51,552 nt of DNA from Pseudomonadales bacterium (lineage in GTDB: Bacteria > Pseudomonadota > Gammaproteobacteria > Pseudomonadales > Pseudohongiellaceae). Below, in pieces: positions 1 through 51,552 of the stretch. Location: positions 1 through 51,552 of the forward strand of contig JAJEGU010000055.1 in NCBI GenBank assembly GCA_022819645.1, read 5' to 3'. A program made the position numbers and the translations under genes. A model generated the notes under the pieces. It was given only the letters and a program-made list of their open reading frames with translations. It did not search any database and had not been told where the DNA came from. The first letter of the stretch is position 1. Each line of letters starts with the position of its first letter.

Positions 1-1380
<1,380 letters not shown>

Positions 1381-1557
1381 ATATAACCCCAAGCGGTCTT
1401 TCACCCGGAGCCATGTGGTCCGCAAGCGTGCTGGTTCGAATGCGACACACCCCACTGGACGAACCCGGTTCCCCGGTCCGTCCGGCGCGCCTGACAGACT
1501 CTCCGAACTATTAAGGATCGAACCGCGCTGTCCGGCGTGGACAACGCACGAATCATG
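1381..1557 (-). other. Transcribed spacer between tRNA-Ala and 23S rRNA
   Basis: This 177-bp stretch separates tRNA-Ala from the 23S 5' end in the same transcription unit. It should contain the leader strand of the 23S processing stem. I see no gene in it. The short reading frames crossing it are not supported. Confidence 0.7.
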
Positions 1558-1630
1558 TGGAGCCAGGCGGGTTCGAACCGCCGACCTCCTGCTTGCAAAG
1601 CAGGCGCTCTCCCGACTGAGCTATGGCCCC
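1558..1630 (-). tRNA. tRNA-Ala (anticodon TGC)
   Basis: The reverse complement folds into a full cloverleaf: acceptor GGGGCCA/TGGCTCC, D arm AGCTCAGTCGGGAGAGC, anticodon stem CCTGC/GCAGG with loop TTTGCAA (anticodon TGC), and T arm GGCGG-TTCGAAC-CCGCC. The 73 nt end at discriminator A. The following bases are CAT rather than CCA, so the 3' CCA is not encoded and would have to be added after transcription. This is unusual next to the CCA-encoding tRNA-Ile beside it. The Ile-Ala pair in front of 23S is the standard rrn spacer arrangement. Confidence 0.96.
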
Positions 1631-1685
1631 GTCATACCGGCGCCCTGGAAGAAGGGAAGCCCTCCTCGTCGTCAGGGTCGGTCCG

Positions 1686-1822
<137 letters not shown>

Positions 1823-1914
1823 GGGGGAATCGGGTTGTGCATGCCATCCTTGGCGCGGCTCTTTGGGCTTCGCCAAACCCCGGTCTCGCCATCCGTGGCG
1901 AGCCGTTCGGCCCT

Positions 1915-1933
1915 AAAAGAGCTTCGCTCTTTT
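1915..1933. terminator. Small hairpin between the two repeat copies
   Basis: AAAAGAGC-TTC-GCTCTTTT forms an 8-bp stem with T-rich flanks, able to act as a weak terminator in either direction. A second hairpin, CTCGCCA-TCCG-TGGCGAG, lies just before it at about 1885-1902. Both sit inside the leader of the rrn transcript, so antitermination or simple weakness must be assumed if the rrn operon is read from the distal promoter. Confidence 0.4.
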
Positions 1934-1957
1934 TCGGCTGCGCCGACCGGGCCTCAC

Positions 1958-1976
1958 CCAACTGAGCTACAGACCC
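1958..1976 (-). pseudogene. tRNA-Ile 5' fragment (19 nt)
   Basis: The reverse complement reads GGGTCTGTAGCTCAGTTGG, identical to the acceptor 5' strand and start of the D arm of the intact tRNA-Ile 214 bp away. The rest of the tRNA is absent and unrelated sequence follows. It belongs to the duplicated segment that also carries the working-looking promoter. A transcript from 2008 would contain this fragment before reaching the real tRNA-Ile. Confidence 0.9.
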
Positions 1977-2014
1977 GTCTTGAGTACGACGGCGCCCTTT
2001 GGGGCAGGCGGGGG

Positions 2015-2042
2015 ATTATAAGGGAATAGGGGTATTTGACAA
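2015..2042 (-). promoter_or_regulatory. Sigma-70 promoter for tRNA-Ile/tRNA-Ala/23S
   Basis: On the minus strand, TTGTCA (2042-2037), a 16-bp spacer and TATAAT (2020-2015) give a near-consensus promoter. The bases after the -10 are strongly GC-rich (CCCCCGCCTGCCCC), the discriminator type known from stringently controlled rRNA promoters. It points at the tRNA-23S unit and removes the need for an upstream 16S gene. The same -35 region reads TTGACA on the plus strand, toward infA, but no good plus-strand -10 is evident. Confidence 0.8.
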
Positions 2043-2110
2043 GCTGCGCTTGCCCCGACGCCTGTATTTACGTCACAATGCGCCGCAATCCAGCCCCCAG
2101 GAGGACTCCC

Positions 2111-2329
2111 TTGGCAAAAGAAGACCAGATTGAAATCGAAGGCGAAGTGATCGACACGCTTCCCAATACCATGTTCAGGGTCAAACTGAACAATGGCCAT
2201 ATTGTCACCGCCCACATCTCGGGCAAGATGCGCAAGAATTACATCAGGATTCTCACCGGAGACCAGGTGAAGGTGGAACTGACGCCCTACGACCTCAGCA
2301 AGGGGCGAATCACCTACCGCGCCCGTTAG
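2111..2329 (+). CDS. infA: Translation initiation factor IF-1
   Basis: This 72-residue protein is the universal length of IF-1, an S1/OB-fold protein that binds the ribosomal A site during initiation. The sequence begins [19 protein letters not shown] after the start codon and contains FRVKLNNGH and the conserved KMRKNYIRI segment. I chose TTG at 2111 because an AGGAGGA ribosome-binding site (2099-2105) lies just upstream and the family begins with (M)AKE. A longer reading from 2036 adds residues not seen in IF-1. The gene faces away from the tRNA/23S unit and toward clpA, the usual gammaproteobacterial neighbour. Confidence 0.97.
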
Positions 2330-2338
2330 CGCGTTCCC

Positions 2339-2421
2339 CGTCATTCCGCGCGAAGTCGCGGAATCTCCCGAGAAATGCAGTACTTCGCCGAAAAGATTCC
2401 GCGACTTCGCGCGGAATGGCC
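2339..2421. repeat. Palindromic repeat, family A, between infA and clpA
   Basis: CATTCCGCGCGAAGTCGCGG at 2342-2361 is answered by its inverse near 2398-2419, forming a large imperfect hairpin about 80 bp long. It fills the gap between the convergent infA and clpA genes, where it could act as a bidirectional terminator or mRNA stabiliser. Related copies occur at 8133, 15748, 19739, 22617, 31908 and 48120. Confidence 0.85.
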
Positions 2422-2432
2422 AGAGTGGGGGT

Positions 2433-4715
2433 TCAGGCTTCCTGAAGCTTGCTTTTCGCGCTGCGTCCCTTGACTTTCAATTCAATGCCGTCCTTGCCGG
2501 CGCTGACTTCCACATCGCCGCCGCCGTCGGCCAGCTCGCCGAAAAGAATGTCCTCCGCCAGTTCCTTCTTGAGCTTCTCCTGAATCAGCCGCGCCATCGG
2601 CCGGGCGCCCATGGTTTCGCTGTAACCGTGTTCGATGAACCAGTCGATGGCTGAATCGTCCACGTGCAACTGCACTTTCTTCGGGTCGAGCTGCACCTGC
2701 AATTCCACCAGGAACTTGTCCACCACGGTGCGGATGGTTTCCGGCGCCAGCGGGCCGAACTGGATCACCGCGTCGAGGCGATTGCGGAATTCCGGCGAAA
2801 AGGCCTTGCGGATCGCCTCCATGCCATCGGAGGAATGATCCTGGGCCGTAAAGCCGATGGAAGCCCGGGCCATTTCCCTGGCGCCGGCATTGGTGGTCAT
2901 GATCAGGATGACATTGCGGAAATCGGCGTGGCGGCCATTGTTGTCGGTGAGCACGCCATGGTCCATCACCTGCAGCAACAGATTGAACACGTCAGGGTGG
3001 GCCTTTTCGATTTCGTCGAGCAGCAGCACGCAGTGCGGCGACTTGGTCACCGCCTCGGTGAGCAGGCCACCCTGGTCAAAACCCACATAGCCGGGCGGCG
3101 CGCCGATCAGTCTCGATACGGTATGTCTTTCCATGTACTCGGACATGTCGAAGCGCAGCAGTTCGATCCCCATCACATTGGCGAGCTGGCGGCTGAGCTC
3201 GGTCTTGCCGACTCCCGTGGGCCCGGCGAACATGAAGCAGCCGATGGGCTTGTCGCCGGTATTCAGGCCCGCCCGGGACAGCTTGATGGCGGTGGCCAGG
3301 GAATCAATGGCCGGGTCCTGGCCAAAGACCACCATTTTCAGATTGCCTTCGAGATTCTTCAGCGCCTCGATATCCGAGCTTGAAACATGCTTGGGCGGAA
3401 TCCTGGCGATGGCGGCGACAATGCGCTCCATGTCGGTCACCTGAATCACTTTCTTGCGCCGGGAAGGCGGCTGCAAACGCTGCCAGGCGCCGGCCTCATC
3501 GATCAGGTCGATGGCCTTGTCGGGCATGAAGCGGTCGGTGATGTAGCGCGCCGCAAGCTCGGCGGCGGCTTTCAGCGCCTTGTCGGTATAGCGCAGGCCA
3601 TGGTGTTCCTCAAAACGGCTCTTGAGCCCCTTGAGGATGCGGTAGGTGGTGTCCAGGTCGGGCTCTTCGATATCGATTTTCTGAAAGCGGCGCGAAAGGG
3701 CCCGGTCCTTGTCGAAAATGCCGCGGTATTCCTGAAAGGTGGTGGAGCCGATGCAGCGCAGATTCGCCGAGGTCAGTACGGGCTTGAGCAGATTGGAGGC
3801 GTCCATGACGCCGCCGGAAGCCGCGCCGGCGCCGATAATGGTGTGTATTTCGTCGATGAACAGCACCGCCCTGGGCTGTTTGGCGAGTTCCCCGAGGAGC
3901 GCCTTGAAACGCTTTTCGAAATCGCCGCGATACTTGGTTCCGGCGAGCAGGCCGCCGAGATCCAGGGAATAGATCACGCAATCCCGGAACACCTCGGGCA
4001 CCTTGTCCTCGACGATCAGCCGCGCCAGGCCTTCCACCACGGCGGTCTTGCCCACGCCGGATTCTCCCACGAGCAGGGGATTGTTCTTGCGCCGCCGCGA
4101 CAGCACCTGCACCACCCGGTTCACTTCGTCATTGCGGCCGATCAGGGGGTCGATCCGGTTTTGCCCGGCCAACTCATTGAGATTGGTGGTAAAACTCTCC
4201 AGGGGCGAGGCTTTCCTGTCCTCCTTGCCTTCTCCGGCCCGTTTCTTGCCCTGGCCCTGGTCGTCTCCGCTTTCCTCCGCCGTTCTGGCGATGCCGTGGG
4301 AGATGTAGTTGATGATATCCACCCGGGCCACGTCCTGTTGCTGCAGCACGAAAACCGCATGGCTTTCCTTTTCGCCGAAAATCGCCACGAGCACATTGGC
4401 ACCGGTGACTTCCCGCTGCCCCGAGGACTGCACGTGAAATACCGCGCGCTGAATGACGCGCTGAAAGCCGAGGGTGGGCTGGGTCTTGCGGTTGGCTTCG
4501 GCCCCGGGGATCAGGGGCGTCATCGTTTCGATGTATTCGCCGAGTTCGCCGCGCAGGCGGGCAAGGTCGCAATCGCAGGCGCGCAGCACATCGCAGGCGG
4601 CTTCGTCGTCGAGCAGGGCGAGCAGCAAATGCTCGACGGTCATGAATTCATGCCGTTTCTTGTTGGCGCCGCCGAAGGCGGCATTGAGATTGGCTTCGAG
4701 GTTCTTGCTGAGCAC
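2433..4715 (-). CDS. clpA: ATP-dependent Clp protease ATP-binding subunit ClpA
   Basis: This 760-residue class I AAA+ unfoldase feeds substrates to ClpP. It has the N-terminal ClpA/B repeat domain (about residues 1-145), an acidic linker, a first AAA+ module with Walker A GESGVGKT and Walker B VLFIDEIH, and a second module with GPTGVGKT and LLLDEIEK. It lacks the coiled-coil middle domain of ClpB, which separates it from the clpB gene at 38007. The start is GTG at 4715, one base after the clpS stop, so the two are translationally coupled. ClpS delivers N-degron substrates to this protein, and the clpS-clpA pair beside cspD and infA is the classic arrangement. Confidence 0.97.
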
Positions 4716-4716
4716 G

Positions 4717-5061
4717 CTAGCGGTCCACTTCCACCGAACACAGCAAGGGGTGTTCGTACTCCCGGGAGTAATTGTTCACCTGGGCGGCCTTGCTCTCGGC
4801 AATATCCTTGCTGAAGACACCGCAGACGCCCTTCCCTTCGGTATGCACTTTCAGCATGACCCGGGTCGCCTTTTCCACGTCCATGTGGAAAAACACCCGC
4901 AGCACATCCACCACAAAGCCCATGGGGGTGTAATCGTCATTGATGAGGACGACCTGGTACAGCGGCGGCTGTTTGGTTTTCGGTCTGGCGGTCTGCACCT
5001 CATGCACGGTTTCATGCACTACGTCATCGTCATCGTCGATATTGCGTGGCAATCTGCTCAT
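4717..5061 (-). CDS. clpS: Clp protease adaptor ClpS
   Basis: This 114-residue adaptor binds the N-domain of ClpA and hands over proteins with destabilising N-terminal residues. The ClpS core is clear: [18 protein letters not shown], the helix [19 protein letters not shown], the substrate-pocket histidine region [11 protein letters not shown], and [19 protein letters not shown]. An acidic, flexible N-terminus (residues 8-13, IDDDDD) precedes the core, as in homologues. ATG at 5061 gives a family-like length. An in-frame extension upstream to 5244 overlaps the cspD promoter and is unlikely. It is transcribed with clpA, divergently from cspD. Confidence 0.96.
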
Positions 5062-5107
5062 GGCCTGTTCCGTGCCGTCAGGAGCCTGCGCCGCAGGTTC
5101 CAGGGTT

Positions 5108-5136
5108 TTGACAATCGAATTGCCATAGTGTATAGC
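5108..5136 (+). promoter_or_regulatory. Sigma-70 promoter for cspD
   Basis: TTGACA (5108-5113), a 17-bp spacer and TATAGC (5131-5136) form a strong promoter pointing at cspD. The predicted start near 5143 leaves a leader of about 64 nt. A copy of the GGAGCCTGCGCCGCAGG repeat lies just upstream at 5082-5098. Confidence 0.75.
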
Positions 5137-5206
5137 AAATTTCAAGGGACGCATCCCTGTATGGGGGCGCCGGAAAATTTTTCCAGCCGCGTCGGCGGAG
5201 CATGGT

Positions 5207-5452
5207 ATGAGTACGGGACAGGTCAAGTGGTTCAACAATGCCAAGGGATTCGGCTTTATTCTACCGGATGAGGGCGGCGATGACCTGTTCGCCCATTATT
5301 CCTCGATTGCCATGGAGGGTTACAAGACCCTGAAGGCCGGGCAACTCGTCTCCTTTGACCCCGCCGAGGGCCCCAAGGGGATGCATGCGGCGAATATCAA
5401 GGTGATTGGCGAAGCGCCCGGGGAAGGGTCTGAGCAGGAGTCCGAGTCGTAG
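5207..5452 (+). CDS. cspD: Cold-shock-domain protein CspD
   Basis: This 81-residue single cold-shock domain binds single-stranded nucleic acid. The opening [17 protein letters not shown] carries RNP1 (KGFGFI), and [10 protein letters not shown] carries RNP2 (LFAHY). The domain is followed by a short acidic tail (residues 70-81) not needed for the fold. In E. coli the CspD branch is a stationary-phase inhibitor of replication encoded divergently from clpS-clpA, exactly as here, which favours CspD over the cold-induced CspA type. The gene ends 3 bp before the convergent moaE stop, with no terminator between. Confidence 0.93.
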
Positions 5453-5455
5453 GTT

Positions 5456-5929
5456 TCAATCCGCGGTTTCCCGCCAGCGTTCCAGGGATTTGGCATCGCT
5501 GTGGCGGGTGGCGATCCATTCGCCGCCGCTTTCCGTGAATTGCTTTTTCCAGAATGGCGCCTCGCTCTTGAGGTAGTCCATGATGAAATCCGCCGCGGCG
5601 AAGGCTTCGCCCCGGTGATGCGCGGCGACGCCGGCGAATACGATCCGGTCTCCCGGGCGCAGCGTTCCGACCCGATGAATCACCCGCACGGCAAGCAGAT
5701 TCCAGCGGCTTTCCGCCCGGGCGATGATTTCCCTGATGCTTTTTTCGGTCATGCCCGGATAATGCTCGAGTCGCAGTTCCCGCACCCGTTCGCCGTCGCC
5801 GGGGTCATAATAGTCCCGCACCAGGCCGCTGAAGGTAATCACGGCGCCGGCGCCGGGCGCATCGGCGCAGAGCCGGCGGTACTCGCCGCCCACATCGAAA
5901 TCCTCGGCCCGCACGCTGACATGGACCAT
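5456..5929 (-). CDS. moaE: Molybdopterin synthase catalytic subunit MoaE
   Basis: This 157-residue large subunit of molybdopterin synthase converts cyclic pyranopterin monophosphate to molybdopterin using sulfur carried on MoaD. Family blocks are visible: AGAVITFSGLVRD, LEHYPGMTEKSI, the acidic/basic motif HRVGTLRPGD, and the active-site region YLKSEAPFWKKQ with its conserved lysines. It starts one base after the moaD stop and is the last gene of the moaC-moaD-moaE operon. The product is needed by the molybdoenzyme MsrP encoded at 49323. Confidence 0.96.
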   Translation of the reverse strand: MVHVSVRAEDFDVGGEYRRLCADAPGAGAVITFSGLVRDYYDPGDGERVRELRLEHYPGMTEKSIREIIARAESRWNLLAVRVIHRVGTLRPGDRIVFAGVAAHHRGEAFAAADFIMDYLKSEAPFWKKQFTESGGEWIATRHSDAKSLERWRETAD

Positions 5930-5930
5930 G

Positions 5931-6185
5931 TCAGCCTCCGCTCATGGGCGGGAAAAAGGCGATTTCGTCCCCATCGGCGATGGCCCGTTCATTGCCGGCC
6001 ACGGTCTGGTTCACCGCCGCGAGCAGGGTTTCGTGTTCGGCGAACATGCGGGCGAAGGCGCTGTCCCGGGAACGGAGATAAGGGATCAGTTCGGCTACCG
6101 AGGCGACATCGGGCGGCAAATCGACTTGTTCCCGTTCCCGGCCCATGGCTTCGCGAACGCTGGCGAAATAATGGATTTGCAACAT
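5931..6185 (-). CDS. moaD: Molybdopterin synthase sulfur carrier subunit MoaD
   Basis: This 84-residue beta-grasp, ubiquitin-like protein ends in the required GG (EIAFFPPMSGG), the site that becomes a thiocarboxylate and donates sulfur to MoaE. It opens [15 protein letters not shown], typical of MoaD. The ATG at 6185 overlaps the moaC stop by one base (TGATG), so translation is coupled. Longer frames upstream run into moaC and are rejected. The MoeB-type activating enzyme is not in this window. Confidence 0.95.
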   Translation of the reverse strand: MLQIHYFASVREAMGREREQVDLPPDVASVAELIPYLRSRDSAFARMFAEHETLLAAVNQTVAGNERAIADGDEIAFFPPMSGG

Positions 6186-6673
6186 CAGCCGGCCTGCTCC
6201 CCGCGCCGGTAATGGCCGCTGCGGCCGCCCGATTTTTCCAGCAGGCCAAGCCCTTCGATGCGCATGCCGCGGTCGACGGCCTTGCACATGTCATAAATCG
6301 TCAGGGCGCTTACCGCCGCGGCGCTGAGCGCTTCCATTTCCACGCCGGTGGGTCCCTTGACCTTGCACGTGGCGGTGATTTCGACGCAGCTCCGCTCCCC
6401 GTTCAATTCGAATTCCACATCCACCGCGGTCAGCAGCAGGGGATGGCACATGGGGATCAGGCCGGCGCAATTCTTGGCGGCCTGGATACCCGCAATCCGC
6501 GCCACGGTGAGCACATCGCCTTTCTTGTGGTCGCCGCTGGCGATCAATTCGAGGGTCCGGGGCCGCATTTCCACCCGGGCGCGGGCCACGGCAAGGCGCT
6601 GGCTGTCGGGCTTGGCGCCCACATCCACCATCCGCGCATTTCCCGACTCGTCCAGATGCGTCAGTTCAGTCAT
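6185..6673 (-). CDS. moaC: Cyclic pyranopterin monophosphate synthase MoaC
   Basis: This 162-residue enzyme works after MoaA in the first step of molybdenum cofactor synthesis. Signature segments are [18 protein letters not shown], the strongly conserved [30 protein letters not shown] and [11 protein letters not shown]. The catalytic histidine and lysine regions are all present and the length fits. It is the first gene of moaCDE. MoaA itself is not in the window. A terminator hairpin (6701-6726) separates it from the upstream MFS gene. Confidence 0.97.
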
Positions 6674-6700
6674 GGGTTCGGCTTTCCCTTAGTATTCTCT

Positions 6701-6726
6701 GAAAAACTCCATCCGTGGAGTTTTTC
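6701..6726. terminator. Bidirectional intrinsic terminator hairpin (copy 1)
   Basis: GAAAAACTCCA-TCCG-TGGAGTTTTTC forms an 11-bp perfect stem with A and T runs built in, so it can terminate either strand. It follows the MFS gene on the minus strand. An almost identical hairpin with the same flanks (ATTCTCT before, ATTATCG after) lies at 28638-28663. Confidence 0.8.
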
Positions 6727-6761
6727 ATTATCGCCTGTTTGCCCCAATAGGGGACAGCCTC

Positions 6762-8096
6762 CTAATCCCGAAACCGTGAATCTTCCAGCGCCCTGCGATA
6801 GAGTTTCAGGGTGAGAGGGGACAGCAGCATGATCGGCAGGCCGAAGATGAGGGGAATTACCGCCACGCTGTAGCGCACCCCCTGCTCGCCGAAGACGGTG
6901 TCGTTCAGGAGCCCGACGAGGCTTGGGCCGAGGAAGAGCCCGGCGAGGCTGATCGCCATGTAATACAGGGCGATGGTCTGGGCGCGAATGCCCGCGGGTA
7001 TGATTTTCAGCAGGGCCGTTACGCCCACCGCGGAAATGAAGGCGCTGCCGATGGTGGACGCCGAGACCACGAGGAAGGCGGCGATGTCGTTGCCGAGCAG
7101 TGGGCCGATCACCGCCGGGGGCACCGAGAGAAACAGGCCGAGAATGGCGATTCGCATGGGCGCGTCGGCGGCGCCGCGGCCGCTGTGGTAATCCGACAGC
7201 CAGCCGGCGAACATCACCGAAAGCGGGCCGATCACGATCAGCAGCAGGCCGTCATAGAGCGCGAACACCTCCACCGGCCAGCCGAAGGTGCGGTTGAACA
7301 TGACCGCGAGCCAGCCCTGGCTGTAGGCGACGATGGTCATGTAGCAGAAGATCGAGACAAAGCAGCCGTAGGTGAGCCCATGGCTGGCCACGTGGCGGAA
7401 CATGTGGCCGAGATGCCGCCGCGAGGGATTCGCGGCGGCGGCGATTCGCGGCGGCTCGCCCATGAGGAGGAAGGGAATCGCGAGCAGCAGCCCCGGCAGG
7501 CCGGCGACGAGAAAGGCGATGCGCCAGGGCGTGAGTTCGCCCACCAGGGGCAGGATCAGGTTTTCCGTGGCGTTCGACCAGGTCAGGACCGCCGCGCCAA
7601 GCAGGGCGGCCAGGGCCGCGCCGAGCGAGAGGGCGCTGGAATACAGGGCGATGGGCTTGCCGCGCTTTTCCTCGGGAAACGAATCGGCGATCAGCGACAT
7701 CGCGCAGGGGCTGAGCGTCGCCTCGCCGATGCCCACCGATACTCGCGCGATCAGCATCTGGACGAAATTGCGGGCAAGACCCGAAGCCGCGGTGGCCAGG
7801 GTCCAGACCGTGACGCCGGCGGCGACGATCCAGGTGCGGCGCGAGCGGTCGGCGAGATAGCCGAGCGGCAGGCCGACGGTGGCGTAGAAGATGCCGAAAG
7901 CGGGGCCGAGCAGAATGCCGATCTGGAAATCGCTCAGGCCGAGATCGGCCTTGATGGGATCGATCAGCAGGCTGAGGATGTAACGGTCGACGAAGGAGAC
8001 CACATAGGCGACGGTGAGCAGCGAGACCAGCAGCCAGGCGCGCGATGGCGGCGGGTATGCCGTTGATTGGAGCGCGGATTGTTGCTTGATCCCCAA
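6762..8096 (-). CDS. MFS transporter, spinster-like
   Basis: This 444-residue polytopic membrane protein has about 12 hydrophobic segments. MFS signatures are present: FVDRYILSLLIDPIK in TM1 (the D-R pair typical of spinster-like carriers), GYLADRSRRTWIV as motif A between TM2 and TM3, and GEATLSPCAMSL near TM5. The substrate cannot be read from the sequence. Location downstream of a TonB-dependent receptor and two VOC proteins suggests inner-membrane uptake of the compound the receptor imports. The start is TTG at 8096, preceded by GGAG (about 8106); no good ATG lies near. A family A repeat separates it from the VOC gene. Confidence 0.88.
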   Translation of the reverse strand: MGIKQQSALQSTAYPPPSRAWLLVSLLTVAYVVSFVDRYILSLLIDPIKADLGLSDFQIGILLGPAFGIFYATVGLPLGYLADRSRRTWIVAAGVTVWTLATAASGLARNFVQMLIARVSVGIGEATLSPCAMSLIADSFPEEKRGKPIALYSSALSLGAALAALLGAAVLTWSNATENLILPLVGELTPWRIAFLVAGLPGLLLAIPFLLMGEPPRIAAAANPSRRHLGHMFRHVASHGLTYGCFVSIFCYMTIVAYSQGWLAVMFNRTFGWPVEVFALYDGLLLIVIGPLSVMFAGWLSDYHSGRGAADAPMRIAILGLFLSVPPAVIGPLLGNDIAAFLVVSASTIGSAFISAVGVTALLKIIPAGIRAQTIALYYMAISLAGLFLGPSLVGLLNDTVFGEQGVRYSVAVIPLIFGLPIMLLSPLTLKLYRRALEDSRFRD

Positions 8097-8132
8097 GACT
8101 CATGCTCCGAAAAGTACACTACCAATCGACGC

Positions 8133-8242
8133 GAGATTCTGCGACTGGGCTGATCGAAGCCGGCAAATCCGCGCCATGGATGGCATGAACACACTTACAG
8201 AATCCCCAACGAGATTCTGCGACTTCGCTTCGCGCAGAATGA
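8133..8242. repeat. Palindromic repeats, family A (pair)
   Basis: GAGATTCTGCGACT appears at 8133-8146 and again at 8211-8224. The second copy continues through TCGCTTCGCGCAGAATGAC, which is self-complementary with its own start. A fragment GATCGAAGCC (8152-8161), seen also near 22790, lies between them. The segment sits between two minus-strand genes and holds no reading frame of note. Confidence 0.75.
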
Positions 8243-8267
8243 CAGAGAACCAAACCGACAACAATAC

Positions 8268-8708
8268 TCACTCCGGCGCGGGCGCGGTGATCTTGTAGAT
8301 CACCACCAGATTGCCGTCGGCGTCGAGGATGCCGATTTCCCGGCCCCGGCGGCCGTCGTGGGTGATGAGTTCTTCTTCGGGGAACACTTCGTAGCCGCCG
8401 GCCCGGGCCCGGGCGATTACCGCGTCCGGGTCATCCACATGGAGCACGATGGTGGACCGCCTGGGCGGCGAAAGCTTTTCGAGCCCCGCCACTTCGGTAA
8501 GCGCCATGACCCTGGGCTGGCCCGGCGTACTCAGGGCGACGAAGCCGATGGGGCTGGCGCGGTCGAGTCCGAAAACCACATGGGAGTAACTTTCGTCGCG
8601 ATGGGGCTTGCGGAAAGCCACTTCCAGGCCGAGCACATCGACATAGAAGCGAAGCGCGGCTTCGATATCGGAAACCAGGAAATTGGCGCGCTGGAAGCGG
8701 ATGCTCAC
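8268..8708 (-). CDS. VOC (glyoxalase/dioxygenase fold) protein
   Basis: This 146-residue protein has the two beta-alpha-beta-beta-beta halves of the VOC fold: FQRANFLVSDIEAALRFYVDVLG opens half one and STIVLHVDDPDAVIARARAGG opens half two, closing with ILDADGNLVVIYKI. VOC proteins are metal-dependent lyases, isomerases, ring-cleaving dioxygenases or binding proteins; the exact reaction cannot be assigned. The usual C-terminal metal-ligand glutamate is not obvious (VVIYK), so metal binding is uncertain. The GTG start at 8708 overlaps the upstream VOC stop (GTGA), so the two may act together. Confidence 0.85.
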   Translation of the reverse strand: MSIRFQRANFLVSDIEAALRFYVDVLGLEVAFRKPHRDESYSHVVFGLDRASPIGFVALSTPGQPRVMALTEVAGLEKLSPPRRSTIVLHVDDPDAVIARARAGGYEVFPEEELITHDGRRGREIGILDADGNLVVIYKITAPAPE

Positions 8709-9196
8709 GCGGATGGCCCGGGCCGCTCGATCCGCAGCACCTGGTTGCATTCGAAGATATGGCCGTCCGGGTCGTACAGCACCGTGCCCTTGAGGTGGCG
8801 GATCTGTCCCCCCGCGCCGGTCACGGTGAACAAGCGCTCCCGGGTCTTGATGCGCGTGCCGAGCGCTTCGGCGCGGCGGGCGAGTTCGCCGGCGTCATCG
8901 GTCTCCACCACGAACACCGGTGTCCCGTAGCCCACCGAATAGTCGATCTCCGGCGCGGGCAAGGCCGGCTCCAGCCATTGCAGCAGGCCGATCATGCCGA
9001 TCTTGTCGTGTTCGGCCTTGAGGATTACGAGATGGGTGCGGTCGCCGGGAGAACCCGCGGCGATGCCTTCGCCGGAAAGCACGTACTCGGTGTCGAGCCA
9101 GACCGACATGCCGAGCACCCGCTCGTACCAGCGCACGCTCACCGCCATGTCCCTGACGATGAGCGTGGTGCGCTTGATGATATTGCGTATCGGCAA
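8705..9196 (-). CDS. VOC family protein
   Basis: This 163-residue VOC-fold protein opens with RTTLIVRDMAVSVRWYERVLGM; the second half contains GTPVFVVETDDAGELARRAEALG and ends at DPDGHIFECNQ, where the glutamate fits the usual metal ligand. It resembles the periplasmic-type VOC protein at 21060 (shared TTLIV-D, LGM, IG-LGLLQ pattern) more than its neighbour at 8268. It follows the TonB receptor by 9 bp and overlaps the next VOC gene by 4 bp, indicating one operon. The start is TTG at 9196, with AGGAG very close to it, so the true start is uncertain. Confidence 0.83.
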   Translation of the reverse strand: MPIRNIIKRTTLIVRDMAVSVRWYERVLGMSVWLDTEYVLSGEGIAAGSPGDRTHLVILKAEHDKIGMIGLLQWLEPALPAPEIDYSVGYGTPVFVVETDDAGELARRAEALGTRIKTRERLFTVTGAGGQIRHLKGTVLYDPDGHIFECNQVLRIERPGPSA

Positions 9197-9205
9197 GTCT
9201 CCTAC

Positions 9206-11728
9206 TCAGAAGCGATAACGCAGGGTCGCCCCGGCGCGGCGCTTCTCCGGCAGGGTCAGGCCGATCGCCCGATTGAAGGGGTTGAAGGTCAGATCGGAAG
9301 CCTGCACGTAGCGGATCAGCGCCGGGCTGGTATCGTTGTCGAGGGCGTTGTCCATCCACAACTCGATATCGATATTGCCGCTTCTGAAGCCGCCGCGCAA
9401 ATTGAGGATTTCCCGGTCGCCGGTATGGGCGAGGTTGTAGACCTGGGCGTAGCGCTCGGAATTGTAGTGGTAATCGGCGCGCAGGAACCAGGCCCAACCG
9501 CCGCTTAGGCCGCCTTCGAGCACATTGCTGAAAATCAACTGGCTGCGGGAAGTTTGCGGCAGTTGCACACCCGAAATGACGACATCGCCGCTGCTCTGGT
9601 AACCGGCGATGAGCGCGGCTTCGCGGAACGAGGAAGGCGCCGAGGCGCCGGCGTCCACCGATTGCACGAACCGGTCGATTTCGCTGTCGGTGAGTGCGTA
9701 GCCAAGACGGGTGATCCAGCTATCGGTCAACCGATAGCTTACATCGAGTTCCAATCCCCGGATGCCCGCCTCGCCGATGTTCTGCAGAATCGAGAAGGTG
9801 CGCGCTTGTCCATTCACCGTCGCCGCGCGGGCGCTGGTCAGTTGAATGTCTTCCCAGTCGATGTTGTATATCGCGAGACCGGTTTCCAGCCGGTTGTCCA
9901 TCGACAGCGACTTCAGGCCGAGTTCAAAACTGACCGCGTTCTCCTCGTTGACGTTGACGTCCTGGGCTGGAACGCCCTGATCCCGGTTCAAGGTGCCGGG
10001 CTTGTTGCCCTTGGCGATATTGGCGTAGATCAGCGTGTTCGCGTTCAATTCATAACGCGCCGTCAGTTTCGGCAGAAAGGCGTCGAAACTGCCGCTTACG
10101 TTGGAGCCGTCGGCGGCGCGGACAAATTCGAATTCGTCTTCGTTCCAGCGAATCTCGGCGCCAAGCACGAGACGCTCCGCGGCGCGGAATTCCAGCGAGC
10201 CGAACACCGATCGGCTGCTGATCGATTCGGCGCCGTCGTTGCGCAGCGGGGCGCCTTCATACATCGCGCTGGTGGAGAAGCCCGGCAGGGGCACGAAACC
10301 CGGATTGAAGGGCGAGAACACCGGCGTGCCGTTGATCCAGGCGGTGGCCGGCGTATCGCCTGAGCCGAGGGCGAGAAAACTCTCGTCGGACTCGTAGTAA
10401 TACGCGCCGATGGTGTAATTGAAGTCTTCGTCCGGGTCGAAGCGCAGTCTCACTTCCTGGGAGAAATCGCTGAAATCGTCATCGTCGACGGTGAGAAAGC
10501 CGACCCGGCTGTGGACAATGGGGGGCGTCGGGCCGAGTCCCTGGACCGCGAAGGGCGAGCCTACTCCCGCCACGGGGCGGCGCGTGTCGCCGCCGCCGAA
10601 AGTCTGATCCTGGGAGGAATAGGTGGCAACGTCGTTGTAGCCGGTGAGGGAGGTGAAGGTGACGGTGTCGCTGACTTCGGCGTCGATCCGCAGGCCGAGG
10701 CGGAGGCTGTCGCGTTCGGCCCCGGAGGAGGGGAAAAACCGCGTTTCGAGCTGGGTGTTGCCGCTGTTTTCCGCGAGTACGCCGGCGACATCGACTTCGC
10801 CGCAGAAATAGCCGCTGCCGTTGTAGCCGGCTGAAGTCACCGTGCCCGCCTCGGCTTCGGGCGTGCCCGCGGGAGGCGCCGGCTGAGCCAGGGAGCCGCC
10901 CCGGGTGACCCGGTAGCAATTGTTGCCGCTCGATGGCATCAATGCGATGGGGTACTGGTCGTCGTCGGTCTGCTCGAACATCGCGTGGGCCTGGATGCTG
11001 ACCCGGTCGCTGGGGTCGATGCTCAGCACGCCGGTAATGCTCGAGGACTGCTCGCCGCCGGTCTCGTCGCCATAGGCCGGCGTGCCCAGGGCATTGCCGG
11101 GATAGGCGTTGCCGTATTCCCCGCCGCGCTCGTAATGGGATACGGTGAGCGCCGCGCCGACGGTGTCGGAAAGCGGCCCGCTGATATGAAACTCGGCCCG
11201 GGCGAGGTCGCGCTCGCCGAACTCCACGGTGGCTTCGGATTCGGTCTCCGCGCCTGCGGTTTTCAGTACATAGTTGATCGCGCCGGACAGGGTGTTGCGA
11301 CCGTACAAGGCGCTCTGGGGGCCCTTGACGACTTCCACCCGCTGCAGGGCGGACAGGGGAATCGAGGCATTGCCCTCCTCCACGATGATGCCGTCGAGAA
11401 ACAGGCCGGCATTGGCACGCCCGAGGATATTGGACTGGCCCCGGATGACCGGACGGAAATCCTGGCGGCCGAAAGCCTGGGCGAAATCGAATCCCGGCGT
11501 GCTGTCGGCGATGTCCTGCAGCGACACGATGCCCTGGTCCTCCAGCGACTGCTCGGTGAAGGCCGACACCGTAAGCGGAATCTCGCGCAGATTCTCCTCG
11601 ACCTTCCTGGCGGTAACGACGATTTCACTGACTTCCGCGCCTTGCTGGGCCTGCGCGGGCGATGGCGCGCCGGCGAAAAGGGCGGCCGCCGCCGCGAACA
11701 ATGTTGAGTTGAGAATGATTTGCCGCAT
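9206..11728 (-). CDS. TonB-dependent outer-membrane receptor (1)
   Basis: This 840-residue receptor has a signal peptide (about residues 1-27, cleaved near PAQA/QQ), a TonB-box-like EIVVTARK, and a plug domain with VEVVKGPQSALYGRN and SGAIN. A 22-strand barrel follows, ending in the aromatic-terminated LRYRF. It imports a substrate across the outer membrane using TonB energy. ATG at 11728 has a GAGAGGAA ribosome site; the longer frame to 11917 crosses the regulatory palindrome and is rejected. The clade resembles receptors for plant-, aromatic- or other organic compounds rather than siderophore-specific ones, but the substrate is unknown. It leads an operon with two VOC proteins and possibly the MFS carrier. 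Confidence 0.93.
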   Translation of the reverse strand: MRQIILNSTLFAAAAALFAGAPSPAQAQQGAEVSEIVVTARKVEENLREIPLTVSAFTEQSLEDQGIVSLQDIADSTPGFDFAQAFGRQDFRPVIRGQSNILGRANAGLFLDGIIVEEGNASIPLSALQRVEVVKGPQSALYGRNTLSGAINYVLKTAGAETESEATVEFGERDLARAEFHISGPLSDTVGAALTVSHYERGGEYGNAYPGNALGTPAYGDETGGEQSSSITGVLSIDPSDRVSIQAHAMFEQTDDDQYPIALMPSSGNNCYRVTRGGSLAQPAPPAGTPEAEAGTVTSAGYNGSGYFCGEVDVAGVLAENSGNTQLETRFFPSSGAERDSLRLGLRIDAEVSDTVTFTSLTGYNDVATYSSQDQTFGGGDTRRPVAGVGSPFAVQGLGPTPPIVHSRVGFLTVDDDDFSDFSQEVRLRFDPDEDFNYTIGAYYYESDESFLALGSGDTPATAWINGTPVFSPFNPGFVPLPGFSTSAMYEGAPLRNDGAESISSRSVFGSLEFRAAERLVLGAEIRWNEDEFEFVRAADGSNVSGSFDAFLPKLTARYELNANTLIYANIAKGNKPGTLNRDQGVPAQDVNVNEENAVSFELGLKSLSMDNRLETGLAIYNIDWEDIQLTSARAATVNGQARTFSILQNIGEAGIRGLELDVSYRLTDSWITRLGYALTDSEIDRFVQSVDAGASAPSSFREAALIAGYQSSGDVVISGVQLPQTSRSQLIFSNVLEGGLSGGWAWFLRADYHYNSERYAQVYNLAHTGDREILNLRGGFRSGNIDIELWMDNALDNDTSPALIRYVQASDLTFNPFNRAIGLTLPEKRRAGATLRYRF

Positions 11729-11828
11729 CGTTCCTCTCCCGTGATGAATGTTGGACTGGTCCACCGTGTTGCCTGACGCAGCCGCTCGGGCAATTTCCAC
11801 GATTCCAGAAGAGCCTAGCATATGCAAT

Positions 11829-11874
11829 AAAAGAATATCAATATATTGATATACTTTTATGTGTAACTTACAAT
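11829..11874 (+). promoter_or_regulatory. Operator palindrome overlapping a rightward promoter
   Basis: ATATCAATATATTGATAT (11835-11852) is a perfect 18-bp palindrome, extending to 30 bp (11829-11858) with one mismatched pair through AAAAG/CTTTT arms. TTGATA (11846-11851) inside it, a 17-bp spacer and TACAAT (11869-11874) make a promoter for the gene at 11911. The mirror half gives TTGATA toward the TonB receptor gene, though no good -10 is clear there. A dimeric repressor bound here could control both divergent units. No regulator gene lies nearby. Confidence 0.7.
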
Positions 11875-11910
11875 TTCGATTCGTTTCGCTCCGAATGGGG
11901 AATCCACAGG

Positions 11911-13161
11911 ATGACAAGAATCCCTCGCCCCGCGAAAAGCGCTTTTTTCAGACTTTTCCCCGCCCCTGTCCTGATCTCAACGCTTGCCGCGGCGTATTGG
12001 CCGTTGCCGGCCTTTGGCGCCGACGCGGCGGACGGCGCGGATTTGCTCCAGACCTTCGCGAATTACTGGACCGGGGCGTTCTCCAACGAACGCCAGGCCA
12101 GGGCCGAGCGACTGAACCGGGAGCCGGACTACCCGGAAGCCGTGCGCCTCCTGCGGGACATGCGCGTTCACCGGCTCGACGCGCCCGCCATAGGAGACGT
12201 AGTCCTGTTTCTCGAAGAAATCAGGACCGACCAGCCGCAATTGGCGCACCGCCAGCGCGTCATGTCCCTGCTGTGGCGCGAAAGCACCGGCGAAATCGAA
12301 GTCGAGCAGCTTTTCACCTCGCTCGACCAGGCCTACGACCGCCCTTTCCTGCCGCCCGGGGAAGTGGCGCAACTGCGGCGCGAGGATCTCTTCCCGGTTG
12401 CCGAATGCAATCTGTTTTTCCGCTGGGAACCGGAAAACGAGCGCTTCAAGGGAGGCATGCGTCCGCGGGCCTGCCGCTACGAGCATCCGCAAAGCGGCCC
12501 CGTCTACGCCGAGTTCGACATGGTGCTCGACCGCCACCGGCTTTGGTACCGCGACCGCTCCATCAAACTGGCGGACGGATCCATCCGCGGCGAAATAGAC
12601 GGATTTTCATGGCTGCGCTTCGACCGCCTGTCCGATGAGCCCGTTCTCGCCAATGGCGACCGCATTTCTCGGGAAGAACTACGCAGACGCATTCCTCTCA
12701 CGGCAAAGATGGAAGGCGTCTGGGAAGGCGTCTTTCGCCGGGTTGACCTCGAAGGGGAGATCATCGAGACGCTGCCGTCGAGAATCACCGTGCGCTTGCT
12801 TCCGGACGGCGAAGCGTACGACTACCATCAGATCAACCTCCTGAATCCCGACAGCGACGAGGAACAGCGCATCGAAAGTCATGGCAAATGGGATGTGGAC
12901 CGCCTGCGCTTTTTCAATGAGCGGCTCGAAGGCTGGGCCAAGGCCGTTGCCGCGGACGAAGCGGGCCAGACTTCGGTGTTCCTGATGGAATTCAAGGATG
13001 GCTCCGGCTTGACGGTTTCCGAAGTCGTCAGCTTCAGGCCCGGCGACCCCGATGCGCGCATGCGGGCCACCCAGTACATGCGCGACGGGCAGGTCGTCCG
13101 GCGCACGCTCATCGACGAAATCAAGGTCTCGGGCCCCGTGCCGGACGCCGCTCCATTCTGA
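11911..13161 (+). CDS. Exported CpcT/CpeT-like protein
   Basis: This 416-residue protein has a signal peptide (cleavage near PAFGA/DAA, about residue 37). Residues about 45-240 resemble the CpcT/CpeT calycin-like fold known from phycobiliprotein lyases: LLQTFANYWTGAFSNERQA, VVLFLEEIRTDQPQLAHRQRV, a cysteine-bearing AECNLFFRWE, and a late CRYEHPQSG block. The remaining C-terminal part is beta-rich and has no domain I recognise. Bilin attachment is not implied; homologues occur in non-photosynthetic bacteria with unknown roles. ATG at 11911 follows the promoter at 11846. It lies between two TonB receptors and may be a periplasmic or outer-membrane binding protein. Confidence 0.7.
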   Translation: MTRIPRPAKSAFFRLFPAPVLISTLAAAYWPLPAFGADAADGADLLQTFANYWTGAFSNERQARAERLNREPDYPEAVRLLRDMRVHRLDAPAIGDVVLFLEEIRTDQPQLAHRQRVMSLLWRESTGEIEVEQLFTSLDQAYDRPFLPPGEVAQLRREDLFPVAECNLFFRWEPENERFKGGMRPRACRYEHPQSGPVYAEFDMVLDRHRLWYRDRSIKLADGSIRGEIDGFSWLRFDRLSDEPVLANGDRISREELRRRIPLTAKMEGVWEGVFRRVDLEGEIIETLPSRITVRLLPDGEAYDYHQINLLNPDSDEEQRIESHGKWDVDRLRFFNERLEGWAKAVAADEAGQTSVFLMEFKDGSGLTVSEVVSFRPGDPDARMRATQYMRDGQVVRRTLIDEIKVSGPVPDAAPF

Positions 13162-13225
13162 CAGTCCGAACCGCGACCTGCCGGTCCTTGCCGCTGGCCG
13201 CATTTTTACATATTGATGGTTTCCG

Positions 13226-13255
13226 TTGGCGCGATGCATGAAGACATAATAATAT
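13226..13255 (+). promoter_or_regulatory. Possible promoter for TonB receptor 2
   Basis: TTGGCG (13226-13231), an 18-bp spacer and TAATAT (13250-13255) lie about 80 bp before the receptor start. The -10 is good and the -35 moderate. The area is locally AT-rich compared with its surroundings. Confidence 0.35.
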
Positions 13256-13335
13256 GCGGATATGGTTACATGCCCGACCCCGAACGGCAGGAAGCGGTTC
13301 GGGAGGGCGTGTGACGCCACAAGAGGGCCTTACCC

Positions 13336-15738
13336 ATGAGCAGTCTTGGCAAATTCGGTTTGCGGGCGTCGGCCGCGATCGTTAGCGGGATGGCATTGAG
13401 CGCGCCGGCGCTCGCCCAGGAAAGCCTGATCGAGGAAATCACCGTCACCGCGCGCAAGGTCGAGGAAAGCCTGAACGAGGCGCCGGTAACGGTGTCGGCG
13501 TTCACCACCACGTCGATCGAACAGCTCGACATCAACAGCGTCACCGATATCGCGCGCTTCACGCCGGGGCTGAGCTTCTCCAGCGCCTTCGGCCGCTCAA
13601 CCGAAAGGCCGGTGATTCGCGGCCAGGGCAACATTCTCGCCAGGGTGCAATTCGGCGTGGAAAGCGGCGTCGCCTATTTCGTCGACGGCATGTATTACGC
13701 CGGCGATATCCAGTCGCTCGACATGTCGAATCTCGAACGCGTGGAAGTCATCAAGGGGCCGCAAAGCGCGCTTTACGGCCGCAATACCTATTCGGGGGCG
13801 ATCAATTTCGTCACCCGCCGTCCGGGACAGGATTTTTCCGGCAGGGCGCGGGTGCGCGGTCTCGGCGACGGAGAGCAGGAACTCGTCGGCAGCGTCGGCG
13901 GACAATTGATCGATGGCGTACTCGCCATGCAGGCGGCGGTTCGGCATTACGAATTCGACGGGCAATGGACGAACACGGTGACCGAACAACCGATCGGACA
14001 GGAAGAAAGCGACTCGATCAATGTCACGCTCGACTGGACCCCGAACGAATCGTTTTCGCTCACCGGCCGCGTGCAATACCAGGAAGACAACGACGGCACC
14101 CGCCCCTTCTTCCTGCAATCGGCGGCCGAGAACAACTGCTACCCCGGATTCCGCTCGCTGGCGTTCTGGCCACTGGTCGAAAGCCGCAATCCGAACCAGT
14201 ACTTCTGCGGTGAAATCCTGCCGCGGCCCATCGCGCTCAACGACGGCCCTGACGCCGACGGCGTACCTAACGTGATCCCCGGCATCAACCCCGGCAGCAC
14301 TTTCTTCGGCAACGTGTATTCCCTCGGCCAGGGGGTGCTGTTCAGCGGCGTTGAACGGGAACTCAGCAACTATGCACTTTCCGCCGCCTACACGCTGGAT
14401 TCCGGCAACACCCTCACCTTCCAGGTTTCCCGCCGCGACGAAGAAGCCAAGACCGGATCCGATTCCGATCACGGTCCGACCAATTTCTTCCTGGGCCCGG
14501 AAGCCTTTTTCGCGCTTTCGAACGTCACCGAGTTTACCGAAACCGCCTACGAGGCGCGGCTCGATTCCGCCGCCGATTCGGCGCTGCGCTGGAGTGCCGG
14601 GGTGTTCTACTACGATCTCGAAGAAGATCAGACCGACATCGTGCCGGGCGGCTTTTCGCCGGACGGAATCGATAACTTCATTACCAATACCGCGGCGTTC
14701 GTCTCCGCCGGCTGGGACTTTTCGGAGCGCGCCAGCGCCACCGTGGAACTGCGCTACGCCGACGAAGAGAAGTCGCAGGTGGACATCAATGCCGCCGGCA
14801 TGGTCGCTTTCAGCGGCGCCAAGAGTTTCGTCAGTTTCGCGCCGCGGGTGACGCTCGACTATCGCCTGAACGACGACGCCATGCTTTACGGCATCTACTC
14901 CGAAGGCATCAAGCCCGGCGGCCTGAACGGCGCCGACGGCGCCAGTACCGGCCGCCCCTCCTATGACGAGGAAGAATCGCAAAACTTCGAAGGCGGCATC
15001 AAGACCGCGCTGCTCGACGGCCGGGCCCAACTCAACCTGGCGCTGTTCTGGTCCGATATCAGCAAGTACCAGCTCACCACTCCGGTAGCCGACCCCTCCG
15101 GCGCTCTCAACTCCATCGTCACCAATCAGGCCGACGGCGAAGTTCTGGGAGTCGAGGTGGATTTGCTCGCGCAACTCAGCGATTCGGTGCGGGCGGGCGT
15201 CACCTACGCGCTGGCGGACTCCGAATTCACCAGCGGCTGTGACGAGTTCCAGTGGTCCCTGACCAGCGGCGGCGGACGTTTCACCGGGGATCCGGCCACT
15301 TCGATGAATCCGAACGGCATGGGCGACTGCTCGGTGGCGGGGCATCAGTTCCCGATGGGTTCAAAGCACCAGGCGAGCGCATTCCTGGATTTTTCCCGTC
15401 CGATGAACAACAGCCTGGACTTTATCGGCAATATCAATGTCAGCTACGAATCGAAGCGCTATACCCAGTTGCATCAGTCGTCCTACACCGGCGCGGCAAC
15501 CCTGGTCGGTGCGCGCATCGGCGTACAGGGTGAAAACTGGAGTCTGACATTGCTCGGGCGCAACCTGACGAACGAGGACTCGGCGATTCTCGCCACCCGC
15601 TGGCTGCAATCGCCGTATTTCACTTTCGCTTCGCTCAACGTCGCGCCGCCCGAGGCGGATCGAAGCGCGCCCAGGGCGTTCTTCGCCCTGCCCCGGCGCG
15701 AACGGCAGTTGGGGATTGAGTTGAGCTATGATTTCTGA
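13336..15738 (+). CDS. TonB-dependent outer-membrane receptor (2)
   Basis: This 800-residue receptor has a signal peptide (about 1-27, APALA/QES), the TonB-box-like EEITVTARK, plug motifs VEVIKGPQSALYGRN and SGAINFVTRR, and a C-terminal barrel ending in ELSYDF. It is clearly related to the receptor at 9206 (same TARKVEE opening and RPVIRGQ plug segment), so the two are paralogues in one locus facing opposite ways. It probably starts an operon-like run with the amine oxidase, FAD oxidase and hydrolase that follow. The substrate is unknown. Confidence 0.94.
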   Translation: MSSLGKFGLRASAAIVSGMALSAPALAQESLIEEITVTARKVEESLNEAPVTVSAFTTTSIEQLDINSVTDIARFTPGLSFSSAFGRSTERPVIRGQGNILARVQFGVESGVAYFVDGMYYAGDIQSLDMSNLERVEVIKGPQSALYGRNTYSGAINFVTRRPGQDFSGRARVRGLGDGEQELVGSVGGQLIDGVLAMQAAVRHYEFDGQWTNTVTEQPIGQEESDSINVTLDWTPNESFSLTGRVQYQEDNDGTRPFFLQSAAENNCYPGFRSLAFWPLVESRNPNQYFCGEILPRPIALNDGPDADGVPNVIPGINPGSTFFGNVYSLGQGVLFSGVERELSNYALSAAYTLDSGNTLTFQVSRRDEEAKTGSDSDHGPTNFFLGPEAFFALSNVTEFTETAYEARLDSAADSALRWSAGVFYYDLEEDQTDIVPGGFSPDGIDNFITNTAAFVSAGWDFSERASATVELRYADEEKSQVDINAAGMVAFSGAKSFVSFAPRVTLDYRLNDDAMLYGIYSEGIKPGGLNGADGASTGRPSYDEEESQNFEGGIKTALLDGRAQLNLALFWSDISKYQLTTPVADPSGALNSIVTNQADGEVLGVEVDLLAQLSDSVRAGVTYALADSEFTSGCDEFQWSLTSGGGRFTGDPATSMNPNGMGDCSVAGHQFPMGSKHQASAFLDFSRPMNNSLDFIGNINVSYESKRYTQLHQSSYTGAATLVGARIGVQGENWSLTLLGRNLTNEDSAILATRWLQSPYFTFASLNVAPPEADRSAPRAFFALPRRERQLGIELSYDF

Positions 15739-15747
15739 TCCCACTCC

Positions 15748-15837
15748 GTCATTCCGCGCGGAGCGAAGCGCAGTCGCAGAATCTCCCCTGGTTACGCACC
15801 ATCTCAGGGAGATCCTGCGACTACGCGCAGGATGACA
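15748..15837. repeat. Palindromic repeat, family A
   Basis: GTCATTCCGCGCGGAGCGAA at 15748 is answered by CGCGCAGGATGAC ending at 15837, with CGCAGAATCTC and GAGATCCTGCG inside. The whole forms a long imperfect hairpin between the receptor and amine oxidase genes. It may end or attenuate the receptor transcript. Confidence 0.8.
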
Positions 15838-15842
15838 GCAAA

Positions 15843-17273
15843 TTGAGAAAACGCGAAAACTTGCTACTCACGCGGCGACGCTTCCTTTTCGGCGCATCGA
15901 CCGCAGCGGTTTTCGCCGCCCTGCCGCCGGCGATCCGGGCCCAGCAACGCCGGGTAGCGGTCGCCGGAGCCGGGCTTTCCGGGCTCCATGCCGCGCTGCT
16001 GTTGCAGGATGCGGGATTCGAGGTCATCGTTATTGAAGGTCGCAGTCGCGTCGGCGGGCGAATCCTGACGCTCGACCATTTGCCGGGCCGCCCGGAAGCC
16101 GGCGGCAGCCAGATCGGCTCCAATTACCGGCGTCTGGTTGCGGCAGCCGGGGATGCCGGCATCCGCCTCGTGGCCGGCGAGCCCGGCGGCGCATTGCCGA
16201 CTTCGTATCTGATCGACGGAATGCCGGAAACCCGGCAAAGCTGGGCGGAATCTGCGCGCAATCCCTTCCCGGAGGAATTCGGGACGATCACTCCCGACCG
16301 GCTCACGAGTTTCCTGCTGCGCGAACCCCCTTTCCGGCAGACTTCCGACTGGCATGACCAGGCCATGGCGCAATACGATGTTTCCGCCAGCGACTGGTTT
16401 CGCGACCGGGGGATTGATGAGGCCGGGCTCGCCCTGCTCGGCGCCAACAACGGCTACGGCAACCGCTTTGCCGATACCTCGCTGTTGAGCCTGTACCGGG
16501 TGGTGGCCGGGTTTCAACGCGCCAGCGCCGAAGGCGCCTCGCTGCTGGAAGTGGAAGGCGGCAACCTGCGGCTGCCGGAAGCCATGGCAGCGAGACTGGA
16601 ACAACCCGTCCTGCTCGGCGAAACCCTGATCCGGGTCGAAAGCGCCAATGGCGAAGTGCGCCTGCATTGCGCCAGCGGGCGGCAAATCGAAGCCGATGCA
16701 GCGATTCTGAGCTTGCCCGTGCCGCCGCTGCGAGCTGTGGAATTCAGCCCCGCCCTCCCTTCCCGGCAACGGGAAGCGATCGATACCGTCGTTTTCAACA
16801 AGGTAACCCAGGCCTACCTGGAAGCTTCGGGGGACGAATGGGAGGCAAGCGGCATTCCCGGCTCAATCTGGTCCAATGCCGGGTTCGGCAGGCTGTTCGC
16901 GAACCGGGTCGGGGACAGCGGCGATGTGCGGCTGACCGTCTGGGTCAATGGCGACGGCTGCGACCGCTACGACAGCCTGGGCGAAGCCGGGGCCGGCGAG
17001 CGCCTCCTGGCGGATATCGCCCGCATCTATCCCAATGCCCGGGACAACCTGCATCTGCGCGCCCTGGTGCGCTGGGCCGCCGATCCTTTCAGCGGCGGGA
17101 GCTGGCCAGCCTGGGCGCCGGGCCAGATCGGGCGCTACTATCAGGCCCTGCGCCAGCCTGCGGAAGGCATTCACTTTGCCGGCGAGCATACCGCATCGGA
17201 GTTTTCCGGCATGGAAGGCGCTTTCGAGTCCGCCGAACGCGCCGCCCGGGAAGTCATGACAAAACTGGCATAG
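15843..17273 (+). CDS. Tat-exported flavin amine oxidase
   Basis: This 476-residue protein starts with a twin-arginine signal (TRRRFLFGASTAAVF), so it is predicted to fold in the cytoplasm and act in the periplasm. A Rossmann FAD motif (VAVAGAGLSGLHAALLLQDAG) and VGGRIL mark the monoamine oxidase/polyamine oxidase family; the C-terminal FAGEHTASEFSGMEGAFESA is the second FAD-contact block. It oxidises an amine or related C-N or C-H bond with O2 or another acceptor; the substrate is unknown. The start is TTG at 15843, with a second in-frame TTG shortly after; no ATG precedes the Tat motif. The stop codon lies in a GGAGCCTGCGCCG repeat. Confidence 0.88.
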   Translation: MRKRENLLLTRRRFLFGASTAAVFAALPPAIRAQQRRVAVAGAGLSGLHAALLLQDAGFEVIVIEGRSRVGGRILTLDHLPGRPEAGGSQIGSNYRRLVAAAGDAGIRLVAGEPGGALPTSYLIDGMPETRQSWAESARNPFPEEFGTITPDRLTSFLLREPPFRQTSDWHDQAMAQYDVSASDWFRDRGIDEAGLALLGANNGYGNRFADTSLLSLYRVVAGFQRASAEGASLLEVEGGNLRLPEAMAARLEQPVLLGETLIRVESANGEVRLHCASGRQIEADAAILSLPVPPLRAVEFSPALPSRQREAIDTVVFNKVTQAYLEASGDEWEASGIPGSIWSNAGFGRLFANRVGDSGDVRLTVWVNGDGCDRYDSLGEAGAGERLLADIARIYPNARDNLHLRALVRWAADPFSGGSWPAWAPGQIGRYYQALRQPAEGIHFAGEHTASEFSGMEGAFESAERAAREVMTKLA

Positions 17274-17290
17274 GAGCCTGCGCCGCAGGC
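17271..17290. repeat. GGAGCCTGCGCCG repeat (family B), single copy
   Basis: TAGGAGCCTGCGCCGCAGGC begins with the TAG stop of the amine oxidase gene. The inner GCCTGCGCCGCAGGC is nearly self-complementary. Other copies lie at 5082, 24132, 40735/40895 and 41188. Confidence 0.6.
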
Positions 17291-17311
17291 TAATAGCGTG
17301 CTTCCACACTA

Positions 17312-18880
17312 ATGATAGACGATTCACTCATTGCGCAATTCGAGGCCCTGCTCGGCAAGAACGCCCTGAGCCGGGATTCGCAAAGCTGTGACTTTCTTGC
17401 CCAGGACATCTACACCCGGGGCCTGCCCGCGGGCCTCGTCCTGCGCCCCGCCGGCATCGAACAACTGGCGGCAGCGGTGTTGACCGCCACGGACGCCGGC
17501 CGCGCGGTTATTGCCCGGGGCGGCGGCATGTCTTACAGCAGCGGCTATGTGCCCGAAGAAAGCGATTCCGTGCTGATCGACATGGGCGGCCTGAACCGGG
17601 TGCTGGAAATCAACCGCGAGGACAGCCACGTCACCGTGGAAGCCGGGGCAAGCTGGCGCGAACTGCACGAGGCGCTGGCGGGAACCGGCCTGAGAACGCC
17701 CTACTGGGGCACGCTTTCCGGTATCCACGCCACGGTCGGCGGCAGTCTTTCCCAGAACAGCATCTTCTGGGGTTCGGGACGGTACGGCTCGGCGGCCGAA
17801 TCGGCCCTGTCGCTGAAAGTCGTATTGGCCGACGGCTCGCTGCTCGATACCGGCTCCGCTGGCCAGAAGCGGGCCGGCCCCTTTTTCCGCCAGCATGGAC
17901 CGGACCTCACCGGGCTGTTCTGCGGCGACTGCGGCGCGCTTGGAATCAAGGCCACGGCTACCCTGCGCCTGATACCGGAGTTTGCGGCCCGGTCATTCGC
18001 CGCCTTCGCCTTTGATGATTACCCTGCCCTGCTTGGGGCCATGGCGGAAATCTCGCGCCAGGATCTCGCCATGGAATGTTTTGGCTTCGATCCATTCCTG
18101 CAAGCCCAGCGCTCGCACCGGGAAAGCCTGGCCAGCGACGCGAAAAACCTGGTCGGCGTCATGAAATCCGCCGGCGGGGTGGGCAAGGCACTGGCCGAAG
18201 GCGCGCGGATTGCCATGTCCGGCCGCGGTTTTCTGCAAGACGCCGCCTGGTCCTGCCATTTGATGATGGAGGACCGGAGCGAGGCGGGGGCGGCCGGGCG
18301 GCTCGAAGCGCTGCGCAAGATTGCCGCGGACCAGGGCGGGCGGGAACTGCCCGACACGGTTCCCAAGGTGCTGCGGGCCAATCCCTTCGGGCCGGTGAAC
18401 AGCATGATCGGGCCCGAGGGAGAGCGCTGGGTTCCGGTGCATGGCATATTCCCCCATTCCCGTGCAATCGCCGCCATGGAATCGCTCGGGGAACTGTTTG
18501 CGAGTTTCGATCCAGTGTTGGCCGAACACGAAATCGGCGTGGGCTATCTCCTGACCACCATAGCCACAAACTGCACCGTGCTGGAGCCGGTGTTTTTCTG
18601 GCCCGACGCGCTGGAAGAGATTCATCGCCGCAGCGTGGAGCCGGGGCATCTGCGCAAGATCCGCGGATTTCCGCAGAATCCGGCGGCGCGCGCCGCGGTG
18701 GACCAAATCCGCCAGGCCCTGATCGGCCGCTTCATGGAACTGGGCGCGGCGCATCTGCAACTCGGCAAGTCCTATCCCTACCGGGAGGGATTGCGCGAGG
18801 CCAACTGGCGCCTGCTGCGGGCCCTCAAGCAGGAGCTGGACCCGAGGCGGCGCATGAATCCGGGAGCCCTTGGCCTGTGA
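17312..18880 (+). CDS. FAD-binding oxidoreductase, VAO/GlcD type
   Basis: This 522-residue flavoprotein carries the PCMH-type FAD domain: LRPAGIEQLAAAVLTATDAG, the pyrophosphate loop VIARGGGMSYSSGYVP, and TVGGSLSQNSIFWGSGRYG, followed by GALGIKATATLRLIPE. The C-terminal FAD-oxidase domain ends in the family signature DPRRRMNPGALGL. The family includes D-lactate, glycolate, vanillyl-alcohol and 4-cresol type oxidases; the substrate is not evident. No signal peptide is seen, so it is cytoplasmic. It lies 38 bp after the amine oxidase and overlaps the hydrolase by 4 bp, consistent with one catabolic operon. Confidence 0.87.
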   Translation: MIDDSLIAQFEALLGKNALSRDSQSCDFLAQDIYTRGLPAGLVLRPAGIEQLAAAVLTATDAGRAVIARGGGMSYSSGYVPEESDSVLIDMGGLNRVLEINREDSHVTVEAGASWRELHEALAGTGLRTPYWGTLSGIHATVGGSLSQNSIFWGSGRYGSAAESALSLKVVLADGSLLDTGSAGQKRAGPFFRQHGPDLTGLFCGDCGALGIKATATLRLIPEFAARSFAAFAFDDYPALLGAMAEISRQDLAMECFGFDPFLQAQRSHRESLASDAKNLVGVMKSAGGVGKALAEGARIAMSGRGFLQDAAWSCHLMMEDRSEAGAAGRLEALRKIAADQGGRELPDTVPKVLRANPFGPVNSMIGPEGERWVPVHGIFPHSRAIAAMESLGELFASFDPVLAEHEIGVGYLLTTIATNCTVLEPVFFWPDALEEIHRRSVEPGHLRKIRGFPQNPAARAAVDQIRQALIGRFMELGAAHLQLGKSYPYREGLREANWRLLRALKQELDPRRRMNPGALGL

Positions 18881-19725
18881 GCAAACGCGCCTATGCGGAA
18901 CTGCCGGACGGCAGGCAAACCCACTACCGCTGTCGCGGCGGTGGCTTGCCGCTGATTCTGTTGCATGCTTCGCCCCTATCGTCGGCCTGGATGGAACCCA
19001 CGATGGCTGCGCTGCCGGACGGCGTGTACGCGGTCGCCCCCGACACGCCGGGCTACGGCGCCTCGGACCCCCTGGCCAAACCAGGCGAAGACCTGAGCGA
19101 ATACGCAGCCTGGCTCAAGCGGTTCATCGCCGCGCTCGGGTTTGAGCGGGTCGGCGTATACGGTTCCTCCACCGGCGCCCAGATTGCCATCGAATTCGCC
19201 CGCGCCTGGCCTGAAGCGGCACATTTTCTGGTGCTCGACAACGCGGCTCATTTCACCGACGCCGAGCGCGAATACATCCTGGCGCGCTATTTTCCCGACC
19301 TTTCGCCACGCGAGGACGGCGCCCATTTGCGCAAGGCCTGGGATATGGTCAACGCTATCTGGCAATGGTTTCCCTGGTTCGAGCAGGACGAGCAACACCG
19401 CATCGCCCCGGCAGGCGCCGTTCCATTGGAGACGCGGCAGGCGATGCTGGTCGATCAACTTCGCGCCGGGGCCGATTACGCCCGCGCCTATCGCGGCGCC
19501 TTTCTCAACGAAGACGCCAACCGCCTGTTCGGGGTTTCCGCCCCAACGCGGATCATCCGCTGGCGCGGCGGGATGCTGCGCAAATACGCCGACCGCCTCG
19601 ACGACATGGATTTGCCCGCGAACATCGGCATGGTCCATTGCGGCCCAAGCATGGACGAGCGCCTCGCGGCCATCAGTGCTGCGGTCGCAGACCTCGCCAA
19701 GCTTCAGCGACCGCACGCGGAATGA
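18877..19725 (+). CDS. Alpha/beta hydrolase
   Basis: This 282-residue alpha/beta-fold hydrolase has the oxyanion loop LILLHASPLSSAWM, DTPGYGASDP, and the nucleophile elbow YGSSTGAQIA (GxSxG, serine nucleophile). A candidate catalytic histidine lies in GMVHCGPSMDE near the end. It would hydrolyse an ester, lactone or C-C bond of an intermediate made by the preceding oxidase. GTG at 18877 overlaps the oxidase stop (GTGA), so translation is coupled. A much longer frame upstream is a shadow of the oxidase gene and was not used. Confidence 0.87.
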   Translation: MSKRAYAELPDGRQTHYRCRGGGLPLILLHASPLSSAWMEPTMAALPDGVYAVAPDTPGYGASDPLAKPGEDLSEYAAWLKRFIAALGFERVGVYGSSTGAQIAIEFARAWPEAAHFLVLDNAAHFTDAEREYILARYFPDLSPREDGAHLRKAWDMVNAIWQWFPWFEQDEQHRIAPAGAVPLETRQAMLVDQLRAGADYARAYRGAFLNEDANRLFGVSAPTRIIRWRGGMLRKYADRLDDMDLPANIGMVHCGPSMDERLAAISAAVADLAKLQRPHAE

Positions 19726-19734
19726 CAGTGTGCA

Positions 19735-19770
19735 AGCCGTCATTCTGCGCAAGCGAAGCGCGGTGACTCA
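19735..19770. repeat. Family A half repeat
   Basis: GCCGTCATTCTGCGCAAGCG follows the hydrolase stop. Only one arm of the palindrome is present. The sequence becomes AT-rich immediately afterwards, where the promoter of the ATPase gene begins. Confidence 0.55.
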
Positions 19771-19802
19771 GGGCTTCGTCAGGAAAATATAACAAAATTA
19801 GG

Positions 19803-19844
19803 AAAGTTATGAAAATTTTATAAACTCGCTAACTTTGCTATATT
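19803..19844 (+). promoter_or_regulatory. Promoter with inverted repeat, probably giving a leaderless mRNA
   Basis: TATATT (19839-19844) ends six bases before the ATG at 19851, so the usual transcription start falls on or beside the start codon. TTTATA (19817-19822) with a 16-bp spacer is a fair -35. AAAGTTA (19803-19809) and TAACTTT (19830-19836) form an inverted repeat that brackets the -35, with AAAATTTT between them. This suggests a regulator or autoregulation site. No ribosome-binding site is present. Confidence 0.6.
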
Positions 19845-19850
19845 CCCGGC

Positions 19851-21032
19851 ATGGATCCGATTCGCAATCCTTATTCTCCCGGTGCGGGCGCGCAGCCGCC
19901 GGAACTTGCCGGCAGGCAAAGCCTGCTTGATACGGCGCAAATTGCCCTGGAGCGATGCAAGCTGGGCCGGTCCAGTAAAAGCTTGCTGATGGTCGGGCTT
20001 CGCGGCGTCGGCAAAACCGTGCTGCTCGACCGGATCAGGCAAAACGCCGAGGCGGACGGAAATCTCACCTTGTGGATTGAACACGTGGATAACCGTTCGT
20101 TGCCTTCGAAGCTCGTTCCGCAACTGCGAACCGCCTTGATCAGACTTTCCTCGCGGGCGCGTGCCAAGGATCTGACGCGGCGAGCATTCAGTGCGCTGGC
20201 GGGATTTGCCAATTCACTCAAAATCAAATTGCAGGACATTGAGCTTGGCTTCGACTTTCCGCTTGAATCAGGCTTGGCGGATTGCGGTGACCTGGAATCC
20301 GACTTGACTGACCTTCTTGAGATTGTCGGCCACGCCGCGAAAGCCGAAGGCGCAAGCATGGCAATTTTTGTCGACGAAATGCAGTATGTCGCGGAACACG
20401 AGCTTGCGGCTTTGATTGCGGCTTTGCACCGATGTTCGCAACGGCAGTTGCCTGTAATCCTGTTTGGAGCCGGCCTGCCGCAGCTACGAGGACGAATGGG
20501 CGACGCTAAATCTTATGCGGAGCGGCTGTTTTCCTTCCCGATCATTGATCAGTTAACCGCCAAAGATGCCAGATTGGCAATTGCCAAACCTGCGCAAGCC
20601 GAGGGAGTCGAGATTCGGGAGGACGCGCTTGAGCTTGTCGTGGAACGAACCCGGTGCTACCCCTATTTCTTGCAGGAGTGGGGAAAACACATCTGGGATG
20701 AAGCTGAGAGCTCGCCAATAACAATATCTCATGTCGAGGCCGCCTCCGTTCTGGCAATCTCGGAACTGGACGAGAGTTTCTTTCGCGTACGATTTGACCG
20801 ATTGACTCCGACAGAAAGAAATTATCTGAGAGCAATGGCCGAACTTGGAGAAGGGCCGCACCGTTCCGGCGAGATCGCGACAGTACTGAAAAGATCGGTA
20901 CAGGCTCTCGGCCCAACTCGCGCTCAGTTGATCTCCAAAGGAATGTTGTGGAGCCCGGGTCACGGCGATACCGCCTTTACGGTCCCGTTATTTGACCAAT
21001 TCATGCTGCGAAACGTGCCTGCAAATGAGTGA
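19851..21032 (+). CDS. AAA family ATPase with C-terminal winged-helix-like region
   Basis: This 393-residue STAND/ORC-like ATPase has Walker A VGLRGVGKT (about residues 48-56) and Walker B MAIFVDEMQ (about 170-178), followed by a sensor-like ILFGAGLP. The C-terminal 80 residues (LTPTERNYLRAMAELGEG, EIATVLKRS, LISKGMLWSPG, FTVPLFDQFML) look like a winged-helix DNA-binding domain. Such stand-alone ATPases are widespread and mostly uncharacterised. It is less GC-rich than its neighbours, has its own promoter with an inverted repeat, and separates two catabolic gene groups, all hinting at separate acquisition. ATG at 19851 is the only reasonable start. Confidence 0.8.
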   Translation: MDPIRNPYSPGAGAQPPELAGRQSLLDTAQIALERCKLGRSSKSLLMVGLRGVGKTVLLDRIRQNAEADGNLTLWIEHVDNRSLPSKLVPQLRTALIRLSSRARAKDLTRRAFSALAGFANSLKIKLQDIELGFDFPLESGLADCGDLESDLTDLLEIVGHAAKAEGASMAIFVDEMQYVAEHELAALIAALHRCSQRQLPVILFGAGLPQLRGRMGDAKSYAERLFSFPIIDQLTAKDARLAIAKPAQAEGVEIREDALELVVERTRCYPYFLQEWGKHIWDEAESSPITISHVEAASVLAISELDESFFRVRFDRLTPTERNYLRAMAELGEGPHRSGEIATVLKRSVQALGPTRAQLISKGMLWSPGHGDTAFTVPLFDQFMLRNVPANE

Positions 21033-21059
21033 AGACTGTTTTCCGCCCAAGGCGGGAAA

Positions 21060-21620
21060 CTAGCGCAGTTCGCTGAGTAACTGGTTGATTTCTACGGTGA
21101 AGCCGTCCGGGTCCTGGACGGTGCTGATCATGACGTCGATGGTTGAGTTGCCATCGTAGGAGGGGAAGGATACCGGCGAGGGTTCGTCGATGACGACGAC
21201 GTTCTCGACGGCGGTGGCGCGGGAGAATGTGCCGGGGAGGTCTTCCACGTTGAACAGCAGCACAGTGGTTCCCGCCATGAACGCGGTTCCGCTGAGGTCG
21301 ACGGTCTCGCGAACCGGGCGGAAGTACTGCAGCAGGCCAAGCACGCCGATGAAATCGTCGTTGGCCCGCAGGAACACCAGGCGCCGGGCGATGTCTGCGT
21401 CTTCGACGGTAGCGTCCGGCGGGGTCAGAATCATGTTGTCGTAAATCACCGCCATGCCCAGGGCGTCGCGGTAGAATTCCAGCGAGCGCTCGATATCGTT
21501 CACTATCAGGGTCGTGCGGCGCAGGTCGAGTGGTACGCGCTCGTCATCGGGGACGGTGTCGGCCAGCGCCGCGCCTGCCGTGAGCAGGGCGGCGAGAATT
21601 ACCGCGAGTTGCATTCTCAT
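21060..21620 (-). CDS. Exported VOC family protein
   Basis: This 186-residue VOC-fold protein starts with a clear signal peptide (LAVILAALLTAGAALA/DTV), so it is predicted to be periplasmic, unusual for this fold. RTTLIVNDIERSLEFYRDALGMAV and LVFLRANDDFIGVLGLLQYF resemble the VOC protein at 8705; DPDGFTVEINQL supplies the C-terminal glutamate ligand. The ATG at 21620 overlaps the DUF1838 stop (ATGA), so the two are co-translated and probably work together. Its reaction is unknown. Confidence 0.85.
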   Translation of the reverse strand: MRMQLAVILAALLTAGAALADTVPDDERVPLDLRRTTLIVNDIERSLEFYRDALGMAVIYDNMILTPPDATVEDADIARRLVFLRANDDFIGVLGLLQYFRPVRETVDLSGTAFMAGTTVLLFNVEDLPGTFSRATAVENVVVIDEPSPVSFPSYDGNSTIDVMISTVQDPDGFTVEINQLLSELR

Positions 21621-22510
21621 TGGTCTTCCCCGTCGATGATCTTCTTCATGAAGGTCCAGGAAGTCTCGTTCGGTCTCGTGTCGTCGAGACCGGGAGGGGC
21701 AACGTATTCCGGGTAGTTCTCGGCGATCTCTGACCGCATCGTCGCCGACAGTTGTTCAAAGCCTTCCAGCTTGCGGCCCATGGCGTTGAAATACATCATG
21801 CCCGCGCGATCACCCATCCGCATCCACGGCAGCCAGGGCGCCAGCCGCACCCAGGACACCACCGGGTAGGCCACCGGGGAGTCCGCGTCGAGCAACTCTC
21901 CGGTATCGCCATTGAAATCGAAGATTTCCGTGGCGTGGTACGTTCCCCCAACGTAATTCTGATAATCCCCGCCCATGGGATTGGTGTAGAACAGCGGCAC
22001 CTCGATCCGCATCAGCCAGTTGCCGTTGATGTCCTGCAAGTCAAAGGGAATGTCCTGCCCTTCGGCGGTGCGGGCGAATGTCGGCCTGCCGTTGACCGGG
22101 TCGTTGGCCACATGAATGACGTCATTGTCCACGCCCGTCCAGGGGTTGGCGAAACTGCGCAGCACTTCATTGCCTTGCGGGTCGAGGTACAGCATGAGTT
22201 CCCGCGACACCATGCGATAGCCGGGACCCCGCTCGGGGTCCTCGATGCTCACGCATTGCCGGATGTTCATGCCATCGAGGTTGAAGAGGTGCCGGTCGGG
22301 CTCGCCGGGCACCCGGGAATACGCCCGGCCGAACCACTGGAAAACCTGGGGCGAGGCGTCTTCCGTGGAACAGTGTATCTTGCGGTTGATGGCGATATTG
22401 CCTTCGGCGGTGGCCGGATCGAGTTCGGCGGCCGAGGCTGCCGCCGCGACGAACGCCAGGACCAGAACAGGGGCCGATTGTAACGCCAAGAGTCGCAGGA
22501 TCAGTCTCAT
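21617..22510 (-). CDS. DUF1838 family exported protein
   Basis: This 297-residue protein has a signal peptide (about residues 1-26, FVAAAASA/AELD). It matches the DUF1838 pattern as I know it: KIHCSTEDASPQVFQWFGRAYS, a long beta-rich middle with many aromatic residues (YFNAMGRKLEGF), and PPGLDDTRPNETSWTFMKK at the end. No catalytic role is established for the family. ATG at 22510 is preceded by AGGAG; the frame to 22624 has no support. It is the first gene of a two-gene operon with the exported VOC protein, and faces away from the DUF1330/nitrilase pair. Confidence 0.82.
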   Translation of the reverse strand: MRLILRLLALQSAPVLVLAFVAAAASAAELDPATAEGNIAINRKIHCSTEDASPQVFQWFGRAYSRVPGEPDRHLFNLDGMNIRQCVSIEDPERGPGYRMVSRELMLYLDPQGNEVLRSFANPWTGVDNDVIHVANDPVNGRPTFARTAEGQDIPFDLQDINGNWLMRIEVPLFYTNPMGGDYQNYVGGTYHATEIFDFNGDTGELLDADSPVAYPVVSWVRLAPWLPWMRMGDRAGMMYFNAMGRKLEGFEQLSATMRSEIAENYPEYVAPPGLDDTRPNETSWTFMKKIIDGEDQ

Positions 22511-22538
22511 GATTTCACTCCTGTATTCGCTTCGACCG

Positions 22539-22550
22539 TACCACGTGGTA
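22539..22550. promoter_or_regulatory. 12-bp palindrome upstream of the DUF1838 operon
   Basis: TACCACGTGGTA is a perfect palindrome 29 bp before the DUF1838 start, in an AT-rich stretch that also holds TTGACA on the minus strand (22562-22557). It may be an operator. The promoter itself cannot be placed with confidence. Confidence 0.4.
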
Positions 22551-22581
22551 TAAAGATATGTCAATATAACAAGTACCAAGG

Positions 22582-22736
22582 CAGCAATTCTCATTATGGC
22601 AATGGGCGCGCCCACATCAGTCATTCTGCGCGCAGTCGCAGAATCTCATTGCGTGGCCGCTGCAAGAGATTCCGCGACTGCGCTTCGCTTCGCGCGGAAT
22701 GACATGAAGGTTGGAGCGCCAAAATGAGAATAGCTG
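22582..22736. mobile_element. MITE-like element with 19-bp terminal inverted repeats
   Basis: The 155-bp element begins CAGCAATTCTCATTATGGC and ends with the inverse of CAGCTATTCTCATTTTGGC (17 of 19 match). It is bracketed by 9-bp direct repeats GTACCAAGG at 22573-22581 and 22737-22745, the mark of a transposition target duplication. The interior is the family A palindrome (GTCATTCTGCGCGCAGTCGC and inverse). It has no coding capacity, so it would need a transposase in trans. A further end-like sequence, GCTAAAATGAACATTGCTG at 22823-22841, suggests an older neighbouring copy. Related ends lie at 31876 and 48060. Confidence 0.8.
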
Positions 22737-22860
22737 GTACCAAGGACTGCGGCTTCGATCCGGCGGCGACTCACATGGTGCGGAACTGATCGAAGCCACC
22801 GACTCCGATAAGGATACGAAACGCTAAAATGAACATTGCTGGTATTGGGAGAATCGAACT

Positions 22861-23166
22861 GTGGCGGCTTATTTGGTAGTCGAAGCGGTGATTGCCGATC
22901 GGGAAAAGTTTGCCGCTTACGCCCGTCAGGTGCCCGAACTGGTGGCCCGTTTCGGTGGAGAATATGTGGTGCTCGGCGGCGAGCAGGAGACGTTGGAAGG
23001 CGACTGGGGCGGGCAGCGGATTGTGATGCATCGCTGGCCGGATATGGCAAGCGCGCGGGATTTCTGGAATTCTCCGGATTATGCGCAGGTCAGGAAACTG
23101 CGCGAAGGCGCGGGAGAATTCCGCGTGCTGCTGGTGGAAGGCCGCGAGAGCGAGGCCCTCGAATGA
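22861..23166 (+). CDS. DUF1330 domain protein
   Basis: This 101-residue protein is a small dimeric alpha-beta barrel of the DUF1330 type: AAYLVVEAVIADREKFAAYA, GGEYVVLGGEQETLEG and RWPDMASARDFWNSPDYAQV match the family layout. Members are small proteins of unknown reaction. GTG at 22861 is preceded by GGGAG. Its stop overlaps the start of the nitrilase relative (ATGA), so the pair is an operon. Confidence 0.85.
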   Translation: MAAYLVVEAVIADREKFAAYARQVPELVARFGGEYVVLGGEQETLEGDWGGQRIVMHRWPDMASARDFWNSPDYAQVRKLREGAGEFRVLLVEGRESEALE

Positions 23167-24149
23167 ATGACAAAACCGCGGCGCCCTATGCCGCGCTGGC
23201 GCTGCAGATGCGCTGCCATGCCGTGAACGACGCCCCCACGGCGGCGGAGGCGAGGGCCCGGATTCGGGGCGGCATCGAACGCTGCAACGGCCTGATCCGG
23301 GGCAGCCGGCAATTCATCAAGACCTATAGCGGCGATACCACTCGCCTGGTGGTGCTGCCGGAGTATTTTCTCACCGGCTACCCCCGGGGGGAAAGCGCGG
23401 CGGAATGGCGGGCAAGGGCCTGCCTGCATCCCGCCGGCAAGGAGTACCGGCTGCTTGGCGAGGCCGCCCGGGAGAACGGGGTGTTTCTGTCCGGCAACGC
23501 CTACGAAACCGATGACCACTTCCCGGACCTGCATTTCCAGTGCAGCTTCATCATCGACCCGACGGGCGAACTGATCCTGCGCTACCGCCGGCAGATTTCG
23601 ATGTTTGCGCCGACGCCACATGACGTGCTCGAGCGCTATCTGGAAGTCTATGGCGAAGATGCCCTGTATCCCGTGGCGGATACCGAAATCGGCAAGCTCG
23701 CCTGCGTCGCCTCCGAGGAAATCCTGTTTCCCGAAATCAGCATGGAACTGGCCCGCCGCGGCGCCGAAGTGATCTGTCATTCGTCGAGCGAGCAGGGCAG
23801 CCCGCAACTGACGCCGAAGAACATCGCCAAACGCGCCCGGGCATTTGAAAACCAGACCTATGTGGTGTCCGCCAACAGCGCGGGTATCGCCGGGCCGGGA
23901 TTCCCCGAAGATTCCACCGACGGCCATTCCCAGATTGTGGACTACAGGGGCAAGCTGCTGGCGGAGGCGGCTTTTGGTGAATCCATGTGCGGCTTCGCGG
24001 AAATCGACATCGCCGCCCTGCGCCGGGAACGCGGCAAGCAGGCAATGCTCAACCTGCCGGCGCGGCGAGGGGTGCTAGGAACCTGCGCCGTGTGCAGAAA
24101 CTCAATCGGAAATCAAGGGGATATGGGGATCTTGGAGCCTGCGCCGTAG
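23163..24149 (+). CDS. Nitrilase-superfamily (carbon-nitrogen hydrolase) relative, atypical active site
   Basis: This 328-residue protein has the nitrilase fold. The first catalytic residue, Glu, is seen in LVVLPEYFLTGYP. The usual lysine position is in RYRRQISMF, where no lysine is present. The catalytic-cysteine block normally reads like CxDxxFPE; here it is CVASEEILFPE, so serine aligns with the cysteine unless the nearby Cys, three residues earlier, takes its place. RGAEVICHSSSEQG and FENQTYVVSANSAG are normal family blocks. It may use altered chemistry or bind rather than hydrolyse. The last residues (EPAP) and stop come from a GGAGCCTGCGCCGTAG repeat. It is coupled to the DUF1330 gene. 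Confidence 0.82.
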   Translation: MNDKTAAPYAALALQMRCHAVNDAPTAAEARARIRGGIERCNGLIRGSRQFIKTYSGDTTRLVVLPEYFLTGYPRGESAAEWRARACLHPAGKEYRLLGEAARENGVFLSGNAYETDDHFPDLHFQCSFIIDPTGELILRYRRQISMFAPTPHDVLERYLEVYGEDALYPVADTEIGKLACVASEEILFPEISMELARRGAEVICHSSSEQGSPQLTPKNIAKRARAFENQTYVVSANSAGIAGPGFPEDSTDGHSQIVDYRGKLLAEAAFGESMCGFAEIDIAALRRERGKQAMLNLPARRGVLGTCAVCRNSIGNQGDMGILEPAP

Positions 24150-24848
24150 GAGGAGATCCTGGGTGGTGGCGTCCCTGAGTTCGAATTGGGCGCGGCGCAT
24201 TTCGCCGAGAAAGGAGGCGCTTTCGTCGAGGGCGGTGATGATGAAGACGAGGCGGCCGGTTACCTGTTCGCCGGGGGCGAGTTGCAGGGGCAGGAACAGA
24301 TAGCGCTCATTGGCGCTGAGCATGCCGCGGACCGAGGATTCGACACTGAGGGTTTCGTCCGGGGCGGCTTCGCGTACGGCGCGGTAAAGGGTGGATTCGC
24401 CTTCGGCGTCGATCATTCGCAGATAGACATCGAGCTGGCGGCTGAACAACTCGCCATTGCCGAGTTCCACGGTAGGGGTGAAGATGGGATAGGCGAAGCC
24501 GATTTCCACCAGGGCATTGGAAGAGCTGTCGGTAATCAGGCGCTGTTCGGTCATGCGGATGCTGAGTCCGGCCGCTCCGTGGCGCGGCAGCCAGTAAAGG
24601 TGGTAGGCCAGGCTGACAGGCAGGCTCAGCAGACCGAGCGCGAACAGCGCGGTGGCGGCTCGGGGGGATCGCTTGCGCGGCAACAGCCAGATGGCGGTGG
24701 AGGCGGCAAGTAGAGGCGCGGATAGCAGGATGGCGCGAAGCAGCAGGCTTTGCTGACCCAGCCAGAGACTGTTGGCGCTGAGCAGCCAGGCGGCGGCGAG
24801 CGCGGCGGCGATGAGGGCGGCTGCGGCTATCCGGCCTGGAGTCTGCAT
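24102..24848 (-). CDS. Hypothetical membrane protein
   Basis: This 248-residue protein has three hydrophobic segments in its first 90 residues (IAAAALIAAALAAAWLL; LLLRAILLSAPLLAAST; AATALFALGLLSLPVSLAY) and then a beta-rich soluble part (about 95-240). I do not recognise a family. It starts 3 bp after the lipA stop and so may be the last gene of the lipB-lipA unit. Its 3' end overlaps the convergent nitrilase relative by 48 bp across a repeat copy; the true end of one or both proteins may have been changed by that repeat. Confidence 0.6.
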   Translation of the reverse strand: MQTPGRIAAAALIAAALAAAWLLSANSLWLGQQSLLLRAILLSAPLLAASTAIWLLPRKRSPRAATALFALGLLSLPVSLAYHLYWLPRHGAAGLSIRMTEQRLITDSSSNALVEIGFAYPIFTPTVELGNGELFSRQLDVYLRMIDAEGESTLYRAVREAAPDETLSVESSVRGMLSANERYLFLPLQLAPGEQVTGRLVFIITALDESASFLGEMRRAQFELRDATTQDLLLRRRLQDPHIPLISD

Positions 24849-24851
24849 GCC

Positions 24852-25817
24852 TCAGGCGCTGCGCAGCAGTCTGGCCTGCTCGTCGGCGTGATAGGAAGAA
24901 CGCACCAGCGGCCCGCTTGCCACATGACGGAAGCCGATGGATTCGCCGTATTCGCCAAGCGCGTCGAATTCATCGGGATGAACAAAGCGGGCGATGGGCA
25001 GATGGTGGCGGCTCGGCTGCAGATACTGGCCAAGGGTCAGCATGGCCACGCCGTGCCCGCGCAAATCCCTCATGACCTGGCGCACTTCTTCGAGTTCTTC
25101 GCCAAGGCCCAGCATCAGGCCGGATTTGGTGGGGATATTTGGCTGCAAGTCATTGAATTCCTTCAGCAAACGCAGTGACCAGGCATAATCGGCGCCAGGA
25201 CGCACCTTGCGGTACAGGCGCGGGACCGACTCCAGATTGTGATTGAACACATCCGGCGGCGCCTCGTTGAGCGTTTCCAGGGCGATTTCCATGCGGCCGC
25301 GGAAATCCGGGGTGAGAATCTCGATGCGGGTGTCGGGGTTGAGTTCCCGGCTGGCGCGGATGCAGGCGGCGAAGTGGGCGGCGCCGCTGTCTTTCAGGTC
25401 GTCCCGGTCCACCGAGGTAATCACCACATAACGGAGTTCGAGGTCGCGGATGGCCCGGGCGAGTTCCCGCGGTTCATTTTCATCGAGGGGCCGCGGTTTG
25501 CCATGGGCCACATCGCAGAACGGGCAGCGCCGGGTGCAGATGTCCCCCATGATCATGAAGGTCGCCGTGCCATGGCTGAAGCACTCGCCGATATTGGGGC
25601 AGGAAGCTTCCTCGCAGACCGAGGCAAGCCTGTGGCTGCGCAATTTGCGGCGCAACTCGGCCACCCGGGGCGAGGCGGGAATCTTTACCCGCAGCCAGGG
25701 AGGCTTGGCCGGTATCTGTTCGCTTGGCGCCACCTTGACCGGGATGCGCCGCAGCTTGTCGGCGCCCCGCAGTTTCTGGCCTTCAACAAGCACATTGCGC
25801 CGCTTTCTCTCAGGCAT
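24852..25817 (-). CDS. lipA: Lipoyl synthase LipA
   Basis: This 321-residue radical-SAM enzyme inserts two sulfurs into octanoyl groups on lipoyl domains. Both iron-sulfur motifs are present: the auxiliary cluster [12 protein letters not shown] (CX4CX5C) and the radical-[13 protein letters not shown] (CX3CX2C). The C-terminal [13 protein letters not shown] holds the conserved RSSYHA. The length equals the E. coli enzyme. ATG at 25817 overlaps the end of lipB by 8 bp. Longer frames upstream read through lipB and were rejected. Confidence 0.97.
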
Positions 25818-26511
25818 GGGCGGCCTCCGGCAGCGGCGATTCCCGGGCTTGCCGGTGAATGCCCGATGCACGCGGCGGGAAAGCTTCGAGCCGCCGTAGC
25901 AGGCTGGTGACAAGCAAGTCGCCCATGTCCCGCAGCAGTTCCGGCCGGCGGGGAATGTAATCCACAACCTGGGTCGTCTTGAGCCCGGGATAGCCGCAGG
26001 GATTGATCAGGGCGAAAGGGCCCAGGTCCATATCCACATTGAGGCTGAGGCCGTGACAGCTCCAGCCGCGCCTGATACGAAGGCCCAGGGCGGCGATTTT
26101 GGCCGGCCCCACATAGACTCCCGGCGCGCCTTGCCGGGTTTTGGCCCTGATTCCCACTCCGGCGAGGGAATCGATCAGAGCCTGCTCGATCAATTGGACA
26201 AGCTCGCGGATGCCCATGGCGCGGCGGCGCAGGTTGAGCAGGGGATAGGCCACGAGCTGGCCGGGGCCGTGGTAGGTGACCTGCCCTCCCCGGTCAGACG
26301 CAACCACCGGGATTTCGCCGGTATCGAGCAGGTGCTCGCGCTTGCCAGCCTGGCCCAGGGTGAACACCGGGTGATGGCTCAGCAGCCAGATTTCTTCCCG
26401 GGTTCCGGAATCCGCCTCCCGGACAAAGCGCTGCATGCGGCGCCAGACATCGGTGTAGTCACTGGGGCCGAATTCACGCGGGGCCGGGGATGTCCTGTCG
26501 ATGGCGCTCAA
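25810..26511 (-). CDS. lipB: Octanoyltransferase LipB
   Basis: This 233-residue enzyme moves octanoate from acyl carrier protein to lipoyl domains, the step before LipA. Hallmarks are [35 protein letters not shown], the lysine block [25 protein letters not shown] and INPCGYPG (catalytic cysteine). The start is probably TTG at 26511, overlapping the dacA stop (TTGA), which gives a family-like length. The ybeD gene often found between dacA and lipB is absent here. Confidence 0.93.
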
Positions 26512-27707
26512 TTGGCAAGCAGTTCGTTGAATCGCAGGCTGAACCAGTCGGTCATGCGTTTCATGACGCCGCCCCGCTCCACCGCCCGCAGGGCGATGAT
26601 TTCGTCGCTGTGGACGATTTCGCCGTCGAGGCTGATATCGATGCTTCCCATGACCTGGCCCGCTTCGATGGGCGCGTAGATCACTTCGTCCACGTTGATC
26701 GAGGCTTCCAGGTTCTCGCCCCGGCCGCGCTGGATGGTGAGCAGGACTTCCCCGTCTATGCCCAGGTCCAGGGTGTCCCGCTGACCCGACCACACCGGTA
26801 CGCTGGCGAAAGTCTGGCCGGCGTCATTGAGCCGCCAGGTTTCGTAATAGCGAAAGCCGTAGGCGAGCATTTTCTGGCTTTCGATGGCCCGGGCGTCTTC
26901 GCTTTCGGTGCCCATGACCACGGCGATCAGGCGCATGCCGTCGCGTTCCGCCGAAGTCACCAGGCAGTACCCGGCCAGATCGGTCCAGCCGGTCTTGAGC
27001 CCGTCCACATTGGCGTTGCGGAACAGCAGGGTATTGCGGTTGGGCTGGCGAATGTCGTTATAGGTGAACTCCCGCTCGGCGTACATGGGATAGTACTCGG
27101 CGTGGCGGGTAATCGTGGCCCGGGCCAGCAGCGCCAGATCCCGGGCCGACATGGTGTTGTAGTACTCGTCGGAATCGAGGCCGCTGGAATTCATGAAGAA
27201 GGACTGCTCCAGGCCAAGCACTTCGGCGTACTGGTTCATCATGTCGGCGAAGGCGTCCTCGCTGCCGGCAATATGTTCGGCGATGGCGACGCTGGCATCA
27301 TTGCCCGACTGGATGATGATGCCGCGCAACAGATCGGCAACGCTGACCCGGGTGTTGATCCCCACGAACATCTTGGAGCCGTCCATGCGCCAGGCTTTTT
27401 CGCTGATGTGGACTTCATCCTCCATGGCGAGATTGCCATTGATGATTTCCTCGATGGCGATATAGGCGGTCATGATCTTGGTGAGGCTCGCCGGCGGCAG
27501 GGCCTCGGTGGCGTTCTCCTCCATGATGACGTGGCCCGTGGCGGCGTCCACGAGGATGTAGCTGCTCGCGGCGATGTCCGGCGCCCGGGGAATGATGTTC
27601 TGGGCGCTGGCGAACGCGGCGCACAAGGCCATCGCGCAGGCGGGGAGCAACCGCCACGTCTGGCAAGGAATTCTGATCAGGGATTGACGCTCATTTGAGG
27701 AGAACAT
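26508..27707 (-). CDS. dacA: D-alanyl-D-alanine carboxypeptidase (PBP5/6 type)
   Basis: This 399-residue periplasmic carboxypeptidase trims stem pentapeptides of peptidoglycan. It has a signal peptide (cleaved near AFASA/QNI) and the penicillin-binding triad SLTK (active serine), SGN and KTG (DGLKTGWT). The C-terminal PBP5-type beta domain ends in an amphipathic membrane-anchoring helix ([16 protein letters not shown]). An AGGTGG site precedes the ATG. The symbol dacA or dacC cannot be separated from sequence alone. Confidence 0.94.
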
Positions 27708-27748
27708 GAATGGTATCCACCTAGGAGGCTGCGCCTTGTCGCCACCGC

Positions 27749-28570
27749 CTATTCGGTTACAGTGTAAGGAGTTCCCAGACCGGCGGCAACCAGGGTCCGG
27801 GTCAGGTCGCGGGCCTCCTCCACTCCCTGTATCGGCCCGATTCGCACCCTGTGCAGCAGGCCGCGCTCGCCGCTGGCGATGAATACCGGGCGGCTGGTAT
27901 GGGCGCGCACCCGGCGCGTCACGCTTTCCGCCGAGTCCCGCGCGGCGAATGCGCCCACCTGGAGATAGAGTGAAGCGCCCGCCGGGCTTGCCGCGGCGAG
28001 GACCGGAGGATTCGGCGCGGGAGCGACCTCCTCCCCGGCGCCGGGCACAATCGCTTCAAGCTGCACCCGGGCGGTGCCCTGGTCGGCAAAACCGAGCTTG
28101 ACCGCGGCGGCATAGGAAAGATCCACAATGCGCCCGCCGTGGAATGGTCCGCGATCATTGACCCGCACCACGAGGCTGCGGTTGTTTCCCAGATTGGTCA
28201 CCCGGAGAAAGCTCGGAATCGGCAGCGAGGTATGGGCGGCGGAAGCCTTGTACATGTCATAGATTTCGCCATTGGCGGTGCGGTGGCCATGGAACTTTTC
28301 CCCGTACCAGGAGGCGACGCCCCGGGCGAGGTAGCCTTCCTCGGTGGGCATTACCGAATAGGTCTGGCCGAAAACCGTGTATGGGCTGCGGTTGCCCGCG
28401 GCGGTGCGAACCACGGGACGGGGCACCACGAGCGGTACGCTGGCCGGGTCCACGCCGCCGGCGGGAGCCCGGTCCCGGGAAATCGAATAACGGCTGTCAC
28501 CCGCGCCGCAGCCCGCGAGCAGCGCGGCGAACGACAGCAGGACGAGCAGTCTGTTAACTCCTGAGCACAT
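27749..28570 (-). CDS. rlpA: Septal ring lytic transglycosylase / lipoprotein RlpA
   Basis: This 273-residue lipoprotein has lipobox LLAGC with the acylated cysteine at residue 21. A double-psi beta-barrel domain follows (GVASWYGEKFHGHRTANGE, LVVRVNDRGPF, with the catalytic-site aspartate in NDRGPF), and a C-terminal SPOR domain (SLYLQVGAFAARDSA to VRIGPIQGVEEARDL) binds denuded glycan at the septum. It sits between rodA and dacA as usual. An intrinsic terminator separates it from rodA, so it may have its own promoter. Confidence 0.94.
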   Translation of the reverse strand: MCSGVNRLLVLLSFAALLAGCGAGDSRYSISRDRAPAGGVDPASVPLVVPRPVVRTAAGNRSPYTVFGQTYSVMPTEEGYLARGVASWYGEKFHGHRTANGEIYDMYKASAAHTSLPIPSFLRVTNLGNNRSLVVRVNDRGPFHGGRIVDLSYAAAVKLGFADQGTARVQLEAIVPGAGEEVAPAPNPPVLAAASPAGASLYLQVGAFAARDSAESVTRRVRAHTSRPVFIASGERGLLHRVRIGPIQGVEEARDLTRTLVAAGLGTPYTVTE

Positions 28571-28637
28571 GATGGCAATTCTACCGAATCCCCTTTCAGA
28601 ATAACGCCCGGAATTGAATACGGTTTAGGTATTCTCT

Positions 28638-28663
28638 GAAAAACTCCATCCATGGAGTTTTTC
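28638..28663. terminator. Bidirectional intrinsic terminator hairpin (copy 2)
   Basis: GAAAAACTCCA-TCCA-TGGAGTTTTTC lies directly after the rodA stop (28665-28667, minus strand). It differs from the hairpin at 6701-6726 by one loop base and shares its flanks ATTCTCT and ATTATCG, so it is a duplicated terminator unit. It should separate rodA from rlpA transcription. Confidence 0.8.
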
Positions 28664-28664
28664 A

Positions 28665-29804
28665 TTATCGATTTCTCGCAGCGCCCTTGCGGCTGTCGGC
28701 CCCGATGGACATCAGCAGGCCAAAACCGATGAAGAAAGCGACGATTGCCGTGCCTCCCCGGCTGATCAGGGGCAGGGGAAGCCCGATCACCGGCAACAGG
28801 CCGATCACCATGGCCATATTCACATACACATTGAAAAAGACGATGAGCACGATGCCGCCGGCAAGCAGCCGGGCGAACATGTCGCCGGCATTGACCGCAA
28901 TCCGCAGACCGCGCCAGAGCAGCAGCGCGAATAGTCCGATCAGAATCAGGGCGCCCGCGAGACCGAATTCTTCGGCGATGACGGCGAAGATGAAATCGGT
29001 ATGGGATTCGGGAATGAAATCGAGCCGGGACTGGTCGCCTTCGCCGAATCCCTTGCCGGTCACGCCCCCGGAACCGATGGCGATCTGGGACTGGATGATA
29101 TTGTAGCCGGCCCCGGCCGGGTCGTTATACGGATCGACAAAGCTCCGGATGCGGTTTTTCTGATGTTCCTGGGCATAGAAAAGAAACCACACCGGCGAGG
29201 CAAGCAGGGCTAGCAGGCCGCCAAAGGCGATCAGCCGCAGGCTCATGCCGGCAAGCAGCAGCACGAAGAACCCCGCCATGGCCACGAGCATGGCGGTTCC
29301 CAGGTCGTTCTGCAGTACGATCAGTCCCGCGGGCAGCAGTACCAGCAGCCCGGCGACAAGGATGCGCGGGAACCGGGGCGGCAGAGGCTGTGAGGCCAGA
29401 TAGGCGGCCAGCATTCCGGGAACGACGAATTTCATCAACTCCGAAGGCTGGAAACTCGGCAGTCCGGGCAAATCGAGCCAACTGCGGGCGCCGTTGGCTT
29501 CCACCCCGAAGGCAAGCACGAGGGCGAGCAGGGCGAGGCCGCCGAGGTATATATGCAGGGCGAAGCGCTGCACCAGACGCAGGTCGAGTTGCGCCACCAC
29601 CAGCATGGCGACGACGCCAAGCCCGGTGATGGCCGCCTGCCGCTGGATCAGGGCGCTGTCGCCGTCGGAAGCGCTGTACAGGGCGGCCAGACCGAAAATG
29701 CTGAGCAGAACCACGATGAACAGCAGGCCAATATCCACATTGAGGCTGCGGCCCGCCCAGCGCCCCTGGGGCGCCGCCGCCTGTCCGTAGCTTCGGCTAT
29801 TCAC
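28665..29804 (-). CDS. mrdB: Rod-shape SEDS glycosyltransferase RodA
   Basis: This 379-residue SEDS-family membrane protein polymerises lipid II for side-wall growth together with PBP2. It has about ten hydrophobic segments and family signatures: GANGARSWLDLPGLPSFQPSELMK, IVLQNDLGTAML, FIPESHTDFIFAVIAEEFG and GLPLPLISRGGTA. GTG at 29804 overlaps the mrdA end by 8 bp and gives the usual length; the longer frame into mrdA is rejected. Confidence 0.95.
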   Translation of the reverse strand: MNSRSYGQAAAPQGRWAGRSLNVDIGLLFIVVLLSIFGLAALYSASDGDSALIQRQAAITGLGVVAMLVVAQLDLRLVQRFALHIYLGGLALLALVLAFGVEANGARSWLDLPGLPSFQPSELMKFVVPGMLAAYLASQPLPPRFPRILVAGLLVLLPAGLIVLQNDLGTAMLVAMAGFFVLLLAGMSLRLIAFGGLLALLASPVWFLFYAQEHQKNRIRSFVDPYNDPAGAGYNIIQSQIAIGSGGVTGKGFGEGDQSRLDFIPESHTDFIFAVIAEEFGLAGALILIGLFALLLWRGLRIAVNAGDMFARLLAGGIVLIVFFNVYVNMAMVIGLLPVIGLPLPLISRGGTAIVAFFIGFGLLMSIGADSRKGAARNR

Positions 29805-31770
29805 TGACCCGGCTCGCCGCTGTGCTTTCCGCCGCCGGCTCGACCTCCAGATCAAGACCGAGGATATCGAGCAGCCAGGCGTCGCTGATCCGCTTGGCCA
29901 CCGGACCGGCGACGGCGCTGCCCGATTCGCCGTTTTCCACAAAGACCGCAAGCGCAATCCGCGGCGCGATGACGGGGTGGGCCGCGGGGGCGAAGGCGAT
30001 AAACAGGGCGTGGTCCTTGTTCAGGTCGGAAACCCGGATATCTTCGCTGGAGCGAATGCTCTGGTCGATGCCGACCACCTGGGCGGTGCCGGTCTTGCCG
30101 GCAAGCAGGTAATTCATGTCGGGGTCCGCCCTGGCGGTGTATTCGTAGGCGGTGCCGTAGTCCCGAAAGACGTTGGAATAGGGGCGATGGACCACCATGG
30201 TCATGGCGTCGCGCATGTAGCGCCAGTAGTCCGGGTCTTCCAGCAGCACGTCGGGCACCGAATCCTGTTCCGGAAAATCCCACAGTTCGCCAGCCACGCT
30301 TTTCAGCATGCGGGGCCGCACCATGCGGCCTTCATTGGCGATCACCGCCGCCGCGGTGGCAAGCTGCAGGGGCGTCGCCCACATGTAGCCCTGGCCAATG
30401 GAAGAATTGATGGTGTCCCCCGGATACCAGGGTTCGCCGCGGGTCTCCATTTTCCAGTCCCGGGAAGGCAGAACCCCGGTGCGGGCATAATTGATATCCA
30501 GGGCCAGATTGTCGCCAAAGCCGAACAGCGACATGAAATCGTGAATCTGGTCGATGCCCATGGTGTGGCCAAGCTGGTAGAAAAAGGTGTCGCTGGACTG
30601 GTAAATCGCCTTGCGCAGATCGGTCTCGCCGTGGCCGCCGCCGATGGCGGTGCGCATGGTCCAGTTGTTCCAGCGGTAGGACACGCCGGGGAGCCGGAAC
30701 CAGCCCGGGTCCATGATGGTGAATTCATAGTCGATATGGCCGAAATGCAGCCCCGCAAGCCCCAGAACGGGTTTGATGGTCGAGCCCGGGGGATAGGGGT
30801 TGGTGCTGCGGTCGAACAACGGCGTGTTGATCTCGTCGGTGACCAGGGCGCTGTAGTCGCGGTTGCTGATGCCGGTGACGAACAGGTTCGGATCAAAGCC
30901 CGGCTTGCTGACCATGGCCAGAATGCCGCCGCTGGCGGGCTCGATGGCCACCACGGCGCCGCGGTAGTCGCCCAGGGCTTCCACGGCCACCTGCTGCAAC
31001 CGGTAATCGAGATGCAGGACGATATCGCGCCCGCGAATGGCCTCGGTGCGCTCGAGCACCCGGGTTACCCGCCCGCGGTTGTTCTTTTCCACGGTTTCAT
31101 AGCCCACCTGGCCGTGGAGCAGGTGTTCGTATGTGCGCTCCACGCCGGTCTTGCCGATATGGGTGGTTCCGCCGTAATTCTCGAATTCGGTCTCGTCCAG
31201 GGCGTCGAGTTCCTGCTGGTTGATATGGGAGACATAGCCCACGGCATGGGCGGTGAGATCGGCGAAGGGATAATGGCGCATGAGCTGTGGCTCCATACGC
31301 ACCCCGGGCATGCGATGGCCGTTGACCGCCACCCGGTACTTTTCCTCTTCGGTGAGCACATAGCGCAGGGGAACGGAGGAATACGGCACCCGGCTGCGGC
31401 GCAACTGGTCATCGAAGGTCTCGATGTCATCGGCGTCAAGCGACACGAGCCCGGCGAGATAGTCCAGGGTCGCCTCGAGGTCGTCGACTTCTTCCGGCAC
31501 GATGGTGAGGCTGTACACCGGCGTATTGTCGGCGATCAGGGCGCCGGCGCGGTCATAGATCAATCCGCGTTCGGGAGGCACATACTGGACATGCAGGCGG
31601 TTGCCATCGGAACGGGCGGCGAAATACTCGTACTGCATCACCTGCAGGTCGACGAGCTTCACCACCAGGGTGGCCAGCATCAGGAAGATGAAAAACAGGA
31701 CGAGATTGAGCCGCCGGTTGAACATCCGGCCCTCGGCCTCATGGTCGCGGAATTTCCACCTGCTGGTCAT
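29797..31770 (-). CDS. mrdA: Penicillin-binding protein 2
   Basis: This 657-residue class B transpeptidase partners RodA in elongation. It has one N-terminal membrane segment (LVLFFIFLMLATLVVKLVDLQ), a pedestal domain starting PPERGLIYDRAGALIADN, and the transpeptidase domain with STIK (active serine in YPPGSTIKP), SSD (YQSSDTFFY) and KTG (LAGKTGTAQV). GGGAGG lies 7 bp before the ATG. It is the first gene after a 219-bp gap where rlmH would usually be. Confidence 0.97.
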   Translation of the reverse strand: MTSRWKFRDHEAEGRMFNRRLNLVLFFIFLMLATLVVKLVDLQVMQYEYFAARSDGNRLHVQYVPPERGLIYDRAGALIADNTPVYSLTIVPEEVDDLEATLDYLAGLVSLDADDIETFDDQLRRSRVPYSSVPLRYVLTEEEKYRVAVNGHRMPGVRMEPQLMRHYPFADLTAHAVGYVSHINQQELDALDETEFENYGGTTHIGKTGVERTYEHLLHGQVGYETVEKNNRGRVTRVLERTEAIRGRDIVLHLDYRLQQVAVEALGDYRGAVVAIEPASGGILAMVSKPGFDPNLFVTGISNRDYSALVTDEINTPLFDRSTNPYPPGSTIKPVLGLAGLHFGHIDYEFTIMDPGWFRLPGVSYRWNNWTMRTAIGGGHGETDLRKAIYQSSDTFFYQLGHTMGIDQIHDFMSLFGFGDNLALDINYARTGVLPSRDWKMETRGEPWYPGDTINSSIGQGYMWATPLQLATAAAVIANEGRMVRPRMLKSVAGELWDFPEQDSVPDVLLEDPDYWRYMRDAMTMVVHRPYSNVFRDYGTAYEYTARADPDMNYLLAGKTGTAQVVGIDQSIRSSEDIRVSDLNKDHALFIAFAPAAHPVIAPRIALAVFVENGESGSAVAGPVAKRISDAWLLDILGLDLEVEPAAESTAASRVSE

Positions 31771-31989
31771 GGAACGCCTCCCGGCGCCGCGGCTGCGGCG
31801 GGGCCTGGCGGCCTGTGGGCAATTCCCCCTATTGTACTGATTTGCGGCATGAAATCACTTGTTTCCTTGCACTGTCAGCAATTCTCATCCTGGTGCTCCA
31901 ACCTGCATGTCATTCTGCGCGAAGCGAAGTCGCAGAATCTCCGTCAGGTTTGCGGGAAAGCAGGGTCGCAGTATGTTTCCACTGCTTTG
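31771..31989. other. Gap between rsfS and mrdA, with a MITE-like end
   Basis: No gene is visible here. Positions 31876-31942 hold CAGCAATTCTCATCCTGG followed by the family A arm GTCATTCTGCGCG...CGCAGAATCTC, one end of the element described at 22582. On the minus strand TACAAT (about 31842-31837) could be a -10 for mrdA. In many gammaproteobacteria rlmH lies at this place; I see no remnant of it. Confidence 0.55.
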
Positions 31990-32367
31990 TCACTCCTCAT
32001 TCGCCGGTTTCAGATTCCATAGTTCTTCGAGGTCGTAGAGGGCGCGGACCTGGGCAAGCATGATGTGGACCACCACCGGGCCGAGATCCACCAGGACCCA
32101 TTCGGCGGCTGGAAGGCCTTCGATTCCATTGGTAGCGACGCCCTGCCCCTTCATTCTTTCGACGATGGCGTCGGCCAGCGCTTTGGTATGGATGCGGGAG
32201 TTTCCCGTCGCCATGACCATGAAATCGGTTATGGAGGTCAGTTGCCGCACATCGATGCAGCTTATCGACTCCGCCTTGCCGTCTTCGAGAATGCTTTCCA
32301 CCAGCCGGGCGATCTGCCCTTCGCCGAGTGGCCCTGGCGGTTCCCTCTTCCTTGCCGGCGCCGTCAT
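31990..32367 (-). CDS. rsfS: Ribosome silencing factor RsfS
   Basis: This 125-residue protein binds ribosomal protein uL14 and blocks subunit joining in poor growth conditions. The DUF143 core is plain: DGKAESISCIDVRQLTSITDFMVMATGNS, RIHTKALADAIVERMK, WVLVDLGPVVVHIMLAQVRALYDLEELW. ATG at 32367 overlaps the nadD stop (ATGA). It is last in proA-nadD-rsfS. Confidence 0.96.
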   Translation of the reverse strand: MTAPARKREPPGPLGEGQIARLVESILEDGKAESISCIDVRQLTSITDFMVMATGNSRIHTKALADAIVERMKGQGVATNGIEGLPAAEWVLVDLGPVVVHIMLAQVRALYDLEELWNLKPANEE

Positions 32368-32996
32368 GTATTCTCCCCGCGGTACAGACCCTGTTCCCTG
32401 ATGTATCCCAACACTGCGGCGGGCACCTGGGACCGTTTCCCACTGGCGAGCCGTTCCCGGGCGGTCGAAGACGATGCGTCTATCGCAGGTTCGGTAATCA
32501 GCAGCACCCTGCCCGCATTATCGCTGAACAACTGTTCCGGGTCCCGCGCCATCGCGCCTCCCAATCTGCCCGCCATATCGTAATCCATCGGCAGGTTTTG
32601 TCTTGCGATTACCAGCATATGGGCCATCCGGAACAATTGCTCCGGGTCGCGCCAGTTCGGCAGGCCGAGAAAGGCGTCGATGCCGAGCACCAGCACGAGG
32701 CGGGCATCGGGCAGGCGCCGGCGGAGGCGCGCCAGGGTGTGGACCGTATACGACACGCCCTCACTGTAAAGCTCGATGGGGTCCACGGCAATGCGGGGGT
32801 CATCCACCGCGGCGAGCTCCAGCATCCGGAGGCGTTGTTCGCCGCTTGCCGCGGGAAGCCCGCGGTGACCGGGCAGCTTGCAGGGGATCAGCAGCAGTTG
32901 ATCGAGATCGAGGAATTCCACCGCGTGCCGGGCTACCGCCAGGTGCCCATGATGCACCGGATCGAACATGCCGCCGAAGACGCCGACGCGGGTCAT
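32364..32996 (-). CDS. nadD: Nicotinate-nucleotide adenylyltransferase NadD
   Basis: This 210-residue enzyme makes deamido-NAD from nicotinate mononucleotide and ATP. Nucleotidyltransferase motifs are GVFGGMFDPVHHGHL (with the HxGH element) near the N-terminus and DASSSTARERLASG near the C-terminus (the SSTxxR element). VLVLGIDAFLGLPNWRDPE fits the family. It starts 7 bp after the proA stop. Confidence 0.96.
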   Translation of the reverse strand: MTRVGVFGGMFDPVHHGHLAVARHAVEFLDLDQLLLIPCKLPGHRGLPAASGEQRLRMLELAAVDDPRIAVDPIELYSEGVSYTVHTLARLRRRLPDARLVLVLGIDAFLGLPNWRDPEQLFRMAHMLVIARQNLPMDYDMAGRLGGAMARDPEQLFSDNAGRVLLITEPAIDASSSTARERLASGKRSQVPAAVLGYIREQGLYRGENT

Positions 32997-33003
32997 GAAC
33001 GAT

Positions 33004-34263
<1,260 letters not shown>

Positions 34264-34308
34264 CTGGCTTGCATTCGATAGATCGGGCGGTGCGGAACCC
34301 GGCGCGAA

Positions 34309-34314
34309 ATTATA
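34309..34314 (-). promoter_or_regulatory. Possible -10 element for proA-nadD-rsfS
   Basis: TATAAT on the minus strand at 34314-34309 lies 45 bp before the proA start, in the 92-bp gap after nhaC. No clear -35 is seen at the right distance, so the call rests on the -10 alone. Confidence 0.35.
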
Positions 34315-34355
34315 ACCCCGAAACCCGCTGTCGTTGCGCCGAACCCACTGAGCCA

Positions 34356-35843
34356 TCAGGCCAACTGGTGCCCGGGCGTTCCCGCCGGGGCGATCTTGAA
34401 GTTGAAGAAGCCGTAGATGATTGCGATGACCGGGCAGATCATGTTGAAGAAGCAGAAGGGGAAGTAGGCCAGGGTGGCGACGCCCAGGGTGCCGCTCATG
34501 TAGGCGCCGCAGGTGTTCCATGGCACCAGGGGCGAGGTGATGGTGCCCGAGTCTTCCAGGGTGCGCGACAGGTTTTTCACGTCGAGGTCGCGGCTCTGGT
34601 ATTCCAGCTTGTACATACGGCCCGGCAGGACGATGGAAATGTATTGGTCCGAGGTGATGATATTGGCGCCGATGCAGGTGGCCACGGTGGTGGTGATCAG
34701 GCTGCCGGTGCTGTGAACGAAGGACAGCGCGAAATCCACCAGCCGCTGCAGCAGGCCGACCCGCTCCATGGTGGCGCCGAACACCATGGCGCAGAGAATC
34801 AGCCATACGGTATTGAGCATGGAACTCATGCCGCCCCGGGACATGAGATCGTCCAGGGTGGCGTTGCCGCTTTGCAGCACAAAGCCATTGAAAAAGGTTT
34901 CCCAGACGCCCCGCACCAGGGCGAGCAGCAGATTGGGGTCGTCGCCGGGCAGATTGAGGATGGCCTGGCGCTGGAACAGCAGGGCGAGCACGACGCCGAA
35001 CACGCCCCCGGCGAGAATCGTGGGGATCGGCGGCAGCTTGCGATTGGCCATCCACAACAGGGCCAGCACCGGCAGCAGCATGATCGGCGAAATCATGAAG
35101 TTCTCGGTAAGCAGGGCCATGGTGATGGCAAGATCGTCGGCGCTGGCGCTGGAATCGATACTGAGCCCGATCAGCCCATACAGCGACAGCGCAATGAGGA
35201 TGCTTGGCACCGCGGTCCACACCATGTGGCCGATATGGCTGAACAGGTCGGTCCCCGCCACCGCGGGAGCGAGGTTGGTGGTTTCCGAAAGGGGCGACAT
35301 CTTGTCGCCGAAATAGGCGCCGGAAATGATCGCGCCGGCGGTAATCGCCGGAGATAGCCCAAGCCCCGCGCTCGCGCCGATGAGGGCGATTCCCACGGTG
35401 CCCGCCACGGTCCAGGAACTGCCGATGCTGAGGGCGATAAGGGCGCAGATCAGGCAGGAGGCGAAATAGAAGATGGACGGATCGAGAATGAGCAGACTGT
35501 AATAGATCATCGTCGGCACGGTGCCGCCCATGATCCAGCTGCCGATCAGCAGCCCCACGCAAAGCAGGATGAGAATGGGCTTGAGGGAAATCGATATGCC
35601 CGAGATGATGGCGTTCTCGATCTGCTGCCAGCCGACGCCATTGCGCCAGCCCACCGCCGCGGCCACCGCGGCGCCGACGACCAGGGCGATCTGGTTCGGG
35701 CCGTAGCTGGCGTCTTCGCCGAACAGAAAGACCGAAAAAGCCAGCAGCAGCACCAGCGCGAACACCGGCAGCAGCGCCTGGGCCACGGTCGGCTTTCTCT
35801 CCCGGGAAGGGCCCCGGGCCGAATCGCTGGTGTGCTGTCCCAT
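34356..35843 (-). CDS. nhaC: Na+/H+ antiporter NhaC family
   Basis: This 495-residue membrane protein with about 11-12 hydrophobic segments is of the NhaC type. Family blocks are [60 protein letters not shown] and [17 protein letters not shown]. It exchanges sodium for protons (or a related exchange such as malate-lactate in MleN branches), fitting a marine lifestyle. ATG at 35843 is chosen over the longer frame to 35933 because it leaves a short hydrophilic N-terminus before the first membrane segment. The gene looks monocistronic. Confidence 0.9.
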
Positions 35844-35992
35844 AAGCTCGCCGCTTTTCGGCGCGTCCCCCCAGTCTGGCAAATCGCGGACCGCGGGTAA
35901 TGGCCTGCGTGTTTCGCAAGGAGCGCCAAGCATACTGGCACAGCCGCCGCCGTGTCTATTGCCCGTCCCTCGTCACCGCGTGGAGGCGGAAT

Positions 35993-36961
35993 TCAACTCC
36001 CAAACCGCAGGGCCAATTCCCCGGGCTCCGGATGCATGTACCAGGAATCGGCGATGTACGGGTCGGGATGCCGGCTGAACTGGCGGTTGAGCAAACCGAT
36101 TGGGGTTTGCAGGGAAACCCGGCCCTTCCGGAAGTCGTCGATACCTTGCCACAGGGCTTCGCGTTCATCCCGGTTGAGCCTGTGTTTGAGATAGCCCAGC
36201 ACGTGGAGCAGCACGTTCGCATGCTTGCCGGGAGTCGCCGGCCGCCCCAGGGCCGCCATGAGCCCTGCAAGGTATTGTTCCGCAATCGTTGCCGATTCAT
36301 CCTTGCGGGCTTCCGCGAGCAATCGGCCCAGCCTGGGATAGCTGGCCGGCTCGCAGCTCATGATGATGAGCTTGTGGCGGGCGTGAAAGCGGGTCAGCGC
36401 AGCAAGACCGGGGCTCGATTGCCATTCGTCCATCAGCGCAAACCAGCGCCGCAACACAAAAACGCGCTGGATGAAGTTGTCCCGCAGTACCGGATCATCC
36501 AGCCAACCCTCCTCCGCCACCGGCAGCCAGGGAAATGCTCCCATGAGGGCATGGGCGAAAATGCCGCTGCCTTCGCCGACCCGGTTTCCCCCCCGCCATA
36601 CCGGCACGGCTTCCATGCCGCAGCTTGGCGAGCCCTTCTTGAGGATATAGCCACACAAGCCGAGTGTCTTGATTCGCTCGCCATCCAGGCTGTCGTGCAG
36701 CGCCCGGCTGTGGTCAACCCCGGGGTCATCCACCTGAACGCAGCGGATTCCACCCTTGCCGTCCCTGGTCAACCGAATCGGTTTGCGCGGAACGCCGAGC
36801 CCGATGGCGAATTCCGGACAGAAGGGGTGGAACTCGAAATATCCACCGAGCGACTCGACGATATAGTCATGGCGCTTGTGGCCGCCATCGTAGCGAACCC
36901 GCTCGCCAAGCAGGCAACCGCTGACGCCAACAGGAATCTTTCCGCTCAGGCCGGCAGCCAT
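35993..36961 (-). CDS. DUF523 and DUF1722 domain protein
   Basis: This 322-residue two-domain protein begins with DUF523 (about residues 8-150): VGVSGCLLGERVRYDGGHKR and KKGSPSCGMEAVPVW with conserved cysteines, a pattern suggesting a metal or cluster site. DUF1722 follows (about 180-300): LTRFHARHKLIIMSCEPASYPRLGRLLA. The combination corresponds to the YbgA-like fused form in some gammaproteobacteria, often near photolyase genes, which are not seen here. The exact function is unknown. Its start overlaps the MBL-fold gene by 16 bp. Confidence 0.87.
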   Translation of the reverse strand: MAAGLSGKIPVGVSGCLLGERVRYDGGHKRHDYIVESLGGYFEFHPFCPEFAIGLGVPRKPIRLTRDGKGGIRCVQVDDPGVDHSRALHDSLDGERIKTLGLCGYILKKGSPSCGMEAVPVWRGGNRVGEGSGIFAHALMGAFPWLPVAEEGWLDDPVLRDNFIQRVFVLRRWFALMDEWQSSPGLAALTRFHARHKLIIMSCEPASYPRLGRLLAEARKDESATIAEQYLAGLMAALGRPATPGKHANVLLHVLGYLKHRLNRDEREALWQGIDDFRKGRVSLQTPIGLLNRQFSRHPDPYIADSWYMHPEPGELALRFGS

Positions 36962-37785
36962 CGATCACCGGCGCGCCGCGCGCGGCCTTCCCGCTCGAGT
37001 TTTTCCAGATGCGCCAGCATGGTGCGGCAGGCCCAGCCGTGCATGGCGGAATCGACATCGTCATACACTACGGTCACGAGTTCCGTCAGGGCACCGCCGC
37101 CAGTGGCGGCAAGCCCGCGCTCCACCTTGCCTTCCCGGTACATCCGGTGCCGGATGAGCTTGCGGATTTCCTCATGCGGCTTTTCGATGATTCCGCCATG
37201 GCCGGGAGCCAGAAAGCGCAGGGGAATCTCAAGCAGGGCCTCGAGGCTGGCAAGGTAATCGCTCATGTTGCCATCCGGGGGCAGAATCACCGATGTGGTT
37301 CCTTCCAGCACATGATCCCCGGTGAACAACAATTGCTCTTCACAAAGCAGATAGCAGAAGTGGTTGGAAACATGGCCCGGCGTATGCAGCATGCGAACGC
37401 CGTACTCGCCGCAGTCGAGCAAGTCGCCGTGACGCCACCGCCTTGCGGGCTGGAAAGTCGCGTCATTGTGACCCTGGTCCGGCGCCGGCAGGCCGACGAG
37501 TTCCGCCCCGGTGGCGGCCCGCAGCGCCGCGGCCCCGGGAGAATGGTCGCCATGGGTATGGGTGGCCAGGATATAGGCGAGTTCGCGCCCGTCAATGGCA
37601 TCGAGAAAGCTCCGCAACTGGACTTTGTCCTTCGGCCCCGGGTCCACCAGACAAAGCCGCTTCTCCCCGATCAGGTAACTGTTCGTCCCCGGCCCGGTCA
37701 TGGGCCCGGGATTCCGCCCGAGAATCCGCCAAACAGGCACACCCACCCGCCCCACCCGCTCCGGCACTCCCGCTTTCGCCCGCAT
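36946..37785 (-). CDS. MBL-fold metallo-hydrolase (LACTB2-like)
   Basis: This 279-residue metallo-beta-lactamase-fold protein has the metal motif [11 protein letters not shown] (HxHxDH), [23 protein letters not shown] and APGHGGII, plus a C-terminal winged-helix-like region ([30 protein letters not shown]). This layout matches LACTB2-type hydrolases, some of which are RNases. ATG at 37785 is favoured over 37791 because GGGAG lies about 7 bp before it. It is coupled to the DUF523 gene. Confidence 0.86.
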
Positions 37786-37939
37786 ATTCATTCTCCCGCC
37801 TGACCGCCATGCCACATTATGGCAAAAGTACATCGTCATGCGCGGATGGCATGTGCCCGACTCAAGGAATGCGCAATACTCCCGGCGTATGCACGGCGCC
37901 CGCCCGATACCGCTTCCCGACAGTGGCGGGATACCCAAT

Positions 37940-37968
37940 CTTGAACATTTCTCCCCAGGCCCTCATAT
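37940..37968 (+). promoter_or_regulatory. Sigma-32 (heat-shock) type promoter for clpB
   Basis: CTTGAAC (37940-37946), 14 bp, then CCTCATAT (37961-37968) closely match the heat-shock consensus CTTGAAA / CCCCATNT. The predicted start near 37975 leaves about a 32-nt leader to the clpB ATG at 38007. Confidence 0.72.
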
Positions 37969-38006
37969 ACGAATTGACCGACATGCTTCACGGAACCCAC
38001 AATTTC

Positions 38007-40628
38007 ATGCGCCCCGAAAAATTCACCACCAATCTGCAAAAGGCCCTCGCCACCGCTCAATCCCTGGCCCTGGCCCACCAAAACACCCAGATCGACCCGG
38101 CCCACCTGCTGCTCGCCATGCTCGATCAGCCCGGTAGTTCCGTCCGCGCCCTGCTCGCCCAGACCGGATTCAACCTCACCGAACTCCGTACCAATCTCGA
38201 GCAACTCGTCAGGGACCTGCCACGAATCAAGGACCACGACGGCCAGCTTTCCATCTCCCCGGAACTGAACAAGCTGCTGAATCGCGCCGAAACCCTCGCC
38301 AATGAACAGGGCGACAGCTTTGTTTCCAGCGAAACCGTGCTGCTGGCGGCCATGAAAGCTTCGAACCCGGTAGCCAGATTGCTCAAATCGGGCGGCGTCA
38401 GTGAACAGGCCCTGGCCAATGCCATCGACAATCTGCGCGGCGGCGAGCCGGTGGACAACGCCGATGCGGAAGCCGACCGCCAGGCCCTCGACCGGTTCTG
38501 TATCGATCTCACCGAACGCGCCGGCAAGGGCGAACTTGACCCCGTCATCGGCCGCGACAGCGAGATTCGCAGGGCGGTGCAGGTACTGCAGCGCCGCACC
38601 AAGAACAATCCCGTATTGATCGGCGAGCCCGGTGTCGGTAAAACCGCCATCGCCGAAGGGCTTGCCCAGCGCATTGTCAACGGCGAAGTTCCCGAGGGTC
38701 TGAAAAACAAGCGCATACTCGCGCTTGACCTCGGTTCGCTGATCGCCGGGACCAGGTTCCGCGGCGAATTCGAAGAGCGCATGAAAGGCGTACTCAAGGA
38801 AATCGCCAGGCGCGAAGGTTCGGTGATTCTCTTTATCGACGAGTTGCACACCCTCGTGGGCGCGGGCAAGGCGGAAGGCTCCATGGACGCCGGCAACATG
38901 CTCAAACCGGCTCTGGCCCGGGGCGAGTTGCACTGTGTCGGCGCCACCACGCTCAATGAGTACATGCAGCATATCGAAAAGGACGCCGCGCTCGAGCGGC
39001 GCTTCCAGAAAGTGCTCGTGGACGAGCCCGACGAGGAGGACACCATCGCCATACTGCGCGGCCTCAAGGAGCGCTACGAAGTGCACCACGGCGTGGAGAT
39101 TTCCGACGCCGCCATCATCGCCGCGGCGCGTCTTTCCCAGCGCTACATCTCCGACCGGCAGCTTCCCGACAAGGCCATCGACCTCATCGACGAAGCCGCC
39201 AGCATGATCCGCATGGAAATCGATTCCAGGCCCGAGGAAATGGACAAACTCGACCGGCGCCTGATCCAGTTGAAAATCGAACGCGAAGCCCTGAAAAAGG
39301 ACCGCGACGAGGCAGCCAGGCAGCGCCGGGACAAACTGGACGGCGAAATCCGCGAAATCGAGCGGGAATACGCCAATCTCGATGAAATCTGGAAAGCCGA
39401 AAAAGCCGCCATGCACGGCGCCCAGGCGCTCAAGTCGAGCCTGGAAAAGGCCAGGATCGATCTCGAAGCCGCCCAGCGCGCCGGCGATCTCGCGCGGATG
39501 TCGGAAATCCAGTACGGCCTGGTCCCCGACCTCGAAAAGAAACTGCGGCAGGCCACCGAGGCCGCGAACAATGAGCGCAAACTCGTGCGCAACCGCGTCA
39601 CCGACGAGGAAATCGCCGACATTCTTTCCCGCGCCACCGGCATTCCCGTGAGCAGGATGCTCCAGGGCGACCGCCAGCGCCTGCTTGAACTGGAAACCGC
39701 CTTGCAGCGCCGGGTCATCGGCCAGGACGAAGCCGTCACCGCGGTCGCCGACGCCGTGCGCAGGTCGCGTTCCGGCCTTGCCGACCCGGGGCGGCCCAAT
39801 GGCTCCTTCCTGTTTCTCGGCCCCACCGGAGTCGGCAAGACCGAACTGTGCAAGGCCCTGGCCGAATTCCTGTTCGATACCGAAGCCGCCATGATCCGCA
39901 TCGACATGTCCGAATACATGGAAAGACACGCCGTATCCCGGCTCATCGGCGCCCCTCCCGGCTATATCGGACACGAAGAAGGTGGCCAGTTGACCGAAGC
40001 CGTGCGCCGCCGGCCCTATTCGGTAATCCTCCTCGACGAAGTCGAAAAGGCCCATGCCGAAGTATTCAACGTGTTGTTGCAAGTTCTTGACGACGGCCGC
40101 CTGACCGATAGCCGCGGCCGCACCGTGGATTTCCGCAACACCGTCATCATCATGACCTCCAATCTCGGTTCGGAGCGCATCCAGCGGCTCATGCGGCAGG
40201 GCGGGGCGGACCGGGAAGCCTACGCCGGCATGAAGCAATCGGTGCTCGGCGCCGTGGTCAGCCACTTTTCACCGGAATTCGTCAACCGCATCGACGAGCT
40301 TGTGGTCTTCCATCCCCTCGGCAAGGAACAAATCCGCGGCATCGCCCGACTGCAAATCGATGGACTCAACCGCCGCCTCGCCGAAAACGGGCTCGGCATC
40401 CAGCTTGCCCCGGAAGCACTGAACCACATCGCCGAGGCCGGCTACGACCCCATCTACGGCGCCCGCCCCCTGCGCCGCGCCATCCAGGACCAGATCGAAA
40501 ACCCCCTGGCCAAAGAACTCCTCGCCGGCAACCTCCCCACTGGCGCCACCGTCGCCGTCAACCTCACCCCCAGCCAAAACCTGGAATTCACTCCCTCTCC
40601 ACCCAAAAACCACTCTGTTGCCGCATGA
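38007..40628 (+). CDS. clpB: ATP-dependent disaggregase ClpB
   Basis: This 873-residue Hsp100 machine resolves protein aggregates with DnaK. It has the N-terminal repeat domain (1-145), a first AAA+ ring with GEPGVGKT and VILFIDELH, the long coiled-coil middle domain (about 400-520, rich in E/K/R, for example [18 protein letters not shown]), and a second ring with GPTGVGKT and [11 protein letters not shown]. The middle domain separates it from ClpA. ATG at 38007 starts [10 protein letters not shown] like known ClpB; 37983 is an alternative 8 codons earlier. The upstream sigma-32-like promoter supports heat control. Confidence 0.97.
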
Positions 40629-40734
40629 CCATCCCGTATTTCCCATTCACTCACCCCATCGCTTGAAATGCCGATCGGCACCTGTACAAAGGAGCGTGCG
40701 AGCGGATAAATGCTTTGCCCATCGTTGAGGCCGA

Positions 40735-40895
40735 GGAGCCTGCGCCGTAGGAATTCACGGCTGCAAATCCGCTCTCATCCGCGCCCCTGGCCGGTCGATT
40801 TCGTTGAATATCCACCAATATTCGCCTCAATCGACCGGCCAGGGGCGCGGCGATAGCGAATTTTCGCTTTCGCGAATTCCTACGGCGCAGGCTCC
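40735..40895. repeat. Nested palindromic element, 161 bp (family B ends)
   Basis: GGAGCCTGCGCCGTAGGAATTC is at 40735-40756, with its exact inverse at 40874-40895. Inside, CGCGCCCCTGGCCGGTCGAT(T) at 40780-40800 has its exact inverse at 40829-40849. The two perfect inverted pairs can form a long cruciform or RNA hairpin separated by unpaired bulges. No coding capacity and no clear target duplication are seen. It looks like a non-autonomous mobile element or a structured RNA. Confidence 0.85.
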
Positions 40896-40974
40896 TAGCG
40901 TGCCATGGATGGCTCAAAAGCGAGGGCCGAACCGATTTGAGCCTCTTCATGGGTAGGCATATCCCTCAATTCAC

Positions 40975-41003
40975 TTGACTTTTCCAGCGCAGATGGGAGA
41001 ATT
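40975..41003 (+). promoter_or_regulatory. Possible promoter for ilvI-ilvH
   Basis: TTGACT (40975-40980), a 17-bp spacer and AGAATT (40998-41003) are a moderate sigma-70 match. The leader to ilvI would be about 225 nt, long enough for regulation, but no terminator/antiterminator pair with a leader peptide is evident. Confidence 0.35.
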
Positions 41004-41187
41004 CCGCCCGATTTGCGGCATACAGCAACACCGCAAGCCCGCAGCCCTGACAAAACCTACCCGCTGTCAGAGGTCCGGGCATTCCGGACGGCGCCAAAGC
41101 AAGCCGTCCGAATTCCTGTCAATCGCCACCCGAGGCCGGGAAACCTGTCATGGTTTCCGTCCGTGGGCCGTTATGAGTTGACAGCCT

Positions 41188-41223
41188 GGAAGCCTGCGCC
41201 GTCAGGAATTCGCGCAGGCTCCT
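41188..41223 (+). repeat. Family B hairpin in front of ilvI
   Basis: AGCCTGCGC (41191-41199) and GCGCAGGCT (41212-41220) form a stem around GGAATTC. The hairpin ends about 5 bp before the GGAG and GGGGA bases that serve ilvI, so it could affect ribosome access. Confidence 0.6.
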
Positions 41224-41235
41224 GGAGACGGGGAA

Positions 41236-42987
41236 ATGACCGGTAACACCACAGAACAGCAGGAACTGCTGTCCGGCGGCGAAATGCTGATCCGGGCGCT
41301 GCACGACGCCGGCGTGGAAATCATCTTCGGCTATCCCGGCGGCGCCGTGCTGCATATTTACGACGCTATTTTCCACCAGGACAAGGTGGAGCATATCCTC
41401 GTGCGCCATGAGCAGGCGGCCACCCACGCCGCCGACGGCTACGCCCGGGCCACCGGCAAGCCCGGCGTCGTTCTCGTCACCTCCGGCCCCGGCGCCACCA
41501 ACGCCATTACCGGCATCGCCACCGCCTATATGGACTCGATTCCCCTGGTGGTGATTTCAGGCCAGGTGGAAAGCCGCATGGTGGGCACCGACAGTTTCCA
41601 GGAAACCGACATGGTGGGCATTTCCCGGCCAATCGTGAAGCACAGCTTCATGGCCCGCAATGCCGCCGAAATCCCCATGCTGGTCAGGAAGGCCTTCCAC
41701 ATCGCCACCACCGGCCGCCAGGGGCCTGTGGTCATCGACATTCCCAAGGACGCAACCGACCCGCGGGTAAAGCTGCCTTACGTCTGGCCCGGCGATATCC
41801 ACCTGCGTTCCTATTCGGTGCCCGAAAAAGGCCATCCCGGCCAGATTCGCAAGGCGGTGGACGCCCTGCTGCAGGCAAAACGACCCATGCTCTACAGCGG
41901 CGGCGGCGTCATCCAGGGCGAAGGCGCCGACGCCCTGACCCGGCTCGCCAGACTGCTCGGCTACCCCATCACCAACACCCTCATGGGGCTCGGCGGCTTT
42001 CCCTCTTCCGATTCCCAGTTCGTCGGCATGCTCGGCATGCACGGCACCTATGAAGCCAACATGGCGATGCACTACTGCGATGTGCTGCTCTGCGTCGGCG
42101 CCCGTTTTGACGATCGCGTGACCAATTCCGATGTGAGCAAGTTCTGCCCGGACGCCACCATCCTGCACATCGATATCGATCCCGCCGCGATTTCGAAGAC
42201 CGTCACCGCCGACATCCCCATTGTCGGTGACGTGGCGCCGGTGCTGGAGGACATGATTGCGGAGATTGAAGGCAACAGGCGCAAGCCCGACCCGGATGCG
42301 CTGAAAATCTGGTGGGACCAGATCGGGCGCTGGCGCGAGAAGGATTCCCTGCATATTCCGGAGCCCGAAAACGGCCTGATCAAACCCCAGCAGGTGGTGA
42401 AACTCGTGTACGAACTCACCGGCGGCGACGCCTATGTGTCGTCGGACGTGGGCCAGCATCAGATGTTCGCCGCCCAGTACTACGGATTCGACAAACCCCG
42501 GCGCTGGATCAATTCCGGCGGCCTCGGCACCATGGGTTTCGGCCTGCCCGCCGCCATGGGGGTGCAGTTCGCCTTTCAGGACGCGGTATCGGTCTGCATC
42601 ACCGGGGAAGGCAGTTTTCTCATGAACATGCAGGAATTCGCCACCTGCATGCAGTACCAGTTGCCCATCAAGATCATCTGCCTCAACAACCAGGCCCTCG
42701 GCATGGTCAAGCAATGGCAGGACATGCAATACGGTGGCCGCTACAGTCACAGCACCTATGCCGAATCCCTGCCGGACTTCATCAAGCTCGCGGAATCCTT
42801 CGGCCATGTGGGCATCCGTATCAGCGAGCCGGAAGAATTGCGCGGCAAGCTCGAAGAATGCTTCGCCCTGCGGGACCGGCTCGTCTTCGTCGATGTCCTC
42901 GTGGACCCGAACGAGCACGTCTATCCCATGGCCATCAAGGGCGGCGCCATGAAGGACATGGTGCTGAGCAAGTCGGAGCGAACCTGA
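41236..42987 (+). CDS. ilvI: Acetolactate synthase large subunit
   Basis: This 583-residue thiamine-diphosphate enzyme makes acetolactate or acetohydroxybutyrate, the first common step to valine, leucine and isoleucine. It shows the catalytic glutamate block LVRHEQAATHAADGYARATGK, the FAD/regulatory middle domain, and the cofactor motif from GEGSFLMN to CLNNQALGMVKQWQDMQYGG. ATG at 41236 follows GGAG/GGGGA. It overlaps ilvH by one base. In related gammaproteobacteria ilvC follows directly; here it does not. Confidence 0.97.
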   Translation: MTGNTTEQQELLSGGEMLIRALHDAGVEIIFGYPGGAVLHIYDAIFHQDKVEHILVRHEQAATHAADGYARATGKPGVVLVTSGPGATNAITGIATAYMDSIPLVVISGQVESRMVGTDSFQETDMVGISRPIVKHSFMARNAAEIPMLVRKAFHIATTGRQGPVVIDIPKDATDPRVKLPYVWPGDIHLRSYSVPEKGHPGQIRKAVDALLQAKRPMLYSGGGVIQGEGADALTRLARLLGYPITNTLMGLGGFPSSDSQFVGMLGMHGTYEANMAMHYCDVLLCVGARFDDRVTNSDVSKFCPDATILHIDIDPAAISKTVTADIPIVGDVAPVLEDMIAEIEGNRRKPDPDALKIWWDQIGRWREKDSLHIPEPENGLIKPQQVVKLVYELTGGDAYVSSDVGQHQMFAAQYYGFDKPRRWINSGGLGTMGFGLPAAMGVQFAFQDAVSVCITGEGSFLMNMQEFATCMQYQLPIKIICLNNQALGMVKQWQDMQYGGRYSHSTYAESLPDFIKLAESFGHVGIRISEPEELRGKLEECFALRDRLVFVDVLVDPNEHVYPMAIKGGAMKDMVLSKSERT

Positions 42988-43478
42988 TGCGGCGTATCAT
43001 TTCGATCCTGATGGAAAACGAGCCCGGCGCCCTGTCCCGGGTCGTCGGCCTGTTCTCCCAGCGCAACTACAATATCGACTCGCTCACCGTGGCTCCCACG
43101 GAAGACCAGTCGCTGTCCCGGCTCACCCTGATCACCTCGGGCGACGACGCCCGCATCGAACAGGTCACCAAGCATCTGAACCGGATCGTCGATGTGGTCA
43201 AGCTCATCGATCTCACCGGCGGCGCCCATATCGAACGCGAACTGATGCTGATCAAGGTCAAGGCCACCGGCGGCCAGCGCGCCGAAGTGCTGCGCGCGGT
43301 GGAAATCTTCCGCGGCCAGGTCGTCGACCAGACCAGCGCCACCTATTCGATCCAGCTTACCGGCGCCAGCGAAAAACTCGACGGCTTCCTCGCCGCCCTC
43401 AACGACTGCAAGGTCCTGGAAGTCGCCCGCACCGGCGTAACCGGCATCTCCCGCGGCGCCAAGGTCCTGGCGATCTGA
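42987..43478 (+). CDS. ilvH: Acetolactate synthase small (regulatory) subunit
   Basis: This 163-residue subunit (same length as E. coli IlvH) gives valine feedback control. The N-terminal ACT domain is clear: RRIISILMENEPGALSRVVGLFSQRNYNIDS, followed by TLITSGDDARIEQVTKHLNRIVDVVKL and the C-terminal domain ending GVTGISRGAKVLAI. ATG at 42987 is inside the ilvI stop (TGATG), so the subunits are made in a coupled way. Confidence 0.96.
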   Translation: MRRIISILMENEPGALSRVVGLFSQRNYNIDSLTVAPTEDQSLSRLTLITSGDDARIEQVTKHLNRIVDVVKLIDLTGGAHIERELMLIKVKATGGQRAEVLRAVEIFRGQVVDQTSATYSIQLTGASEKLDGFLAALNDCKVLEVARTGVTGISRGAKVLAI

Positions 43479-43739
43479 GCGATAGGCATTTCCCCAAACC
43501 CCCGCCTGTTGAACCGTTGCCGCTTGGTGAGTGAATATGGCTCACAGATCGCGCAGACTTCGGGCGTCAGTCCTTATCCCCTCCTTGGCCGACTACCTGC
43601 GCACTCTGCCAGTCGAGCCGTAGCGTAATCAGATTCGGGGGTAGTGTATCAGTTTGACTTTGCCTGACCCGTCCTATCAGATTGCCAGTACCGCCCGATT
43701 ATGCAATAGTGGTCGAATCCATACCCATGAGGAGAGGCA
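43479..43739. other. Intergenic region at the left edge of the ilv island
   Basis: I see no gene, RNA or strong terminator in these 261 bp. A TTGACT (43655-43660) with TATCAG about 15 bp on is a weak promoter candidate for the small gene at 43740. The junction of the inserted segment probably lies here, but no target repeat is recognisable. Confidence 0.45.
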
Positions 43740-44000
43740 ATGGACACCGATACCGCAAAAGCGGCACTTTCCAGCAGCGGAAACTGGGCGCAAACAGCAA
43801 TCGTTCTGATCGTTCTGATCGTTCTGAATAGCCTGGACAGTAGTCGCGCCACAGGCATTCAGGAAAGCATCGCGGACCTGGGCGAGAGAATGGCTGGACT
43901 GGAAGCCACCGTGCAGGGAATTGATCGACGACTGGACAGCATGGAAGAAAGGTTGCTCCGGCTGGAAAATCACATTTTCAAGATCGAACCGCCCAACTAG
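43740..44000 (+). CDS. Small membrane protein with coiled coil
   Basis: This 86-residue protein has an N-terminal hydrophobic segment (TAIVLIVLIVLNSL, about residues 19-32) followed by a heptad-like region (ESIADLGERMAGLEATVQGI to RLLRLENHIFKI), so it is probably a membrane-anchored coiled coil. Its hydrophobic core is encoded by three tandem copies of the 9-mer ATCGTTCTG (IVL repeated). A strong AGGAG lies just before the ATG. I do not recognise a family. It is followed 12 bp later by a small basic protein, an operon-like spacing. Confidence 0.7.
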   Translation: MDTDTAKAALSSSGNWAQTAIVLIVLIVLNSLDSSRATGIQESIADLGERMAGLEATVQGIDRRLDSMEERLLRLENHIFKIEPPN

Positions 44001-44012
44001 CAGGAGACTGCC

Positions 44013-44237
44013 ATGCCCATCGGATCGAAAGGCCAGAAACGCCCAGCCGACACAATCGAGAACGCCGTCCACGTCATGCGCGTGGCAACCGGCGAAGCCG
44101 AGGAAACCTACGTCAACGCCGGAAAGAGCGAGGGCGGCCATAAGGGCGGCCAGGCCCGCGCCAAAAGCATGACCGCCGGACGCAGGCGCGAGATCGCCCG
44201 GAAGGCCGCCGCCGCCCGCTGGAAGCAGCTCGCCTAA
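44013..44237 (+). CDS. Small basic protein with GGxARAxxxTxxRRxEIAxxAAxxRW motif
   Basis: This 74-residue basic protein ends in a motif (GGQARAKSMTAGRRREIA, KAAAARWKQ) seen in small DNA-associated proteins and often repeated in such proteins. Its function is unknown; nucleic-acid binding is an inference from charge and motif. AGGAG lies 7 bp before the ATG. The gene stops 10 bp before the broken methyltransferase start, suggesting they once formed an operon. Confidence 0.72.
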   Translation: MPIGSKGQKRPADTIENAVHVMRVATGEAEETYVNAGKSEGGHKGGQARAKSMTAGRRREIARKAAAARWKQLA

Positions 44238-44247
44238 GCCGGTTTTC

Positions 44248-44457
44248 ATGACAATTACCCCCCCCCCCCCCCTCAAGTGGCGCAGGCTCGCCGAATTGGG
44301 CCAATCGCACGTTATTCCACGGTGACAACCTGCGCTTCATGCGGGCCATGACTCCGAATCCGTGGATTTGATCGCCACGGATCCGCCATTCAACAAAGGA
44401 AAAGACTTCCACGCTACGCCGGACAGCTTGGCCGCCGGCGCGAAGTTTCAGGCAAAG
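44248..44457 (+). pseudogene. Site-specific DNA methyltransferase, truncated and frameshifted
   Basis: The ATG at 44248 reads MTITPPPP into a C15 run. With one C fewer the frame continues GAGSPNWANRTLFHGDNL, RFMRAM, as in N6/N4-type DNA methyltransferases. A second one-base loss near 44351 shifts the frame, after which SESVDLIATDPPFNKGKDF and HATPDSLAAGAKFQ follow, carrying the DPPF catalytic motif IV. Homology then stops near 44457, where the BrnT-like gene begins. As written, translation from 44248 ends at TGA 44323-44325. The rest of the enzyme is absent, so it is inactive unless sequence errors are involved. Confidence 0.82.
44258..44272. repeat. Poly-C tract (C15) at the methyltransferase start
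   Basis: Fifteen consecutive C residues follow codons ATG ACA ATT A. Homopolymers of this length are prone to slippage in replication and to sequencing error. The count decides whether the methyltransferase frame is open: 14 or 17 would be in frame, 15 is not. Confidence 0.95.
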
Positions 44458-44458
44458 A

Positions 44459-44487
44459 TTGACAAAAGTAGGCCAATGGCCTATAAA
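44459..44487 (+). promoter_or_regulatory. Strong promoter with palindrome in the spacer
   Basis: TTGACA (44459-44464), a 17-bp spacer and TATAAA (44482-44487) are near consensus. The 15-bp palindrome TAGGCCA-A-TGGCCTA (44469-44483) fills the spacer and covers the ATG at 44476. It fits an autorepressor site for the toxin-antitoxin protein. The promoter start (about 44494) is downstream of that ATG, so start codon and promoter do not agree. Confidence 0.65.
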
Positions 44488-45081
44488 AGCGAAAAGAAGT
44501 TTGAGTGGGACAAGGCAAAAAACGATGCATGTCTGCAGACGAGGGGATTTGATTTCGGCCATGCTGCTCGTGTGTTCCAAGACCCTTCTCGGATAGTCGT
44601 GCCAGATAAGCGTTTTGATTATGGCGAGGACCGTTATCAGGTAATGGGATCCATAGAAAGGCGATTGTATGTTATTGTTTTCACAATGCGTGGAACCAGA
44701 ATCCGAATAATTTCGGCTCGCAAGGCCAACAGCACACTAGACAATATGAATACAATACGCATGACAATTGACCCAGATGACCCTGGCACTTCTCCTAAAG
44801 GGATAGTTGACTACACAAAGGTAGACGCAACGACCGATGCGGAGATTGCACGCCAGCAGCAAGAAGACGACGAAGAGGCTATGCAGGAGATGGCGCGTTA
44901 TGCGCGACGAGTTCGGCGGAGACTGGGTCTCACACAAACTGAATTGGCTCGGCGCATAAATGTGCCACGGGAGACGATCCGAAATTGGGAACAGGGCAAG
45001 CGCGGACCCACCGGGGCCGCACGCTCACTATTGCGCATTCTCGACAAAGCGCCAGAGACCGCTCTTAGCGTATTGACTTGA
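44476..45081 (+). CDS. BrnT-like toxin fused in frame to XRE-type antitoxin
   Basis: The first part of this 201-residue frame (about 1-85) is BrnT-like: KFEWDKAKNDACLQTRGFDF, ARVFQDPSRIVVPDKRFDYGEDRYQ, and RGTRIRIISARKA, the RelE-fold RNase type. The second part begins at MNTIRMTIDPDDPG and ends in a helix-turn-helix (RRLGLTQTELARRINVPRETIRNWEQGKRGP), typical of the antitoxin encoded next to such toxins. Normally they are two genes; here no stop separates them, and the antitoxin's own ATG (about 44746) is in the same frame. A reading frame from 44362 also joins the methyltransferase remnant. The gene could be a true fusion, or two products could arise from internal starts. Confidence 0.78.
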   Translation: MAYKSEKKFEWDKAKNDACLQTRGFDFGHAARVFQDPSRIVVPDKRFDYGEDRYQVMGSIERRLYVIVFTMRGTRIRIISARKANSTLDNMNTIRMTIDPDDPGTSPKGIVDYTKVDATTDAEIARQQQEDDEEAMQEMARYARRVRRRLGLTQTELARRINVPRETIRNWEQGKRGPTGAARSLLRILDKAPETALSVLT

Positions 45082-45155
45082 TAATCCGAAGCAATCCAAG
45101 CTTGTCGATTGAGTAACGTTTTCTCGTCGGAAAGATCAATGTTGTGTGGTAGGCA

Positions 45156-46490
45156 TTACATATTTGCAAAGTCAGGGACATCATTCCAAGTAGAAGTTAA
45201 TTTTCGGACACAATCTTTGAATGTGGACGCTAGTTTTCCTTCTATATTATCTAGCTCGACCGATTCTTTCGCAGACCAAGAGCAGTAAATTCTCACGCCG
45301 GGGATAAAGTTTATTGTTTCTCGTTTTGTCTTAGTGGTAACTTCCTCAAACTTTTCTATATCTTCTTTGCTAATCATTCCTTTTTTATAATAGCATTCCC
45401 AATGGCTACGAAATGAATCGGCATGCTCTCTGCGCAATTGAGTAATTTCATATTGTTTATCTTGATCTTTCCAATATTCTACATATTCCTGAATCGAAAA
45501 CTTGGTTTTCGCCCATTCTACATTCGTGCTGATAAAAGATATATGTAGATTCGGTTCAAGTATACAATTCGCAGTCTCTCGTAAGTGCAAGAATTCGCAA
45601 GCATCCAATTTTTTCCAGAACTCACGTGCTTGATTCATCGTGTCTCCAGGATAAATCTCTAAAACTATTTTCCATTCTTTTGTAGTCTTTTCTTTTTCAG
45701 GATAAATCCATATCTGCTTGAAAGTATCGCAATTTACCCTGATGATCTGATTGCTTCCATGAAAAGATTTTTCCAGCCCTGGCACCTTTGTTAATTCATC
45801 CATAATCATATTACAGCGTCTTTGCAAAAGTATTTCGTTGCCACGGCACTTATCCAATCGATCAAACGGGTTGAGGTGAGGATGATTGTGGCATATGTAA
45901 CCTATAAAGTCTTGCAATATCACGCGCTCCGATTTACCGTAAACCTCTCGTTTCTCAAAGCCTATTAACGCAGATAATACATCTCTCCACTTTATAATTA
46001 CAGGTGTCTCATCTACTTCAATATCCTCATTAATGCTGGATTTGCTTGGCATTAGCTGCCTGCCATCCACTTCAGGGCCAAGTTTACATTCAATAATCAG
46101 AGTTAAACTTTCTCTTTCATGTCGTATAAGATCTGGTGCAATAAAAGATACCACTCCGTCATATATCGCCACTCTGTTTGCCGGCTTAACGGCCATACCG
46201 ATTACATTCCCTTCTCTTCCCGCCCCTTCTGCTGTTATTCCCACCGAAACTAGCCGACCCTCTTCAGCTAAGATTTTTTGGGCTTGAGTTTGGAAAAACC
46301 AATCATGCTCATGGAATTGCGATAGAGCAATACCACCGGGGGCATGCGAAAGTTCATTTCTCACCAAATCTATAAATGTCATAAGTGCAATGGGCGATAC
46401 GCGAAACAAATTCATAAGCGCCCAGGTCAATCGATTTTCATGCCCTATATTCTCGTTACGTCCCTTGAATATATTCAAATGATTCATCAT
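45156..46490 (-). CDS. Putative PD-(D/E)XK nuclease, AT-rich, unknown family
   Basis: This 444-residue protein shows a likely PD-(D/E)XK core: glutamate in GHENRLTWALMNL (about residues 13-25), then aspartates in IYDGVVSFIAPD, and LTLIIECKLG (the ExK element). The remainder is helix-rich and charged with no domain I know (EVYGKSERVILQDFIGYICHNHP; ILEPNLHISFIST). The gene is visibly more AT-rich than all neighbours, a sign of transfer. It starts 18 bp after the ilvC stop on the same strand, without a ribosome site; a longer frame inside ilvC is rejected. Proximity to a methyltransferase remnant and a toxin-antitoxin gene suggests defence or restriction. Confidence 0.65.
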   Translation of the reverse strand: MMNHLNIFKGRNENIGHENRLTWALMNLFRVSPIALMTFIDLVRNELSHAPGGIALSQFHEHDWFFQTQAQKILAEEGRLVSVGITAEGAGREGNVIGMAVKPANRVAIYDGVVSFIAPDLIRHERESLTLIIECKLGPEVDGRQLMPSKSSINEDIEVDETPVIIKWRDVLSALIGFEKREVYGKSERVILQDFIGYICHNHPHLNPFDRLDKCRGNEILLQRRCNMIMDELTKVPGLEKSFHGSNQIIRVNCDTFKQIWIYPEKEKTTKEWKIVLEIYPGDTMNQAREFWKKLDACEFLHLRETANCILEPNLHISFISTNVEWAKTKFSIQEYVEYWKDQDKQYEITQLRREHADSFRSHWECYYKKGMISKEDIEKFEEVTTKTKRETINFIPGVRIYCSWSAKESVELDNIEGKLASTFKDCVRKLTSTWNDVPDFANM

Positions 46491-46507
46491 TTTCGTATTA
46501 CCAATCT

Positions 46508-47977
46508 TCAAATCGCTCTTTTCATTGCTGTCATGTGGCCTCTGAGGGTTCGGCCTGTGATTTCGATGGGGTGGGCGGCGATTTTTTCGTCTACCGCGAT
46601 CAATTCCTGGTTGTCTACGCCGGTGTCGGCGAGTTGGAGGCCGCGGCCGATTACGTCGATGTCGATTCGCGACATGAAGTCGGCGAGCAGGGGAACGCAT
46701 TCGTGGGAGAAGAGGTAGCAACCGTATTCCGCGGTGTCCGAGATCACCTTGTTCATTTCGTAGAGCTTCTTGCGGCCGATGAGATTGGCGATCAGCGGCA
46801 CTTCATGGAGGGATTCGTAGTAGGCGGATTCGTCGATGATGCCGCAGCTTGTCATGGTCTCGAAAGCGAGTTCCACGCCGGCCTTGATCATGGCCACCAT
46901 GAGAATGCCCTTGTCGTAGTACTCCTGCTCCCGGATATCCATCTCGCCGGCCAAGGTGTTCTCGAATGCCGTGCCGGCGGTTTCTTCGCGCCAGCGGAGC
47001 AGCTTGCTGTCGCCGTCGCGCCAGTCGGCCATCATGCCTTCGGAAAAGGCGCCGGTGATGATGTCGTCCATGTGCTTTTCGAACAGGGACCGCATGATGG
47101 ATTTCAGCTCGTCGGCGAGTTCATCGGCCAGCAGCTTGGCCGGATTCGACAGGCGGTTCATCATGTTGCCGATGCCGCCGTGCTTGAGCCCCTCGGCGAT
47201 GACTTCCCAGCCGTGCTGGACGAGTTTCGAGGCGTAGCCGGGCTCGACGCCGCTGGCCACCATCTTGTCGAAGCAGAGCAGGGAGCCGGTCTGCAACATG
47301 CCGCAGAGAATCGTCTGCTCCCCCATCAGGTCGGATTTCACTTCCGCCACGAATGAGGATTCGAGCACTCCGGCGCGGTGGCCGCCGGTGGCGGCGGCAT
47401 AGGCCTTGGCGATTGCCAGCCCTTCGCCGCGGGGGTCGTTTTCCGGATGCACCGCGATCAGGGTGGGAACGCCAAAGCCGCGCTTGTATTCTTCGCGAAC
47501 CTCGGTGCCCGGGCACTTGGGCGCCACCATGATGACGGTAATGTCGGGGCGGATGCGGATGCCCTCCTCGACGATATTGAAACCGTGGGAATAGGCGAGG
47601 CAGGAGTTTTCCTTCATCAGGGGCATGATCTGGCCGATCACCGGCGAGTGCTGCTTGTCGGGGGTAAGGTTCAGCACGAGGTCGGCGCCGGGAATCAGCT
47701 CCTCGAAGGCGCCGGTAACAAAGCCGTTGCCCGTGGCGTTCTTCCAGGAAGCGCGCTGTTCGACGATGGCCTCGGCGCGCAGGGCATAGGCGATGTCGAG
47801 CCCGCTGTCGCGCATGTTGAGCCCCTGGTTGAGCCCCTGGGCGCCGCAGCCGACGATGACGACCTTCTTGCCCCTGAGTTTTTCCACCCCGTCATGAAAC
47901 TCCGAATGGTCCATGAACCGGCATTTGCCAAGCTGTTCCAATTGAAGGCGCAGGGGGAGGGAATTAAAGTAGTTCAT
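46508..47977 (-). CDS. ilvC: Ketol-acid reductoisomerase, class II (long form)
   Basis: This 489-residue enzyme does the second step of branched-chain amino acid synthesis (isomerisation and NADPH reduction). The Rossmann block [23 protein letters not shown] and [24 protein letters not shown] are clear, as is the duplicated C-terminal knotted domain of the long class. ATG at 47977 ([16 protein letters not shown]) matches the family start. It lies on the strand opposite to ilvI-ilvH and pssA, against the usual co-directional order. The downstream nuclease gene may be read from its transcript. Confidence 0.96.
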
Positions 47978-48059
47978 GAAGGATTTCCGGTTCGATTCGG
48001 CAAACGGGGCGCGATGATATAGCATCCGCAATAGCAGGTAAATTTGCGGCCTTCCCGTC

Positions 48060-48331
48060 CAGCAATTCTCATTATGGCAATGGGCGCGCTCAGATCAGTC
48101 ATCCTGCGCGCAGCGATGCTCATCCCCTGTCATTCTGCGCGCAGCGAAGCGGAGTCGCAGAATCTCTTGCAGTGGCCATCCAATGAGATCCTGCGACTGC
48201 GCGCAGGATGACTGATGTGAGCGCGTCTATTACCATACGGAGAGCCTGCATGAGATTCTGCGACTGCGCTTCGCTCCGCGCGGAATGACGAGGGAAGGGG
48301 CTCCGCGCGGAATGACGAGGAAAAGGCTCCG
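48060..48331. repeat. Cluster of MITE-like ends and family A palindromes
   Basis: CAGCAATTCTCATTATGGC plus 11 further bases at 48060-48089 are identical to the element start at 22582. An imperfect inverse arm (CTGCGCGCAGGATGACTGA and onward) ends near 48250, giving an element about 190 bp long with long, partly decayed inverted arms. Family A pieces fill its interior (48137-48210), and three more GCGCGGAATGACGAGG-like units follow to 48331. The cluster marks the right edge of the inverted ilvC segment. No gene is visible between ilvC and pssA. Confidence 0.75.
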
Positions 48332-48384
48332 CGCAGCGCCTTTCCAGACGGCGACCCAGACGGCGACCAATCGAAGCAAATTCA

Positions 48385-49311
48385 ATGAGTAGAGAACAAC
48401 CCGCGGACAAGACCGAAAGCCTGCTGCCCATCGACGAGCACGAGGAAATCGTCTCCGAGGGTGGCCGGCAGGTGAGAAGGCGCGGCGTCTATCTGTTGCC
48501 CAACCTGCTGACCCTGGGGGCGTTGTTCGCCGGCTTCTACGCCGTGATCGCCGGCATGTCGGGCAATTTCAATGAAGCCGGCTGGGCCATTCTGATTGCC
48601 GGCGTGCTCGATGGCCTCGACGGCCGCATCGCCCGGCTGACCCGCAGCCAGAGCGCTTTCGGCGCCGAATTCGACAGCCTTTCCGACATGGTCTCCTTCG
48701 GCATGGCTCCGGCGCTGATCATGTTCAGTTGGGCTTTCGAGCCGCTGGGAAGCCTCGGCTGGGCCGCGAGCTTCTTCTACATGGCCTGCGCCGCCCTGCG
48801 CCTGGCGCGCTTCAATGTGCAACTCGGCACCGTGGACAAGCGCTTCTTCCTCGGCCTGCAAAGCCCCGTGGCCGCCGGGCTGATCACCTTCATTCCCTGG
48901 GTGGGCTACAAGTACGAAATCGAGGTCACAGCCCTGGTGGCGTACCCGGCGGCGGCGGTGGTGGCGCTCACCGGCCTGCTGATGATTTCCAACTATCGCT
49001 ATTTCAGTTTCAAGGTGCTCAATGTCAAGGGCACGGTGCCCTACATGGTGTTACTATTGACCCTTGGCCTGCTGGTGGTCATCGCCCAGAACCCCCAGGA
49101 ATTGCTGCTGGCGATGTGCGTCATCTATGCCGCTTCGGGCCCCGCGGCCTGGTTCTACCGCAAACGCGGCAGGCTTTTCTCCCGGAGCGGGTCGAACGGA
49201 GACGGCGAGGCGATTTCTGGGGAAAACGCGGAATCCCCGGAGGCGGAACCACCAGTGCAGAAGCCGGACGAAAACGACGCCGGCGAAACCGACGAAACGA
49301 CCACCCAATGA
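48385..49311 (+). CDS. pssA: CDP-diacylglycerol-serine O-phosphatidyltransferase
   Basis: This 308-residue membrane enzyme makes phosphatidylserine, the precursor of phosphatidylethanolamine. The CDP-alcohol phosphotransferase motif DGLDGRIARLTRSQSAFG followed by AEFDSLSD is complete. Several hydrophobic segments follow, and the C-terminal 60 residues are acidic and low-complexity, probably disordered. Its stop overlaps an ATG that could start msrP. It belongs to the class related to Bacillus PssA. The order pssA-msrP-msrQ after ilvC is known in Pseudomonas-like genomes. Confidence 0.94.
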   Translation: MSREQPADKTESLLPIDEHEEIVSEGGRQVRRRGVYLLPNLLTLGALFAGFYAVIAGMSGNFNEAGWAILIAGVLDGLDGRIARLTRSQSAFGAEFDSLSDMVSFGMAPALIMFSWAFEPLGSLGWAASFFYMACAALRLARFNVQLGTVDKRFFLGLQSPVAAGLITFIPWVGYKYEIEVTALVAYPAAAVVALTGLLMISNYRYFSFKVLNVKGTVPYMVLLLTLGLLVVIAQNPQELLLAMCVIYAASGPAAWFYRKRGRLFSRSGSNGDGEAISGENAESPEAEPPVQKPDENDAGETDETTTQ

Positions 49312-49322
49312 GGCATGTCGCC

Positions 49323-50357
49323 ATGTTGATCAAGAAGCCTTCGGATATCCAGCCATCGGAAATCACGCCGGAGAGCGTATACCGCCGGCGCAGGGAGTTC
49401 CTGCGCGACAGCGCCGCCCTGCTCGCCGGCGGCGCCATGCTGCCTTCGCTTGCCTTCGGCCAGCAGGGCGACGCCCTCAAGGCCGCCGCGCCTCCCGGCC
49501 TGACCCGCACGCCGCCGGCCTCCTGGTGGGAAGACAAGTTCGAGAACATCGCCCCGGCGCCTTCGGAAGAGCCGTTTTACACCGCGGAATCGCTGACTCC
49601 CTATCAGGACGTGACGCGCTACAACAACTTCTACGAGTTCGGCATGGACAAGTCCGACCCGTCGAATCGCTCCAGCGCCTTCCAGACCGACCCCTGGTCC
49701 ATCGAGATCAGCGGCGAGGTCGCCAAGCCCGGAACCTATCATCTGGAAGACATTCTCAAACCCCACGATCTCGAAGAGCGGGTGTACCGCCTGCGTTGCG
49801 TGGAGGCCTGGTCCATGGTCATCCCCTGGATCGGTTTTCCGCTGGCGGACATGATCAAGCGCTTCGATCCCACCTCCCGGGCGCGATACGTCGAGTTTGA
49901 AACCATCATCCAGCCCGACACCATGCCGGGTATCCGCTCGCCTTTCGCCATCGTCGACTGGCCCTACCGCGAAGGACTGCGAATGGACGAAGCCATGAAT
50001 GAACTCACTTTCATGGCGGTGGGTCTCTACGGCAGTTTCCTACCGGCCCAGAACGGCGCGCCCATCCGGCTGGTAGTGCCGTGGAAGTACGGCTTCAAGA
50101 GCATCAAGTCCATCGTTCGCATGCATTTTCGCGAAACCCAGCCCAATACCACCTGGAATGACCTGCAGGCCAACGAATACGGCTTTTACGCCAACGTCAA
50201 TCCGGCGGTGCACCACCCCCGCTGGCGCCAGGACACCGAGCGCCGACTGCCCCAGACGCTGTTCAGCCGGCAGATCATTCCCACCCGCCTGTTCAATGGC
50301 TACGAAGAACAGGTGGCGCACATGTACCAGGGCATGGACCTGGCGCGCTATTACTGA
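49323..50357 (+). CDS. msrP: Protein-methionine-sulfoxide reductase catalytic subunit MsrP
   Basis: This 344-residue periplasmic molybdoenzyme repairs oxidised methionine in exported proteins. It has a Tat signal (RRRREFLRDSAALLAGG), the molybdenum-ligand cysteine in YRLRCVEAWSMVIPW, GIRSPFAIVDWPYREGLRMDEAMNELTFMAVGLYG and LVVPWKYGFKSIKS. ATG at 49323 is favoured because GAGG lies about 9 bp before it; 49308 overlaps the pssA stop and is an alternative. It needs molybdopterin from MoaCDE and electrons from MsrQ. Confidence 0.95.
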   Translation: MLIKKPSDIQPSEITPESVYRRRREFLRDSAALLAGGAMLPSLAFGQQGDALKAAAPPGLTRTPPASWWEDKFENIAPAPSEEPFYTAESLTPYQDVTRYNNFYEFGMDKSDPSNRSSAFQTDPWSIEISGEVAKPGTYHLEDILKPHDLEERVYRLRCVEAWSMVIPWIGFPLADMIKRFDPTSRARYVEFETIIQPDTMPGIRSPFAIVDWPYREGLRMDEAMNELTFMAVGLYGSFLPAQNGAPIRLVVPWKYGFKSIKSIVRMHFRETQPNTTWNDLQANEYGFYANVNPAVHHPRWRQDTERRLPQTLFSRQIIPTRLFNGYEEQVAHMYQGMDLARYY

Positions 50358-50378
50358 GCACGGAGCGAAACCGGCGGA

Positions 50379-50987
50379 ATGACCAGCGCCGCATCGAGGG
50401 CGAGGCCAGGGCTCGCGCTGCTGAAGCCCGCGGTTTTCAGCGCTTCCCTGCTGCCGCTGGGCTGGCTCGTCTGGCGCATTGCCGCCAATGATCTCGGCCC
50501 CGACCCGGCCCAGGAACTCGCCATCGCCACCGGCGAATGGACCCTGCGCTTCCTGCTCATCACCCTGAGCCTGACTCCCCTGCGCCAGCTCAGCGGACGG
50601 CCGGAGTTCGTCCGGGTGCGGCGCATGGTGGGCCTGTTCACCCTGTTCTACGCCGCCATTCATTTTTTCGTCTGGATGTCCCTGTTGCTCGCTTTTCGCT
50701 GGTTCGCCATCGGCGAGGAACTTGTCGAGCGACCCTTCATCAGCATGGGATTCGCTTCCCTGCTGATTCTGATCGCCCTGGGAATCACGTCTCCCAGGGC
50801 CATGGTGCGGCGCATGGGCAAAAACTGGAAACGCCTGCACCGGCTGATCTACCCGGCAGCCATTTTCGGCGTCATCCACCTCGCCTGGATTCTGCGAACC
50901 GACCTGGGAGAAGCCGTGCTTTACGGGTCGATCCTCGCATTGCTCCTGGGTTATCGACTTTGGCGCCGCTTCACCAGGAGCGCATGA
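50379..50987 (+). CDS. msrQ: MsrP-associated heme-binding membrane subunit MsrQ
   Basis: This 202-residue protein with about six hydrophobic segments is of the ferric-reductase-like membrane family. It passes electrons from the quinone pool or flavin donors to MsrP. Key features are TGEWTLRFLLITLSLTPLRQ, RRMVGLFTLFYAAIHFFVW with a heme-ligand histidine, and WKRLHRLIYPAAIFGVIHLAW with further histidines. It follows msrP by 21 bp in the same operon. Confidence 0.94.
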   Translation: MTSAASRARPGLALLKPAVFSASLLPLGWLVWRIAANDLGPDPAQELAIATGEWTLRFLLITLSLTPLRQLSGRPEFVRVRRMVGLFTLFYAAIHFFVWMSLLLAFRWFAIGEELVERPFISMGFASLLILIALGITSPRAMVRRMGKNWKRLHRLIYPAAIFGVIHLAWILRTDLGEAVLYGSILALLLGYRLWRRFTRSA

Positions 50988-51088
50988 TTCTGGCAACCAG
51001 GAGCCTGATGGGTTGCAGGCGTTCCCGCTCCGTCGAAGCGCGGCGGAAATGTGTATCCGAATCGTTTCGCCGTCCCGGTTCCCGATGA

Positions 51089-51118
51089 TTGCGGCCGCGC
51101 GCGGTTTTCGGGTATAGT
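51089..51118 (+). promoter_or_regulatory. Possible promoter before the AACCG tract
   Basis: TTGCGG (51089-51094), an 18-bp spacer and TATAGT (51113-51118) point at the repeat-containing frame. The predicted start near 51125 gives a leader of about 58 nt to the ATG at 51183, which has GGGGGA eight bases before it. Confidence 0.5.
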
Positions 51119-51182
51119 CTCCGTCTCGCGGGCCAGTGGGTCCGGGGGAGACTGCAATCACTCCACACTGGGGGACTTGACA

Positions 51183-51287
51183 ATGCGGGCAAATTCAGCA
51201 TCATGCTTTGAACCGAACCGAACCGAACCGAACCGAACCGAACCGAACCGAACCGAACCGAACCGAACCGAACCGAACCGAACCTGA
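51183..51287 (+). CDS. Short frame through the AACCG tract (leader or OFF-state reading)
   Basis: ATG at 51183 is preceded by GGGGGA at good spacing and opens MRANSASCF, then repeats of EPNRT across the tract, and stops at TGA 51285-51287 directly after it. It has no similarity I know. It may be the OFF phase of a translational switch: one more repeat unit would carry this frame, without stops, into the secreted protein that starts at 51373. Alternatively it is not translated and the tract only changes promoter-gene spacing. Confidence 0.45.
   Translation: MRANSASCFEPNRTEPNRTEPNRTEPNRTEPNRT
51210..51284. repeat. Pentanucleotide tandem repeat (AACCG), about 15 copies
   Basis: Fourteen perfect AACCG units (51211-51280) plus AACC, preceded by G, make an uninterrupted microsatellite. 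Because 5 and 3 share no factor, each forward frame reads the same five-residue cycle (E-P-N-R-T) without stops. Such tracts change length by slippage and are a known basis of phase variation. Confidence 0.98.
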
Positions 51288-51372
51288 TCGTCCCTCCTCG
51301 CCCGGATTCCTCCTTCCCGCCTCCCGGATCGAGACCTCCGCTTGCGGGGGTTCGCGCTTCCGGTCGAATCAC

Positions 51373-51552
51373 ATGAGCGCCGCGGCCGACGTTCCACGTG
51401 CCGCCCGCCGTCTGCTCCCGGCCCTGCTGTTCCTGCCGCTGCTTGTTGGCCTTGCGACGGAAGCTTCCGCGCAGCACAGCCTGTCGCCTTCCGCGGCGGA
51501 ACTGTACGAAGGCGAGACGAGAACGTTCACCGTTACTTTCAACACCGCTTCC
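51373..51552 (+). CDS. Secreted or surface protein, N-terminal part (runs off window end)
   Basis: The 60 residues available hold a basic N-terminus, a hydrophobic core (LLPALLFLPLLVGLA) and a cleavage site near ASAQH, a standard signal peptide. The mature start LSPSAAELYEGETRTFTVTF resembles the first strands of Ig-like or Calx-beta type adhesion domains, though too little is present to be sure. ATG at 51373 has no ribosome site, whereas the upstream ATG at 51183 does. No stop separates 51283 from 51373 in this frame. Confidence 0.65.
   Translation, partial: MSAAADVPRAARRLLPALLFLPLLVGLATEASAQHSLSPSAAELYEGETRTFTVTFNTAS

Follow-up and report, generated by a model that had tools for sequence, protein, structure and literature searches.

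Most known cases of repeat-driven phase variation come from vertebrate pathogens and commensals. Among the described systems closest to the locus analysed here, the opa genes of Neisseria contain CTCTT repeats at 9–12 loci per genome, which occur in mixed phases (PMC13183285, accessible part of the text). The autotransporter gene lav of Haemophilus influenzae carries a (GCAA)n tract and is ON in one of three frames (PMC9022572, in excerpt), and the phasevarion methyltransferase gene modB of Neisseria contains CCCAA or GCCAA repeats of 2–28 pentamer units (PMC4751487, in excerpt). A study of Ircinia sponge microbiomes (BioProject PRJNA768976), based on Megahit assemblies with names such as jk18x7bins.61, describes an enrichment of Calx-beta domains in symbiont 'eukaryotic-like proteins' (PMC9531527, part of the text).

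The window, i.e. the whole stretch of DNA analysed (51,552 bases), is the complete contig C41 of a 3.10 Mb draft genome of a Pseudomonadales bacterium in 85 contigs. Near its end, a perfect pentamer tract precedes the beginning of a gene for a putative secreted protein (Table 1). The best reading is a contingency locus that would work like Neisseria opa, ahead of secreted proteins, and we assign a probability of roughly 0.84 to the tract being a translational phase-variation switch, as judged from the locus and its relatives.

Table 1. Features at and around the AACCG tract of the window
Feature	Coordinates	Strand	Basis
Ferric_reduct, ferric-reductase-like membrane protein; upstream neighbour outside the switch	50379..50987	+	PF01794, E 5e-16
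P1, promoter-like: TTGCGG, 18-base spacer, TATAGT; ~65 bases 5' of ATG	51089..51118	+	consensus match
GGGGGA, Shine-Dalgarno-like, 7 bases 5' of ATG	51170..51175	+	read directly
TTGACA abutting ATG, CATCAT 16 bases further; initiation region or P2	51177..51204	+	promoter scan, 10/12
Start ATG, nine codons and tract; frame ends at TGA 51285-51287, present OFF phase	51183..51287	+	
(AACCG)15 tract, 75 bases, perfect	51210..51284	+	Tandem Repeats Finder
Linker from tract to signal-peptide core; signal-peptide frame stop-free	51285..51411	+	
Internal ATGA: ATG in signal-peptide frame overlaps the TGA ending the third phase	51373..51376	+	
Signal-peptide core and beginning of secreted protein, truncated at contig end	51412..51552	+	signal peptide by eye

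The locus resembles each of these systems and differs from each. In opa the repeats lie within the signal-sequence region itself, whereas here the tract precedes a complete signal peptide, whose core it reaches after 15–68 codons in all 15 loci measured. The unit differs too (CTCTT in opa, AACCG and GCCAA here), and the downstream proteins have Calx-beta or LapA-like matches, with no Pfam match to the Opa outer-membrane barrel and no opacity domain among the 10 searched. In the available excerpt, lav is a single described autotransporter gene with a tetramer, in contrast to the multi-locus family with two unit sequences found here (PMC9022572). Some modB alleles share the GCCAA unit of this family (PMC4751487, in excerpt), but the gene downstream there encodes a DNA methyltransferase, for which no match was found among the 10 downstream proteins, rather than a secreted protein. 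The kind of system is known from opa, lav and modB; what is new is the setting, the position of the tract before a complete signal peptide, the use of two units in one gene family and a cassette-like build.

The first-pass annotation had described about 15 perfect AACCG units between ATG 51183, with a good ribosome site, and a signal-peptide frame from ATG 51373 that lacks one, and this description holds. Tandem Repeats Finder places the array at 51210-51284 with period 5, 15.0 copies, 100% match, no indels and a score of 150, the highest of 14 rows in the window (runner-up, 103). The GGGGGA at 51170-51175 lies seven bases 5' of ATG 51183, and by eye no Shine-Dalgarno-like sequence is present upstream of 51373. 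The tract encodes the cyclic peptide EPNRT and has no stop in any forward frame, and the frame from 51183 halts at TGA 51285-51287, directly 3' of it, as had been noted. Since 51373 - 51183 = 190 = 1 mod 3, the annotation was also right in its arithmetic: the gain of one unit, or the loss of two, would restore the frame. A non-triplet repeat that is open in all frames and lies between a start and a gene body is the arrangement of a contingency locus. No stop interrupts the signal-peptide frame (MSAAADVPRAARRLLPALLFLPLLVGLATEASAQ..., ATG 51373) between the tract and the contig end, which cuts the gene, so the window copy is incomplete. Between 50900 and 51552, no Rfam match was obtained up to E 1 and no terminator was found. 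Elsewhere in the window, at 48273-48334, a 27-base unit (GCTCCGCGCGGAATGACGAGGGAAAAG) is repeated slightly more than twice; a CGCGCGGAATGAC piece resembling this unit sits upstream of the tract on contig C74 of genome G033, and the unit may be a dispersed intergenic repeat.

The window tract has relatives in its own genome (G000). A search for pentamers of its base class, in which three G/C are followed by two A/T, over a length of 28 bases or more, returned four tracts, the window copy and (GCCAA)n on contigs C10, C13 and C65, each near a contig end and each preceded by a purine run, CTTGACA, a start codon and CATCAT. The window tract is not due to chance: it is a perfect 75-base pentamer array whose base class occurs at four places of the genome in one setting. 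The last 141 bases are exactly common to C41 and C10, and likewise to C13 and C65; the tracts stand at contig ends because the copies share these terminal bases, as expected if the assembler halted at identity. Draft assemblies in which several contigs end near or inside tracts could suggest an assembly artefact or a non-functional microsatellite, but we regard this as highly improbable: the 141-base sharing explains the contig ends in the own genome, the units are perfect and of two different sequences, and all 17 tract places identified in five genomes adjoin a leader or a signal-peptide gene of this kind. A fifth family member of the own genome, on C15, has no tract; an unbroken frame of 1479 codons runs from the same type of start on through the signal peptide. 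C15 may represent a switch that was lost and locked in frame, or one not yet gained. Its upstream flank (L089, G000:C15:71000-78749) and that of G018:C58, a locus with 4.6 units, have 91.7% identity across 460 bases.

Among 61 genomes of the genus, the own genome included, (AACCG)4 or longer occurred in five (G000, G018, G022, G030 and G033). GCCAA tracts were found in the same five; the other 56 had neither, the reversed control included. The five genomes contain 17 tract places, 16 with the upstream side present. A 60-residue query from the window protein matched 4 of 58 genomes including its own (G000, G018, G022 and G030; E up to 0.01), and G033 was negative in that 58-genome search. Across 398 sampled genomes of the phylum, (GCCAA)6 was present in the own genome only (1/398). 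The reversed control of that search, which is (AACCG)6, was found in the own genome and in G318, of the same class and another family. G018, G022, G030 and G033 appear to come from sponges, and we infer from these members of its genus and from the 141-base overlaps of its contigs that the own genome derives from a like sample. Four relatives carry the same jk18x..bins form of name as the Ircinia assemblies (PMC9531527, part of the text).

The region before the tract has several elements in common among the 16 in-genus loci in which it is present. By eye, a purine run occupies the Shine-Dalgarno place in 16/16 (GGAGG, GGGAGG or AGAGG, the weakest being AAAAGG), and a start codon (ATG in 15, GTG in one) adjoins TTGACA, which in the window is 51177-51182 and abuts ATG 51183. 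TTGACA itself is present in 15 of the 16, G018:C58 having TTGGCA, and C65 has one extra base before the start. The start codon sits 8–10 codons 5' of the tract, and its frame is stop-free to the tract end in every one of these loci. Further upstream, at a constant place, the pattern TT(G/C)...-N16-18-TAnnnT, mostly with TAAAGT, is found in 13/16 (14/17 with the tractless C15 included); it is absent from G018:C3, G022:C77 and G030:C96, the last of which shows GATAAT by eye. This element, P1, would place the start codon and the tract inside the transcript.

A second promoter-like element, P2, would begin the transcript at the tract; both P1 and P2 are consensus matches. P2 leads to a different explanation of the locus, in which the transcript starts at or just before the tract, the length of the tract tunes transcription or mRNA stability, and translation starts from 51373. 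TTGACA (15/16) followed by CATCAT or CATTAT 16 or 18 bases on resembles a promoter that ends at the tract, and the whole element (TTGACA/TTGGCA, N16 or N18, CATCAT/CATTAT) is present in 12/16 loci; the two tract types read CATCAT in different frames, yet both retain it. In the window, ATG 51373 opens a normal-looking signal-peptide n-region, which by eye is better conserved than the preceding linker. However, all 16 loci retain a start codon whose frame continues into the tract, and four loci (C65, G018:C118, G033:C118 and G030:C96) have no -10-like box at that spacing, yet keep both TTGACA and the start codon. The presence of the other promoter-like element, P1, upstream in 13/16 also argues against a transcript that begins at P2. 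Together with the linkers described below, these observations make the P2 explanation improbable for the family; for the window copy, which retains the in-frame ATG 51373, a promoter at the tract is a weaker reading than a contingency locus.

Overlapping promoter-like and start-like signals beside a tract were also seen outside this family. Eight records named Clostridiales or Lachnospiraceae (L090, L100, L104, L110, L111, L116, L126 and L127) show, by eye, GGAG/GGGG-TTGACA, 17–18 bases, a TAnnnT-like box and (AGCCA)n entered by a short ATG frame, in a scan that required TTGACA. The primer Lav_F, 5' of the (GCAA)n tract of Haemophilus lav, includes CTTGACA (PMC9022572, in excerpt). TTGACA may accompany coding repeat tracts more widely.

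The linker between tract and signal peptide bears on whether translation crosses the tract. The signal peptide was located in 15 loci, 11 in the genus and four outside, and in all 15 its frame is stop-free from the tract to the signal-peptide core. Three of these loci (G018:C118 and G022:C66 in the genus, L113 outside) have no ATG, GTG or TTG in that frame between the tract and the core; unless translation begins at a rarer codon, they therefore depend on a start upstream of the tract or inside it, which is contrary to translation from a post-tract start. The sequence of G022:C66 starts within its tract, so that its own pre-tract start is out of view. C10, G030:C62 and G033:C25 lack a post-tract ATG and have GTG or TTG. 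An in-frame post-tract ATG is present as a possible start in the window and in eight further tract loci, of which three belong to other genera. Because the window retains ATG 51373, the case for the window rests on its relatives.

Two further approaches to the linker did not provide proof of translation. Before any internal ATG, 454 codons contain no stops in the signal-peptide frame and eight in each of the other frames; in shuffles, the probability of a stop-free linker was 0.077 over eight representatives. The six loci that lack an internal ATG gave 0.016 and the full set of 15 gave 0.0023; neither set consists of independent loci. As proof of translation, the stop-free linker is weak once confined to the part before the ATG (0.077), and in the window this part, 29 codons long, has no stop in any of the three frames. 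Nor did codon-wise selection provide such proof: nonsynonymous changes exceeded synonymous changes in 11/11 pairs, third positions were not favoured, and the linkers of the relatives gave no indication of codon-wise constraint.

The first-pass annotation had set a fixed unit number in relatives against its own reading; across the assemblies the number ranges from 4.6 to at least 27.2 over the 17 tract places. Copies that align on one side of the tract by BLAST also differ in length. G030:C96 has 6.0 units and G033:C118 at least 27.2 (upstream identity 94.6% over 1120 bases); the window has 15.0 and G033:C74 17.4 (92.7%, 838 bases upstream); C10 has 9.0 and G030:C81 at least 15.6 (96.8%, 403 bases upstream); and G018:C58 has 4.6 and G022:C24 19.0 (96.3%, 596 bases downstream). 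The phase was readable at 12 of the 17 places, one side being missing at each of the others (G022:C66, G022:C77, G030:C81, G033:C118 and G033:C97; the two G022 places may be the two sides of one locus). All three phases occur, in classes of 7/2/3. Seven places are in frame (G000:C13, G018:C118, G018:C58, G022:C24, G030:C96, G033:C74 and G033:C25) and five out of frame (C41, C10, C65, G018:C3 and G030:C62), C13 and C65 being phased solely by homology to the C10 linker. The in-frame share, seven of 12, does not clearly depart from one third (binomial, 0.066). A translational contingency locus, as had been proposed, is thus supported as far as the comparison shows: unit numbers vary, all three phases are represented and some loci have no later start.

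Under this reading, the transcript would begin upstream, probably at P1. Ribosomes would initiate at 51183 and translate nine codons and the pentamer tract, reaching the signal peptide and the secreted protein only if the unit number fits one class modulo 3. In living populations, slipped-strand gain or loss of units would shift the class, such that each cell lineage makes the protein or does not, and the window copy, with TGA at the tract end, would be in a hard OFF class. It would be one of several dispersed cassettes before secreted proteins, several with Calx-beta domains, and a population with such dispersed switches could display many surface combinations.

A refinement of this switch, possible but less likely than not, would give it three states: in-frame fusion, re-initiation at the ATGA at 51373, and a hard stop. 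In 12 of 15 loci, the phase that leads the signal-peptide frame by one base first stops at a TGA, and this TGA overlaps a start codon of the signal-peptide frame (ATGA in nine, TTGA in two, GTGA in one). The remaining phase has its stop at another place, which in the window is the very end of the tract. Translationally coupled genes have such overlapping stop and start codons, and G018:C3 and G030:C62 are currently in the phase with the overlapping TGA. However, a TGA in that frame always follows an xTG codon, so some overlap with start-like codons follows from the sequence itself; relatedness reduces the loci to approximately eight groups; and the overlap is missing from three of the 15 (G018:C118, G022:C66 and L113). 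On this pattern, one of the OFF phases might re-initiate.

The comparison of flanks suggests that the switch is built as a cassette. The 130 bases 5' of the tract are 75–98% identical in all seven pairs compared. Further out, identity falls to 23–41% in four of the seven pairs (C13/C65, G033:C25/C97, G018:C3/G022:C77 and G018:C58/G022:C24), which is near the baseline from 20 shuffles of one stretch (mean 38%, maximum 50%). Window/G033:C74 and C10/G030:C81 are low at a fixed offset and were aligned by BLAST at a shifted offset, and the outer flank of G030:C96/G033:C118 remains 92–95% identical. The window and G033:C74 have the upstream flank in common but are 44% and 39% identical directly 3' of the tract, and BLAST found no downstream match between them; one switch position thus carries different downstream genes in the two genomes, and the tract looks like an exchange joint, and such a role in gene exchange is possible, as suggested by this one pair. 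G018:C58/G022:C24 are the converse, with a common downstream gene and unlike flanks.

To the genus comparison we added a scan of named genomes that required TTGACA followed, after a gap, by four AASCS units. It returned 44 stretches, 11 from the MAGs G018, G022, G030 and G033. In L108 and L117, which we take to be mod, the repeat is at the beginning of the frame. Outside the genus, GCCAA tracts were found in five stretches (L096, L102, L105, L113 and L129) from records named Nitrospirales, Nitrospira or Alphaproteobacteria, and a signal-peptide frame is reached downstream in four of these. L102 and L105 are 85–86% identical to G033:C74 at the nucleotide level over ~455 bases; both have ATA at the usual position of the ATG, so that their switch may be defective or may use another start. 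Over 4511 bases, L102:962-5472 and L105:2570-7080 have 99.1% identity, yet their bins are Alphaproteobacteria and Nitrospirales, respectively, and at least one is probably misbinned, the alternative being a very recent transfer. Because this near identity across phyla makes misbinning likely, spread between phyla is only a lead. It is doubtful, and more so than the three states themselves, that promoter, start and tract form a movable three-state cassette of sponge symbionts, driving a reshuffled set of eukaryote-like surface proteins and giving a fused, a re-initiated or no product, with the tract as exchange joint, that has passed between phyla sharing the same sponges (Pseudomonadales and Nitrospirales bins).

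The proteins downstream of the tracts were searched against Pfam. Calx-beta matches were obtained in six of the 10 and were above the gathering score in four (C15, G022:C66, G033:C25 and G022:C24). LapA matched three of the 10, all below gathering, AIR9 A9 one (above gathering) and Big_12 one (below), and four of the 10 had no Pfam match. The window's own 60-residue piece from 51373, where the protein is cut, had no Pfam match, and a search of six downstream proteins against NCBIfam gave one irrelevant weak match. An adhesin-like function at the cell surface is thus putative for the downstream proteins.

A search of the open-access literature on phase variation or repeats in sponge or uncultured symbionts found no report of such a system, which leaves its absence unproven, and the available part of the main text of the Ircinia study contains no words beginning with 'phase' (PMC9531527). 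If uncultured and apparently sponge-associated bacteria have a multi-locus system of the opa kind, this would suggest that random surface variation also occurs in bacterial partners of an ancient animal group. If so, the tolerance between sponges and their dense symbionts becomes testable with existing metagenome reads. Calx-beta eukaryote-like proteins are usually scored by presence or absence; our analysis also suggests that they may be OFF in some of the genomes that encode them.
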